This document shows positions 1-64,000 of a stretch of DNA of 64,000 nucleotides, one piece after another; within the stretch, counting starts at the first letter, position 1, and every line of letters begins with the position of its first letter. The translations under genes were made by a program, and so were the position numbers. Below the pieces are notes generated by a model that saw nothing but the letters and a program-made list of their open reading frames with translations, did no database searches and was not told where the DNA came from. The stretch is from Quercus robur (Eukaryota; Streptophyta; Magnoliopsida; Fagales; Fagaceae), in the NCBI RefSeq assembly GCF_932294415.1, contig NC_065545.1, positions 18,480,857-18,544,856 of the forward strand. Reading direction: 5' to 3'.

Positions 1-694
1 ATTCTTACAGTTGGATTTGCAGAGCATGGTAAAATATTGGTGTTGATGAAATTTAAGCTCAATTGAACAACCAGATCGAGCTCAAATTAAACCATTTTCA
101 CATATAAGCAAACCCATAATTTGTTTTAATATTTAATAGTTGAACTATATTGTTATTTTATAGTATTTGATATAGCTCATTGTGGAGATTTCTAATTTTT
201 CTTTTAACACATGACATATAATCTTTTTTATTATCTAATTTTGGGAAGCTATTCAATTTATGAATAATATCTAATTTATTTCATTAATTAACCTATGTAT
301 TTCTATTTCATATACATACTCCTATTTATTCTTGTTTATTATAAAAAATTATACTAATTGTTTAAACTATAAACCTTATAAACTTCAAACCACATGCCAC
401 AACATATATTCTAAAATTTAAATTTACAAAAAAAAGTTTCTTATAACACGCAATTTCTTATAAACATTTAAACCTTAGCGCCACATGTCCATCGATTCCC
501 CTTTCCCTCAAAATTTTGTTCACTTTTCCCTCTAACACTCCTTACTCCCAACTCCCTCGGAACACAATTCCCCTTTCCCTCTAATTTTTTCACTTTTCCC
601 TCTAACACTCCCAACTCACGCCAACTGACAACACGCAACTGCGCGGCAAGACACTAAAAAAAACAAAAGAAAAAAGCGCCTAAAGATCAAGACA
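1..694. other. AT-rich leader region with a direct repeat
   Basis: No gene recognised. Positions 498-555 and 570-617 are an imperfect direct repeat built on the words CCCCTTTCCCTC and CTTTTCCCTCTAACACTC. The stretch precedes the SEC14-like exon relic and could be the old 5' UTR or promoter of that copy. No TATA box can be assigned with confidence. Confidence 0.4.
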
Positions 695-893
695 ATTGAA
701 AAAAAGAATACCTAACTTTCTAAGTGAGACAAAGAAGAAGAAGAAGAGCAAGAGAACTGGCTTGATTGCTCTGACCAGTAACTCTCTCCCGACGAAGACT
801 TCTCCGATCTCAATCTCCTCCAGTTCTTTCGCCTCCAAGGCTCAGACAAGCACGGCAACCGCATTTTCCGTGTTGTGGGAAAGTACTTTCCTG
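695..893 (+). pseudogene. SEC14-like (CRAL-TRIO family) protein, degraded first-exon fragment
   Basis: Read in the right frame, positions 783-893 encode SPDEDFSDLNLLQFFRLQGS followed by DKHGNRIFRVVGKYFP. This closely resembles the region just before the CRAL-TRIO domain of plant SEC14-like/GDAP2-like proteins of the Arabidopsis At4g35750 type (recalled, not searched). Homology continues upstream (EEQENWLDCSDQ), but there is an in-frame TAA at about 777-779, and the still earlier part (IPNFLSET) lies in another frame. The exon ends at 893 with a clean GT donor. The rest of the gene is absent apart from the short exon at 1941. It is best read as a broken duplicate or captured fragment; a lineage-specific rebuilt gene is less likely. 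Confidence 0.68.
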
Positions 894-1940
894 GTAAACA
901 AACATGACTAAGACCTCTCTCGCTTGTTGCTTCACTTCGTTTTGTGTTTTTGTTATCTGGTTTTGTTTAATTTGTGTATCATTTTTTATTATTATTATTA
1001 TATATGATGATTGATATTGATTCTTATTGTTTTTAAGCAATTTGAGCTAGTTTGGCATCTGGGTTTTTGTTGGTTTTGAAAAAATAAAGTTCCTCCTTTT
1101 TTGTGATGTTGTAATTTGATTCGAATTTAAGTGATGTTGTGAGTAACTTTTAGGTTATTTTGGCATCTGGGTTTGTTTTGTTTTCATGTTTTATATGGAA
1201 GATAGTTTATTTTTGCTTAAGTTCTGTAAATCAGGTAAGGGGTTTGTTTGGTTTTATCTGAATTATTAGTTAGTGATTTTTACCGTATTCAATGAATTTT
1301 TTGTGTCACTGCTTATTTTTCTTATCATTCTCATTTTACTGGTACTTACGTTTAAATGCATGTTACATCTTGAATAATCAGTATTCTTTGAATGTTTGGG
1401 CTTATAGTCATATTAATCTGATATTTTCATAATTTGTTCCCATTGTCTTACAATACTTTGAATGCAAGTTTTCTGTTTATTTTTTGTTTCTAATTATATT
1501 AGCTGCAACCTCCTCAACTTCTTCTTTGTGTATGTTTCATTAAAGTTATAGAAACCATACTTATGGATTTTGGTTATTAATTTTTACTGTCCCCCCATGT
1601 CTACTAATTTATTTCTCCATAGCTTTTGTTTTTATACCTTAGCAATAATTTATTAGCTAAAATGATTTTATTGATGAATAAAAACAGCATGGGGGCAGTG
1701 TTGTAGATGTTTGTTGTGGTTCACATCGGACCATTCAAAACAAGGCTTTTGTTCATAAAATCAATTGTATGCCGTGAGTGATGTAAGAGAGTATCTCCTG
1801 TTTCTATAAGAAGTTTAAAAACTTAAAATTTTCTTGTTTGGGTAGTTTTATCTCCTAATGTTGTTGGATAACCTTTTTCTAAATGACATATTTTAATTAT
1901 TTGATGCCCTTATGAGATGCCTCTTTCTTTTATGGAGCAG

Positions 1941-2014
1941 CTGTGGTTGTGAGTGGAGAGAGGCTGGGCAGTGGCAGCAGAGCAATAGCAGAAGCAGGAA
2001 TTGGAACCCCACAG
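1941..2014 (+). pseudogene. SEC14-like second-exon stub
   Basis: An AG acceptor at 1939-1940 opens an exon-like stretch that joins in phase to the donor at 893. The join reads KYFP-AVVVSGERL, close to the family's KYFPARVVSAERL. After that the similarity stops abruptly and an unrelated reading (GSGSRAIAEAGIGTPQ) runs to a possible donor at 2015. Only about ten residues carry homology, so the identity rests on the match plus the correct phase and order after the first-exon relic. The CRAL-TRIO lipid-binding core is missing. Confidence 0.5.
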
Positions 2015-2779
2015 GTCGGTTAATGTGTGAACAATTCAATTGCATATATACAAATTTGGGCTTTGTTTCTTCTTTTCTTTAATGCCAATTCCTGTTGTAA
2101 TTGGCGTCTTGGTGGGGTAATTATCTACTTTTTCCTTTTTAGTTAAGATGTTATAATGATAGATAAGGCTATTGGTTTTGAGATCCAATCTCTATCTCTC
2201 TCTCTTCTTAGTTATTTGTTTTCTGGTTAACTTTTGTTCTCTAGAATTATTGGTTTTCAACTGGAATTGGTGTTTTCTTAAAGCATCAATTGTAAATTTT
2301 TATTGTTAGTTAAGAGTAAAGCTAGGTTTTTTTTTTACTAACGAAAGTTGGTAGCATCTGGTCCTTTGTCTATGCACTGGTTCTTTTATTGTTTGAATGT
2401 AATAGTCAATACATTCTTTTTCTTTTTAGTACCATCTATAACTCAGTTTATTTTTTCCTTTATCTCCTACCTAAATAATTTGAAAAAATGATTATAAAAG
2501 AAATCTTTTGTTTGCTGCTGTATTGGTGGTGCAGAGAGAAATAGACAATTTGGCAGGTTGATCTGTGTTGTTGCTTAAGGCCTAACTAACTGAAAATCTT
2601 TAGTTTCTAATATTAAAATACTAGACTCTTTTTTAAAATTTTAAAATATAATTTCTGTGTGTTCTGTCACACTATTTTACTAGCACAATGCAGACATATA
2701 ATATCACCTAGCAGGAAAAAAAAGACATATTCATCATTTTGTCTTTTGGATGCTTATATGGTTTACTTGATTATTGTAG
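2015..2779. other. intron-like AT-rich spacer
   Basis: T-rich sequence between the SEC14-like stub and the aspartic protease exon. Nothing coding is recognised. The stretch 894-1940 upstream is similar T-rich intron-like DNA. Confidence 0.4.
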
Positions 2780-2909
2780 GCTGTACTTTGCCAAACTTGG
2801 GCTTGGAGCCCCTCCAAAAGACTATTATGTGCAAGTTGACACAAGAAGTGACATTCTATGGGTGAATTGTGTTGACTGCAAGAGCTGTCCAAAGAAAAGC
2901 GGTCTTGGT
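2780..2909 (+). pseudogene. Aspartic protease (pepsin-like A1 family), single orphan exon
   Basis: The exon encodes LYFAKLGLGAPPKDYYVQVD, then TRSDILWVNCVDCKSCPKKSGLG. This is the exon around the first catalytic Asp of plant aspartic proteinase-like proteins. It keeps a TTGTAG acceptor at 2779 and a GT donor near 2909, but no other protease exon is present on either side. The catalytic motif normally reads DTG; here it reads DTR, which should abolish activity. With only one exon and a damaged active site this is a fragment. It follows the SEC14-like stub on the same strand, so the pieces could be spliced into one chimeric transcript, which is inference. Confidence 0.75.
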
Positions 2910-4116
2910 GTATGTGCTTCTAACTTTTCATTTAAATTGAATTTCTCTGTCTCTTTGCTAAAAGATGGTTCCTTAATTAGGTACTTTTTATGAGCTCTCC
3001 TTAAAATTGCATGTTAGATACCAACGTATTACCATGTGACTTACACACACACACACAATCTGATTGTATTATAGTCTGAGATTATTTCAATGACTTGATC
3101 CGTTCAAAGTTTGTAGTCAAAACTATTTGCAATTGCATGCTCCATCAATGTAGTGTGATGTATGATACAAAATAAAAATAACATTATTAACATTATCAAT
3201 TACTATAAAATTTGTTTGTTTCCTTAAACGGCTATATCTTTTATCCTAAAAATACAATTTTAATAGCATTTGGATAAGATGGCACTTCCACTCTACATAA
3301 CTATGGGGCGGTGGGTGAACTCATGAATTTAATCACTTTATGTTGGAAGTTTTCTCAGTACTAGAAATGTTAATTTTTTATTCCATAGTTGCTCATCAAC
3401 ATTGATAGAGAGAGTTGTAATTAGTATTGATTTTGCCCTTGCTTTTCTTTGTCATCAGGGTATTACCTTTTGTTGCAGTTGGGGAGTAGTTTTGGTTTGC
3501 AATATAGTTCTTAACCTGTGTGGTTATATTCTGTGTTTGCAATTTGGGAGGGATAGCAATGAGCCAAGCAATAATAGCCTAGAAGGTGCTCTACTGATCT
3601 GCTTTCTTCTTTTCTTACCCCACCCCACAATCTGAATTTGTAACTCCTACCCTTTTTTGAGTATTTTACCAAATGACTTTCTTCTATTGCTCCCTTTATA
3701 TGTGCTTGTTGCTGTCGCTGACACCATTATTAATTTGAGATATCAAAATGATTGTTTATCACTGAGAGAATGTATTATTTGTCATGACCTGGCTCCAACG
3801 TCTTACTGTAAAGTATTCTTTGAGGAATGTGACAATCTCAGATCAATTATTTGTGTTTTTATTTAAGTTTTACTTTATACATGGCATGCAAGCCATACTA
3901 GTACGAGGGATATAAGGTTCATTATAGAATGATGAATTTACAGTCAAGTACCCCTTTAAGAATCCATCTTAATTTGGGATCATAGTTTTTTCCTCATTAA
4001 GGCCAACTTCAAACTTGTACTATGTTCCAATCTTCACACTTGTACTTAAAAAAAAAAAAAATAAAAAATGTAAAAGGTTTGGTGTTGCTTCTTACAAGAT
4101 GGCTGAAGCATAGACA
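2910..4116. other. unassigned stretch between captured exons and transposase relic
   Basis: AT-rich with scattered short open frames. I see no domain, transposon end or RNA gene. If the CACTA-capture reading is right, this would be internal element DNA. Confidence 0.35.
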
Positions 4117-4883
4117 TTGATTTTCTTTAAATCGCCATATTGGAGCACACTTCTGTTACGTCACAATTTGAATGTGATGCATGTTGAAAAAAATATATTT
4201 GATAGCATTGTTATTAATACCGTTTCGGACCCTATTTCGGTTTGTCCAGTGGAATGGAATATTTTGGTACCGGCCGATTTCGGCGTACCGTTTCAGGGTG
4301 TTTCGGAGTTCTTAAAAAATAATTTATATATATTCTTGTAGAACATAAAATTGTCAATTCTAATAACTAAATAACTGAATATCAAATAATACAAATCATT
4401 TAGTCTTAACTCTTAAGTCTTAAACATCAATAACTTGAAATATAACATCAATTTAACATCACACAATAAGAAGATTACAAGACAATAACTAAATATCAAA
4501 TAATACAAGATTTACTCCTCCTCATCATCATCATCCATGAGAGAAGGATCAAATTCATCATCAAAAGAACTCCCAAATAAAACTTAAAAAAAAAAAAAAA
4601 AGTTAATAATAGGCCAAATCCGGTATCGGCCGAAATTTGCATCTCGGCCGGAATGATCGGAATGGACCGAAACGGCCTAAAATTTGACCCGAGGTGGAAT
4701 GTGGGGTATTTCGATATCAGTTTGCATACCAGTACGAAAAATTTCGGCCGTTCCAGCCGGAACGGAACGGAATCAATAACAATGTTTGACAGTGTGATTG
4801 GGACAATTATGAATATTAAAGATAAGACATGGAAGGAACTAATTTATTATTTTGTGTTCATTCCTGTCCAGAGCACAACATAA
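4117..4883 (+). pseudogene. TNP2-like CACTA transposase fragment, split by an insertion
   Basis: Before the insertion the reading is FFKSPYWSTLLLRHNLNVMH and then VEKNIFDS. After it, the reading resumes DSVIGTIMNIKDKTWKEL. Together these match the conserved block of plant TNP2 transposases (HNLDVMHIEKNVCDSIIGTL and GKTKD, from memory). The break falls in the middle of this block, at the hAT target duplication. No other transposase domain is recognisable; 4893-4975 may be a further decayed part. Confidence 0.75.
4206..4784 (-). mobile_element. Non-autonomous hAT-type element, 579 bp, nested in CACTA transposase
   Basis: The ends are inverted repeats. The left end reads CATTGTTATTAATACCGTT and the complement of the right end reads CATTGTTATTGATTCCGTT. 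They are flanked by an 8-bp duplication, TTTGATAG at 4198-4205 and TTTGACAG at 4785-4792, with one mismatch. Inside, on the minus strand around 4513-4580, is an open stretch reading SSFDDEFDPSLMDDDDEEE then stop. It looks like the acidic tail of a hAT transposase, so the element may be a deletion derivative. The termini are rich in TTTCGG and CGGCCG words. An internal 25-bp word recurs near 4363 and 4485. Confidence 0.8.
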
Positions 4884-5239
4884 ATCAAAATATATTTGTA
4901 GGACAAATCTGATGTTGGACATCTATCTAATAAGCATTTTCCACAAAATGGGAAGGAAACACAGGTTGTTTGTTTGTAATTGCTAAAAATTTCTTCATGC
5001 TTCTGTGTTAAAAGGACTATTTAATGTAATTCTTCTTTGTTTCTAATAAAGCATTTCTATCCTTTTTAGCTCAAATAAATAAATAAAGAGACTTGACTTA
5101 TTTGATAATGTTTATATTGTGATCGGCTTATATTTCAATTGGACAAGCTCGCTTTCCTTGATGGGAAGAAAATTTTATTCACTTTTGAGAAGAGATAGTA
5201 CAAAAGGCTGCTATTTTTGAATTTCAGACTACCATTTTG

Positions 5240-5482
5240 AAGTTGAAATTGGTATAGGAAACGTGGATCCACGTTCACGTTTTTTTTTTTTTTTTTTAAG
5301 CGCGTGAACAGTAACATCACATGAATTTATTGTACAAGAGACAAAATTCACTGTTCACGTACTGTTCACACACTGTTCACGGGTCTCACAGCACTATTCA
5401 CACATTTAAAAATTATTTTTCTACAGTATTTTTAGTTTTCAGTTTCAGCAAAAATAAGTTGTATCCAAATAGATCCATAATT
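5240..5482. repeat. MITE-like repeat with GTGAACAGT motifs, copy 1
   Basis: Carries a run of T (5281-5297), several copies of CTGTTCAC/GTGAACAG, and an end reading GTTTTCAGTTTCAGCAAAAA then GTATCCAAATAGATCC. A second, more decayed member lies at 18455-18681. Ends of the type GTTTGGATA suggest a short inverted-repeat transposon family. Target duplication not resolved. Confidence 0.5.
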
Positions 5483-5649
5483 TTTTTATGGATAAAATTT
5501 ATTAGAAAATAAGGATAGACCTTTCATGTATAGGATGTATATAAAAGGCATTTTTTTTAGGCTGTAAACAAAAGGTTTATCTAAAGAATACAAAGTGTTA
5601 TATGTTTATGTATTTCTTTTTATTTTTCTTTGAATTTTAGAATAACTAA

Positions 5650-6149
5650 TAATTTCATGACTATTTGCGAAGGCCAATTGTGGCCCTCGCAAATAATTTA
5701 GTATTAGTGAGGGTATATTTTTAACTCACACAAAAAATAAACTTTTTGCAAGAAATTTTTATTGTCCCTCGGAAATAATTTGGTGGGAACATTTCCCTCC
5801 AAATTTTTTTACATTTTAATGATTATTTGTGAAGGTCGATTTTAACCCTCGTAAATAATTTAGTATTAGTGACGGCATTTTTTTAATCGTCACAAATAAT
5901 ACACTTTTTGCGAGATATTTTTAATTGTCTCTCGCAAATAATATGGAGGAAAAATTTCCCTCCAAAATATTAGTATTTGTGACGGCTATAACGCATAATT
6001 GCGACAGCTTTTTTTGTTGGTCACAAATATTTCACATTTTACCAAGTATTTGCGAGGGCTTTATTTTGCCATCACAAATAAGGTTTTTTGAGACGGCTTT
6101 TTGGGTCCGTCAAATTTCTTGGTCGCTAATAGGCATTTTTTTTGTAGTG
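5650..6149 (+). repeat. CACTA subterminal repeat field and right terminus
   Basis: Many direct and inverted copies of TTTGCGA(C/G)GGC and TCGCAAATA occur here, as expected for transposase-binding repeats at CACTA ends. Two neighbouring blocks (about 5655-5812 and 5815-5965) are diverged tandem copies of one unit of roughly 155 bp; both contain AATTTAGTATTAGTGA and TTTCCCTCCAAA. The field ends at GTAGTG, 6144-6149. The next three bases, AGA, would be half of a 3-bp target duplication. Confidence 0.75.
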
Positions 6150-6154
6150 AGACC

Positions 6155-6545
6155 TGCTGAGTAAGGGCTGGAAAGGTGGAGAGCAGGCCAAGATAGCATT
6201 AGTTGAAGGTGTCCTAAGTCAAACCACCTGTGGTAGCAAGTCCTAGATAAGGGGGCAGTTACTTGGTAGTAACTGCTGCGACAGTTATTTTTGTGCATTT
6301 ATCCTAGGCTGTTGGGGCTGTCAACAGTAAAGTGTGTAATTTTGGCTTAGAGAATTTCGTGTGTATTCTCTGGGCTTCTTTTGTACTTGATATTGAGTAA
6401 TAAAGGTTAGGGTTGGTGCCCTGTAAATACTGTGTGTGCGATGTGTGTGTGAATTCCCTTGATAATTATGTTCTGAGTGTTCTAGCAATGTGTGTGTGTG
6501 TGGTGTGTTGGCTGAGACTAAGTTAGGGGTTTAGTGCCATCACAA
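6155..6545 (+). mobile_element. LTR-like fossil fragment
   Basis: Immediately after the CACTA terminus lies sequence with the composition of a plant retrotransposon LTR: TGTTGGGGCTGTCAAC, a GAGTAATAAAGG poly(A)-signal-like word and GT-rich stretches (6425-6515). No coding region and no clear boundaries or target duplication were found. It looks broken and old, and was probably the target of the CACTA insertion. Confidence 0.35.
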
Positions 6546-8280
6546 GCAGAAAATTTAAAAGAAAAATTGACCCTGTGACACCCAACCAGGCTAACCCGTG
6601 ACCTGACCTGTTTTTTTTTTTTTTTTTTTCTTGCCAAAAAATATTTAGACTATGCCCTTGGGTGGTAGGTGCATAGAGCACAAAGCATGGCAAGTTGGTA
6701 GCCTATTCCCTAGCCAATAGCCAATAAGAGTAAATAGTGACATGTGTCATATGATAACCCATTTATTTTATCAAAAAAAAAAGGAAGATGTTAAAATGAA
6801 AGGAAAACTAGTAAACAAAGCAAATAGAAAAACATTAAGAAATGACTAATAGTTAAAGTTCAAGACATTTGATTTGACTATATACTAACAATAACACTAC
6901 TAAGTTACCAACACTACTTGTCTATTTACATAAAGTGACAAAACTTAAGTTGAAGTTACTAAATTAAAAATAAAAAAATATAAAATGAAAAAAAGAAAAA
7001 AAAGAAAAAAGAAAAAGAGTCCAATCTAGCAAACCTAAGAGTTGTCTATCCTCTCACTCAGTATTCCATGCCTCCATTGCTCCAGCTCCTCCTAAATAAT
7101 CTTTCTAAAAAATTTAACTTTATAATTATTTTGAATTCAACAAGAATATGTGTACTTATGGAGGATGATAACTTGACATGGTCCATGACATTTAGTTTTT
7201 ATTTTTTGGTTACTTTTGTGGGAATGATATTATTAGTGATGTAAATTTAAAATATATGCTTTTGGGTGCTCCTTAAGATCTATCTCTCTTTGAAGTTGTA
7301 AATTAGTAATTACAAGAATTTTGGCAATGATTTATTAACATTGAAGAATTTGTCATCATGAATTCATGACTATAAAGAATTGTAGTCATACTCAAAACTG
7401 TTAGAATTAGAATGATATTAACAAGTAACATTAGGTTCAATTAATTTCCTTGATTGATTTTATTCATTCTCTTTAAAAGGTTGCATTGATTTGTTTTTAT
7501 AATTTTTTTTTAAGTTCATTTGAAAAATACGGATAGACCCGACCCGACACGAAACTTGATTGACCCAACTCGAACCCAACCAACCCGTCCATTTGCCATT
7601 TTTATACCATTATGCCATACATGGATTGGATTTAGGGATAATGAATTGAGTTTGGGTTAGGTATACTTGACCCAAAACTTTACTCATGGATACTTAGATC
7701 TTAATAATCATTAAGCATTTGTTTTTAATTACTGGAATTTTCACCTGTGGATATCCAAACTCAACCAAGCCCGATCTTTTTTTTTAAAAGGTTTTTTTCT
7801 TTTAATATTAAATAAAAAGTTAACAACATGATTTTCCAGGTATTTTCTTCATGTTGGGCCTAAGAGGGTTTGAAATTAACTTGGGTTTGAGTGTTGTGAG
7901 TGTAAGAGATAAGTTTGGAAATTAGGGCTTGTGTGCAAAAGGAGTGGGATGGACTTAGTTTTGGAACGGGCTTAGAGCAAACTTGGGTTGGACCTAACCT
8001 GTTTGGGCCTACCTTGCCCTTTGACAGCTATGAACAGTTTGTACCATTAATTGTTTGTGGGTGAAGTCTTCGGTTTCTCACCACGTGCTATGCTGTATCA
8101 CTTTACAGGTCACTGTACCATCCCGATCGTTATGTTACTTTTAAAATGTCGATTTTGTTTTTGTTTTTTTTTTTTTTTTTAATGACTTATATATGGTGTC
8201 ATTTTTTTTTTGGGACATTTTAATAGCTCCAGTTGTTAAAATTTGATGATGTGGTGAAATTAAGGACCTATTTCTAACAA
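6546..8280. other. AT-rich intergenic repeat debris
   Basis: No gene recognised. Sequences of the type ACCCGACCCGACACG (about 7532-7590) and GGGCTTAGAGC with GACAGCTATGAAC (about 7965-8035) look like the end regions of a decayed inverted-repeat transposon. Boundaries could not be set. Confidence 0.35.
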
Positions 8281-8650
8281 TGAAGCGTTGCGAAAGAGAT
8301 GACCATTGGGAGGATCTTCACCCAATTAACTTACCAGAAGCGTTACAATGAAGGCATCTAAGCTACCATAGAAAGTCTCCAACGGCTAGAAAGGCAAAAC
8401 CCTATATAAACCACACTAGACCTCAAGCAAAGGTATGAGAGATCATTATTCATAGCATTACGAATCAATTAGCATTCTTTCCCTAGCTTTTGTCTTTATC
8501 ATATATATATATATATAGTGATGAAGGAGAAGAAAAAGAAGAAGTAGTTTACCTCCATTCGCACAACACCAACTCTTTCTGTAGTTTCTCCTTTTTTGTC
8601 TCTAAAAAGCAATTGCTACTTTTTGAAGTTTTAACATTGAAGAGGTAGAC
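8281..8650 (+). mobile_element. possible LTR-like fossil fragment
   Basis: Contains an LTR-style promoter core (ACCCTATATAAACC at about 8399-8412) followed by a C/T-rich leader and GA-rich stretch. This layout resembles the solo LTR at 55574-56199. No terminal repeats or coding remnants seen; low confidence. Confidence 0.3.
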
Positions 8651-9523
8651 TTATTATATATGGATATAGATTTTGGGTAGAAATACGGTCAATATGGAAA
8701 TACCCCACGCCCAGGCTAAACAAGAATTTAATGTCGCTAGAAATAAAGTGGCATAAGAGGGAGTGATTGATTAGCCCCAGAAATATGGGAATATGCAAGG
8801 AAATTTGATTTTTTTTTTTTTTCGGAATAAGAAAGAGGATGTAAAGCTACGAGATTACTAGAATGGTAATATAATTTTTTTTTTGAACAATAAAATGGTA
8901 GTCTTGCACATGTGATCATTGACCCGGCCCAATTAAACTTACAAAATTCATGGCATGGGGCATTCATGGTTGCGTTAGGGCTATCTACATTCTGTCTTCA
9001 CATTTTTTAAAAGTGACTCGAATCAAGTAACTCATGGACATGCAGGTGCAAACCAAGTACTATAAAAACTTTTATAGTCCCGGTATAATGAGGCATACAT
9101 GTGACTTATTAAAAGTGAAGGCATTAGACTATTTTAGGAGATGCAAAGTTTTTATTAGTCTTGATATTGCTGGGCAATTATTTATTTATTTACTGAGCTG
9201 ATGTTGTTCTGGAACATTCATTTATTGGAACAATATCGTTTTCAGTACCTCATGTGAATTTGTCAATAAAATTAGTTTTAGAATTTTTCTAACAATCTTT
9301 TCTTGTATATATCATCTCCATTCTAAATTTTGAAAATCAAATAAAACCTATGTAACAATTCTTAATTTTGAAAATCATATAAAATCTATGAGACAAGAGA
9401 GATAAAGATGATTTTATTGTAAATAAATTATGAAGAAATCTTATCAAAATGACATCATTGTTAACCCAACGTCCCAGATATCATACTTTTCACTAAGACA
9501 TATTTGGCTAGTTTGAGGTTTGA
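8651..9523. other. intergenic, nothing recognised
   Basis: AT-rich unique-looking DNA. No open frame with recognisable similarity and no RNA gene seen. Confidence 0.4.
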
Positions 9524-9683
9524 GTAATGTTAAGACTACAATTTTTAATACAATTTTTATCACAATTTGTTTAAGTGGCAAGTCGTGAGTGGTTAAGTTG
9601 TGGACTGACAACTTTTGCTCCACTACCCACGACTTGCCACATGAGCAAGTTATGGTAAAAGTTGTGAGCTTAGCATATTTTTG
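9524..9683. repeat. Foldback (hairpin) MITE-like element
   Basis: An almost complete palindrome. The inner arms are perfect, GTGGCAAGTCGTG at 9575-9587 and CACGACTTGCCAC at 9628-9640. The imperfect outer arms extend the hairpin to about 160 bp in all. Elements of similar design lie near 17745-17905 and 49826-49990, suggesting one family of short hairpin transposons. Confidence 0.6.
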
Positions 9684-10581
9684 GAATTTTGGTTTTGGTT
9701 ACAATAGTTCATGTTCTTAATTTTGTGCCATATTTCTTTCTAACTTTACACATGATTTAGAGGTATCAGTTGGTATAGTCACACGCTCTTTATTTAGACA
9801 TTCACCATACACACATTAAACATGGTTTAGAGGAGTCAATTGGCCAAGTAATGAGTAATAAACTAATAATAGTAGCACACTCTTTGTTACAAACTAGTTC
9901 GTAACCCTATGTATTTGCATGAATATACTTAAAAGATATACATTAAAATGTATAGTATTATTTTTATATATAATATAAATATTATTGATGGTCATTTTTA
10001 TATATATTTTTTTAACTCTTCAAAAAGTCTTGTAAGAATATTATTAGGTAGAAAATATAAATTGTCTATTTTTATTTTTTTTATTTTTTTTTATGTTCAA
10101 TAATTCTAGACTCTTTGGTTTTTATACGCAATAACTCACTAGAATAGATATTTATGATGTGATCTCACATTTAACTTCAAAATTAAGAAATAAAATTCGC
10201 TCTATAATAATAAACAATTTAAGACATATGGCGCAAAGTTGGACTTTAATTGTAGAATCTAATTGGATTTTTTCTAAGTTTTGCATACATATATATATAT
10301 ATATATTATTCATGGTACACACATTACTGCCATAGACTGAGTTAAAAAGGGAGGGTATGTAATAAAATTTTATACTGAGAAATTTGGAAAGTTCATTCAA
10401 TCTGTAAATCACATCAATGACAATACTTACTTATTTTTTTCAATAAAGATACATAATGCAGATTCAACCCAAAAAAAGAAAAAGATGTTACAAAAGCAAT
10501 GATACGTTGCCAACAACTAAAACCTATTAAAATCGATCCAATGAAACAAAGCATGCAGATTTACGTTGACCTGGAGCACCT
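9684..10581. other. region downstream of the peroxidase gene
   Basis: AT-rich; includes the 3' flank of the peroxidase and a short (TA)n tract near 10290-10307. Nothing else recognised. Confidence 0.4.
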
Positions 10582-12534
<1,953 letters not shown>

Positions 12535-12630
12535 TTCCAAATATCTTTGAAGTAACTCTAATGCTCAAACTCTCCTTAATATAGCAACTCTAAGCCAGGA
12601 TGCCCTGGTTTATAACAACAAACTCCTTCC

Positions 12631-12637
12631 TTATATA
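12631..12637 (-). promoter_or_regulatory. Likely TATA box of the peroxidase gene
   Basis: TATATAA on the minus strand, 97 bp before the ATG, would give a leader of roughly 65 nt. A second candidate, TATATTA at 12577-12583, is only about 43 bp from the ATG and would leave an unusually short leader. Confidence 0.5.
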
Positions 12638-12639
12638 CA

Positions 12640-14411
12640 CATCTGATGGCATCTTTACAGTAAGATCCAGTAAAGCAAAATTTTTTTTATGGAGAGAGAG
12701 AGAGAGAGTTGTTTAATATATAGTTCTAAATATTCAGATCCATCGTTACCGACTTTACATTAAAATATTGTTGTAAAATGACAAATTAAGTAATTACAAA
12801 CCATTTGATTTTTGACATGATCAATCGGATGATTATCCTACCTAATATATGAAAATGCAGACCAGAGACATTCAAATGGTGCTAAAATCATTCATTTGCA
12901 TTGCACCTTCTTAACATATGGTGTTTATGAAATAAATAATATGAGTATTTTATCTGTATTGTGAGTAGTGATCACTAGGCAATTTCCAATATTGTTATGA
13001 TAATCCTAGTTTTTTCTTGGTCAACCATGGTTTTTTGGGCCTAAATTTGGTCTGACAACATTGGCAGTTAGTACTGATACTAAAATATATCAAGTTGAGA
13101 AACAAAGAATGCGACCTTTTATGCTAACGAATGGTTCAAATTCATAGACTTGACAGTTGGAATTAAGACTAAATTAATAAATTATGTCAGAATCACAAGT
13201 GTGTCAATATGTTACTTAATAGATTAACTCTTTTTCGGATAACATTACATACATGGGAAAACTAAATCAATTTTCATCTCTATCTTCTTTTGAGTTTAAT
13301 CATTTCTTGGAAGTCCCAAGATTGCATGTATATGAAATATTATCATGTCCTGTGGCTATTTATTTAATTATTTTAATGCATGGTATTCTGAATTCAACAG
13401 GAATACAAATTTCATTCAGGCCAGATAAACCTTAATCTTGTCATCATTATTATCGCACAAATACTTTACCCATGTACATGTGCACCGCTTGTAGCTTAGG
13501 TCAGTCAAGGACAAAAAAAATTAAATGTTCGAAAGTCAACAAAATCCAACATGGCCAAGTCTGTTTATACTTATAGTTCAAGAAAGTAGATCTCTCTCCC
13601 CCACATGATCGTTCAATACTTTTACATATATATTAATTTAAGTTATTATTCTAATAGGAAATGTTACAATTATCTTTGTGACTTGTATTTTCTTTCTTTT
13701 TAATTTTTGACAGGGAAAAGCGAGCTGTAGGAAAGATTGTGACTTGTTTTTAAAATAGGAAGTATATATCCTATTATCAAAAAAAAAAAAAAGTTATTCT
13801 TTTGCTCAAACGAGAAGTTTCCTTATAAATTGTCACATTTACACCGCAATATCCTTGTCCTTATATAAAAATAAAAATAAAAGGATAAAGAGCAATTAAA
13901 AGCATTAATTAAAAAAATGTATATATTTAATCTGTGATCTCAGGAGTCTTATGGAGTAGGCATGAGTGGTCCAGGTATACCATGTGTTTTAGCGAAACAG
14001 GGAAACCAACGGCGGCAACTTTTGAACATCTATGACACTTGTCCCAATTTTGTATAACACTCTTTTGTAAGAGATATGGTAGGCCTAGGGAGAAGCAAAA
14101 TATGTCCCTTGAGGCTGGATATAGTTGTGACTGTATAAACTCTATTATAATTAAATAAGACTTTCCCATTTCTACCACACAAAAAAAAAAAAATGCATGT
14201 ATAGTTATATACATATAGATATACAAAAATAAATTAATGGGTTGGAAAGATATAAATTAGCTAGACATTTCTGTATAAAGAGTTGTCAATTGAATTATAA
14301 TGCTCTTGACATTATTTGTATCGTTTGTTCCAATTCTATGGAAATAAGAGCACATTTTTATTATTTAGTTTCATTTTAAGTTAAGAATAATATCATATGA
14401 GTACATTATCT

Positions 14412-14450
<39 letters not shown>

Positions 14451-14676
14451 TCAATTAAAAAAAAATAATAATAATAATAACGATTGCAGGCCTTGGGCCA
14501 ATTTAAGGGGCGTAAATTCTAGTTTGTGAGATATGAAACTGGAGTCAAAGGAGACAAAACTATCTCAATACCGCGTAACAGGGGGCCAATACCATGTTAT
14601 ATAGTCGCCTACAATCTACAATCTGGCTTTCTAAAATCTGGTAGGAGTATAGGTTTTAATTTGTTCTATTCTATTC

Positions 14677-14710
<34 letters not shown>

Positions 14711-17700
14711 TTTGGCAGAAGTTATGGAATTGCATCATATCCTTAATTTAATTACACGTGGTCCATTTGTGACTTTTATGGAAGAGAAATGTTGGAAAAT
14801 GATTAAATTGGGAAGCATGTAGCCTTAATTAAGACTAAGAAGAAAGTTACTGCATTCTTATTAAAAAAGACTAAGAAGAAAGCTTGTTCCATTCAAAAAA
14901 AAATCATCTTGTTCCAATTAGACATAAAAAAAACTTGTTCCAATGAACAAGATCAATGACTTATCAAATTGTGTTTCAAGTACCAATGACCAAAAATGAA
15001 AATTATGTACTACCTACTGAAGGTTTTTTTTTTTTTTTTTATAAGTACGTATGAGTACACATACGTATCTGTTGGTTGACAAATTCTAAGTCAAATGGAA
15101 AACTGTCGGTTGAATGAAGCCCACAAAATCGCTATGAAATTTTTCTTCTTCTAACATTTTGTGTTATTATCATTGAGGAATTCTGGTTTGGGTAGATTTG
15201 GTCAAGGGAATATGAAAATCGTAGTTCAAGATCTTAAGACTTTAAAAAATAAAAAATAAAAAACAAAAATCTGTTTAAGATCGAGTAAGTTTATCATTTA
15301 TTGGTTACAATAAACTCTTTTTTTTTCTTTTTTTGAGAAAGTGGTTACAATAAACTAAGAGTGAAGTTAAAAATATTATAAAATTTTGTGATGTAAACTT
15401 TAGATATTAAAGTATCAATGTTTTAAATGCAAAAATAATACGATTCTCAAAATAAAAATACAAAATAAAAGAAATAATTAATAAATTTATTTTATTAAAT
15501 TGTCAATGCCACACCACAAAATTTAATTATTATATTATTTACAAGTCTCTTGTAATAAAATTCATACTACTTTTAACATTTTCTATAGAGAAAAAGAGGA
15601 AGGGAGAAAATTGAATTAACGACTTTATTGGTTTTATGTACGAAGAGTGATTCCAAATTTTCAACCAAATTAAAGACTTATTTTCCATGATTCACTATGA
15701 TTCTGAGCAATTCTAATATTTGAGTTGCCGACCTATCTCTTGGAGCTGTTTAAGTTTAGTATTATACATTTTTTGTTTGTTTTACTCTTTTTGACTGAAA
15801 CTGCTAAAACAACAACCACAAACTCACAATTTTGTTTTTTGAATTATTTGAAAAATTCCAGACACCCTTTATGAAGTTGCTGTAGTTGGGCATTTTAATA
15901 ATGTGGTGCTCATGGAATTTTTTAAGTAATGTTAGTAGAGCCAAAAGGAAAAATTCAGAAGTCAATTTGGAAAAATAAAAAATAAAAATTCTACGCTTTT
16001 ATTTCCGATCTCGCCTCCAATTTAATTTAATTTAAGCATTTTGCTATTATTTATATCCACAGTAAAAATAAAATAAAAACATTATAGAATGTTATTTATT
16101 TATTTTTGCAACTTATGCTAGATATTCCTGATGCTAGCTTACAGGTTCAAAAAAAAAACAAAAAAAAAAAAAAGGCCCGTTTGGATATTATTAATTAGTC
16201 CAAATGCTACCCAATCCAACTACTTCATGTCACATGTTTACTATATAACGCAATTCAATCATTAATGCTACTTATGAAACTAATAAACAAAAGAACTTTA
16301 ACTTGACTGGATCAAGAAGTTTAGCAAAAACTTGACTGGATCAAGAATTATGAGGAATAGATTTGGACCGTGTAATCTATACACACTGGACTAGTATTCT
16401 AGATGGTTATTAAATGTATTCACTACACTATGAGGTTATTGAAATGATCAGAATAGTGCATTTAGATCAGTTTTTTTTAGTTTACTTATTTATTTTTATT
16501 TGTATTTTTTCTAATTCAATAAAAAGATAATTAAAAATGCACAATTAATAACTAATAGTACCAAAAAAAGAGTAATGGATAAGATCAGTCGGCCATTACA
16601 CCACAATAGTTTAAGAATTTTAACTTCTTTCTAGTTTAGGAGTAATGCAGATCAAACGTAAATAAATTTGTCTTTTTTTTTTTTTTTGTTTCACATTATA
16701 CTTTATCAATTGCAGTGTGTTGTGTATGATTTTTTTTTCCTTCATTTTTTTAGCTACAATCTAGTAGAGTATAAAGTAAACCATTAAAAGAAGATTATAA
16801 AATTTAAATTCGATGCAGACCTCGTGGAGCAAAATAACTTGTATTTGTAATTTTGTACAAAACACAACGTGAATTTGCCATATGTAAATGTAATGCAAGC
16901 CTCAAGTGTTACTGTTTTGCACTATAAAATCATCAAAGTGCAATACAAAAGCGAACTTTTCAGTAAATAGATTTAGGAATTGACCATTGAATTAATTCCA
17001 ACCGGATTTTTCATTTTTGGAACCTTTTTATAGATTCTAATTTTTTTTTTTTAAAGATCGATTAACACATTCGGAGCTGGATGAGTGTTACTGTACTGTT
17101 ATCTTATCAAACATAATAATCATTAACACAATGGGCCGGCAGGGCTTTCCTTTTTCGGTTCTATTAGCACAGGTTTTCTGTCTCTTTGTTTCTTTACTTG
17201 CTTTTTTGCTTCTTCTTCTTCTCTTCTTCTTGTATGAAAAACATAATGGCAAATGGCAAGCTCATGGTCGAAGAGCTCAGCTAATTGGGTCTTTAATTGT
17301 ATACTTATAATTAATTAAGACTACATAAAACCAGCTCATTCCCAAGGCCCCTTGATACTTAATCCATTTATGTATTAGCAGAGATGGCCCCTCAAGGAGA
17401 GCCAGAGGGAAGTGTTGCTAATTGTACAAGAATATTGGACCTGGCAAACTTTTAACAATTAGAAACATATATAGTACTTGGTCCAAGTTCCAAATTCCAA
17501 ATCACAGTGATGGGTTTGGTAAGATCAAAGATGGCTTAACAATTAGCATCTTACCTGAGGCTATGCCCTACTTCATTCTTGTGAAGAGAAGGAAATTTAG
17601 GAGAGTCAACTAACTTTTGGCCAAACTAAGGGCTTCTTAACCTAGTAAAGCAGTGTATGTTCAATCCTTTTCTATGGACTATGGAGAGAACTTAGATTTG

Positions 17701-17744
17701 AATCTAGTAATTTCTTTCTTACTTGAAAAATAATAATAATAATA
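12640..17744. other. long AT-rich intergenic region
   Basis: About 5 kb with no gene I can support. It contains a GA repeat (12693-12708) upstream of the peroxidase, a (TA)n tract at 14416-14448, and several poly(A)/poly(T) runs (13780, 14697-14713, 15027, 16150). The short open frames here have no recognisable domains. Confidence 0.45.
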
Positions 17745-17905
17745 ATGTTTGGACTACAATAGTTTACGCAATATTTGTCATAACTCGCCGCGTTGTGAGT
17801 TGTGAACAGTGGAAGAAAAAGTGATTGATCCATTCATAACTCAACATATGGAGAGTTGTGGCAAAAATTATATAAATTATTGTGGTCTTCACTAGCATTT
17901 TTCAA
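17745..17905. repeat. Foldback MITE-like element, second copy type
   Basis: Left arm GGACTACAATAGTTTACGCA and right arm (AAATTATTGTGGTCTTCAC) are imperfect complements. The inner arms also pair (CATAACTCGCC...GTTGTGAG with CATAACTCAAC...GAGAGTTGTGG). Size and design match the hairpin at 9524-9683. Confidence 0.5.
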
Positions 17906-18454
17906 AAAAGAATAATGGTCAAATACTCTAGTTAGTAGTACTCTATATTTTTTGGCATTAAACTTAACAAATTGTGAGTTTTAATACTTAATCTTAAATC
18001 TTACCCCAAGATCTGTGGCAATAATATGCATGTATAATCCCACTCCTTTTACTGCCAAAGGAAAACTCATTTTTCCTTTAACCCCAACTGCTCATCATCA
18101 TGCTTATCTATAATAATACATAAAGAGTAATTATAAGCAACGTATATAAATAAGCAACTTAAAAAATGATCCTTTGTTTATTAAGTTGCTTTAAAAAAGC
18201 ATAGTTTTCTTTTCTAAAATTTGGAAAGCAATGCATATATAAGATGTGCCTTAAAAGTAGATTTAAGTCGATAATTAGTTGTGTTAAGTTTGTTGTTAGG
18301 AAATTGAGAGAAATATAAAGAAAAAGAGTAGAGAAAAGTAGAAGTAAGAATTAACGTAATTTGTTAATAAATAATTAAATACTCAATATAAAGCTATGTA
18401 TAATAGCTAGCCGCTAAATCAATTAAAAATTCAGTTTTAGCTTTAGTTCATGCA

Positions 18455-18681
18455 AACTTTGTTATCGTTTGGATCACGTTCATGTCCACGTGTTTTACAT
18501 TTTAGTTCTTTTTTTTTTTTTTTGGGACTAATGCTTAGTGTATTGTTCATGTTCATGAACAGTACAAATAAGCAAATGAACAGTATTAATTTTTTGGTAT
18601 GAACAATAATAAAAAAAAAAAATATTTTGTTTTTAATTTTCAATTTTTAGCAACATAAACTATATCCAAACGCACCCTTTG
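18455..18681. repeat. MITE-like repeat, copy 2 of the GTTTGGAT family
   Basis: The left end reads CGTTTGGATCACGTTCATG; the complement of the right end reads GGGTGCGTTTGGATATAG, so the ends are inverted over CGTTTGGAT. The interior has the T run and the GAACAGT motifs seen in copy 1 (5240-5482). Strongly decayed. Confidence 0.5.
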
Positions 18682-18708
18682 AACATAAAGAATAAAAATG
18701 GAACCAGT

Positions 18709-18712
<4 letters not shown>

Positions 18713-18754
<42 letters not shown>
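18713..18754. repeat. poly(A) tract of 42 bases
   Basis: An uninterrupted run of A, far longer than the other homopolymers in the window apart from the poly(G) at 32402. It starts about 30 bp after the MITE-like repeat. It could be the tail of a retroposed sequence, but no source element is recognised next to it. Assembly length is uncertain. Confidence 0.8.
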
Positions 18755-18756
<2 letters not shown>

Positions 18757-21700
18757 AAAAATAGTATTGATGATTGATTGAACATCCCATAATATTAGGG
18801 AACGTACCATAAACCTTAACGAAAGTAAGCAAAAAGACGAGTCAGTGACTGTGTAAGAGGGGAAGTACACAAAGGAGACGGGAAAGGCAGACAGAGGTAA
18901 CGATCAAATTGGTCTCTAGATTTTGAATTTCTATTGCTTTGAGTGTTTGGACGTTGGTCAGGTGAGATTTTGAAATTCGAATAGTAGGTTTTGGAGGGAG
19001 ACAGAGAGATGCACGTAATGGAATCACATGCATAAGGGGGTGGGCCATAGTTGAGACCCAAACGGTACGCCATTTGTCTTGGTGGCCCCACTGTTTTCTT
19101 TTGCCTTCTGAGGCTCCACAAAGATTCAATGGCTCCACATGAGCCTCTTCCAACCTTTCCAACAAGGCAACAATTCTGTACACACAAAAGATGTTTTTTT
19201 TTCACATTTTTCAAAATAATGGAGTTGACAAATTCTATTTACGCAAATGACATTGCTTTTTTTTTTACTTATCAGCAATTGTGAAATTTGTGTGTGTGTG
19301 TGTGTGTTTTATAGAGCTTCTCTAATATTGGGTAAGTTAAAATTCTCTGTCTTAGCTATTGAACGGATCATCTTACACATGCAGCATCTTTCTCATATTA
19401 TTTATCTTATATATAAAGAAACAAATTTTATTAATCTTGAATATATTTTTATTTCATTTATATTTAAATTATACCTAATTTAATAATGTTTATTCAAATC
19501 CTATATACAATGTATTTTGTTGTACTTATGCTATTATTATTGTCTAAAACACTTGGCCCAGCAAAAAAAAAAAACACTTGGTTTGCTTAGTACTCTTAAG
19601 TCAAGTGATTCTCCATTTTCTCTTTCTTCTCTAACTTGTTAATTTTGAAATCATCTCGTTTGAGATAACAAAATATCATCAACATGTCTTATCCCAAATT
19701 GTTCTTTATTGCCTTGCATGGCTTTTTCCCATCCCAAATAAAGAACTCATTCCTAATCTAACCTTATCCCGCTCCATTGTTATTCATAGTTCCAACTTTG
19801 TGTTTGCGAATGAAGATATCATTTGCTTCATATGGGTATCATCATGCTCCTAAAACAAAATGATCATTCCCCAAGTTTTTATCACTTTTTTTAGGGGGTG
19901 GGGGATTGCAAAAAGCCAAAAGAAGAGTCCTGGACTTTAAGCTTTCCCATCTACATAAAAATATAATAAGTTTGTAGTAATTGATATTAAAAGTTGTCCA
20001 AAAGCAAATTGATTAGATTGTCCAAAATCTTTTTGTTTGGATAGATTAGAACTGATGTGTTAGTGTGTATATGTCACGAATGAACTTTTGGTAGATTTTG
20101 GGCATAACGAGTCATTGTTTAAGCTAGGGAGAGAGATATGTATGTACATGTGAAACATGTGAAGGAGTGGAGTGGAGCAGCACTGTCTACTACATTGTTG
20201 AACTATTAATATAGCCATAATTCTTCATCTGTCAGCAACCAAATTAGTCGGACCCATAATTTTTTTTTTTTTTTTTTTTGGCCAGAAAAAATTAAAAGTA
20301 TTAAATATCCTATTTATTTATTGGAATGAATGTGAGAAAAGCGATAGTTACAAAAATTGACAAATATGCTTTTACATTTTGTGATTTGGCATCAATTGGG
20401 ACAGAATCATGTGGTGAATATCAACAAAACTTTTTAGGAAAATTACAAATTAGGGTCACATTTTTTATCATGTAAGATTTGGGTTGGCCCAAAGTCCAAG
20501 CCTTTATGTCACAGCCTAGATTTTTTTCCCTCTTTTTTATTTAAAATTTTTTTAATTACCCAATGATACTGATGGGATTGTACTATAGAATGATATAGAG
20601 TCCAAGTATGTCAATGCCATTGGTTGAATAAAGCATGAAAAAATTCTCAAAGATTTTTATAGAAAAGACCAACACCTAGCTCTCAAATCAAAACCACTAG
20701 TAGCATACGACCCATTGTTCTAGATAAAAATTGACAAATATTTTAAGGAATGGTTTTAAAATTTTTTACAAAACAAAAACATAATCTATCTACCTTTAAT
20801 CACGCGAATCATAAAAAGGACCCAAGATCATTGGAAATATCAAAGTTGTCTTCATTTGACTGGGCCAATCACAATCATAGTTCACTACTTTTTCTTGTGG
20901 AAAAAAAAATAAAGAAGGGAAAACCAAAGTTTTCCAACGGTCTTCCACAAATTCGAATTGCTTTTTATTTTCCAATGAAAGAAGTATGTTGTGGAATGGA
21001 ATCTGGATTCTCTTGGAAAATGGCATTATCTATTGTCCATGCATCCGACGCTGAACGTCATATCATAATAATTTCTTTTACCAGATGTTATAATTACTTT
21101 CTTTTTAACTTTTTTTTTTGAGCAGTTTTTTTTATAAAAAACTAAATGTTATAATTACTTTATTAAAATAGATTTGATTGGATTAAACTCCTTTCTTTAT
21201 GAGAACCAAAAAAATGCAGTCCTGAATTTAAAGATTTATTAGAAATAGCTTGAAGACCTTAAGTTGAACAAGAATTATTAACCAAAAAAAAGACCCAGTT
21301 AGTTGACAAGTGTTAGAAATAGACCAACAATATCAATTAAGTTAATCAAGCTAGTAGTAATTTATTGAGCAAAATATTCTCTCCCAATTTTTTTTTAAAA
21401 AAGAAGAAGATTAAATAAAATCAAGAGTTCATTAATGTTCAATGCAACATAGCAGCATTTATTTATAAATTTATATCTTCCGGTCTTCCTAGAATAAAGG
21501 TAAAGTTTTTTTTTTTTTTTAAATGACCCTGTATTTTTTTTTTTTTTAAATTCAATGTTGTTGTAGTTGTTTTCGTCCTTTTGTTTTTCTTTTTATCATT
21601 ATTCGAGTCAGACCCGCTCCAAACATATTATAACTAATGCCCTTTTGGTTGGGTTTAATGGTATTGCTTAAAACAGTTAGAGAACAAATTCCAGAAGGAA
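18755..21700. other. intergenic region
   Basis: No supportable gene. Includes a (GT)n tract at 19288-19308 and several T runs. Overlapping short open frames around 18820-19280 have no recognisable similarity and no consistent coding signal. Confidence 0.4.
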
Positions 21701-21720
21701 AAAAAAGGGTTGAGAGAGCC

Positions 21721-21843
21721 TAAAATACCTAATTAATTAATCAGTTGGATATACCTAAAATACCAATTGACTATCCAATTATTAAAAAAAAACAAAACCA
21801 ATTTATAACTAAAATACCTAATTAATTAATCAGTTGGATATAC
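21721..21843. repeat. 33-bp direct repeat, spaced
   Basis: AAAATACCTAATTAATTAAT followed by CAGTTGGATATAC occurs twice (starting about 21722 and 21810) with about 55 bp between copies. It is the first of three local duplications within 900 bp. Confidence 0.75.
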
Positions 21844-22019
21844 ACATACAGACATACTCAAATGGCTTGGATAGTAAGTGAACTCCTATATTTTATAGAT
21901 AAAGATTAGGAGTAAATTTTTTTCATCACTACAAGTCTAGAATAAACCCCAATTAGCTGGTCAGTTAAGCTAAGTTCAAGATTAGTTCATAATGATCCTA
22001 ATCCTACACACCATGCCAT

Positions 22020-22190
22020 AAGTCTAGAATCACAAAACTCTTTATATTTTTTTCTGGGAAATATTTATGGATGCGGCATTGGTTTAGGAACTATTTTTAA
22101 AAACATAAATTTAGAATCACAAAAGTCTTTATATTCTTTTATGGAAATGTTATGGATGCGGCATTGGTTTAGGAACTATTTTTAAAAACA
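22020..22190. repeat. Tandem duplication of about 85 bp
   Basis: Two adjacent copies share AGAATCACAAAA and the perfectly kept block ATGGATGCGGCATTGGTTTA GGAACTATTTTTAAAAACAT. The first half of the unit is more diverged than the second. No coding content. Confidence 0.8.
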
Positions 22191-22473
22191 TTTTATGAAA
22201 AAATAATAAAGTAATTAATTTTTTTGACAATTTTTTATATTTCCTATAAAAATTGTGTAAAAACTTTTTTAATGTGGTTTATTAACATGGCTTTTTTTTT
22301 TCCACTGTTAAAAACTTTAAATAGTATGTTGTATTTTTATTTTTGGGAAAATAAAACAATATTTTATTTACTGAATAGATAGGGAGTCATGATACAAGGC
22401 TTCCAAAGCTAGTGGCGAATAATCCTCCAACCAAATTACATCATCAAAAATATTTTTGCATAACGCGCAAACT

Positions 22474-22608
22474 ATGGGCAACCAAGTTTCAAGTATGACT
22501 TAGATGATATGTTGTGATTAGTGCTAATTGCAACTAATAAATGGGTAACCGAGTTTCAAGTATAACTTAGATGGTATGTTGTGATTAGTGCTAATTGCAA
22601 CTAATAAA
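22474..22608. repeat. Tandem duplication of about 68 bp
   Basis: Two adjacent copies run from ATGGG(C/T)AACC through the conserved TTGTGATTAGTGCTAATTGC AACTAATAA, with four or so differences between copies. The low divergence suggests a recent event. Confidence 0.85.
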
Positions 22609-23114
22609 AGTGATAATAATACGATGAAAGTAAAATTTTTCCAATCACAACTTACCATGTCCTTGACACTTGTTAAAAAATATTGTGAAAATATAATTAC
22701 CATTTACCTTGACATTACTGTAGAACTGTGAGTGGCTGGCCATGTAATAATTATCAAACACAAGGTCAAACATTTCCAATACTGTAGATAAAGTAAGCCC
22801 CTGAAAGAAAGATATTTGAAACGAGTGGCCGTTTGAACTTCAAAATAGTCTCTGTTCCATTTCAATTTCATAAATCCCAAACCCCAAAAACAAAAAATAA
22901 AATAAACAAAAAACCAAACTTGAATTCAATGCAACCCAACAAAAATCATTTAAAACAAAACAAACTCTCAGCCTCAAAATTTAAAACACAACCCTCTTTC
23001 ACTTGCTTCACTCCTAGAACAATAAAGTGATAAACACAAACATAAGACAGTTTCAGATAACCAAAAAAAAAAAAAAAAGACACACACACACTCACACGGT
23101 TCTCATAGAGAGAG

Positions 23115-26060
23115 ATGACAGGGCTTGTGATGGTTACAAAGGGAGCTGGGTGTGGTGGTGGTGGTAGTGGTGGTGGTAAAGGAACAAAGGGAGTGAAGAG
23201 CTCAGAGGAAGAGCAAAACCAGCTTTCACTGGTGGCGTTTCTAATGACTGCTCTGAGGAAATCAATGGTGGCTTGTCGAGTTGATAGTGGAGAAGATGTG
23301 ATGTCAACTGTTCATCACATGGAGATCGGATGGCCCACCAACGTGCAACATATTACACATGTGACATTCGATAGGTTCAATGGCTTTCTGGGTCTGCCTG
23401 TGGAGTTTGAGGTTGAGATCCCAGGTCGAGTTCCAAGTGCTAGGTAATGATAAAGTTTTTGCCTTTGGTTTCTGTGTGGGTTTGGTTTTGTTAGATTTTA
23501 TCCGGGTTTCGCTTGGAATGCTTGAAATTGTAGACTTTTTTCTTTTTCTTTGGCAGCTAATTAGATCTGACAGAGTAGTAATAGCAAGCAAGTTGATTTT
23601 ATTTTGTTTATTTTTTAACTACAATTATGGTTCTTGGAGAGAGGGCGATTTGCATAGGACCTGAGATTTTAGCTGCATTTGAGCAGACCGGAACTCAGAT
23701 TTCAAATACGTTTGAGCTGAAATTTCTCTCTCTTTTAGCTTAATATATTGTGAGTCTATGGATGGTTTATTTAGGGCTTTGAAGGTTGGGGAAAATGTGG
23801 TGATCAAAAGACATAAACCTCATTTTTTCGTAGAGTAAGTGGAGTAATAGAGAAATGACAATGCTGAGCTTTATGTTGTTTATCAGTTTTATTTCTTAGA
23901 AAATATTTTCTGAAGAAAAAAAAATTCTACTAATACTAAGCCAAACATTTCTACTAATACTAAGCCAAACATTTCTACTAATAATAGTAAATTTCTGTAT
24001 TCAAAGAAATTCTTGTATTTTTATGCGCAGGAAAATTTATGGATATTTGGGAAGTCACTGGAAGGGAGTCCCAACTATATTTGGGGAACTCCTTTGAACT
24101 GATGAGTTGGGTTCTTGTTAGTGTCCCAGGCCTTTGTAAACTCTTAATGGTACAGATGAGATTGGGTTTTGCTTATTAGATTTCTCTAGCCACAAAATCT
24201 ATGCAAATTGGATTTAATCCTAAATTCCTTTACATTTAGTTCCTATCAAGAATGTTTATTTTCTCTACTGTTCCATTTTTGTCATGTTCACTTTTGTATC
24301 TTTTGCTTTTCAATTTTCGCCTCAACAATTTGCAAGTAACTTAAATTGATTCAAAATTTCCCCCCTATCTTACCCTACTTGTTATCTATGAAGCTTGGAC
24401 ACGATGACACAACAATTCTTAAAAAATTAGGACTTGATAAGGTGGAGATACCACAATTAATTGATTAATATATATCATATATATATAGTAATTTTATTTA
24501 TTTATAGGCCTATTTCATGTTTATTTATAAATTTTCAATACACGCATGCAGAAGTGTCCCTGGCGTGTTGGACACAGACTTGAAGTTTTGAAGTGTCCAT
24601 GTTTCTTAGTATGTTATCTTCTAATGATTTAAATCCATTTTTTGTGGATTGTCCTAACTTTTTTTTCTGAAATTTTGTAGTGCAAGTGTGTTTGGCGTAT
24701 CTGCGGAGTCAATGCAATGCTCTTATGATTCAAAAGGAAATAGCGTACCAACCATACTCTTGCTAATGCAGGAGCGCTTATACTCTCAAGAAGGCCTAAA
24801 GGTACTAGTTGTTTGAATATTGTTATTAGTTTACTTGCATGTAGTTGCTTGTTTGTAATAAGTTTCCTTAAGTGATTTTCATTTTTTTGTAGGCAGAAGG
24901 AATTTTCAGGATAAACCCAGAGAATAGCAAAGAGGAGCATGTAAGGGACCAGCTGAACAGGGGTATCGTCCCTGACAATATAGATGTCCATTGCTTGGCA
25001 GGGCTTATAAAAGCCTGGTTCCGAGAACTTCCTTCAGGAGTCCTTGATGGGCTTTCTCCTGAACAAGTTCTCCAATGCAACACTGAAGAAGAATCTGTTG
25101 AGCTTGTGAGTCAGCTAAAGCCAACTGATGCTGCATTGCTTAATTGGGCAGTTGATCTTATGGCTGACGTTGTTGAAGAAGAGGAATCTAACAAAATGAA
25201 TGCCAGAAACATTGCCATGGTTTTTGCTCCAAATATGACTCAGGTAAAAAACCATCATCTAGTTAGCATTTTGGAATTGCCTCCTCTTGCTTACAGAAGC
25301 AGTAAAATTGAAATAATGGACTTCTTTTTCTCTTTTTTGGCTTTTAAACACAAGAAAGATATGTTCAAAGTGGTAACCAATAATTTATTTAAAGTTGGCA
25401 TTGTTTATCAATTTTGTTAAGTAAATTTACATTTTATTTTTCTTTGATTAGATGTCTGATCCATTGACGGCTCTAATGCATGCTGTTCAAGTAATGAACT
25501 TGCTCAAGACCCTGATTATGAGAACACTAAGAGAACGTGAAGAGTCTGCAACCGGAGCATATTCACCTATGTCATCTCGTTCATCTAATCAGCAAACTGA
25601 TGAGGATTTTGACAGTCAACAAGAGATGGATATCAGCTGTGAATCAAGAGGACCAGCATCAGATTATGATGATGATGATGATGATAATGTTCCTTATGAA
25701 CACTGCAGTGAAGATGAAGATGAAGTTGAGGTGAGGTCTTTAGGTGAGATAGAAGAATGCTTCTTAAGACAATTGGATGAGAGTAATGACACTCAAAATA
25801 GTTTGTCAGAACAACCAGCAAATGATTTGCGGATAGAATGTGTGGAGTCTGGTAATGATGGTGTGTCATCCGAGGAAATAAAGAATGGAAATCCTGGTTT
25901 GAGATCAAGTGATGTAGAAGACTTGGGGAGTAGTCTTACAGCTGTGGACTCAAAGACTGATACAGAGAGCACGTCAATAGGATGTGCAAGCACAGATGAC
26001 ATGGAGATGATGGATAGTATGGATTTCATTTCACCCATGCCATTGTTTGCGTCTACTTAA
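23115..26060 (+). CDS. ROP/RAC GTPase-activating protein (CRIB + RhoGAP), RopGAP
   Basis: Speeds GTP hydrolysis by plant ROP small GTPases at the plasma membrane or cell cortex. Exons on plus are 23115-23443, 24681-24801, 24893-25243 and 25452-26060 (329, 121, 351 and 609 bp), all GT-AG, giving 469 residues. A Gly-rich N-terminus (residues 11-25) is followed by LSLVAFLMTALRKSMVAC. The CRIB motif IGWPTNVQHITHVTFDRFNG is at 71-90. The RhoGAP domain covers roughly 112-280, with the arginine finger Arg156 in AEGIFRI, then LIKAWFRELP and NARNIAMVFAPNMTQMSDPL. The C-terminal 180 residues are acidic and low in complexity, with a run of Asp coded by GAT repeats near 25666-25686, and end FISPMPLFAST. 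Frame and motifs look intact. CRIB plus GAP is the plant-specific ROPGAP1-5 layout. Confidence 0.95.
23924..23988. repeat. Short tandem repeat in RopGAP intron 1
   Basis: The 24-bp unit around TTCTACTAATACTAAGCCAA is present about two and a half times in the 1.2-kb first intron. Introns 2 and 3 of the gene are short. Confidence 0.8.
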
Positions 26061-27355
26061 ACTCCTTGACTGGTTTTATTTGACCAGTGGTAATATACTT
26101 TGTTAGCTCTCTACAATCATGTTTGCTTGTGTAAATTAATACGGCAATGGGTGTGAGGCTTGTGTTAAAGTGAAGTAGGGAGTGTTTGCTTGTGGATTGT
26201 GAAAGATCACGATTCAGCTTAGGGCTGAACTTGTGCTTGTTCTTTATCTTTCAGTAGTGAACAATTTCTAACTTTGACATTTTCAGACTGGAAGGAATTG
26301 TTGTCCGAAGTCCAGTCTGTCTTCTTTTTTAACATTTTGAAAGTTTGTATTGAATTCTTAGGGAGCTTGATTTAATTTGGTCTGAAATTCAGCTTGTTAT
26401 GTAAACCTGATTGACATGTCTTGTATGGTTAGAATTCAAGGGACCTGAGTCTTCAGTCCTTGTATTATGCTCATGTTGGAGTCCTTAGTAGGAAAAATGA
26501 AAAACACATGTCAACGGAAAATGTTTTTGGTCATCAACAGAAAACAAATTTAATAAACTTCACACCACAATAAAAAATTTAAAATCATAACTTCTCTCTC
26601 TTTTGCCACCACAAACCAACTGTTGATCGTTATTGATTGACTCTTTCCCAATTGAAGATTTTTACTCAACTGTTTTTCTCAGATACAGTTACATTTAAAT
26701 TCCAAATTTGGGATTTCTTTTTTATTTATTATATATTTAAGGTACTCAAATCAAATGATGCAAAAATATAGGAAATATTTTATCATCTAAAAATGTACTC
26801 TTATTTTTGGAATTGCAACCAGACACGAGAAACACGTCATTTATAGAAAATGTTTTTTATCAAAACAAACAGAGTTTTAGTAATTTTGGAATCGCAGGGT
26901 GGTAACTTACCAAAAAAGGGAAATAAATGGAGAAGAGTATCCTAAGTAACTACCTTTTAGGGATGCTATGAGGAATAAAATTGTGATGGTTTGTGTTTTC
27001 AATGAAATGCAATAAAAAATAAAATAAGACTGCTCCATTTCCTGTAGAAGATCTTGCTTTGCCAAACTATCTCCCTCATATTTCTATCAACTATTGGAAA
27101 AAGGGATCAGTAAGTTTAGATGCTCTTCAATTAATTAATTTTTACCAATGATCTCTCTTCTTTTACAAGTTTTTACCTATAACCCCTCATAAACATGTTA
27201 AATATTGAGATGGTGGAACCTAATCTAATCATGAACCACTTACTTGCTAATTGCATGTCATTCAAATTATCTTTTAAAATGATAGTGCCAACCTAATATT
27301 CTTTGTAATCTGAGCTTAGATGCGGCCACTGTGTTGAATATGGAAAACCCAATTA
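26061..27355. other. 3' flank of RopGAP and intergenic DNA
   Basis: The first few hundred bases are the likely 3' UTR of the RopGAP. The remainder is AT-rich with no recognised gene. Confidence 0.4.
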
Positions 27356-27571
27356 TCATCTCTTCACTGTGATGTCCTCTTGGTTGCTTTCTCCTCCACT
27401 ATGTAAGAGAACACTGTAAGAAGTTTCTACCATATTTATTGCCTTCCAGTCGTCTTCTTCCCATACACTGTCCTGGTTGTTAAAGAGGAAAAGGGCACCA
27501 AAGAATGTGGTTTGATCTCCTAATGCAAAGCCTTGAACGGTCTTAGCTGAACTAGAACCAGGCATATCTCC
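27356..27571 (-). CDS. Orphan terminal-exon-like ORF, unknown protein
   Basis: A 71-codon open stretch begins directly after a good acceptor (TTGGTATTGCAG, minus strand, ending at 27572) and runs to TGA. It reads GDMPGSSSAKTVQGFALGDQ, then TTFFGALFLFNNQDSVWEED and DWKAINMVETSYSVLL. Composition and the intact splice acceptor look like a genuine last exon. I do not recognise the family, and no partner exon was found between here and the acidic-protein gene at 27919, whose own frame ends in a stop. It may be a remnant of a lost gene, or an alternative 3' exon reached from upstream. Confidence 0.4.
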   Translation of the reverse strand, partial: GDMPGSSSAKTVQGFALGDQTTFFGALFLFNNQDSVWEEDDWKAINMVETSYSVLLHSGGESNQEDITVKR

Positions 27572-27918
27572 CTGCAATACCAAGCTCCATTAAAAATTTC
27601 ATTTACAAAGAAGGTAGCTGCAATGTACAGCTCTTGAGATCTATGGAATTGGGTTAGTAACAAAATCACCATAGCAAGGTTTCAGTAATGCATAAAGAAG
27701 AATATTGATGGCAAACATGCCTTGTATGAAGAGTTAAATGTTATCTTGTCTATTACTATTAGCAAATATGTACAGTTGTTTGAACCTAATCTAATGAACA
27801 AAACCACTACCCTCTCATCCTCTCTCTTTCGAAAGCCACTCAAAAAGAAGAGAAATCCAAAAGAGAATTCTATGAAACAAACATAGAAAAGAGCTAAGAA
27901 CAAAAAAAGGGAACTTTT

Positions 27919-28395
27919 TTAGGATGCCAAGCATGTCTCCCAAAATAGTCTGCTCCTCTCTGCCTCATTCATCGAATGCTTACTTGTATCAACAGAAACA
28001 CTTGATTTTTGATGGCCCATTAGCTTCCAATCTTGTTTACCAGTAGATTTTCTATAACTAAGGACCTCATCTTCATCTTCATCTTCATCTTCATCCTCTT
28101 CCTCATCATCATCGTCACCATCATCATCATCATGAACACATGGTTGAATATCAGAATCATCAACCTCACTCACTCTAGGAAAATCAGATAAATCAAAGAT
28201 ACATGACTCCGCATCATCATCATCATCAGCCATAGCAATGTCTTGGCCAATTTTATCATCACCACCACCCTTTATGGTATTACAGTCACCTTCAGAATCT
28301 CCTGTTGCTTCAAAGAGCAAGAAAGAAGACACGTCCACAACATTCTCCAAGTTCATCTTCTTTTTCCACAATGAAAACAAATCTTTTGTAAACAT
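27919..28395 (-). CDS. Small acidic plant protein of unknown function
   Basis: Single-exon frame of 158 residues on minus. It starts MFTKDLFSLWKKK and continues MNLENVVDVSSFLLFEATGD. Met14 (28356) may be the ancestral start, since the following block is the part I recall as conserved in plant homologues. The middle is very acidic, with DDDDDAESC and, near residues 85-112, a long Asp/Glu run coded by GAT/GAA repeats. The end is conserved-looking (MNEAERSRLFWETCLAS). No membrane segment or enzyme motif is visible. The function is unknown to me, and the intact frame with conserved ends argues that it is a real gene. Confidence 0.75.
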   Translation of the reverse strand: MFTKDLFSLWKKKMNLENVVDVSSFLLFEATGDSEGDCNTIKGGGDDKIGQDIAMADDDDDAESCIFDLSDFPRVSEVDDSDIQPCVHDDDDGDDDDEEEDEDEDEDEDEVLSYRKSTGKQDWKLMGHQKSSVSVDTSKHSMNEAERSRLFWETCLAS

Positions 28396-28400
28396 GGAGT

Positions 28401-28420
28401 CTCTCTCTCTCTCTCTCTCA
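28401..28420. repeat. (CT)n tract in the acidic-protein leader
   Basis: About ten CT units lie immediately upstream of the ATG at 28395, in the expected 5' UTR. GA/CT tracts in leaders are common in plants and may affect expression. Confidence 0.8.
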
Positions 28421-28468
28421 ATGTTGTCACACTTAAAAAATTCTAAAATAATTTCCCAAGTCTGCCTC

Positions 28469-28476
28469 TATATATA
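28469..28476 (-). promoter_or_regulatory. Likely TATA box of the acidic-protein gene
   Basis: TATATATA on minus followed by GAGG, 74 bp upstream of the ATG at 28395. Spacing fits a leader of about 40-45 nt that would include the (CT)n tract. Confidence 0.55.
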
Positions 28477-28509
28477 CGAAATTATAAATAGACACTTAGA
28501 AAGATAATA

Positions 28510-31500
28510 AGAAAATCTAAAGTAAGAAGGTGGGCTCTCTTGTTTGACACTTTATTAAGTAGTGGTGGGCTGGCTGTCTAAGTTAGCCTCCTCAAATTGA
28601 ACTTTTATTGTCGAAAACAATGGGAAAAAAATGATTATTTTATATTAGTTAATATAACGCAAGTAAACTGTATTAAAGTGTGGCTGTTCTTCTAGAACAA
28701 AGACAACTAATGCATGCCAAAACTGGTTCAACCCAATCTTCTAGAAAAGAGAGCAACAATTTATATTGGTGGACCAACTCATCCATCTAGAAGGGATTCC
28801 ACATATCCTTACACGTGTATGGCACATGGTTTCCAAATATTATTGGACGTTTCTATTCCATTTGATAATAACTTGTACTACACTTATTTGTTTGTTTGTT
28901 GTTATTATTTTATTTTAGAAGTTAGAGAACACAAAATGAGTAGAGGGAACGTTCATCAAAAAAAGAGTAGAGGGAACAAACTAGTGCAACTTTTTTTTTT
29001 TTTTGAGAAACAAACTAGTGCAACTTTAGAGCGTGGATATAGGGAAAACCATGGGATTTGAACTTATCTGTTTCTAATTTCCTAATTTTTAGTGGCACTT
29101 GTTTGTCTTTTTTGTAAGCTTCTAGCAAATATTAAGTAGGCAACACAAAATCAAGTTGCTTTTTTTTAAACGTGAATATAGGGATACTCGTGTTATTATT
29201 CATATTAGAGACACAACAAAAATTCACCAAATTCTCAAATTAACCTATACTCTGTCTTTACAACAATGTTGTAGATTTTTGGAAACCAAAAAATAGTTAT
29301 TTTCCCAGTTTAAAACAGAATTTCGAAGACCGTTAAAAGGATGTTTTTAATACTATAGTTGTAAATAAATTGAAAACAATGAACCTCATAGATTTGTCCA
29401 AGGACGGAGTTAAAACTTGAAGTTGGGGGCAGCTTTGCTACTAGTTGCATGTGGTTGCTCTAACTTCTAGCTTTATTGCTTAATTGCTAAGGTTTTTTTT
29501 TAATTTATTTATTTTTATTTTTTATGTGTGCGTTTCCTATTGGGTAAGGACAAAATTATTTTATTTAAAATTTTTTAAAGGGCTGAGTTGGTTGTTTTGG
29601 GTAAAATTGGTTAATTGGGCTGAATTGTTTTTAAGCTATTATTGGTAATTTTTGTTGTTGAGCTAACTTTTTTGGACTTGTATATTTTGTTTTAGATTTT
29701 AGGTTTATAAATCTTTTTATACCCTTTAAAATGAGAAAAATGCTAGAGTTACAAATGACTCTAGATGCAAACCAATAAGAATTTACTGCGTTAGTAGTTT
29801 ATAAAAATGTTGTAGAAAAGTTTGTGGTTATAGTATTACTCTTAAAAAAAAAAATCAATGATATTATTAAGAGAGGCAAAGTATAATTTTATAGAACAAA
29901 ATTACTAAAATTTATACCTATATATATACTAATATTTTTTTTACAAAAAAAAATTTAGGGGCGGGCCATGCCCCCCATGGTCAAAGTCTCCCTCCGTCCT
30001 TGGATTTGTCTAAACTATTCTCTCTCTTAAATTAAAGAGTTTATCTTTATCACAAAAAAAACTTCTTCTATCTCTTAAATTAAGAAACTTATCTTTATCA
30101 TATTAAAAATAAATAAAAATACAATGCTTCAAATTTGAAACTTATCGTTATTTTATAAAAAATAAAAAATAAATAAAAAAAGCACATGAGCTCTATTCCC
30201 TTAATCATTATCCAAAAAAAAAAAATTAAAAAAAAAGTAATTTATACATTCTTTTGTAAATTTTTTTAAAATTTGTTCTTATAAGTGAGAGCCAAATATG
30301 TATAGTGTAAAAATTATTATCTGAAAAGTAGTTTCAATTTCAATTTTTGAAAATTGTTTTCATACTATTTTGATAACAAAAACAAAAATCCTCCTACCAA
30401 ACAGGTAATGAAGTTTCACTTTTTTTTCTTTTCTTTTTTTTATGAGAAAGTTTCACCTATTCTGGATAAATAAATAAATAAAAGTTTATAGATGATAAGG
30501 AATATAATGTAACATTATATGTGGATTTTGACCACAAGTTATGTAGGACTAGGATCTATGTAATTTGTTTACTTGTATTGTGTGGGTCTTTCCTTTTTGG
30601 TTAAGGTAAAGCAACTTAAGACATTAGGTGGGGTAAGTAAACATTCATGATTTATTCAGTCCATGATTATCCATTTGCTTATAAAAAAGAAAGGAAGTTT
30701 CAATGTATTATTGGCAAAATTACTGAAGTATATGAAAAGTTATGGGTCACGAGTCATGACTGAATAATCTGCAATTCAACATTATTGGCTGTTGAACAAT
30801 TTGGAAAATGGACAAACATGGTCATACATTACATGATCGAAACGTGCTTATTACACACAATAGGATTACAGGTCCACAGGTCCATTAAAAACCGATATAT
30901 ACGACCAAAAAAATGGAAAAAGTTGGAAGTTGAAATCTGGCAAAAACTATCAATTTGTCCAAAAATCCATATCTGCTTGACTTTTGTGGCAGCACACCTC
31001 CAATGGCATGTCAACTTTTGTACGAGTTTGCTTTGCGTTATTATATGTACAAACTCAGAATAACATAACGTGTATTAAGAACTAAGAAGCACACGTGAAT
31101 CATGAGGACCCATATAATGTAAACATCTGATTAAAGCAAAATCACTACAAATCAACCACGTCTGTTTGGTTTAGCAGACAAATACCCACCAAAGATCACA
31201 AAAAACTTGTCATGTTTTTATGATATTATTATGGATTTGGTTGAATAATTTAATTAATCTAAGTTTTAAGAAATTAAATAAGTTTTGCTGAATAATTGTT
31301 TCTAGAGAAAAGTTGGGCGCCCATCTCTGTGTTTCATACCTAATCAATAAAAAAGGAAAAGGAAAATAATTTTAATTTTTTTTTTTTTTTCATTTATGGA
31401 TATATCTTGATCAAAATTATATCAGACAGGGAGGTCCTACCTGGCATCAAGATCATATCCTACCCATTTCACAACTAAAACAGTATGAAAAGACCTGCTT

Positions 31501-31946
31501 CCACACATTTCTGCCAAATCCAGCCTTTGTTTTTATGGCAATGCTATAGATATAAAATTTTGTAACCAATTTCACAATTGGTTAGGATGTCAAGTTATGA
31601 TTAGAACATTACTTTCACGTTGACACATCATTTAACCACTCTTATTATGCACTAAAATTTTAGTCACCGGATTTATTGTTGTTTTGATTTTACTAGATCA
31701 TGTAATCTGCTATAAAATTCAGCATATTACATGCAAGTGGAACAAATTTAAAGGCCTAGAAGGATGATGTTATGACTCATGTGCTAGATAAATTATTTAA
31801 ATTTTGTTTAGTGATAGAATATGGCTTCCTAGATGGATTAGTATTGTTATTTATTTGTATTCAAATTATTTCCTATTCATATCAAAAAAAAAAAAAAAAT
31901 CCTATATTTTAGGATAGGATTGATTCCTATGTTTTAGAATTTCTTG
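28510..31946. other. AT-rich intergenic region with short hairpin repeats
   Basis: No supportable gene. Stretches near 29740-29830 and 31530-31680 have the wording of the short hairpin MITE family (for example CAATGCTATAGATA and AATTGGTTAGGATGTCAAG), but the arms are weak. The rest is poly(A)/poly(T)-rich. Confidence 0.4.
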
Positions 31947-31958
31947 ATGAGGCTATCT

Positions 31959-32090
31959 CTTTTTTTTTTTTTTTTAGACAAAATAAAAATTCTACTCTAA
32001 CCTAATTTAAGTGTATATATATGTGAAACTCTTCTCTTGAAAATTAAAACCCCGACCTTACCCTCCACATCCCACAAACACTTATACTTT
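31959..32090 (-). mobile_element. tRNA-type SINE, 5'-truncated, minus copy
   Basis: On minus it reads AAGTATAAGTGTTTGTGGGATGTGG, through TTTCACATATATATACACTT and GGTTAGAGTAGAA, to an A tail (complement of the T run at 31960-31975). It is flanked by a 12-bp target duplication, ATGAGGCTATCT at 31947-31958 and ATGAGGTTATCT at 32091-32102, with one mismatch. The promoter A box is missing, consistent with 5' truncation. It is homologous to the opposed copy at 32181-32312. Confidence 0.8.
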
Positions 32091-32180
32091 ATGAGGTTAT
32101 CTTATTAATGGCTATTTATGTATGTTGAATGCATTAATGAGAATTAAGCATAAAATTAACCCAAACAGTCTATTATACTT

Positions 32181-32312
32181 TAACACAATGGTCACTCCAC
32201 AAGTATAAGTGCTTGTGGAATGTAGGGAGCAAAAGTTGGAGTTCAAGTCTCCAAAAGGAGCTTCACACACATATACACTTAGATTAAATTAGAATAGAAT
32301 TTCTATCTTATA
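32181..32312 (+). mobile_element. tRNA-type SINE, plus copy
   Basis: Starts TTAACACAATGGTCACTCC (A-box region), contains a B-box-like GGAGTTCAAGTCTCC, then CTTCACACACATATACACTT and TAGAATAGAATTTC. It shares 75 percent or so of its sequence with the minus copy about 90 bp upstream, in opposite orientation. No clear target duplication or A tail. The two copies together could fold into a long hairpin. Confidence 0.75.
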
Positions 32313-32401
32313 TTAAGGAGGCTAGTTGCCTTAAATTGACTAGATTATCTTTTTATTTTTCTAGTTCACAATATGAAGATAAATAATAATAATAAAGAGA
32401 A

Positions 32402-32419
32402 GGGGGGGGGGGGGGGGGG
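32402..32419. repeat. poly(G) run of 18 bases
   Basis: Eighteen consecutive G in otherwise AT-rich DNA. Capable in principle of G-quadruplex formation and prone to length error in sequencing. Confidence 0.85.
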
Positions 32420-34243
32420 ATCGGTGTTCTACAACCATGAACCAAACTTTTAACCGGTTTGAAGCCATTTTCAGCATAATGCGAGGGACTGAAAATCCTA
32501 CCCTTCTGTAATACAGAAACTGAAAATGCATTAGGATTACTACAGGCAAGGGTAGAGTGAGTATCAAACCATGAATTGAACCCAAAATGCAATCTTTTCC
32601 CTATTACTGAAAAACAGTCATAAAAACCAATCTCACAAGCAATTCTATAAACAGGTTGCTTGGATTGACATCATAGAATGGGTAAATTCCAGGCTACACA
32701 AGATACCAAGAGCACCAGACTCATCAGCAGATAAGCTATCTTGAAAAAAAGGATCTTGGACCACCTTCAGATAGTTTCTAAAACGGTGTGTGTATCATTA
32801 TGGGCCTTGTAAACAGTAATGATGCCCTTGTTCCTTTATTTTGGGAAGTTTGCCTTACTGATAAATGACAAGTTATCCGAAAAGCTAGAACTACTTGGTA
32901 ATAGTTATTTCAGTTAGTTTAACATTAACATCAGGTGCCTGCAGACAACAGTCACATGCTGCATGTTCTGCTGTCCACATCTAATAAATGAAGAACTTTG
33001 AAAACACAACCAATAGGTTGGAACTGACTAACTAGGGGTTGAAGACTTGAAAATTTCTACAAAAGACGTTGAAATAACTCCAGCGAGTGGGAGAGAAGAA
33101 AATAGGTTGTATGTCAAATTATGTAACAACAAAAATTCAATTCTACTGTTCTCCAACCATGTTATGACCAAATGCCTGAATCTGAAACCATGATACAAAA
33201 AAAGATTGATTTTTTTATAATGAACCAGATTAATAGATGGAATGATCAAACACCCATCACCAAAAAATATGAGAATGTGTTTCTAGAGTTGGGGATAGGA
33301 CAAAGTTTTCATTTTTCAGCATTGTCAAATCTTCAAATTATCTCCCATGCCCCCACCAACACACCCGGAAATTAAGCATCAATTAGGCCGGTGCGTTGCC
33401 ATTTCAATCAATGCCAAAATACTTAATACCAAAAAAAAAAATTTTTGACTTTTGGATAAACCACATCAAAGTTCAGTTGAAGTGATAACAAGACTAATTC
33501 TTAGACAAGTGAAACAACATAATAGTCAAATCATCCCCCAAAAATTCAATTTCTGCTCCCTCATTATTGAACTCTGAAAAAGACTAAAAGATGGCACTCC
33601 ACACTGTTGCTAAAGCTTTATGATGATGCCAGAATTGAAATAAGCGTAAGTACTGGACAGATGGACATTAGTTGTCTGGTTGCACGGCTAAGATAAAACA
33701 CCTGTACAAATATTGAAGAGGACAAACAATTTTTTTTTTTTTGGTACTAACTATATTAAAATATGCAACTAAAGCAGAGGAAAAGCTGAATTATATTTTG
33801 ATTCAAAACAAACCCCAAAAAGACTATCATATTTGGCATTTCAATACCATAAAGTTAAAAATATACAAATATAGCCAGTACAATGAAAAACTTGAAACTA
33901 CATTTAGCTGCTGGTGCCCACTGCCCACTCTGTCCAGACTTCTCAATCATGCTTTTGTATTATCACCCTGAATTCTGAGAAATAGAACCCATCATTCAAT
34001 TTAAAAGACTAGTTTTCCAGGGTTTCATCTTCTTTCTCGGCTATACAATGGAATCCTCCCAACTGCTTTTAATTTCAACATTGGTATTAATAGCTCTGAA
34101 ATTTTTTCCACATGATCTTAAGCAGACGAATTGTGCAGTGACTGGTTACAGTGCAGACTTCCAAATGAACTTATTTCAAGTCAACCCGTGGAAGGCCTAA
34201 CTGAACTCTTTACAAAGGAGGCAAGCCTACAAGAAGACACAAC
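32420..34243. other. intergenic DNA, nothing assigned
   Basis: Less AT-rich than neighbouring spacers but without any recognised exon, transposon end or RNA gene. Confidence 0.35.
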
Positions 34244-34850
34244 TTTTTTTTTGATAGGTAAGAAAGTAATATTATTAATAGAAAAGAAGAAAAGATACAC
34301 AGCATTCACCGATAGTGAACAAAGAACAACAAAGAAATAAAGGAATCAAAAACCTATTCTAAGAGACAAAAGAAAATCAATAATAGTAGAACAATCCAAA
34401 AGACCCCAACACCGAGACCAATCGAAGAGACTCCACTAACACAAATCTAACAACTGGACAAGTGATTTCTCAATATCCTCAAAAGAACACCGATTACGTT
34501 CAAACCAAATAGTCAACATCAAACAACCTAGAACCAAATTCCAAATATCGGAATTATATTTCCCAAGCCAATAGTGCCAACAACATAGTAAGTCTACGAC
34601 CGAACCTGGCATGACCCAATCAATCCCAAATAGCTAAAGCATATGCATCCACATAGAATGAGCTAACAGGAAAAAAAATAAAAAGGTGATCCACAGATTC
34701 CTCATTACAACAACACATACAACAATGATTTGCCAAAGGGTGACCACGAAGCATAAATTTATCCGAAGTGAGAATCTGGCCATGAGCTGCCAGAACTAAC
34801 ATAAAAACTAGAGAAATCAATTCCAAGACAATTCAGTTCTTCCATGCTTT
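34244..34850 (-). mobile_element. LINE (L1-type) 3' fragment with zf-RVT domain
   Basis: On minus, 34826-34620 encodes LVLAAHGQILTSDKFMLRGH then PLANHCCMCCCNEESVDHLFI. This is the Cys/His-rich zf-RVT segment found downstream of reverse transcriptase in plant non-LTR retrotransposons. Further homologous wording follows with frame breaks (for example a shift after VDHLFI...FPV). The element ends in a tract complementary to the T run at 34244-34252, a probable A tail. The reverse transcriptase and endonuclease are absent, so this is a 5'-truncated dead copy. Target duplication not found. Confidence 0.75.
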
Positions 34851-35284
34851 GTGACCTAAAATTTCCTGGTGAAATTGTTTTAATTGCTTAATATATAAGA
34901 AAGCAAATGTAAAGTCAACAACTATAGTTCCACATCTGAGCACTGTATATTATTCTGTATACACTGAACTCTAGATTAACAGCCTAAAACACCAACATGG
35001 AAACCAAATCTCCCTATAAGTGATATTGAAAGAATAGTTTTGCAAAAGGAACATCACTCAATAATACTCTGAAGGAGTAAGTACACAAATCAAGACAATA
35101 TAAACTTGGCATGCATAATAGGGGGTGGAAAAGATACAAGATTCATCATAATGACAAATAATCAGCCTGATGAGATTAGAAATTCACAATTGAAGACCAG
35201 TTCATTTACATGATAATGATGCCAAAATTAAACGAACAGAAAGTGGAAACTAAAGAACTTCTGTTAAGGCCAAGGGCAAAATAC

Positions 35285-35474
35285 CTTCACCAGCATTGAA
35301 AAAATGGGAGCATGGTAATGCTTCTCTTCATTCTTTCCCCCGTTGATATAGAGACTACCTCGGTATTGCTTAGAATATTGGACTGGTTGTAGCAAGGAAG
35401 CACCAACAGAGACCAGAGAATGTAGAATCCACAATTGCCCTTCAACAGCAGTGACGTTCAGGAAGGTAAATACT
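35285..35474 (-). other. exon-like open stretch ending in a splice donor
   Basis: On minus, 63 codons are open: VFTFLNVTAVEGQLWILHSL, then VSVGASLLQPVQYSKQYRGS and LYINGGKNEEKHYHAPIFSM, finishing AAG|GTATTT. There is no initiating Met and no obvious acceptor. The composition is protein-like and more GC-rich than its surroundings. I do not recognise the family. It may be a remnant exon or chance. Confidence 0.25.
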
Positions 35475-36458
35475 CATTAACAAAAAAAAAAATTACATAC
35501 CAATACATGCTAAGACTTCAATTGAAAAAATACCTGAATTTTACATCAAATAAACCATCCAGGGAACATATATACATATATATATATATACACACATATA
35601 TTGGATAACCATCCATGGAACATATATCTAACATTTTCAAATAAATGACTGAAAGAGAAAGTTGCTTCCAACATGTAACTGAAAAAACCAACATGTTGAA
35701 ACAACCTGACATTGTGATGAGTAAAATTGAAGCAGGGCAACTTACTATCTATTTGGTAATCTACCTAAATGGCTATGGTTGATAGTAGCATATGGGGAAC
35801 AACCTGAATGTAAAAGGAAAAAATGTCTTCAACAGATACAACATGGACAAGCACTAGGGATCGATTCTAGAACAATTTTTGGCCAGGAAGACTGCTTGTG
35901 CTGACTACTCAATATCTATGAACTTCACAGGCATTTCACACACTCACAGAGGCAGAGAGAGATGGAGACTTAAATAATTGAAGCACGGCACACAATTTTC
36001 AAAATACACAGGAGATCGATACATGATATTTTTCGAAATAGATAGTCAACACCCCTGCATAAATTATGCAGATTAGGAAATGAGACCCAAAAAGAAAAGG
36101 AAAACACAATGAAAAAAGAATCTTTGAACCAGAGAGAGAGAGATCATCATGATTGTTTCCACACAAAAAATGACTAAAAGATGTTTTCTGGGGAAAAATC
36201 AATAAATTAATTATGAATGTCTAATGTACTTCCATGATACACAAATTACAAATTGTATTGGCACAAAAATGCACCATGAATTACAAGTTTCTGGGATTTC
36301 AATCCCATGAGGCAATTACAAGTTGGATGGAGCAACCCATTGGAGCACACTTAATCGCTAGTCCACCCCAAATAATGATATTGCAGTGAATATGACCAGG
36401 TTGCATGCGACCACAAATCATTAAGAATTCTGCTTTTCCTCCTTGACTTGCCCTCAGC
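35475..36458. other. 3' flank of the BRN-like gene
   Basis: Contains a (TA)n tract near 35575-35590 and probably the 3' UTR of the BRN-like gene just below 36459. No other gene recognised. Confidence 0.35.
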
Positions 36459-39400
36459 TCAATAAGGTTTAGTCTGTTTGTTATCTCTCTTTAGCTGAAC
36501 CTTTAATTTCTTGCCACCTAATTGAAATCCATTCATCATGCTAATAGCGGATTGAGCATCCTCTGGTGAGTCATAGCTAACAAATCCTGAAAATAGCGTT
36601 AATGGTTAGAGATGGAAATATCAATATACACTATGTCAGATGGAAGGTTAACTAGACAATAGAAATCTTGATATAACTTATGTCAGATGGAAGGTTAACT
36701 AGACCATGTGCTCACCAAAACATTTGCTAACACCAGTTGCTTTGTCAACAAAAACCTTAGCACTCAAGACCCTACCAAATCCCTGAAAAGCAGTTGAAAG
36801 TTCTTGATCTCCATATTCTTGAGGTATGTGATAAATAAATAGATTAGCGCCAGGTGGACCTAAGTCAGAGGAGACAAAATACTTAACTGAATAACACCAC
36901 CAAGAACTTCCCCCCAAATAAAAACACTATAAAACAAAAAACAAGAGACAAGACAAAAACAGAATGAAATATAGATAACAACCTTCAACCTGACCCCCAG
37001 AACCTTTTCCTGTGCTGGAAGATGTTGCAGAGTTACTGCTTAAAACTGCAGGTGGCACTGACCGAGGTGAACTACTCAAAGGCCGATGGCTGAACATTCC
37101 TCCAGGATATGCCAGGGGATGCTGAAGATGATAAGTAGATCCCATATAACTAGCAGGAGGGATTGCATAATTTCTAGGGTTCATACTGGGGCCAAGGTCA
37201 GGTGCAATTCCACGCAATGCATTTCCTTGGTTTACCGTAGGAATCATACTATGAAATCCAGGTTGATTCTGCATTGGTGGCAAGCGATATTGCATAAGTC
37301 CATATCCGGGAGCCTACATAAAAAGGGAGATGACCATTACAATCTGAACTTTACTAAGATACAAGATCAACATTGTCAATGACAAAACCATACAATCAAG
37401 ACATGATTTCTAGGAGGCAAGATGGTGCAATAATGGAGCATGGTTACGAAGTGCTAAAATGTATTTATGATATGTGTGTGTGTGATAGCTCTGAAACCAA
37501 CCTGATAACCAAATCCATTATATGGGGGAACATAACCCAATGGTAAAGCTCCAAATAATGAAGGATGTTGTGAATCAGTATTTGGCACATTAGAAGCCTG
37601 AGATTGAGCTTTCTGAGCCCTCCGAGCTTGCCTTTCCTTTTCAGTATCTGCCCACTTGACAACCAAAGGAACACTAGATCCCTATTAGAGCAAAAGATGA
37701 TCAGATTCAGATTACCAGATCAACCAATGCTGAACTATTTATATGCATAAGCAAATAACAGACACAAACTAACTCAACTCAATCAGCCCCACTACTTGGG
37801 AAAGATTAAAGACGATAGAAGAGATGGTACTAAAATGAATTTCCACTAAAATGTATAATATGCACCAACCTCCATTTTATGCTTTCCATTGATGGCATCC
37901 AAGGCTGCAATGGCTTGTTCTTTTGTCTCATACTTCAAAAATGCACAGCCTGCAATAGGAAAAGGCAATACAGAACAACCAATAAATAAGCTGAGGCCTG
38001 GTGAAGTCTATAATTTTAGCAGTTGACAAGCAATCAAGCCAGAAAAAAATGCAAGATTTTTAACTAGTACCTTTACTAGTCTGCTGAGAGCCTCGTAATA
38101 TCTGTAAGTCCTTTATAGTTCCGTATGTAGAGAAGAGAGCAGAAACTTCAGCTTCAGAAACATTCTTTGGAAGCATGCCGACGAAGAGCTTGTGTTCTGG
38201 ACAGCAGGCACGGTCAAAATTATTTATCAGGTTACACGACATGCAATGTAGGATAAAGAATTCAATGAAGAAGAGAAAAAAAACGTTGCATCAAGTAAGG
38301 AGACTGACGCAGCAACAATCACAGGAACCATCTTAATGACAAAATATGTAATTAAAATAATAAATATTACACCTAGTCTTTCCAACTCGCCATCAGCATA
38401 CTTCACTTGCAACGGGCTAGATGCCTGAATTGGACAGAAAGAACAGGACGCCTTACAATCAGAGTGAGAAAAATATGAATATATCACACATTAATGCTAC
38501 AGAGATAACATAAGCTGAACAAAGTCAGTGAAGTCTGGGGCAAGAATTCAGGTGATTAAAATACCAAGAACTCTATTAATTTTCTGTCTGTCGTTTGAAA
38601 TATTTTTAATTAACTTCACGTACATAAATATTCCTACTTGGCTCAATAACAAATCACAATTGCTATACAGGCAAAGGCAAGAGCCCAAATGAGAAGCTTG
38701 CCTGGGCAATCACTTGAAGGTCCAGCAAGGCCTACATAGGGCTCCGCCAGTCACTTTAACACCTAGGTCAGAAAAATGCCAAATTGCATGAGCAAAATTT
38801 TTAATCACATTGGTCCATATATCAACCTGCTAATCATGATTTTTGGTGCATAAATCACACAAAAAGAGGGATTTCCTAAAATGTGAAAATAAATACTCTA
38901 TCTGAACAATGTTAACAAAGTTGCATTTCCCTTATAATTCATTTAACCTATTACTAATTTTTTCTATTCATTATTTCACAGCCAAGAAAAATTCAAAACT
39001 ATTTCCTCTAAACTAAAGTTTTCATTCTCAATTAGCTCTTGCTAATGGATCTAATCTAATCTCATCTCAAGCCACAATAATTGGCCAATTTCTCATTCCA
39101 TGCCATTTGTCTTCATAATCTGCTACAACTTGTCATAAATTGACTTTTTTTTTTACCCACATACCAATTATGTGTCAGCATTTGCTAATAACAATAGGCA
39201 TTCCAGCTAGACATTCCCTAGTCCTTACCAAACATTTTTGCTATGTGATTAGCAACATGATCACACTACCAACATCACTGTCAGCAGCAAAGTATCTAAC
39301 AAATTATCTATGCATCAAATGGATGACATTGTTTGGAAGGGCTTGCAGTCCAAATTCACGAGGAAATGAAAGAAATTAATATAAGCTAGATCAATTCTCA

Positions 39401-41485
39401 TTGTCCATGAAACATAACTATTTTTTTTATTTTAAGTATTTAACAGACCCTAAAGTTGTTGTGTCATAGTGTTAGAAAGAAAATATCTTATATATTGTTC
39501 ATTAGTTAGGTAAAATGATTAATCTGGCATGGGCTACATGAACTCCCTGTAATTTACCGGATAAATTGATCAGTCGGGCAAGTAAATTACCATCTAGGTG
39601 CTTATGGGCCATGCATACACTACACTCATGTGACTATTTCTGCATGGTAATGCTAGTCAAATATATTGCATAATTTCCTTCTAATATTTATCTTTTAAAC
39701 TAGCGCTGCACTTTAGTAGTGCTACACTCAAAATTTTAACATTGTTGGAGCAAGCTGCCAGGATCTATTTACTAAGGTACCAACAGCCAATTATGTGTCA
39801 TGGTGTTGTATACAAATGCTTTTTCTATTTTTTTGGATTGGTAAATACGTTGCATACCAATGCTTATGTGCTGACAATCATGAACAATTGGTTAGTTGGA
39901 ACTAATGTTATGCACCTAAGATACACTATTTTTCACATTAGTATAAGTAATAAAAAAGGACATGTCAATTAAGAAAGTAATAGAGCATTCGACCTTTGAT
40001 AGAATAGAATTGATGAAAACAATACATGTGGTCGATCCTAACTAATTTGTTGTGAATCCATAGTTGACCCCAAAATTTTAAGACTAAGGCTTTGCTCACA
40101 GTTTTGATTTATTTTTCTTCTACTGTTATACTCATGAACAAACCTGAAACTCATAATGTACACAATGCACCAAGTTACACATTAAAAAGTGAAAATATAA
40201 AGAAGACCAACAGCATTTACATTCGCTAATTGCAATAAATGCAACATAATAGTAACCAAAAATGCTATCAAAGATACATCCTTTTCTTTTTGTGTTCAAG
40301 CATAACAAACTAATTTCACATAATTCTATATTGCTGACACAGCAAATCAGTCAATGTGGTAAAAATTTCCCCCAGCCTTTTTTAATTTGATGAAACCCAA
40401 CAAAGAATCCCTAAAATTATGGCAATAGCAATCAAACCTAAAATGCTTTCAATCAGTTTCTTAAACAAAGAGAAAAACTCTTTTAGGATAAAGAGAGAAA
40501 AGACATAAAAAATAAATAAAAAGAACAAAGATTCTTTAAAGGGAGAGTAAAAGGGGGAGATGAAATTTTGGTCATAAAGACACAGCATTGATTTTCAAGT
40601 GCAAAGAGTCCATACAGTGTCAAATGTAAAGCCACACAAACACTATAAAAACACCTTTTTCCCCCATTAATCTGAAATAATTGATAGTTCACAACCCTCC
40701 ACTAGCTGGATTCAAACTCCACAATTCTACCTTCAACCCAAACAAGCTACAGTACATATACAGTAAATCCACAGTGTTGTTCAGAATTCAATGCTAAACC
40801 CCAGCTATAAAAATTGCTATAAATGCCCACCGCTAAATACCCATTTTTTCACAAACAGTTACACTGACACATAAACCCCTTAATAGTCAACATCATTTTT
40901 ATTTACAACAAAGCCCATAAATTTACCAATGCACCAGCTTTACAGTACAAAACCCAGTGGGAAACCAGTTCTTCTTTATTATTTTTACCACTTAGTCAAA
41001 GATCAAAATTTTACACCAATAATAAGCACGCATTGTTAGCAGTAGTGGCTTCGAATTTCTAAAAAAAAAAAAATTCTTAAAGATCAAAAATTGAACTAAC
41101 CCCAGATAGAGTTTTCTTGTTGTGACACGCATTGACTGCCTTGTCTGCCTCTTCCCTCGTCGGACAAATCACAAAGCAACAACCTACAGAAACCAAAAAA
41201 AAAATTAGGGTTCTTCAAACAAAGCCGTGTGACACACTCTGAAACTTTCGATTTGAACCCAAAGAAAATTCAAGAATGTGAGTTGAGAAACAGAGAGAGA
41301 GAGAGCGAACCACGCGAGGCGCGCGTGGTTTTGTCTTTGATGATGTTGACCTCGTCGACGAGAGCAAACTCTCTGAACATTGTGAGAAGCTGAACCTCCG
41401 TCATGTTCTTCGGTACTTGACCCACGAATAGCTTCACGCTCTCTTCGCTGCTACTCTCTCTTCTCTCTCTCTTCCCCTCCGCCAT
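36459..41485 (-). CDS. BRN1-like: BRUNO/CELF-like RNA-binding protein with three RRMs (BRN1/BRN2 type)
   Basis: Binds mRNA; in Arabidopsis BRN1/BRN2 bind the SOC1 3' UTR and delay flowering (known for that family). Exons on minus are 41485-41311, 41183-41101, 38424-38373, 38196-38071, 37949-37870, 37681-37502, 37313-36983, 36859-36716 and 36586-36459. All junctions are GT-AG with matching phases, giving 432 residues, close to the family length. RRM1 (about 18-99) starts [16 protein letters not shown]2 (about 105-186) starts [14 protein letters not shown], and RRM3 (about 347-426) starts [16 protein letters not shown]. The linker (about 190-342) is rich in Gln, Pro, Met, Ser and Tyr. The C-terminus is [14 protein letters not shown]. 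Intron 2 is large (2.7 kb), the others short. A (CT)n tract of about 26 bp lies in the leader at 41497-41522. The frame looks intact. Confidence 0.94.
36632..36705. repeat. Spaced direct repeat in BRN-like intron 8
   Basis: TATGTCAGATGGAAGGTTAA then CTAGAC occurs at 36632-36657 and 36680-36705, identical, 22 bp apart. The second copy lies 10 bp from the exon 8 donor (GT at 36715-36714), so the intron has been lengthened by a recent duplication next to the splice site. Confidence 0.85.
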
Positions 41486-44400
41486 TAACGCTCACAGTTT
41501 CTCTCTCTCTCTCTCTCTCTCTGATTTCTCTCTCTAAATTCTTGCCCTGCTTTCTCTCTCTAGCGGTTTTTTTTTTGGTTTTTTTTTTTTTTTTTAAATT
41601 TGTTTGTTTGGAAAAAATGAGGTTTTTGATTTGTAAAATTTCGATTTCTATATCTATACAGTGGAGAAGATGGATGGATCTTAGTTTGGATTTATTATAA
41701 TTGAACTTTTTGTCTTTGGGTTTGGTTTTCTGTTTTATTTACGAAGACTGCCATTTACAGCTGTACTAGTAGCCTCGCGCTTTGTCAGACTGTATGTAAC
41801 TGAATTAACGTTAATGCCCCTTTTATTATACTTTTGTTTTGCAGACAAGGAAACAGTTTGGTTTCGTTAGGTACTAAATTAAGGTACATTTCTTAGAGTT
41901 CAGTTAATGACGGAGACAAAAGTACTTATTTTTTGGCCAAATTTAATATATATAAGCTATACTGTTCACTATTACCCTTATAAATTAAAATTAAAAATTC
42001 CATGCTATATATTGACCATTTGTATATGTTTTATAATTTTTATTTCACAATTTTATTATTTGATAATTAAATATAGGAGATTAAAATTCTATATTTCTTT
42101 ATTAAAATTTTCAAGATGTATCAATTTAGTTATAAGACTCTTTTTAAAAATAAAAATTATAAGATGCTTGACAATAAAACACGATCTTTATTTAACGACA
42201 AAATCGTATTGAAGAGTTGTGTATCTAATATAACATTATCTTCTTCTCTTTTTTTTCTTGTTTGACTTCTAATATAGATTTGGAGAAAATCTTTCTTAAT
42301 TGTTTGTTCTTGTTTCAATTAAAAAAATGTTTTATTCACTGATTTAAATATTTATAAAATATAAAAAATGACTATGTTTTACTTTTACCATTTATAAAAA
42401 TAATGTAATTGCCAACTATATTCTATTGATCAGTAGCATAAGATTTTGTGGTATTATAAAATTTGAAGTGAATTAAGTAAATATATGAAAATTTCATATT
42501 GGAAAAGTACAAACTCATTTTAGCTCTATATTTCTCTTCTTCTTTTTTCTTTTTCTTTTTTGGAAAAAAAATAAGTAGAATTTGTGACAGACTACCTTCT
42601 AGCAATGAAAGCAATAGTTATGCTACCTTGGGTCACAACTAACAATTCCTGTGATCTATTCAAACTGGTATATATATGCTAATTATGACGATAAATTCCA
42701 TTGGAAGAGAAGATTGCGGCACAACTTTGTTTACTTTTAATTGGTAAATTGATCTCCCACCTTCAATTATTGTAAAACAAAAATTTCCCTTTCTCAGCTT
42801 GAGTTTAACTAGAATAAAAAGTGACAGGTCCCTAAAAGCTTTGTTCTTTTTGGTCATGATGCAACCCTAGCTAACACCACGCCAAAAAGGACACACCTAT
42901 GTTTGTTTGGCTTTCTCAATTCCTTTTTCCTCGTTTACTTTGTTTGTTTGCAATTGATTCTCACTATCTCTATCTCTTTCTCTCTCTATTCCTTCATTTT
43001 TATTCGAAAATGATGGTGCATAGTATATTCTTGCGTCAAAGGGTCACTATAGAGGCAATGTGCTATGTATCTGTCTACATTAGGAATGAGGTACAAGTTA
43101 TTTACGTAGTTAGCTTGTAGATAATGGGTTTTAGGTAACTATTTAAGACCGATATGAAAACAATTTCCTTCTATATACTTCTTGAACCGTCATTTCAACT
43201 ACTAGTGGGAAATTAATGCTGACTTCAACCACTATTGATGGGAAAATACCTACCCATCTCTATTGCTTAAGCTTTGTATTAAATATAGGAAAAAAAATTT
43301 GTATACGTCCTAATCTTATGGATTATATATTATTGATTTTTTTTTATATACGTATGACTTTGACATGTTCTTATTTGTTAAGTTACTCACAGAAGCATGC
43401 ATATAACATGTTGATTGTTGCAGATCAGTGAAAATTCTTATTGAACGATATTTTGTCATTCAATGTATAATATATCTAACAGTGAGTCAAAATTTCCCAC
43501 TAGGAAATTGAAGGGTTCCTTTTCAATTTTTAATGGAAAAGTTTGCACTTTTTTTTCTTTTATGTTTTTGTCTTCTTTAGTTTTTTATTCCCCTCAAACA
43601 TAAAAGTATATTCTTTTTTATTAATATAATAAGGGAATTTCATTAATTAGCTTAAATAGTCAATAAAAATTCAGAATCAGCAGTCCATAAACACTTATGC
43701 TGAGTCCAAATTCAAATGAAAAGATAAATACATAAGTGGATTTAAAAAATCAATATTATAGACATACTTTTGTTACGAACTATTAAGTAGTAATTTGAGT
43801 AACATCACTTTTATCTAAACTAAATTTACTGCTAACATTATTTTTACTATACACTAATTACAATCAATCACATTAATAGCGGTGAAAAATATTTTCTACT
43901 TAAATTTATGGAGTTATATTTTTACATACCTATTAGCATTTCTATAACGTATATACTCATCGTAGATCTGTCGAGTGTAAGTATATATAATTTGAGACTA
44001 TTTTGGACAACTACATATCAGAGCCAAGAAGTTGTACACAGAACTTACAAGAATTTTTTTTTTTTAGGATACAAGAAACTCTTTTTTTGCAAGAATTTGA
44101 GTAAAGATACTTTGGCATGGGACTGAAAAGTTGTGAAACCAATGGAGGAATATATTCTCAATATATATATATATATATATTTGAGAAATATATTCCCAAT
44201 ACTTGATTACTCATTATGGTAAACTGAAAACAAATATGAATTTCCAAATCAGGCACTGAGACTTAGAATGAGAACTAATATTACAGAATTTTGACCCCAA
44301 AAAAAACATATAAAAAATAAAAATAAGAAAGATATTCAAAATCCAAAAAAGAAAAAAGACAATATATTATTTTCTGCCGTAGTTGACCAGCTTAGTATCC

Positions 44401-44785
44401 GGGTCATTGTCAAGTAAAGGAGTACGGATACCGTTACTTGTTGGTGTGTGGAGAGTGCATGAATGTTATTGTGATTAGAACAAAAGGTCAAAACCGTAAA
44501 TTGGATATAGAGGGGTACAACGGTAGATAACAGTGAAAACTAAGGCACATATATAAGTACGCCAGACTGTCCCGCCAAGCTCTTCTTCTTTTTTTCTTTT
44601 ATGATTTCTAGTTAGCTCCTCCTCCTCCAAGGTGTTATTGCCAATAGCCTAAGCTACTGTGCAAGTCTTTGCAGCAACTGGCACTTTTCACCCTTGTTTA
44701 AGTCTCCACGTCCAAAGAGACAAAACCCCCACACAAAGTTACCGACATTTGCATGAGAAAAAAAAAGAAACACCCACTTTCATAA
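41486..44785. other. intergenic region upstream of the BRN-like gene
   Basis: The first 100 bp hold the CT-rich leader and probable promoter of the BRN-like gene. The rest is AT-rich with no recognised gene; a (TA)n tract sits at 44160-44180. The stretch 44380-44760 is less AT-rich, but I see no coding frame there. Confidence 0.4.
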
Positions 44786-44794
44786 CTTACTGAT

Positions 44795-45301
44795 ACCTAG
44801 GGTATGTTTGGTACATTGAAATAGACACTGTAATGTAATAGTTATTCCTATAGTTTAGCTATTCAATAGTTTGGTTATGTTTTTATTACAAGGAATAGCT
44901 ATTCTTTAAAATGAGATATAACTATTCATCTCTAAAAGGGATCTAATAGCTATTCCTTAGTAGGAGTATTAAATTCTATAATTAATATATTTATAAATAA
45001 ACAAACTTTCCATATACACATAACAATTATGAAAATAAAAAATTATAAAAAATAACTAATCTCTCTTTTAAATTTAAAAAATATTATTTTTTAGGAAATA
45101 TAATTATATGAGTAAGATATTTCCTAAAATATATCTTAAATTTGATTTAAAATGTTTTCATTCCATTGTCTTCAGAGTTCTATTATGGTGTTGTCATCAA
45201 ACAAATAAATAGTAATAAACATTACATTACAACATTTTGTATTCCTTGCAATATCTATTCATATTCCTATGTAATTACTGTTACAGTCTACCAAACGTGT
45301 C
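44795..45301. mobile_element. MITE, 507 bp, with 9-bp target duplication
   Basis: CTTACTGAT occurs at 44786-44794 and again at 45302-45310, perfectly. Near-terminal inverted repeats read GGTATGTTTGGTA on the left (starting a few bases inside) and GACACGTTTGGTA on the complement of the right end. The interior is AT-rich, with further inverted words (GGAATAGCTATTC). A 9-bp duplication points to a Mutator-like source; 8 bp plus one matching base (hAT) is the alternative. No coding. Confidence 0.72.
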
Positions 45302-45317
45302 CTTACTGATTTATAGG

Positions 45318-46562
45318 ACGGTGCAAGTCTAATCCACAATTTTTCGTTAACCAGTTGTACGTGCAACTTAGATTATCAAGCTTGTAAAGGAAAATAAGCT
45401 ATGGATCTAACATTACATTTAAGTGCAAAGCTCATGAACAATAAAAATGGGAACTTTAATACTTTAACTTCTAAAGAAATGCAAAGGCAAAATAAAGAAA
45501 GTAAAGAAGACGTGTAACATATGTGGAAAACCTTTGGATAGGGATGAAAAACCACGATTGAATGAAGGATAGAATATCATTCACTCCTTAAAGCTTTCTA
45601 TTATATGAAAGTTTAGGTTTTTACATATGGTGATGTTCTTCCTATAGAAAGCCTCTCTTTTTACCTCACTTTCCTACCCAAACTTCTGCCTTTTCCCTCT
45701 ATCTTTCTTGCCTCTTGCCCTAATTGTTCAGCAACATGTTCCTCTTATAGTACGAGAAATATTGTTAGGTACATAAGGAAAGGTGCCAAGCCCTCACTCC
45801 CTCATTTAAACTCTAATACAACTATTGTACTATACTACGACTAGAGGAGAAATAAGACTTGCCAATGTCAGGGTAATGGGATTAAGGGCGATTCTGCTAC
45901 ACCGTGGAGGATAGGTCATAGATAAGGAAATGGACATCAAGGAGGTCAGGAGTGATGCACGTGCCCTTAGCAGTGGTCCAGCGTAAATTTAGCCAATGAG
46001 GGGTGTTCTATAACTTCTAACCATAAGGGGTCGCTATCTCCCTTTTACGCTGGTATTGGGTGTCCATACCAGAAGTATATTTCACTTTTCCCCAAGATGG
46101 TCACGTCGTTGGAATGAGCTGAAAGTACTCTTCCTTTAGCCAACGTTCCTCCCCCTTTCCTCACAATTGGCCCATGTGTAAGGTCCGAATCCAGTCACAT
46201 CAACACTCAAGTTTGCCTTGGCTAGTGTAATGTACACTAGTCACAATTACACACAAATTAGCAAGTTGTGAAATTCAATATGAAAATAAGCATATTGTTT
46301 TGAAAACTCAATGATATACTGTGAGTCCAATCCACCACTTTTCATTAACCAGTCACAGTCACACACAAATCAACAAGCTATAAAATTCGGTATGAAAATA
46401 GGCATGTCTGTGGTATTGCTTTGAAAACTCAATGATATACTACGAGTCTAATCCACCACTTTTTGTTAACCAGTCACAGTCGCATAGAAATCAACAAGTC
46501 GTAAAATTCGGTATGAAAACATATATGTTCAGATGGTATTGTTTTGAAAACTCAATGATAAC
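45318..46562. repeat. Tandem repeat array of about 120-bp units, interrupted
   Basis: Three neighbouring copies begin near 46234, 46350 and 46470. They share CACAAATCAACAAG, AAATTCGGTATGAAAA, TTTTGAAAACTCAATGATA and (GT)CTAATCCACCACTTTT...TTAACCAGTCACAG, with units of about 113-121 bp. A fourth, more diverged piece (GTCTAATCCACAATTTTTCG TTAACCAGT) lies at 45318-45347, about 0.9 kb away. The array appears to have been split by the insert described at 45480-46225. Confidence 0.75.
45480..46225 (-). mobile_element. possible LTR-like fossil insert
   Basis: A more GC-rich block between the separated members of the tandem array. On minus it reads like plant LTR sequence (GGATTCGGACCTTACACATG GGCC, and a GTACTATAAGAGG promoter-like word). 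No coding region, terminal repeats or target duplication could be fixed, so family and limits are uncertain. It looks old. Confidence 0.35.
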
Positions 46563-48064
46563 ATTGAGGACCATATAGAGTAACGTTAAAAATAATTTGT
46601 TGTGATTTAAGTAACATCGTTTTTTATTTGCATCCATCACAACAAAACATTGCGTGCCTAATTACCTCATCAACAGTCACCTCTACAGAATCTGGTTTGG
46701 CCCATAGCTATTTGGGCAGTGACAATAAGAGTGGCACTCGTATTGTAGCTACTTTAACAGATAAACTGAACCTAAAAGTTTTCATCTAAAATTTTTTCAT
46801 GCACTCATCAAAGTTTGTAATTACTTTCCTTTTCAAAAGTGGCTTGATCAAGTTTTTATTATCTTGCATGATAGTTTTTTCGACTAGAATTTCATTAGTC
46901 AAATGATCTCAAGTATGATGATATGGTGCGTGCAATAGTCTTATCTATGATAGGATGTGGTAAAAATGAGCAAATTTAAGGTGTCTTTAATTATAGAAGA
47001 AATTGAAGAACTTTTACTAAATAAAATCCGTAGGTCCTCATGACAGTTGGACACTTGGACTCATAACCTTCAACTTTCGAGTTAGACCTGCCAAAAAAAA
47101 AAAAGAATAAAATCTATGAATTTTCATATTTATATCATAGTAATGGATTGCGCAGATTGACTTTAAAATCCTTAAATTTCAGTTAAACAAAGTTGCAAAT
47201 GGATATACGTTTGATTTTCATTTATGCATACCTAGAAAAACATTGGCAAATGGATATACGTTCGTTGCTAAACAAGTAATTTTGCCATTGAGCTCTAGTT
47301 TATTTCTTAGTAAAATTATTTCAATAGGAACTTTTTCACATAAAAGGTGGTTCTATGTGGACCTATATATACTAAAAAGTAAATACACAATGAAAGAGAA
47401 GCATATATTTAGTTTTACTTTTACACATAAAGAAGTATGATACGTAGAACCAAGTTTCTGGGTTTTTTTTTTTTTTTTTTACCCTTTAAAGCAAAGAAAA
47501 GGTCTTATGCAATATATCCATTTTGGATCAGCTCTATTTGTGATTATTTATATGTATATCCACTTTGAATATAGTAAAAAAGCGTGAATGAATTGATTGG
47601 CAGCCACCAATAAGCAGCGAACAAAAGAGTCGTGGGACCCTAATCCATTTGCATGCCATGTTGGAATTAATATCTCTCCTCCGCCTTGGTCAATTGCTCA
47701 AAGTGGGCTGACGGTGACCTCAAGTCTTTGTTTCAATTTTCAAAGCTGTGATCAAGTGCACTTTCCATTTCCCCCACCAAAATTATAAAAACGAAAATGA
47801 AATTCCAAGTGGATTTGGATACGTCTTTGATTACAAGCCATTGGTTAGAAATAACTTAACTAATAATGCTAAACGTGATTCTTGCATATTAATAGGGACT
47901 TGGCATGGTTCCAGCATGTCGTGTGCCCTGTTATGTTGGACCCATTAAAATCATGACACATTCACTGTAACAAGATACTGACCCCAAGCCTTATCTTATT
48001 AAAAGTCGTATTAGTTAATGACCCATAAAAAAGTAATATTACTCATTCCTTTTAAAATATGTCA
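46563..48064. other. intergenic, nothing recognised
   Basis: AT-rich. A near-repeat (GCAAATGGATATACGTT) occurs at about 47195-47211 and 47246-47262. A region of mixed composition at 47595-47950 has no supportable coding frame. Confidence 0.4.
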
Positions 48065-48072
48065 CTTGTGGG

Positions 48073-48685
48073 TAGGGGTGTTTGCGGTGCGGTTTTAGAC
48101 CATTTTTAGCACCACACTTTGCGATGCGGTTTAACTAAAACTATAACTGCACTGCATCTTATTTTTGCGGTCACATGTGCAGTACAATGCAATTTAGAGT
48201 TTAGCCAAAATCATAACCTCACCGCATCTCATTTTTGCGGTCACACGTGTAGTGCGATGTATGCATTTTGAACGGCTTGAAGTCGGTATATTTTTAAAAA
48301 AATTTGGTTTTTTCTACCCAGTCCAAAACTAATTTTTCCCTTTGTTTTGGGCCAAGTTTTAAACTATTGAGCTAGTTTTTCTTTATTTTAGGCTGGCTTT
48401 TCTAGTCAACACTTGCTAGGATTATCAAACTCTTTTTTTTTTTTTTCTTTGTTGAAAACTAAACTATTAATAATATATTTAATATTAAAAATAAATAAAT
48501 ATATTAATATATAGAGATTGTGTGGTGCAGTTTGTGTTGTTTTCTTATTACAAAACCGCAAACTGTACTGCACCATGTAGTGTCGTGCACTATTACTTGC
48601 AATGCGATGTGGTTATGCCATTTTGCGAGCGGTTTTGGTGTATTTTTTTATTTTCGCAGTTTATGCCGTTTGGTGAACACCTCTA
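48073..48685. mobile_element. Non-autonomous hAT element, 613 bp, perfect 8-bp target duplication
   Basis: CTTGTGGG at 48065-48072 and 48686-48693 is a perfect target duplication. The ends read TAGGGGTGTTTGCGGTGCGG and, on the complement of the right side, TAGAGGTGTTCACC, typical of short plant hAT elements. Two diverged internal copies of about 75 bp (around 48130-48180 and 48205-48260) share GCATCT(T/C)ATTTTTGCGGTCACA. No transposase sequence is present. The perfect duplication suggests a fairly recent insertion. Confidence 0.85.
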
Positions 48686-48699
48686 CTTGTGGGTTCCAA

Positions 48700-48840
48700 T
48701 TAGTTCTACTAGTAAAGTCTCTAATCTTGAATAAGAGATCTAGGATTCAATTTAAAAATCAATTGATGTCTTGGTCTAATGATAAAGAACTTATCATCAT
48801 AAGTGAACGTCATAGGTTAAAACTCTCTCTCACAAAAAAA
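48700..48840 (+). mobile_element. tRNA-type SINE, second family, copy 1
   Basis: TAGTAAAGTCTCTAATCTTG, then GATGTCTTGGTCTAATGATA (A-box-like) and CATAGGTTAAAACTC (B-box-like), with an A-rich tail at 48834-48856. A homologous copy with the same order lies at 58725-58860. The body may be two related tRNA-like halves. Confidence 0.6.
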
Positions 48841-49815
48841 AAAAAAAAAAAAAAAAATCACTTCTTTTATAAAACATGTCAAATTAATTAGTGCCGCATG
48901 TGAAATTACTACTGTGGGGGCCGGCCCAAAAATGATGGGCTATTCCAAACTCAGGCCCGTCCGAGGAGCGTATTATCCGAGGAAGAGCCTCGTATGCAGC
49001 ATTACCCAATCCCAGCAGCTCCAAGGAAACCCGTCCGAGAAGCAATTCGTCCTCGGACATCATGAAGCCAGACGAGAAACTCTGCTCAGCCATTTCAGCT
49101 CACCTTCCCCAACATATAAAACGAATTAAATTCAAAATATCTCACGGAAGGCTACCACCACATTAATTGCGCCCCAACCACCCTCTTGGCCGCATTAATG
49201 AGGAAAAGACCCCTGAACAGTACCGCCTTGGCCTCTGCAACTCACAAAGGGTCTGATGAGGGCGTCTGATGGGACAGGTGCTCGAGTGGAGGCTTGGATG
49301 ACTAACAGGTGTAAGGCTGGGATGAAAAGAAGAAAAATATATAATGTAGTGAAGTCCCTCAAAGAAGGGACGGGAGAATTGTAAGAGGAACAAAAGAAAT
49401 AAAATCAGACTTGAGGAATCCTTCTTTGCGTTCTTATTTCCTTTCAGCAAGCAGTACACTACATGCATTAGACCTGTTAGTTTCATTGAGGCCAAGCTCT
49501 TTAACCCATTCTCTACAAGTATTTATTGTGGGTTGTGCTTTGGGCCAAGGCCTGATCAACAGAAGTTGGGCCGGGAAAATCGTGCAACCACAACTACTAT
49601 TAAAATATATCACGTCAACGTAAAAAAAGTGACGAAATTTTGTTCATCAAAGATTCAAAAGCAGACACCATAGGTTGAAACTCTTTTTCTAAAAAAAAAA
49701 GTTACTTTTTTTTTTATTATATAAAACATGTAAAATTAATTAGTGCCGCATGTGAAAATAATATTACTACTATTAAAATATATCACGCCAAAAAAATGAC
49801 AAAATTTTGTATTAA
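48795..49815. repeat. Local tandem duplication, one copy interrupted by a solo LTR
   Basis: Copy 1 is 48795-48912 continuing at 49593-49640; copy 2 is about 49643-49815. Shared landmarks are CATAGGTT(A/G)AAACTC, TATAAAACATGT, AATTAATTAGTGCCGCATGT and ACTACTATTAAAATATATCA CG. Copy 2 has no LTR. The duplicated unit includes the 3' part of the SINE. The order of events reads SINE insertion, then duplication, then LTR insertion. Confidence 0.8.
48913..49592 (+). mobile_element. Solo LTR, 680 bp
   Basis: Begins TGTGGGGGCCGGCCCA and ends GTGCAACCACA, flanked by a perfect 5-bp duplication ACTAC (48908-48912 and 49593-49597). A TATA-like CATATAAAACG lies near 49102. No internal retrotransposon region remains, so it is a product of LTR-LTR recombination. 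It is GC-richer than its surroundings. The 3' part resembles the solo LTR at 59112-59523. It looks whole as an LTR, and the perfect duplication suggests a modest age. Confidence 0.82.
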
Positions 49816-49825
49816 TTCATTATTT

Positions 49826-49990
49826 TCAATAATGTTATGGATAACTTTTTTAACAACAAATTTCATAATTGTTGAAGTAGTCAACTATGAGTGCCGGGAG
49901 AAAAAACAATGGATCCATAAATGTTAGTTCCATTTATTACTCATAGATAACTACTTAAATAATTATTAAATTTGTAGTGAAAAAACTATA
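49826..49990. repeat. Foldback MITE-like element, third copy type
   Basis: Left part ATGGATAACTTTTTTAACAA CAAATTTCATAATTGTTGAAGTAG and right part CTACTTAAATAATTATTAAATTTGTAGTGAAAAAACTAT form an imperfect hairpin. It adjoins the duplicated segment. Confidence 0.45.
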
Positions 49991-49994
49991 TCCC

Positions 49995-50033
49995 AAGCAT
50001 TTCAACTAGATTTATTGATAAAAAAAGTTTCTC

Positions 50034-50067
<34 letters not shown>

Positions 50068-50938
50068 TATTGATAATTGAACTGGAGGTTGGGTCACATC
50101 TCCAGTGGCCCGCTTTTGTTGTGAAAAAATGAAATGGGAAACGGAAAAAAGAAAGGAAAATGAGAATGAGAGAGAGAGCCTGATAAAAGGACAAGAATGT
50201 AGCAGTGACAATATCAAAGTAAATAACAAAAGATTAAAATGAGATGGGAAATTGACAAAAAGTGTAGCACCGTCATAGAAAAATAAGACCCTAATGTGAA
50301 AAGCTCCTCTAAAGTCAAATGGGAGTTAGATGTACCTAACAAATATTTAACAAAACAAAAGTACAGTAAATAAGAAGTCTGGCTTTCAAGTTTCAAGCTG
50401 TTTCTTAACAGGATTCCAACTGGTCCAGGTCAACCCCAGCAGATTCTTGATGGACATCTTACCTTAAATAATGGAAAAAGACAAAACAATAGGTGCAATA
50501 TCATTGAAAAAATAATGAGGATTGGCTAACTTTGCTGGATTTCATTCAAGTCAGAATGAGTAAGTCACCAATCATTTATTAATACAACAACCATGATAGT
50601 AAAACAACATCAAAGTACAAGGATATTCTGTTCCAATTGAATCTAGCCTGAGACCCCGGGAAAAAAAAAGTGGGGACAGGTTTAAGTATATTATTATTAC
50701 AACAAAATCAGTGATTCAATCCTAGACCACTGCAACTCTGGAACTCAAAATGAATTTTCCGGTTCCTTTGTAATGGCATGACATTTCTCAGTCACCCCAA
50801 AAATTTTGGATATGAATACTACAATAAATTCCCTCTTAACTGGGACTTTCTGGCAATGATGGTGTTTGTCCCCCCATGCTACAATAAAGCCATTACGGCA
50901 AGAAAATGATGGCAGTTGCAAAAAGACAAATCCCATGG
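49995..50938. other. 3' flank of the mitochondrial carrier gene
   Basis: Contains a poly(A)/(TA)n compound tract at 50036-50070 and, near 50938, the likely 3' UTR of the carrier. No other gene supported. Confidence 0.4.
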
Positions 50939-53900
50939 CTAGATTGCATCTAATCCAGCAAGCTTGCGTAACTTCTCAACAAGTATGAAGGTAATCATAG
51001 TCTGTGGACCCAATCTTGCAAATATTGCAAGCCCCCTGATAAAATATAGAAGTTAGCTACCTGATTTGTTCAAGCACACAAATTTAAAATCTTCAAAATT
51101 CTCTGAGCTAGTGATTGTAAAGTTTCTCAAACCAAAAAAGCAGTTGCATGATCTAGTTTTATTGCTTAAAGCCTAGTAATAGAGATTATCTGAAACTTCA
51201 TGATGAGCTTTGCAATTAGTTCATGGCTTCCATAAATCTTTGAATATTGCAAAGAATTAGACATATACATATATAATACATGGATCAAACTAGAGAGCAT
51301 GAATGTGGATGCTTAAACCAAAACTCACCCCTTGTAAAGTCCCCTGGGACCTTCAGTGCGCAAAACCTGAAACCATAAATCTCAAACACATTAGACAAGA
51401 AAGGCCAAGCTGCCTTTCTAATAAAAGAAATAATTCTGGTCAGTATTATTCTTCATATATTGGTGTCCTCATAGTGGCCAGTAAGAGCAAATACAGTGGA
51501 AAATGTGTAAATAAAAAAGGTGAAATCCAACCTATAAGACAAAAAAAAACAGGTGCAGATTTGCATGTGGAGTAGCTAAAGCCCTCTGTACTAAATTAGT
51601 GCATCAATTAAGAAAATGAAACAAATGGTCAAAAAATAAGTACCCAGTCTGTATCAGAGACACAAGAATTAACAGTACTAGAATTTGTTGTTTCATGCTA
51701 CATAGCCACCACAGAATCATGTTGTCTATCCTCAACACCAGGAAGAGGGAAAATTAAGATTTTTCATTTTTGGGTTCGTTACATGCATCCCATGGGTATC
51801 TCATTCATGGAAATTTCATAAATATTCCTTTCTCAAAGTTACAAAATTGCCAACAGTAACAATCACCCACAAATTTAAGAAAGGAATGAATATAAAAAAT
51901 CAATGTAAAATGAAAATGAAAACAAATTCAAAAACCTGATATGCACAGTGAAATCCATTTTTGTAGTTCCCAACTTCTTTAGATTCTCGTTGCAACATGA
52001 GACGGGTTTTAATCATGTCCATTGGTGCAGTTATGAGGGTGCTGACAGTGCCTGCAACCATACTTGAGCTTCAAAAGGTGAAATATACAGTTAGCCATAA
52101 ACATATGATATTTTTTTTGCCATTCTTGTTATGTAAAACATAATATGAGGGTATGCTTATAATGTACATCTCCAACATTATTTAACCCCAGATTGAATAG
52201 TAGATCAACCTGAATAACATCAACAGGCTAGGTTTTCAAGTTCAATAGTTTATGAGCAAATGTGGTTAGACACAATACAGACATACATGCACACACACAT
52301 ACACACATATATACATACCCATTTCATATTACTAATTACCATATTTACCAATGTCCCAAAAGGAAAGAAATTATCTCTCATTTATTTTAGAATAGAACAT
52401 AGATTTACTACTTTTTTATACATTAGTTTTTATCATTTTATTTAAAATTATTTTTGTTTTAAAGTAAATAATCTTCATCATATCATGACCTCAACTTCTA
52501 CAGTTTACAAGCACAGTCCAGGTTTTCAGACCATGCCAACCTACTCTAGCTCGAATTGCAGGTTTGGGCAGATCTACACAAAAAGACAGAACAAAACAAA
52601 AGCTAAGAGTAGTACTATACATGAGATGAAGATGAAATCCCTCTTCAAGTGGTGACCACCTGATCAAAATCTGCACATATAGGAAGATGGAGAAAACCAT
52701 TAGTAAACAAAAAAAAGAAGATATTAAGACAAACATTCTTTTCATATTGCCAATCAAATGACACTAACTATTCAGATACAGTGGAAATTACATCGTGGAT
52801 ATTCAAAGTGAAAAAGATCATGCTTAGAACTTGACCCGCTTGGATTCATCATATGTTGACAGCTGTGATGCAGTCATAGAAGCAGCCCTGACCATGGCAG
52901 GGCCAACCCCCTTCCACAGAGCTCTAATTCCTTCCTCAGAAACAATTCTGCGCAGTTCTCCAATCGGTCCTCTTCTCAAGTTTGGGTTCATTTGTAACCG
53001 CACCTGATGACAGGAAATTATTTTTCAGAACAAATCTATGAAAAACAGTTTAAATTCATCTGACATGGAAACATTACCTTTACAACCTCAACTGGATTGG
53101 TCAGTGCGGTTGCAAAACCACCAGCAAATGCTCCAGATGCAATCTTAACAAAGATATTGGTGGACCCAAAAACCTGTTCACAAACATATTTCGAGGGCTC
53201 ATACAAGCCTAAACGAAGACCACCATAAGCAACCGACCTTGTCAATGCAGGTGCCAATCCTAGATACATAGACCTTGGTCCTTCATTCTTCAATATATGA
53301 ACTGATAAATTTCCCTGTGTACATCCATAAATACAAGCCTCAGAGAAAAAAATATGATAAAACAGATCATAATAATGAAAGTACACCCAAGGCTTGGCAA
53401 AATACCATTCCTGTTAGAGGACCTCTCTGGCCAACAAGTTGCATTTGTAGCCTGACTTTGAGTACATCTGCATTCCAATCTAAGATAAATTAGAAACCTA
53501 TAGATTCAACAGAAACACAAAGATTTTCCTTCTAGAATTTCTTATTTTTCCTGAGTTCTTATGTTATAGTCTCTTATTTAAAAATTTCAAAACTCTTGAA
53601 TTAACTTCAACATCCCACAGAAAGTCTTGATCTAATGCCACCTTACAAAAAATTATATTGCAAATACTTGTGTCAAGATTTGTAACTCTACCCTTACATC
53701 AATTCTTATTATTTTTTCTGCATTCCATCTTCCAGTACTCAAGAATAAATGCCAAGAAAATTATCAGACTATATTAGCCACTCTATTTCTTTACACAAAG
53801 CCTCCCAGCTTGTGTGATAAAAAGTCAGCAAACCATCTTGAAATTTATACTTGATCCCTATTCCCTAAGCTGCAGGGCCAGTGGACAAGTATACACATAT

Positions 53901-55200
53901 GCTCGAAATGCAATAATGAACCTTGACAATGGTACTGAACTACATAGATTGGCTTCTTCTACCTCAAGGGATAATCTTCAACAAGCCAAAGAGCTTATAG
54001 AAACATAATCCATAGGCAAACTACTATACATTACTCATCATCCACATAGAGTCAGTGAGAAACTTTGTGTTAACTATAAAAGCTTCTCTTGAATATGGAT
54101 CCACTTGCAACATCACCACGTTTAGATAGAGGGAGACAAGGGGGAGAGGAATTGGTGGCCAGGGTACACTATTTTTACTACATTCCAACCACCTTCCACT
54201 CTGACCTCCTCCCATCTTCCTCCATCCAAAACATAAATTCAAGTTCAAAACAAAAAATCAATAATTTCTCTTTAAAAAATAACTATTAATTCTTTAAATA
54301 ACTTGAATCTAAGGTACATTTTAGTCTTTTATGGTCTTTGAAGAGCTCAGAGACCATGGTAGTGCTTTGCAACCAGTGCACAATTTATTGCAATGAATTA
54401 AAACTTTCCCCCATGTGTAAATCTACTTTGCAGTTAAACTCTGGTAGTTGAGCAAAATTTTCAAATTTCCAAAGCACCAATATACCCACCCGATCCAACA
54501 TACATTTTCATAGCAATCTCAAATTCCGAAACAGTTCAAAAAGCTGTGGCCCCTTCAGAATTTCAACAACAACCCATGAATCCTTTCTTGGAGTTCAAAG
54601 GTGAGCATTTAACAACCTCAAATTTGATAAGCTGAGCATAGACTTTAACTTTAAAACTATGCATTAAGTTGTAACTAAACAATTTCATTCACACAAACAA
54701 TACTGAACCACGCATAACACCCACAAACACATACACAAGTATGACTTTTTCTAAAGTAACACGTACAAAAAATGCATAGGAAGTGATCAAGAATAAAAAC
54801 CTAGAGGATGGGTGACACCAGTGGCAACCGCAACAGAAAGCCCACTTGTACCAAAGTGATAGCATAGATGCGATGGTGAGGCTGCCCAATTGTTGACTTT
54901 CCCAGATCCTAATAGTTCCAATTCATTCAAACACAAATAAATACATAAACAAACTTTACTTTCAAAAGAAGATCATAATTACAAATAAAAAGACTTTTTT
55001 TGCATTTTGGGTTGCCGAGGAAAATGTTAGAGAGAGAGAAGCCACAGTTGTTTACATGAAATTTTCAGAAGTGGGTGCTGATTATCTTTGCTTGTTTTTT
55101 CAAAAAAAAGGTTTGTTTTTTTTTTTTCCCTGAGTTAAATTGAGAGGGAATTAGAACCTGGAATAATCGAAGATTTCTGGGAACCAGGTTGGTTGTCCAT
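50939..55200 (-). CDS. Mitochondrial carrier family protein (ucpB-like substrate carrier)
   Basis: Inner-membrane solute carrier; the substrate is not determinable from sequence. Exons on minus are 55200-55158, 54908-54801, 53467-53406, 53314-53078, 53003-52836, 52670-52621, 52068-51936, 51366-51329 and 51035-50939. Every junction is GT-AG, phases close exactly, and the product is 311 residues, typical for the family. The three signature motifs are HPLDVLKVRLQ (near residue 49), NPVEVVKVRLQ (near 144) and APMDMIKTRLM (near 233). Other recognisable blocks are SVAVATGVTHPL, LAPALTRSVAYGGLRLGLYE and ALWKGVGPAMVRAASMTASQ. The C-terminus is KLRKLAGLDAI. The short N-terminus has no obvious presequence, normal for carriers. 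It most resembles plant entries annotated as ucpB-like or dicarboxylate-type carriers (from memory). Confidence 0.93.
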
Positions 55201-55417
55201 TTTCGCTATTTCCTAGGTACCTTCTCGTACGTGTCCTGAGGATTTGGAAAAAGGGGACGACCAAAGGGAATGATAAGATGTGCGCACGTATGGAATCTAT
55301 GGATACCTTTGTTAAGCGACACGATGCCGTATTCTATGATGCTTTCTTTCTTTTTTTATTACAAAATTACACCTATCTGTGGTTTTGCCTTTTAGCATCG
55401 CTCTGGAGTTAATAGGA
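55201..55417. other. upstream flank of the carrier gene
   Basis: Probable promoter and leader of the carrier gene on minus. No TATA box that I would call. The MITE at 55418 begins about 220 bp from the ATG. Confidence 0.4.
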
Positions 55418-56478
55418 GAGCATTCACATCTCAAAATTTCATCTCATTTTATTTTATCATTTTAAAAAATTATTTTATCAATTATATTATATTATTTTAC
55501 AATATTCTTAATATCTCAACTTTTATTTTACAATACAACACATTAAAATAATATTTTTATATAATAAAATAATTGATGGGGAAAGAAGTGTGGCTCGTCC
55601 TTGGGTAGTCGTCCATGGAATGTAAACTCGTCCTTGAGTAGTCGTCCGTCGGATGTAAAGCACCATGGGAACTAAGCCTACTACTCACCCATTATTATCC
55701 AGGGTTCTTAAGAAGAGCTCGTCGAAACCAAAGAAGGTCGTCCAGACATGGATGACCCTCAGCACAAGGTTCGTGTATATGAACTTGTGAGTTGGACCAC
55801 GTGGTAAGATCCTACGCATCATTGTAACCTCCTGTCAAACACTTAACTTCCCAAAGCAGTTACAGAAGATAAGAGTAAATGTTCTAACTTCTATAACGGT
55901 TATAAGAAGTTAGAGTAAACCTCCTGACCTCCACAAATGTGAGGGAAGTTACAAGACAAATAACCGCTTCCATAGCACTATATAAAAACTCATCTCCGAT
56001 AAATAAAGGCAAGTTTTTCCTTTTACACAATTCCTAGAAATTGGGAGTTCTAGATTTTGAAGAGAGAAACTAACTTCATCATTGGAGGGTTTATGGCCGG
56101 TCAACCCTGGTTTCCTTTGATTCTTTGTTTTTCTTTTTCAGGCCCTTCAAATCATTCAAGCTCAAAGCATCTAGCTTACTGATTTTTAGAGCATTATCAA
56201 TAATATATCCCAAAACCCAAATAAAAACAAAAACTCAAAACCCAAAAACCCGATGAGAGAGAGAGGAATCGATAGTAAGTGAATAAAATATTATTATTAT
56301 TATTATTTTCTTAGAATCAAGCTACAGTGCAATTCTAAAGGTAGAATTGCACTGTAGCACTATTGCAAATTTTTTTGCAATAGTTGGTTTTTACAAGTCT
56401 GGATGTATGGGGGGTTTTGGGCATTTTATGCTAAATTTTCTCTACATATGGCATATTCCATTCCCAATGTGAATGCTC
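55418..56478. mobile_element. MITE hosting a nested solo LTR
   Basis: The left end GAGCATTCACATCTC and the complement of the right end, GAGCATTCACATTGG, match over 12 bp. Without the inserted LTR the element would be about 430 bp. The right half contains a strong internal hairpin (GCTACAGTGCAATTC near 56321-56335 and GAATTGCACTGTAGC near 56345-56359) and a GA tract. No coding. The target duplication was not resolved (flanks AATAGGA and TAAGGAA). The ends resemble those of the MITE at 57262-58213. Confidence 0.6.
55574..56199 (+). mobile_element. Solo LTR, 626 bp, inside a MITE
   Basis: Starts TGATGGGGAAAGAAGTGTGG and ends GCATTATCA, flanked by ATAAT at 55569-55573 and 56200-56204. The interior has an LTR-type promoter core (CACTATATAAAAAC near 55977-55990), a C/T-rich leader and direct repeats of a GTCCTTGGGTAGTCGTCC type near its start. 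No internal coding region. The AT-rich duplication is short, so the exact 3' edge is a little less secure than the 5' edge. It looks whole as an LTR. The superfamily is probably Gypsy, by inference from general layout. Confidence 0.7.
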
Positions 56479-56672
56479 TAAGGAAATGAAATTACACGAG
56501 TAAATCATAAAGCGATAGAAATGAATAAATGGATTAGAAAGAAATGTATTTAAGTAAGGGAAATAAATGGAATAGAATGAAATGTATTTAAGTATGATAA
56601 ATGAATGGAAAAAAAAATGAAAATAAATAATTTTGTTTGGATTTTTAAAAATAAAGGAATATAAGGTAAGCT

Positions 56673-57104
56673 TATGTTTGGTAACAGTTTTTGTTTTCTA
56701 TTTTCAAAAACTTGTTTTGGGGAATATAAAGAAAAAAAAAAACAATTTTCTTATATTTTTGAAATCAAAAACCTATTTGGTTAGTTGAAATTAAAAAAAA
56801 AAAATAGTTTTTTTGAAGAAAAAATAGAAAATACTAAAATATATTATTACTAGGATTTGAACTCTAATGCTAACTCATTAAATGAGACAGATTCATTAAA
56901 TTAAATGCGTATTTTCATTGACTTTTGAATATTAGAAACTGAAAACAGCTTTTTACATGTTCTCAGTTTCCTTCACAAATTGAGTTTTGAGAACAGTTTT
57001 TGTTTTCTATCCATTTTGGGTTGCCAAACAAGTTTTTTAGTCTCAAAAATAAAAAATTGTTTTTGGAAACAGAAAATAAGGAAAAAAAATAATTACCAAA
57101 CATA
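56673..57104. mobile_element. MITE with TATGTTTGGTAA ends
   Basis: TATGTTTGGTAA at 56673-56684 and TTACCAAACATA at 57093-57104 are perfect 12-bp inverted repeats. The sub-ends are also complementary (TTTTTGTTTTCTATTTTC near 56691 and GAAACAGAAAATAAGG near 57066). The interior is poly(A)-rich and non-coding. The termini resemble those of the MITE at 44795-45301, suggesting one superfamily. Confidence 0.65.
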
Positions 57105-57261
57105 CCCTAAGTAACCTTATTTGGAAGTAACATTTTTTTAAGATATTACAATGTGCTACTAACCCCACAACTCGAATCATTTCTCTTACCCCCAAGTACT
57201 TTGTGCGTGTGGAGTGAGGGTGTCAATTAAGCTACAAGAGCCTTGACTTGTTCAAGCGTAA

Positions 57262-58213
57262 GAGCACTCACAGCAGTGGTGCTAAATAGTTATATTGCTA
57301 TTTTTTAGCATCACTGATCACAAAAGGAGAGTACAGCAATGGAGCTATAAGCAAAATTTTTTGCTTCTCAGCTACAATGCACATCTAAAAATAAATGTGC
57401 ATTGTAGCAAGAAGCTAAAAAAAATAATAATATTTTATTAAATTTCTCTCTCTTCTCTCATTGATTTATTCTCTTTTTCTTTCTTTCTTTCTCTCTCTGG
57501 CTTCTCTTCTTTCTTCTGTTTTTTCCTTCTCATTTTTTTCCTCTAGCGCCTCCCTCATCTCCTCTCTGCTTCGCCGACGAGCTCTTCGACCAAGGTGGTG
57601 CTTGGGTCAATTGGCCTTCAGTTCTAGTGGCTGCGGGTCGAGCGGTTTTGGCGAGCGTGAGTTGAGTGGTTCTGGCTGGTTGAGACCCTATCTCCCCAAG
57701 CCCCATCACTGCCGAGTTTGTGCTAGATTTGTGTATGTGTGCTGAGAGTTTGTGTTTGTGTTTGTGCTGGGTTTGTGCTGTGGGTGTGGTCTGATTGGAT
57801 TGTGGCCTGTGGACCAATGGGTTTCGTGGATGTGGGTTGCTGGATTGTGGCCTGTGGGTCGGTGGTGGTGGGTTGTTGATCTGTGGGTTGCTGTGGTGTG
57901 TTGATGTGATTGCCGTGGTGTGATTTTTGCCGTGGTGTGATTGTTATGGTGTGTCGTGGTGTGATTGTTGCTGTGGTGTGGTGGTTTGCTTGCTCTATAT
58001 CAGAGAAGAGAGAGACAAAGAGGAAGAGAGAGAAAAAGATAGAGATGATGATGCTGTATATGATGAATATTTTATTATGATATTTATATTATTTTATTGT
58101 GTTGAAAGCTAAAATAGATCTACTGCTGCAACATGTGTGTAGGTAAAATGGATAAAATAACTTTTGGTGGAGCTAAATTGCTAAATTTTTAGCTCCACTG
58201 CTGTGGATGCTTT
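57262..58213. mobile_element. MITE-like element, 952 bp, with GC-rich interior
   Basis: The left end GAGCACTCACAGCAGTGG and the complement of the right end (AAGCATCCACAGCAGTGG) match at 15 of 18 positions. TAA flanks both sides (57259-57261 and 58214-58216), which would fit a PIF/Harbinger (Tourist-type) target. Near the left end is a hairpin (GCTACAATGCACAT...ATGTGCATTGTAGC, 57371-57408). The interior (about 57540-57990) is unusually GC-rich and ends in a degenerate TGTGGTGTGATTG repeat. It may be a captured genomic fragment; no protein family is recognised in the open frames. Confidence 0.65.
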
Positions 58214-58724
58214 TAAGTAACATAGAAGGAAATTAATGGGTATTTTTTATGATGATATTACTACAAGACCCCTCTTTTAAAATAAATGTCTACATATATA
58301 GAGGTTATTTTGAGAGTTTTAGTAAAAAATTCATTAAATTTAATTACATTTACTCCAATTCCTCTTAATTTAGGGGAATGCAAATTTGAGGTTTTAAAAT
58401 AATAGAGAGGAATAAGTGTTCTCTCTTATCCATTTTATTTTCTCACATTTAAACTTTCAAATAAGGCTCTATTAAAACTCTCAAACATGAATAGGGAATG
58501 AATATTCTAAAATTATTCTTTTAATATAATATTCTAATGATAATTAGTGATTGAAAACAAATAAATTGGAATTTGTATCATATGTCCATCAAATGCCATT
58601 GAAGTCTGACATCTATGTTAGTTAAATTTAAATTTTTTATCCTCCGTCCAATGTAAGGCAGTGTTTTAAAAATAACTTGGAGTCTATATCATGTGTCTAT
58701 TAAATGCCATTGAAGTATAGTAAA

Positions 58725-58860
58725 GTCTCTAATAGTTGAATAAAAGACTTGAAATTTAATTTTCGTCTACACCAAAAATCGATTGGTGTTTTGGTCTGAT
58801 CATAAAGAGTTGTCATCAGTAGCAAACGCCATAAGTTGAAACTCTTTAAAAAAATATATT
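58725..58860 (+). mobile_element. tRNA-type SINE, second family, copy 2
   Basis: Same order as the copy at 48700: AGTCTCTAATAGTTGAATAA, GTTTTGGTCTGATCATAAAG (A-box-like), and CCATAAGTTGAAACTC (B-box-like), followed by A-rich sequence. It is more diverged than copy 1. No target duplication identified. Confidence 0.6.
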
Positions 58861-59111
58861 AGTTAGACCAAGTTTCTCAAAAAAAAAAAAAATGTTAGTT
58901 GGACCAAATAAATCATGTCAGGTGGATTAAATACAACCAAATCAATTAAATTAATCTTAAAAAAAATAAAACAATTTTCTAAAATTGAAACATTAAGTAA
59001 ACTAAATATATTAAAATATTGTTTTTCTTTCTACTTTCCTGGCAATCTCAATCTCCAACAAGAAATCTCGGATTCACTACAACAATCTCAATCTATAGAG
59101 ATAAACCTACT

Positions 59112-59523
59112 TGTGGGTACTTGCCCCGCCATTAAGCAGTGTTTGTCTGCTTTGGGGAGCCAAGCCCTCATAGATTTGTCACGAAGGGGTGGGAGTCCAG
59201 GATCTTCACCATTTTGGCTTTACACCTTTGTCCCACATTGCCTAAGTAACTCACCCACTCATGCTTTATATGCTCTTGGAGCTTGCATGAGTGTACCACT
59301 ACTACACGCCCCCATCACACCAGAGGCACCAGAAAAAGCTCCCCAGATTGCGCCGATGACCAATCCTCTTTAGTAAACTCGGTCCATGAAGAACACCATG
59401 ATTACTGTTGTCCATACACTAAAACCTAGCTCTTTGGCCCACTCTCTACAAATTCATTGTACCGGGCTCACTGGTCTAAGGTCCCATGCATCTTGGGCTT
59501 AGCTTGAAAAACGTGACCCTACA
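59112..59523 (+). mobile_element. Solo LTR, 412 bp
   Basis: Starts TGTGGGTACTTGCCCC and ends GTGACCCTACA, flanked by a perfect 5-bp duplication CTACT (59107-59111 and 59524-59528). A TATA-like TTTATATG lies at 59265-59272. Its last 130 bp resemble the end of the 680-bp solo LTR (AGCTCTTT..CCCA.TCTCTACAA and the final AAAA.CGTG region), so the two belong to related families. No internal region remains. Confidence 0.72.
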
Positions 59524-59528
59524 CTACT

Positions 59529-62449
59529 TAATTTATTTTAATCTTGTACATCCTTTGTTTTTTTTTCTCTACATTATTATTGAAAATCTTACTCAACTCA
59601 AACCAAGGTTAGATGTATTAACTTCTACAGGGAAGTTCTCAACACCACCCCCCCCCTCCCCACCCCCCAAAAAAAAAAAAAAAAAAAAAAAACTCTTACA
59701 AGGAAACTCATGAAATTGTGGATGGCCAATGAGTGGAATTAGTTATAGTCTTATAAAAACTCCATTAAGATAAATGTAAATCTGTAATTAACTAAACTCA
59801 ATTTATTTTAATTGATTGATTTAGAATAAGAAATTATTATTTTCATCTTCCTTTCTTTTTACATAATGTTGTACACGTGCTTTAGAGCCCTTAGTTGAAA
59901 CAGGGGTGGCTCTACCCTTTGTTTAGGGGGTTCAAATGAACCCCAGACTTCCAAAATATATATATATATATTTATAATATTTTTTTTAGTTTAATATTTT
60001 AATTTATTCTTAAAAATATTTTTATACACCCTAACTTAAATCTTATGCACCCTTACTACAAGTATTTCCAACTCTAAGAGTACGAGTAAGTGTTTGTGAA
60101 CTGTAAGTGTCACTCTTTATTATAAATTTATATTATATGTGTGTGAGTGTGTCTAATATTAATTATGTGCATTACTTTTTGTTATAATGTTATTTGTGTG
60201 AATAATGATGTGTTTGGATATTTGTGTGTACAATATAAATATAATATAACTTTACATAATTTAAGGAAATAGAGAGGGTTTATTACATGTGTATATTGTT
60301 ATCATGTTATAATAACTTTTTGTTATAAAGTCAGAAAAATTCAAGAAGAAAAATTTTAAAGTTAGTGATTGTTCAAGCATTTAATTGGTTAAGTAGTCAC
60401 GTAGTGTATTATTTTATGTATGAATGAGTGTGGTTGTGTGTGCCAACAATTTATACAGAGCCAATGAGTTAATTTTATTCATTTAATTTAAAATATTTTT
60501 ATAAAAACAATGACAAATTAATAGATAATAACAACTACATAAAAATAAAAATGTTAGACAAATTTAACAAAATAAAATGGTCATAGTTACCCACATTGGT
60601 AATAAATACTAATAATGAACTACCATGTAACAATTCAAAATTTGAAAACTTATAGAAAGAAATTTTAAAACTTCATTTTTTTTTTTTTTTTTGTCTATAA
60701 CTTGATATATTCAAGTTCTATTTTTATTAAAAAAAAAATTAATTTAAGTTTTTTAATGACCCCCTTAAACAAAATTCTTGGAGCCGCTACTGAGTTCAAA
60801 ATCAAACTAAACTATTTTATAGGGTAAAATGCAAAATTGATTCTCTAAATTTTTTCAGATTTCATTTTAGTCCTCTAACTTTGCATTTGTTCATTTCAGT
60901 CTTTTAACTTTCAAGTTTATTCAATTAAGGATTTTCCATCAACTTTTGTTATATGTTATGGTTAATTTTTCAATTTTATAAATTTTTCTTCAAATATTTT
61001 AAATTAAAAAAATTCAATTAATGATTGAAAAATATTTTCCTTTTTTTTTCAAATTTTTTTAACACAAACTAAACTATTTTATATTAGAAAAACACTACTT
61101 TAAAAGAAAATTAATTATTATCACTTTTTTTTTTTTAAGGAATGAAGCAAACAACATAACAAATGATGTTTAACTTAAAATCTAAATAATTAAATTTTTT
61201 TCTCAAAAAAATATTAAATTAAATTTGATGGGCAACGCTAAACTATAAAAGTATCAACTTTTTCTCAAAAAAGAAAAAGAAAAAAAAGTATCAACTTCAA
61301 GTGACAACGATTTTAAATCTTCAATATTTTTTTGTCCAAAATTAAACATAAATATATATTTAAACATATAAAATAAATTTGTTTTTAATGTTCATTCAAA
61401 ATGTGCACTTTTTGTACCATGCAATACACAAAAAAATATAAATGTTCAAAACTTTTATGTTGTAACCAACTTTGAGTTGCAAAAATATTTTACAAGGTTT
61501 TTTTTGGCACCAAATCAACTATAGCATGATATAATGTTGAAGTAAATTAAATAAACTCAAAATTATAACACCTTGCATTGGTATTTTGTAAATTTGGATG
61601 ATCTCCCCCAAACAACAACCTAAGACATCTAAATTGTGTTTTAATTGGATTACGTGCAACCAAATTTCATATACTACGTGTTATCGATAAATCTTTGTTC
61701 TTAGTAGCACCATCGGTCGATATAGGTTATATAAATAAAGTGTGGTTATTCAAGGATATAAAATATGCTCTAATGTCTACAATTTTCAGCATGGGCTAAT
61801 GAGAACCACGTTACAACCACAAGCTTTGATGTCCAGCCCTAAATGACAAACTTTATTATTATAAGCAAATACCATGGTATTAAAATACTAAAACAAATAA
61901 CATGGAATGACATACCTCTCACGAATGAATGGACATTAGAAAACATTGTTCATCCTCCAAAAACATAAAATAATGCAACTGGAGACCTAAGCTACGTGAC
62001 ACAAAATTAGACAACACTATAAATATTTATTTTCAACCTTTTAGAAAATTAGTTTCTCAAGTATCTTCTTCCTCCTGGTACACTTATAAAAATAAACATA
62101 TAGGATATGTACACATACGCATGTGTATATATGTACATACATATGTATTTGTGTATATGCACACACTTGATACATGTTTATTGTAAGACTTAACACACAT
62201 TCGTCAGATTTATGAATTTGGATTATAAAATTTATGTTTGAGCATGTTTTGAATTTCTCGTCAAATATGCTAAGTCACTTTAAGCTATATAAACAATTAC
62301 AATAAACCTTAATTGTGATTTCTCCCATGTCATGATTAAACAAAATTGGCAATGACGTGGCTCAAAGGCACTTTAATGTGAAAAGAGTCCTAATAACGAT
62401 ATATTATAGACGACAGGTATAGTACTCATCAATCAATTCTCACATAGAC
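59529..62449. other. AT-rich intergenic region
   Basis: No gene supported. A C-run/A-run tract (59648-59691) and several poly(A)/poly(T) tracts occur. Sequence such as GGGGTGGCTCTACCC (59904-59918) with GAGCCGCTAC (60781-60790) hints at the two ends of a decayed element about 0.9 kb long, not resolved further. Confidence 0.4.

Positions 62450-62503
<54 letters not shown>
62450..62503. repeat. Compound (CT)n(TA)n microsatellite
   Basis: About 13 CT units pass directly into about 13 TA units. Likely to be highly length-variable. Confidence 0.9.
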
Positions 62504-62511
<8 letters not shown>

Positions 62512-62682
62512 ATAATAGAAGAAAACTATTAACCATTGTTTTAACGATGAAAATCGTGAACTAAGCCAGTTGAATTGGTTTAGGGTGGTTATGTTTTTGG
62601 AGCAATTGAGGGATTGTTTAGTTGGAGCTTTTAAGAAGTGTTTGACTCTTTCCGCCAAAAATCTTTACAATTGACACCATCT

Positions 62683-63095
62683 TGTGCAAACCCACCCAAG
62701 TGGCTTTAAGTAAGAAAACACATGCACTTTTGGGGCCCATGGAGGCGAAGGCAAAGGCTTTTGAAGTTGACCTTTAGTTTGGAAAGGATGTTGACATTCA
62801 AGAGTTTTTCATTGAAGGTGACTCTCAAGTTGTTTATCGGGCTCTACGTGAAATATCCCCCCCTACCCCCCTTTCTTATTCATGGTTTGTATTATCTTTG
62901 GTATGCAAGCTCTTTGTATTGAGTTTTGTAGGGTTGAATTCTCTCATGTATGTATGCAAGGTAATAGACCGGTCCACCTTTTAGCAAAACATGCTAGCTT
63001 TAGACACAGGTGATTTCCATGCTTGTATTGAAAAGAATCATTGTTTTATAGAACAAGTTCTTATCCAGAACGTTGTTTCTATTTCCAATTATGAA
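62683..63095 (+). mobile_element. LINE RNase H (RVT_3-type) fragment, decayed
   Basis: The first reading is VALSKKTHALLGPMEAKAKA then FEVDL, stop, FGKDVDIQEFFIEGDSQVVY RAL, matching the RNase H-like domain at the end of plant LINE polyproteins. The GDSQVVYRAL block is the most diagnostic. After about 62862 the frame shifts; similarity resumes (IEFCRVEFSHVCMQGNRPVH LLAKHAS) up to about 63008 in another frame. It has at least one in-frame stop and one or more shifts. The 5' end of the domain and the rest of the LINE are missing. A CACTA or solitary RNase H origin is less likely. Confidence 0.7.
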
Positions 63096-63479
63096 TAATG
63101 TTTTTAGTCTTCCCAAATATATATTTTTTTTAATACACCACTGTAGTCATTAAAGCTACCATGATGGTGCACAATATTAATCCAATTCGACCATGTTGCC
63201 ACGAAGAGTGGACACAAAAGTATTGTAACTCCTCTAATTCACCAAGCTAAAGTTAGCGACCACAACTTGATCAAGTTTGTCGCAAGACTCATGCCAATTT
63301 CACACACCCATCATTGAAATTAGCTTATGCACAACACACACCAAAAATATTGTTTTCAAAAAATTAATCTCCATATATTTTAAGAGCAAACTTTAAAAAA
63401 TTGAAACTAAAAACTTCGAACCAAAACATCCTTATGAAGGATTTTCTTTCCCCCTTTTTTTTTGTTTACATTGTTTGAA

Positions 63480-64000
63480 GGCTGTGTTTGTTTCACATGA
63501 AAATGTTTTTAGGAAATTGTTTTACACTCTTCTGTCTGTTTGGTACACATGGAAAATACAGTCAAACGGAAATCCAGTAAACCGTTGACTGTAAAATAAC
63601 CCACTAAAGCGTAAAATCGTTTATGCACTCGTTTTACCTTCAACCATTTTCCGGACACCACACTCGAAGAGAGAGACTGAGACAGAGCTTAAGCACACTC
63701 CACCTGAAGCACATCCTCGCCGGTCAGATAGCCATCCCCGTCCCCTCCACGCGACGGTGAGTGCTCTGTTCCTCTTCCTTCCTTTATTTGCTTGCTCAAA
63801 CCCATCTGTTCAAACCCAGCCTCGTCGGAAGTCCCCTCAATCTTTGTCGAGCAATGCCCAAACCGGTTTGAGCCTCGTCTTAAGTCCCCTCCAGCTTCGT
63901 CGTCCCCTCCATTTTTTCTTGTTCAAACTCAACTCGATTTGATTGCATCCCACCACACCCATTTTTTGTGCTTTCCGAAAACCCATTACTCAAACCCACT
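63480..64000. repeat. left part of an inverted-repeat element cut by the window end
   Basis: GGCTGTGTTTGTTTCACATG AAAATG at 63480-63505 and the AAAATG/GTTTTAC-rich sequence after it match the design of a common plant element end (TGTTTGTTT type). From about 63660 the interior becomes C-rich with GTCCCCTCC words and GCCTCGTC repeats, recalling the GC-rich interior of the element at 57262. The other end lies beyond the window. The open frame here has no recognised similarity. Confidence 0.35.

Follow-up and report, generated by a model that had tools for sequence, protein, structure and literature searches.

CACTA elements with captured host-gene DNA are already known. Soybean Tgm-Express1 is described as a CACTA element with five host-gene fragments (PMC1947982), and the Tpn1 family of Japanese morning glory is presented as En/Spm-related non-autonomous copies with captured genic regions inside (PMC5105172). 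Host DNA mobilised between CACTA ends is reported as Pack-CACTA from Arabidopsis, rice and maize (PMC8903248, PMC13317346). The account of Chenopodium CACTA elements places captured fragments 5', upstream of the transposase frame, and already notes capture-prone regions (PMC8978399). For animal Pack-TIRs, attributed to gap filling / FoSTeST, microhomology at the joints and template switching are described, and a test for plant Pack-MULEs is deemed worthwhile in the same source (PMC8277862). Host-gene pickup by CACTA elements has so far been argued mostly from finished products. The oak element described here is a well-resolved new example: occupied and unoccupied states of one site, together with the donor, occur in a single genome, so that the joints can be examined at single-base resolution.

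The initial annotation, made from the window (the whole 64,000-nucleotide stretch of Quercus robur DNA analysed), had proposed a possible old CACTA element with its right terminus at 6149, its left end outside the window or decayed, and exon fragments of two host genes within it. The right terminus is correct, and leftward extension recovered the predicted partner with the same 3-bp duplication. Once this outside part (C41:18473354-18480856, 7,503 bp upstream of window position 1) is added, the element is complete at 13,652 bp. Its left terminus at C41:18473354 (window -7502) reads CACTACAAGAAAAG with AGA just before it, and its right end reads GTAGTG at 6149, followed by AGA; the 3-bp target-site duplication is thus AGA/AGA. 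Terminal inverted repeats starting with CACTA are present (CACTACAA at the left end, -7502; TTGTAGTG ending at 6149), and no left terminus was found inside the window downstream of 2909, the actual one lying upstream of the window. Subterminal repeats occur near both ends: allowing at most one mismatch, TTTGCGACGGC has 5 matches, all in 5664-6097 (0.09 expected in the window), and the left end retains few exact motif copies (2 by pattern). At least 40 places in the genome match from the left terminus.

Seen within the window alone, where the left end is missing, the gene pieces might be taken for a local cluster of old pseudogenes, with a CACTA element inserted next to it by chance. This reading is scarcely credible and was rejected, since both CACTA ends with matching AGA surround the gene pieces, the SEC14-protease order recurs between the CACTA ends of a sister on C4, and the repeat into which the element inserted has uninterrupted copies elsewhere in the genome (among 40 scored rows from 126 candidates, 38 cross the joint and 2 are the element's own flanks). 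The gene fragments therefore lie inside one CACTA element, as had been proposed. Its features are listed in Table 1.

Table 1. Coordinates of features of the CACTA element within the window
Feature	Position	Strand	Evidence
Right 6,149 bp of the 13,652-bp CACTA element	1..6149	+	Ends and AGA duplication; homologous to C4, C39 and C5 sisters
Element's own leader upstream of the TNP2 frame	452..725	+	Common to L035, L036, L037; partly L038/L039
Segment captured from SEC14 (CRAL_TRIO_2) gene on C35	726..1966	+	93-95% identity to donor L034
Left SEC14 capture joint, 5-bp microhomology GAGAC	726..730	+	L035/L036/L037 vs donor L034
Right SEC14 capture joint, 9-bp microhomology GAGAGGCTG	1958..1966	+	L035/L037 vs donor
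Element's own leader, 3' part, GT next at 2015	1967..2014	+	In L035, L036 without SEC14
Segment captured from aspartic protease gene on C1	about 2012..2954	+	Intron 1 part, exon 2 (2780-2909), intron 2 part
Sequence between captures, taken as element's own	2955..3212	+	Parts common to L038, L046, L037
Third captured segment: scramblase gene intron, donor on C38	3213..3892	+	Alignment to L045
TNP2 remnant, left piece	4121..4205	+	4120-4200 92.6% identical to L038 9910-9990
Foldback element, 579 bp, 8-bp duplication TTTGATAG/TTTGACAG	4206..4784		Absent in C4 sister
TNP2 remnant, right piece	4785..4845	+	4782-4837 matches L039+L042 10020-10072
Right subterminal repeats and terminus	5653..6149	+	Motif TTTGCGACGGC; terminus common to C4, C5, C39
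Right copy of AGA target-site duplication	6150..6152		Equals AGA before left end

A genome search located the parent genes on C35 and C1, as well as the C4 sister with the same exon order. The SEC14-like sequence annotated at 695-893 is present but begins only at 726-730, 695-725 being the element's own leader, and of the exon annotated at 1941-2014 the part beyond 1966 is likewise leader. What was captured is the 3' part of exon 1 (726-893), the intron and the 5' part of exon 2 (1941-1966), matching L034 5566-6108 and 6917-7611; searches with the segment hit the C35 donor at E 8.7e-154 and 6.8e-215, and the donor protein carries PF13716 (E 2.9e-32). The donor intron has 808 bp extra relative to the captured copy, which may reflect either later insertion or a stretch skipped in capture. 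The aspartic-protease exon at 2780-2909 is as annotated: it encodes 43 residues, for which Pfam gives TAXi_N (E 1.5e-9) and Asp (E 2.1e-5). A search of the 786-Mb genome with this exon yields 4 matches, counting the exon's own locus (E 1.9e-60 to 4.8e-55), and the whole segment agrees with the donor gene at 907 of 932 compared bases (94.9% with gaps counted). E values this low for the protease exon and the SEC14 donor rule out chance matches, and the retained introns place capture at the DNA level. The claim of two unrelated donors holds for these genes but falls short of the total, for scramblase intron sequence is also inside (identity to L045 is 91.4% over 3213-3811 and 89.6% over 3816-3892); sister L037 holds exon sequence of the same scramblase gene, which matches PF03803. 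All three donors lie elsewhere in the genome, where they retain additional exons or gene sequence. Between the captures lie the native leader at 1967-2014, of which L037 and L046 have an altered version, and the stretch 2955-3212, taken as native, whose shared parts are found in L038 (to 3031), L046 (3053-3145) and L037 (from 3153).

A TNP2 relic on the same strand, also annotated initially, is present but short: its pieces of about 85 and 61 bp amount to some 146 bp of the gene, and the foldback element entered this remnant later. A Pfam search with a 40-residue peptide of the relic gave no TNP2 match; the assignment rests on DNA alignment to the open frame of sister L038, where the transposase is present in the family (PF02992, E 1.6e-99) and where the aligned region belongs to the PF02992-bearing frame, about 90 bp downstream of the matched stretch. 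With its TNP2 broken, the element is non-autonomous.

The SEC14 site offers a direct test between two published models of capture. Three of the six SEC14-less leader-bearing elements that were read (L035, L036, L037) are unoccupied there, the leader being rearranged at this site in the other three (L038, L039, L046), and comparison with the unoccupied sisters reveals about 1.23 kb of donor in place of 10 native bases. The 5 bp of the left joint is equalled at 14, 25 and 17 donor positions per 5,000 for the three sisters, whereas the 9 bp of the right joint is reached at 1 of 4,859. Tandem insertion with aberrant excision, in which neighbouring CACTA copies lose their facing ends, fuse and enclose host DNA, is the model published for Arabidopsis Pack-CACTA; it is described in a review (PMC13317346) and favoured in PMC8903248, and it could account for the other captures, for which the unoccupied state is known on one flank at most. 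As an explanation for the oak element it is nevertheless unlikely: three sisters are continuous through the SEC14 point with only 10 bp replaced, microhomology lies at both SEC14 joints, which are internal to the element and at which no terminal repeat was seen, and three donors in one element are spaced by sequence common to other copies. The small replacement, the microhomology and the unoccupied sister site thus favour template-switching repair. A break or stalled fork would arise in the leader that precedes TNP2; its repair would copy an unrelated host gene, switching templates at short shared sequence; and the enlarged element would then move and multiply by ordinary CACTA transposition in trans. 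We consider it probable that the locus is a non-autonomous CACTA element holding DNA from at least three host genes, copied in by repair at the leader and then spread by transposition.

Other captures in the family bear on this reading. Host-gene DNA is present in all 11 leader-bearing copies found (3 of them judged by search coordinates alone), from six apparent donors, one of which we take to be a CBS-domain protein; Pfam gave no match for the short exon of that donor, and its joint in L038 has 4 bp of microhomology, equalled at 48 of 3,240 donor positions. The second cargo of L046 is ambiguous, matching Methyltransf_11 above the cut-off and Anamorsin_N below its own. Scramblase and histone deacetylase donors each contribute two patches, in donor order, within one element, as repeated switching would leave; several donors in one short region, and two patches from a donor, argue for template-switching repair. 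Against it stand the protease left joint, with only 2 bp of exact microhomology (718 of 5,000 positions are as good, which is chance level), the unmatched target duplication of C4 (ACA/ATC) and the reversed order of divergence discussed below. Both protease breakpoints lie within introns, where similarity to the donor stops. Unoccupied sites are known on the left side alone for the protease and on neither side for the scramblase.

The sisters also suggest an order of capture. SEC14 was found by genome search in two copies and the protease exon in three; the C5 sister is left-truncated, and that on C39 is internally deleted, with a TTT/TTT duplication. Some stretches of the window element are missing from C4. 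Those at -5658 to -4532 and -1092 to 170 were considered as insertions and rejected: the former is largely in C39 and parts of the latter are in L037-L039, and they are therefore deletions in C4; -4532 to -2318 is missing there too. The protease segment, with seven examined copies, was probably captured first, and SEC14, with two copies, after it. Raw divergence from the donor nonetheless runs the other way: it is 57/1,229 for SEC14 and 25/932 for the protease, which is expected to be the older of the two. C5 differs from the protease donor at 24/803 positions in its homologous part. Between the window element and C4, SEC14 is about twice as divergent (22/1,241) as the protease (8/943), which, as a rough argument, eases the conflict of ages. 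The protease tree has weak support, and the donor is its only outgroup. More tentatively, and with somewhat less than an even chance in our estimation, the leader upstream of TNP2 may be a true capture hot spot, refilled repeatedly through in-place template switching guided by microhomology, also in elements with a long transposase frame. If so, host-gene capture in this CACTA family would arise routinely as a by-product of repair, independent of tandem insertion, and the order of captures would be legible as a fossil record.

It is reasonable to ask whether the cargo is used. The dinucleotides of the splice sites annotated at 893/894, 1940, 2779 and about 2909 are indeed intact, and fragments in Tgm-Express1 are reported to be spliced into chimeric transcripts (PMC1947982). 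A chimeric transcript, as initially suggested, is thus conceivable from the sequence, but a chimeric protein is unsupported. The start codon of the SEC14 donor was left out of the captured segment, the window copy has an in-frame TAA (absent from C4), the frame is not kept from SEC14 into the protease and a stop follows after 19 codons, and the protease DTG is now DTR in the window element, C4 and C5. Exons have diverged from the donors much as introns have (SEC14, 7/194 vs 50/1,035; protease, 4/130 vs 21/802). Because of the missing start, the joint, the DTR and this similar divergence, a fused protein is unlikely, and that the exons form an expressed chimeric gene giving a useful protein is very improbable indeed. 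Judged from DNA, the captured exons would be passengers with no visible constraint, and any effect on the host would come through chimeric or small RNA rather than a fused protein.

As in Pack-CACTAs, there is host-gene DNA between the ends, the donors lie elsewhere and more than one copy has been mobilised with its cargo. Within what the published accounts describe, oak host DNA has moved between CACTA ends as in PMC8903248 and PMC13317346; however, internal template switching accounts for the SEC14 capture better than the tandem insertion set out there. The oak element resembles Tgm-Express1 in carrying several unrelated host-gene fragments with introns kept (PMC1947982), whereas the oak sisters include some that are unoccupied at a capture site and indicate the order in which captures took place, and the oak element is known from DNA alone. 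Like members of the Tpn1 family as portrayed in PMC5105172, it is non-autonomous with captured genic DNA in its interior, but oak cargo sits amid native leader and also occurs in L038, with its long TNP2 open frame. Cargo upstream of the transposase frame is common to oak and the Chenopodium CACTA elements (PMC8978399); the donor genes are others, and the oak family has several donors, which have been located. Finally, as described for animal Pack-TIRs (PMC8277862), oak joints have microhomology and template switching is proposed, yet the oak case concerns a plant CACTA element that is multicopy and has sisters unoccupied at the site.

The CACTA element whose right part, on the plus strand, opens the window is a real gene-capturing element, and the evidence from occupied and unoccupied sites is unusually clear. 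The initial annotation supposed that its left terminus lies outside the window or has decayed, and leftward extension located it outside: at C41:18473354 (window -7502; the window itself is C41:18480857-18544856 of a 786-Mb plant genome), AGA is followed by CACTACAAGAAAAG. AGA also directly follows the right end at window 6149, and the element measures 13,652 bp from terminus to terminus. Every gene piece, splice site and subterminal repeat listed earlier, as well as the right terminus, is present, with corrections. When a 200-bp query of both flanks joined with a single AGA was scored over 40 rows among 126 candidates, two rows corresponded to the flanks of this element itself and the remaining 38 spanned the joint at 76-87% identity; thus, the insertion target is a repeat that also exists without interruption at other places. 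The left-end search gave at least 61 rows (40 of 72 candidates scored), of which at least 40 start at bases 1-5 of the terminus. CACTACAA has six matches in the window, counting one at 6142, vs. 2.45 expected; the further matches lie at 21927, 24675, 31143, 49972 and 59075. The TNP2 remnant is interrupted at window 4206-4784 by a foldback element with an 8-bp duplication, TTTGATAG/TTTGACAG, which the C4 sister lacks.

Host parents proposed for the SEC14-like and protease fragments were traced to C35 and C1, respectively. At C35, three open pieces combine into a CRAL_TRIO_2 protein (PF13716, E 2.9e-32) and the SEC14 intron is 808 bp longer. C1 shows additional open pieces resembling a protease, arranged in order; two of these have TAXi_N and Asp matches. 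Over the third captured segment, the C4 and C5 sisters also align to the element, and exon sequence from its C38 scramblase donor gene is present at locus L037 (PF03803, E 1.2e-7). Because introns are kept, these are DNA-level captures. The search for relatives with the same exon order was likewise successful in C4, which with C5 and C39 forms the nearest group of sisters.

Captured segments, sister elements, cargo and apparent donors (C, contigs of the same genome; L, other leader-bearing CACTA loci)
Feature	Position	Length or identity	Content
SEC14 segment	window 726-1966		matches C35
Protease segment	window ~2012-2954		matches C1: parts of introns 1 and 2, exon 2 between
Third segment	window 3213-3892		matches scramblase gene intron on C38
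C4 sister	C4:19826604-19835051	8,448 bp	SEC14-protease order as in this element; target duplication not matching
C5 sister	equivalent to window 2143-6149		left-truncated
C39 sister		3,666 bp	internally deleted; TTT duplication
This element, C4 sister			cargo: SEC14, protease, scramblase intron
L035, L036			cargo: protease
L037			cargo: scramblase
L038, L039			cargo: protease intron, CBS-type first exon
L046			cargo: histone deacetylase (PF00850, E 1.1e-25), anamorsin- or methyltransferase-like piece
Three further loci	C35:17.78M, C5:2.12M, C3:26.02M		CBS-type sequence of L038/L039 adjoining leader (from search coordinates)
Deacetylase donor (apparent)	C1:14.09M	96-97%	
Anamorsin-like donor (apparent)	C2:10.46M or C38:44.87M	97% or 91%	
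CBS-type donor (apparent)	C40:37.6M	86%	
Scramblase donor (apparent)	C38:26.47M	88% to L037	

The SEC14 capture site can be read in both states. In L035 the leader, the element's own region upstream of the TNP2 frame, runs AAGTGAGAC-CTGGGAGAGT-GAGAGGCTG, and L036 and L037 are nearly identical; this element and C4 have ~1.23 kb from the C35 gene in place of the central 10 bases, and in that gene GAGAC and GAGAGGCTG stand at the two corresponding joint points. Six elements with the leader but no SEC14 were read: these three show the unoccupied site, and in L038, L039 and L046 the leader is rearranged there. Microhomology of such length is rare: at the left joint it is as good at 14, 25 and 17 of 5,000 donor positions (L035, L036 and L037, respectively), and at the right joint as long at 1 of 4,859. 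The CBS-type joint of L038 has 4 bp (48 of 3,240) and the protease left joint 2 bp, at chance level (718 of 5,000), so that three of four joints tested exceed chance length at the 2% level. Tandem insertion with aberrant excision, the Pack-CACTA model of PMC13317346 and PMC8903248, does not predict an uninterrupted sister leader with a 10-bp replacement and is quite unlikely for the SEC14 capture. Beyond what is established (ends, duplication, donors, unoccupied site and SEC14-joint microhomology), capture would have proceeded by repair that copied donor DNA with template switches, and ordinary transposition in trans would have followed.

The leader appears to be a repeated place of capture. 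A search with window 590-1100, in which match counts are lower bounds, returned at least 12 matches, 11 with leader sequence and one the SEC14 donor; host-gene DNA appears to be present in all 11, three of them judged from search coordinates. Copies with the same cargo probably go back to one common capture. The position of the capture region upstream of the TNP2 frame is seen in L038 (PF02992, E 1.6e-99; PF13963, E 2.2e-17), where the frame extends to 10077 and the domains that follow are found in separate open pieces. Two separate patches of one donor, in donor order, occur within single elements for the scramblase (L037 5434-6852) and the deacetylase (C40:37056500-37067499, read as L048, L046 and L049, 4821-6123). 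L049 (C40:37066442-37067475) is an inverted piece of the element's left-end region adjoining the deacetylase carrier. L035 and L036 (C4:19.18M and 19.07M) lie ~115 kb apart with 95-98% identity over most of 6.7 kb, perhaps through segmental duplication or local transposition.

As the protease left joint is identical in this element, L035, L036, L038 and L039, a single capture is simplest; L038 and L039 have lost the protease exon through deletion. SEC14 cargo occurs in this element and C4 only, among the matches found. The protease probably entered before SEC14. Raw divergences from the donors (protease 25/932, SEC14 57/1,229) run counter to this order, but this element and C4 also differ more in the SEC14 segment (22/1,241) than in the protease segment (8/943), which roughly eases the conflict. 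Exons and introns diverge similarly from the donors, the reading frame is not kept across the SEC14-protease joint, SEC14 exon 1 of this element has an in-frame TAA that C4 does not share, and the protease DTG is DTR in this element, C4 and C5.

Gap filling with microhomology is in print for animal Pack-TIRs and has been proposed for Pack-MULEs (PMC8277862). For Chenopodium CACTAs, which like this element carry fragments upstream of the transposase, PMC8978399 cites abortive gap repair. Gene-capturing CACTAs are already a known kind, to which this element adds a member.
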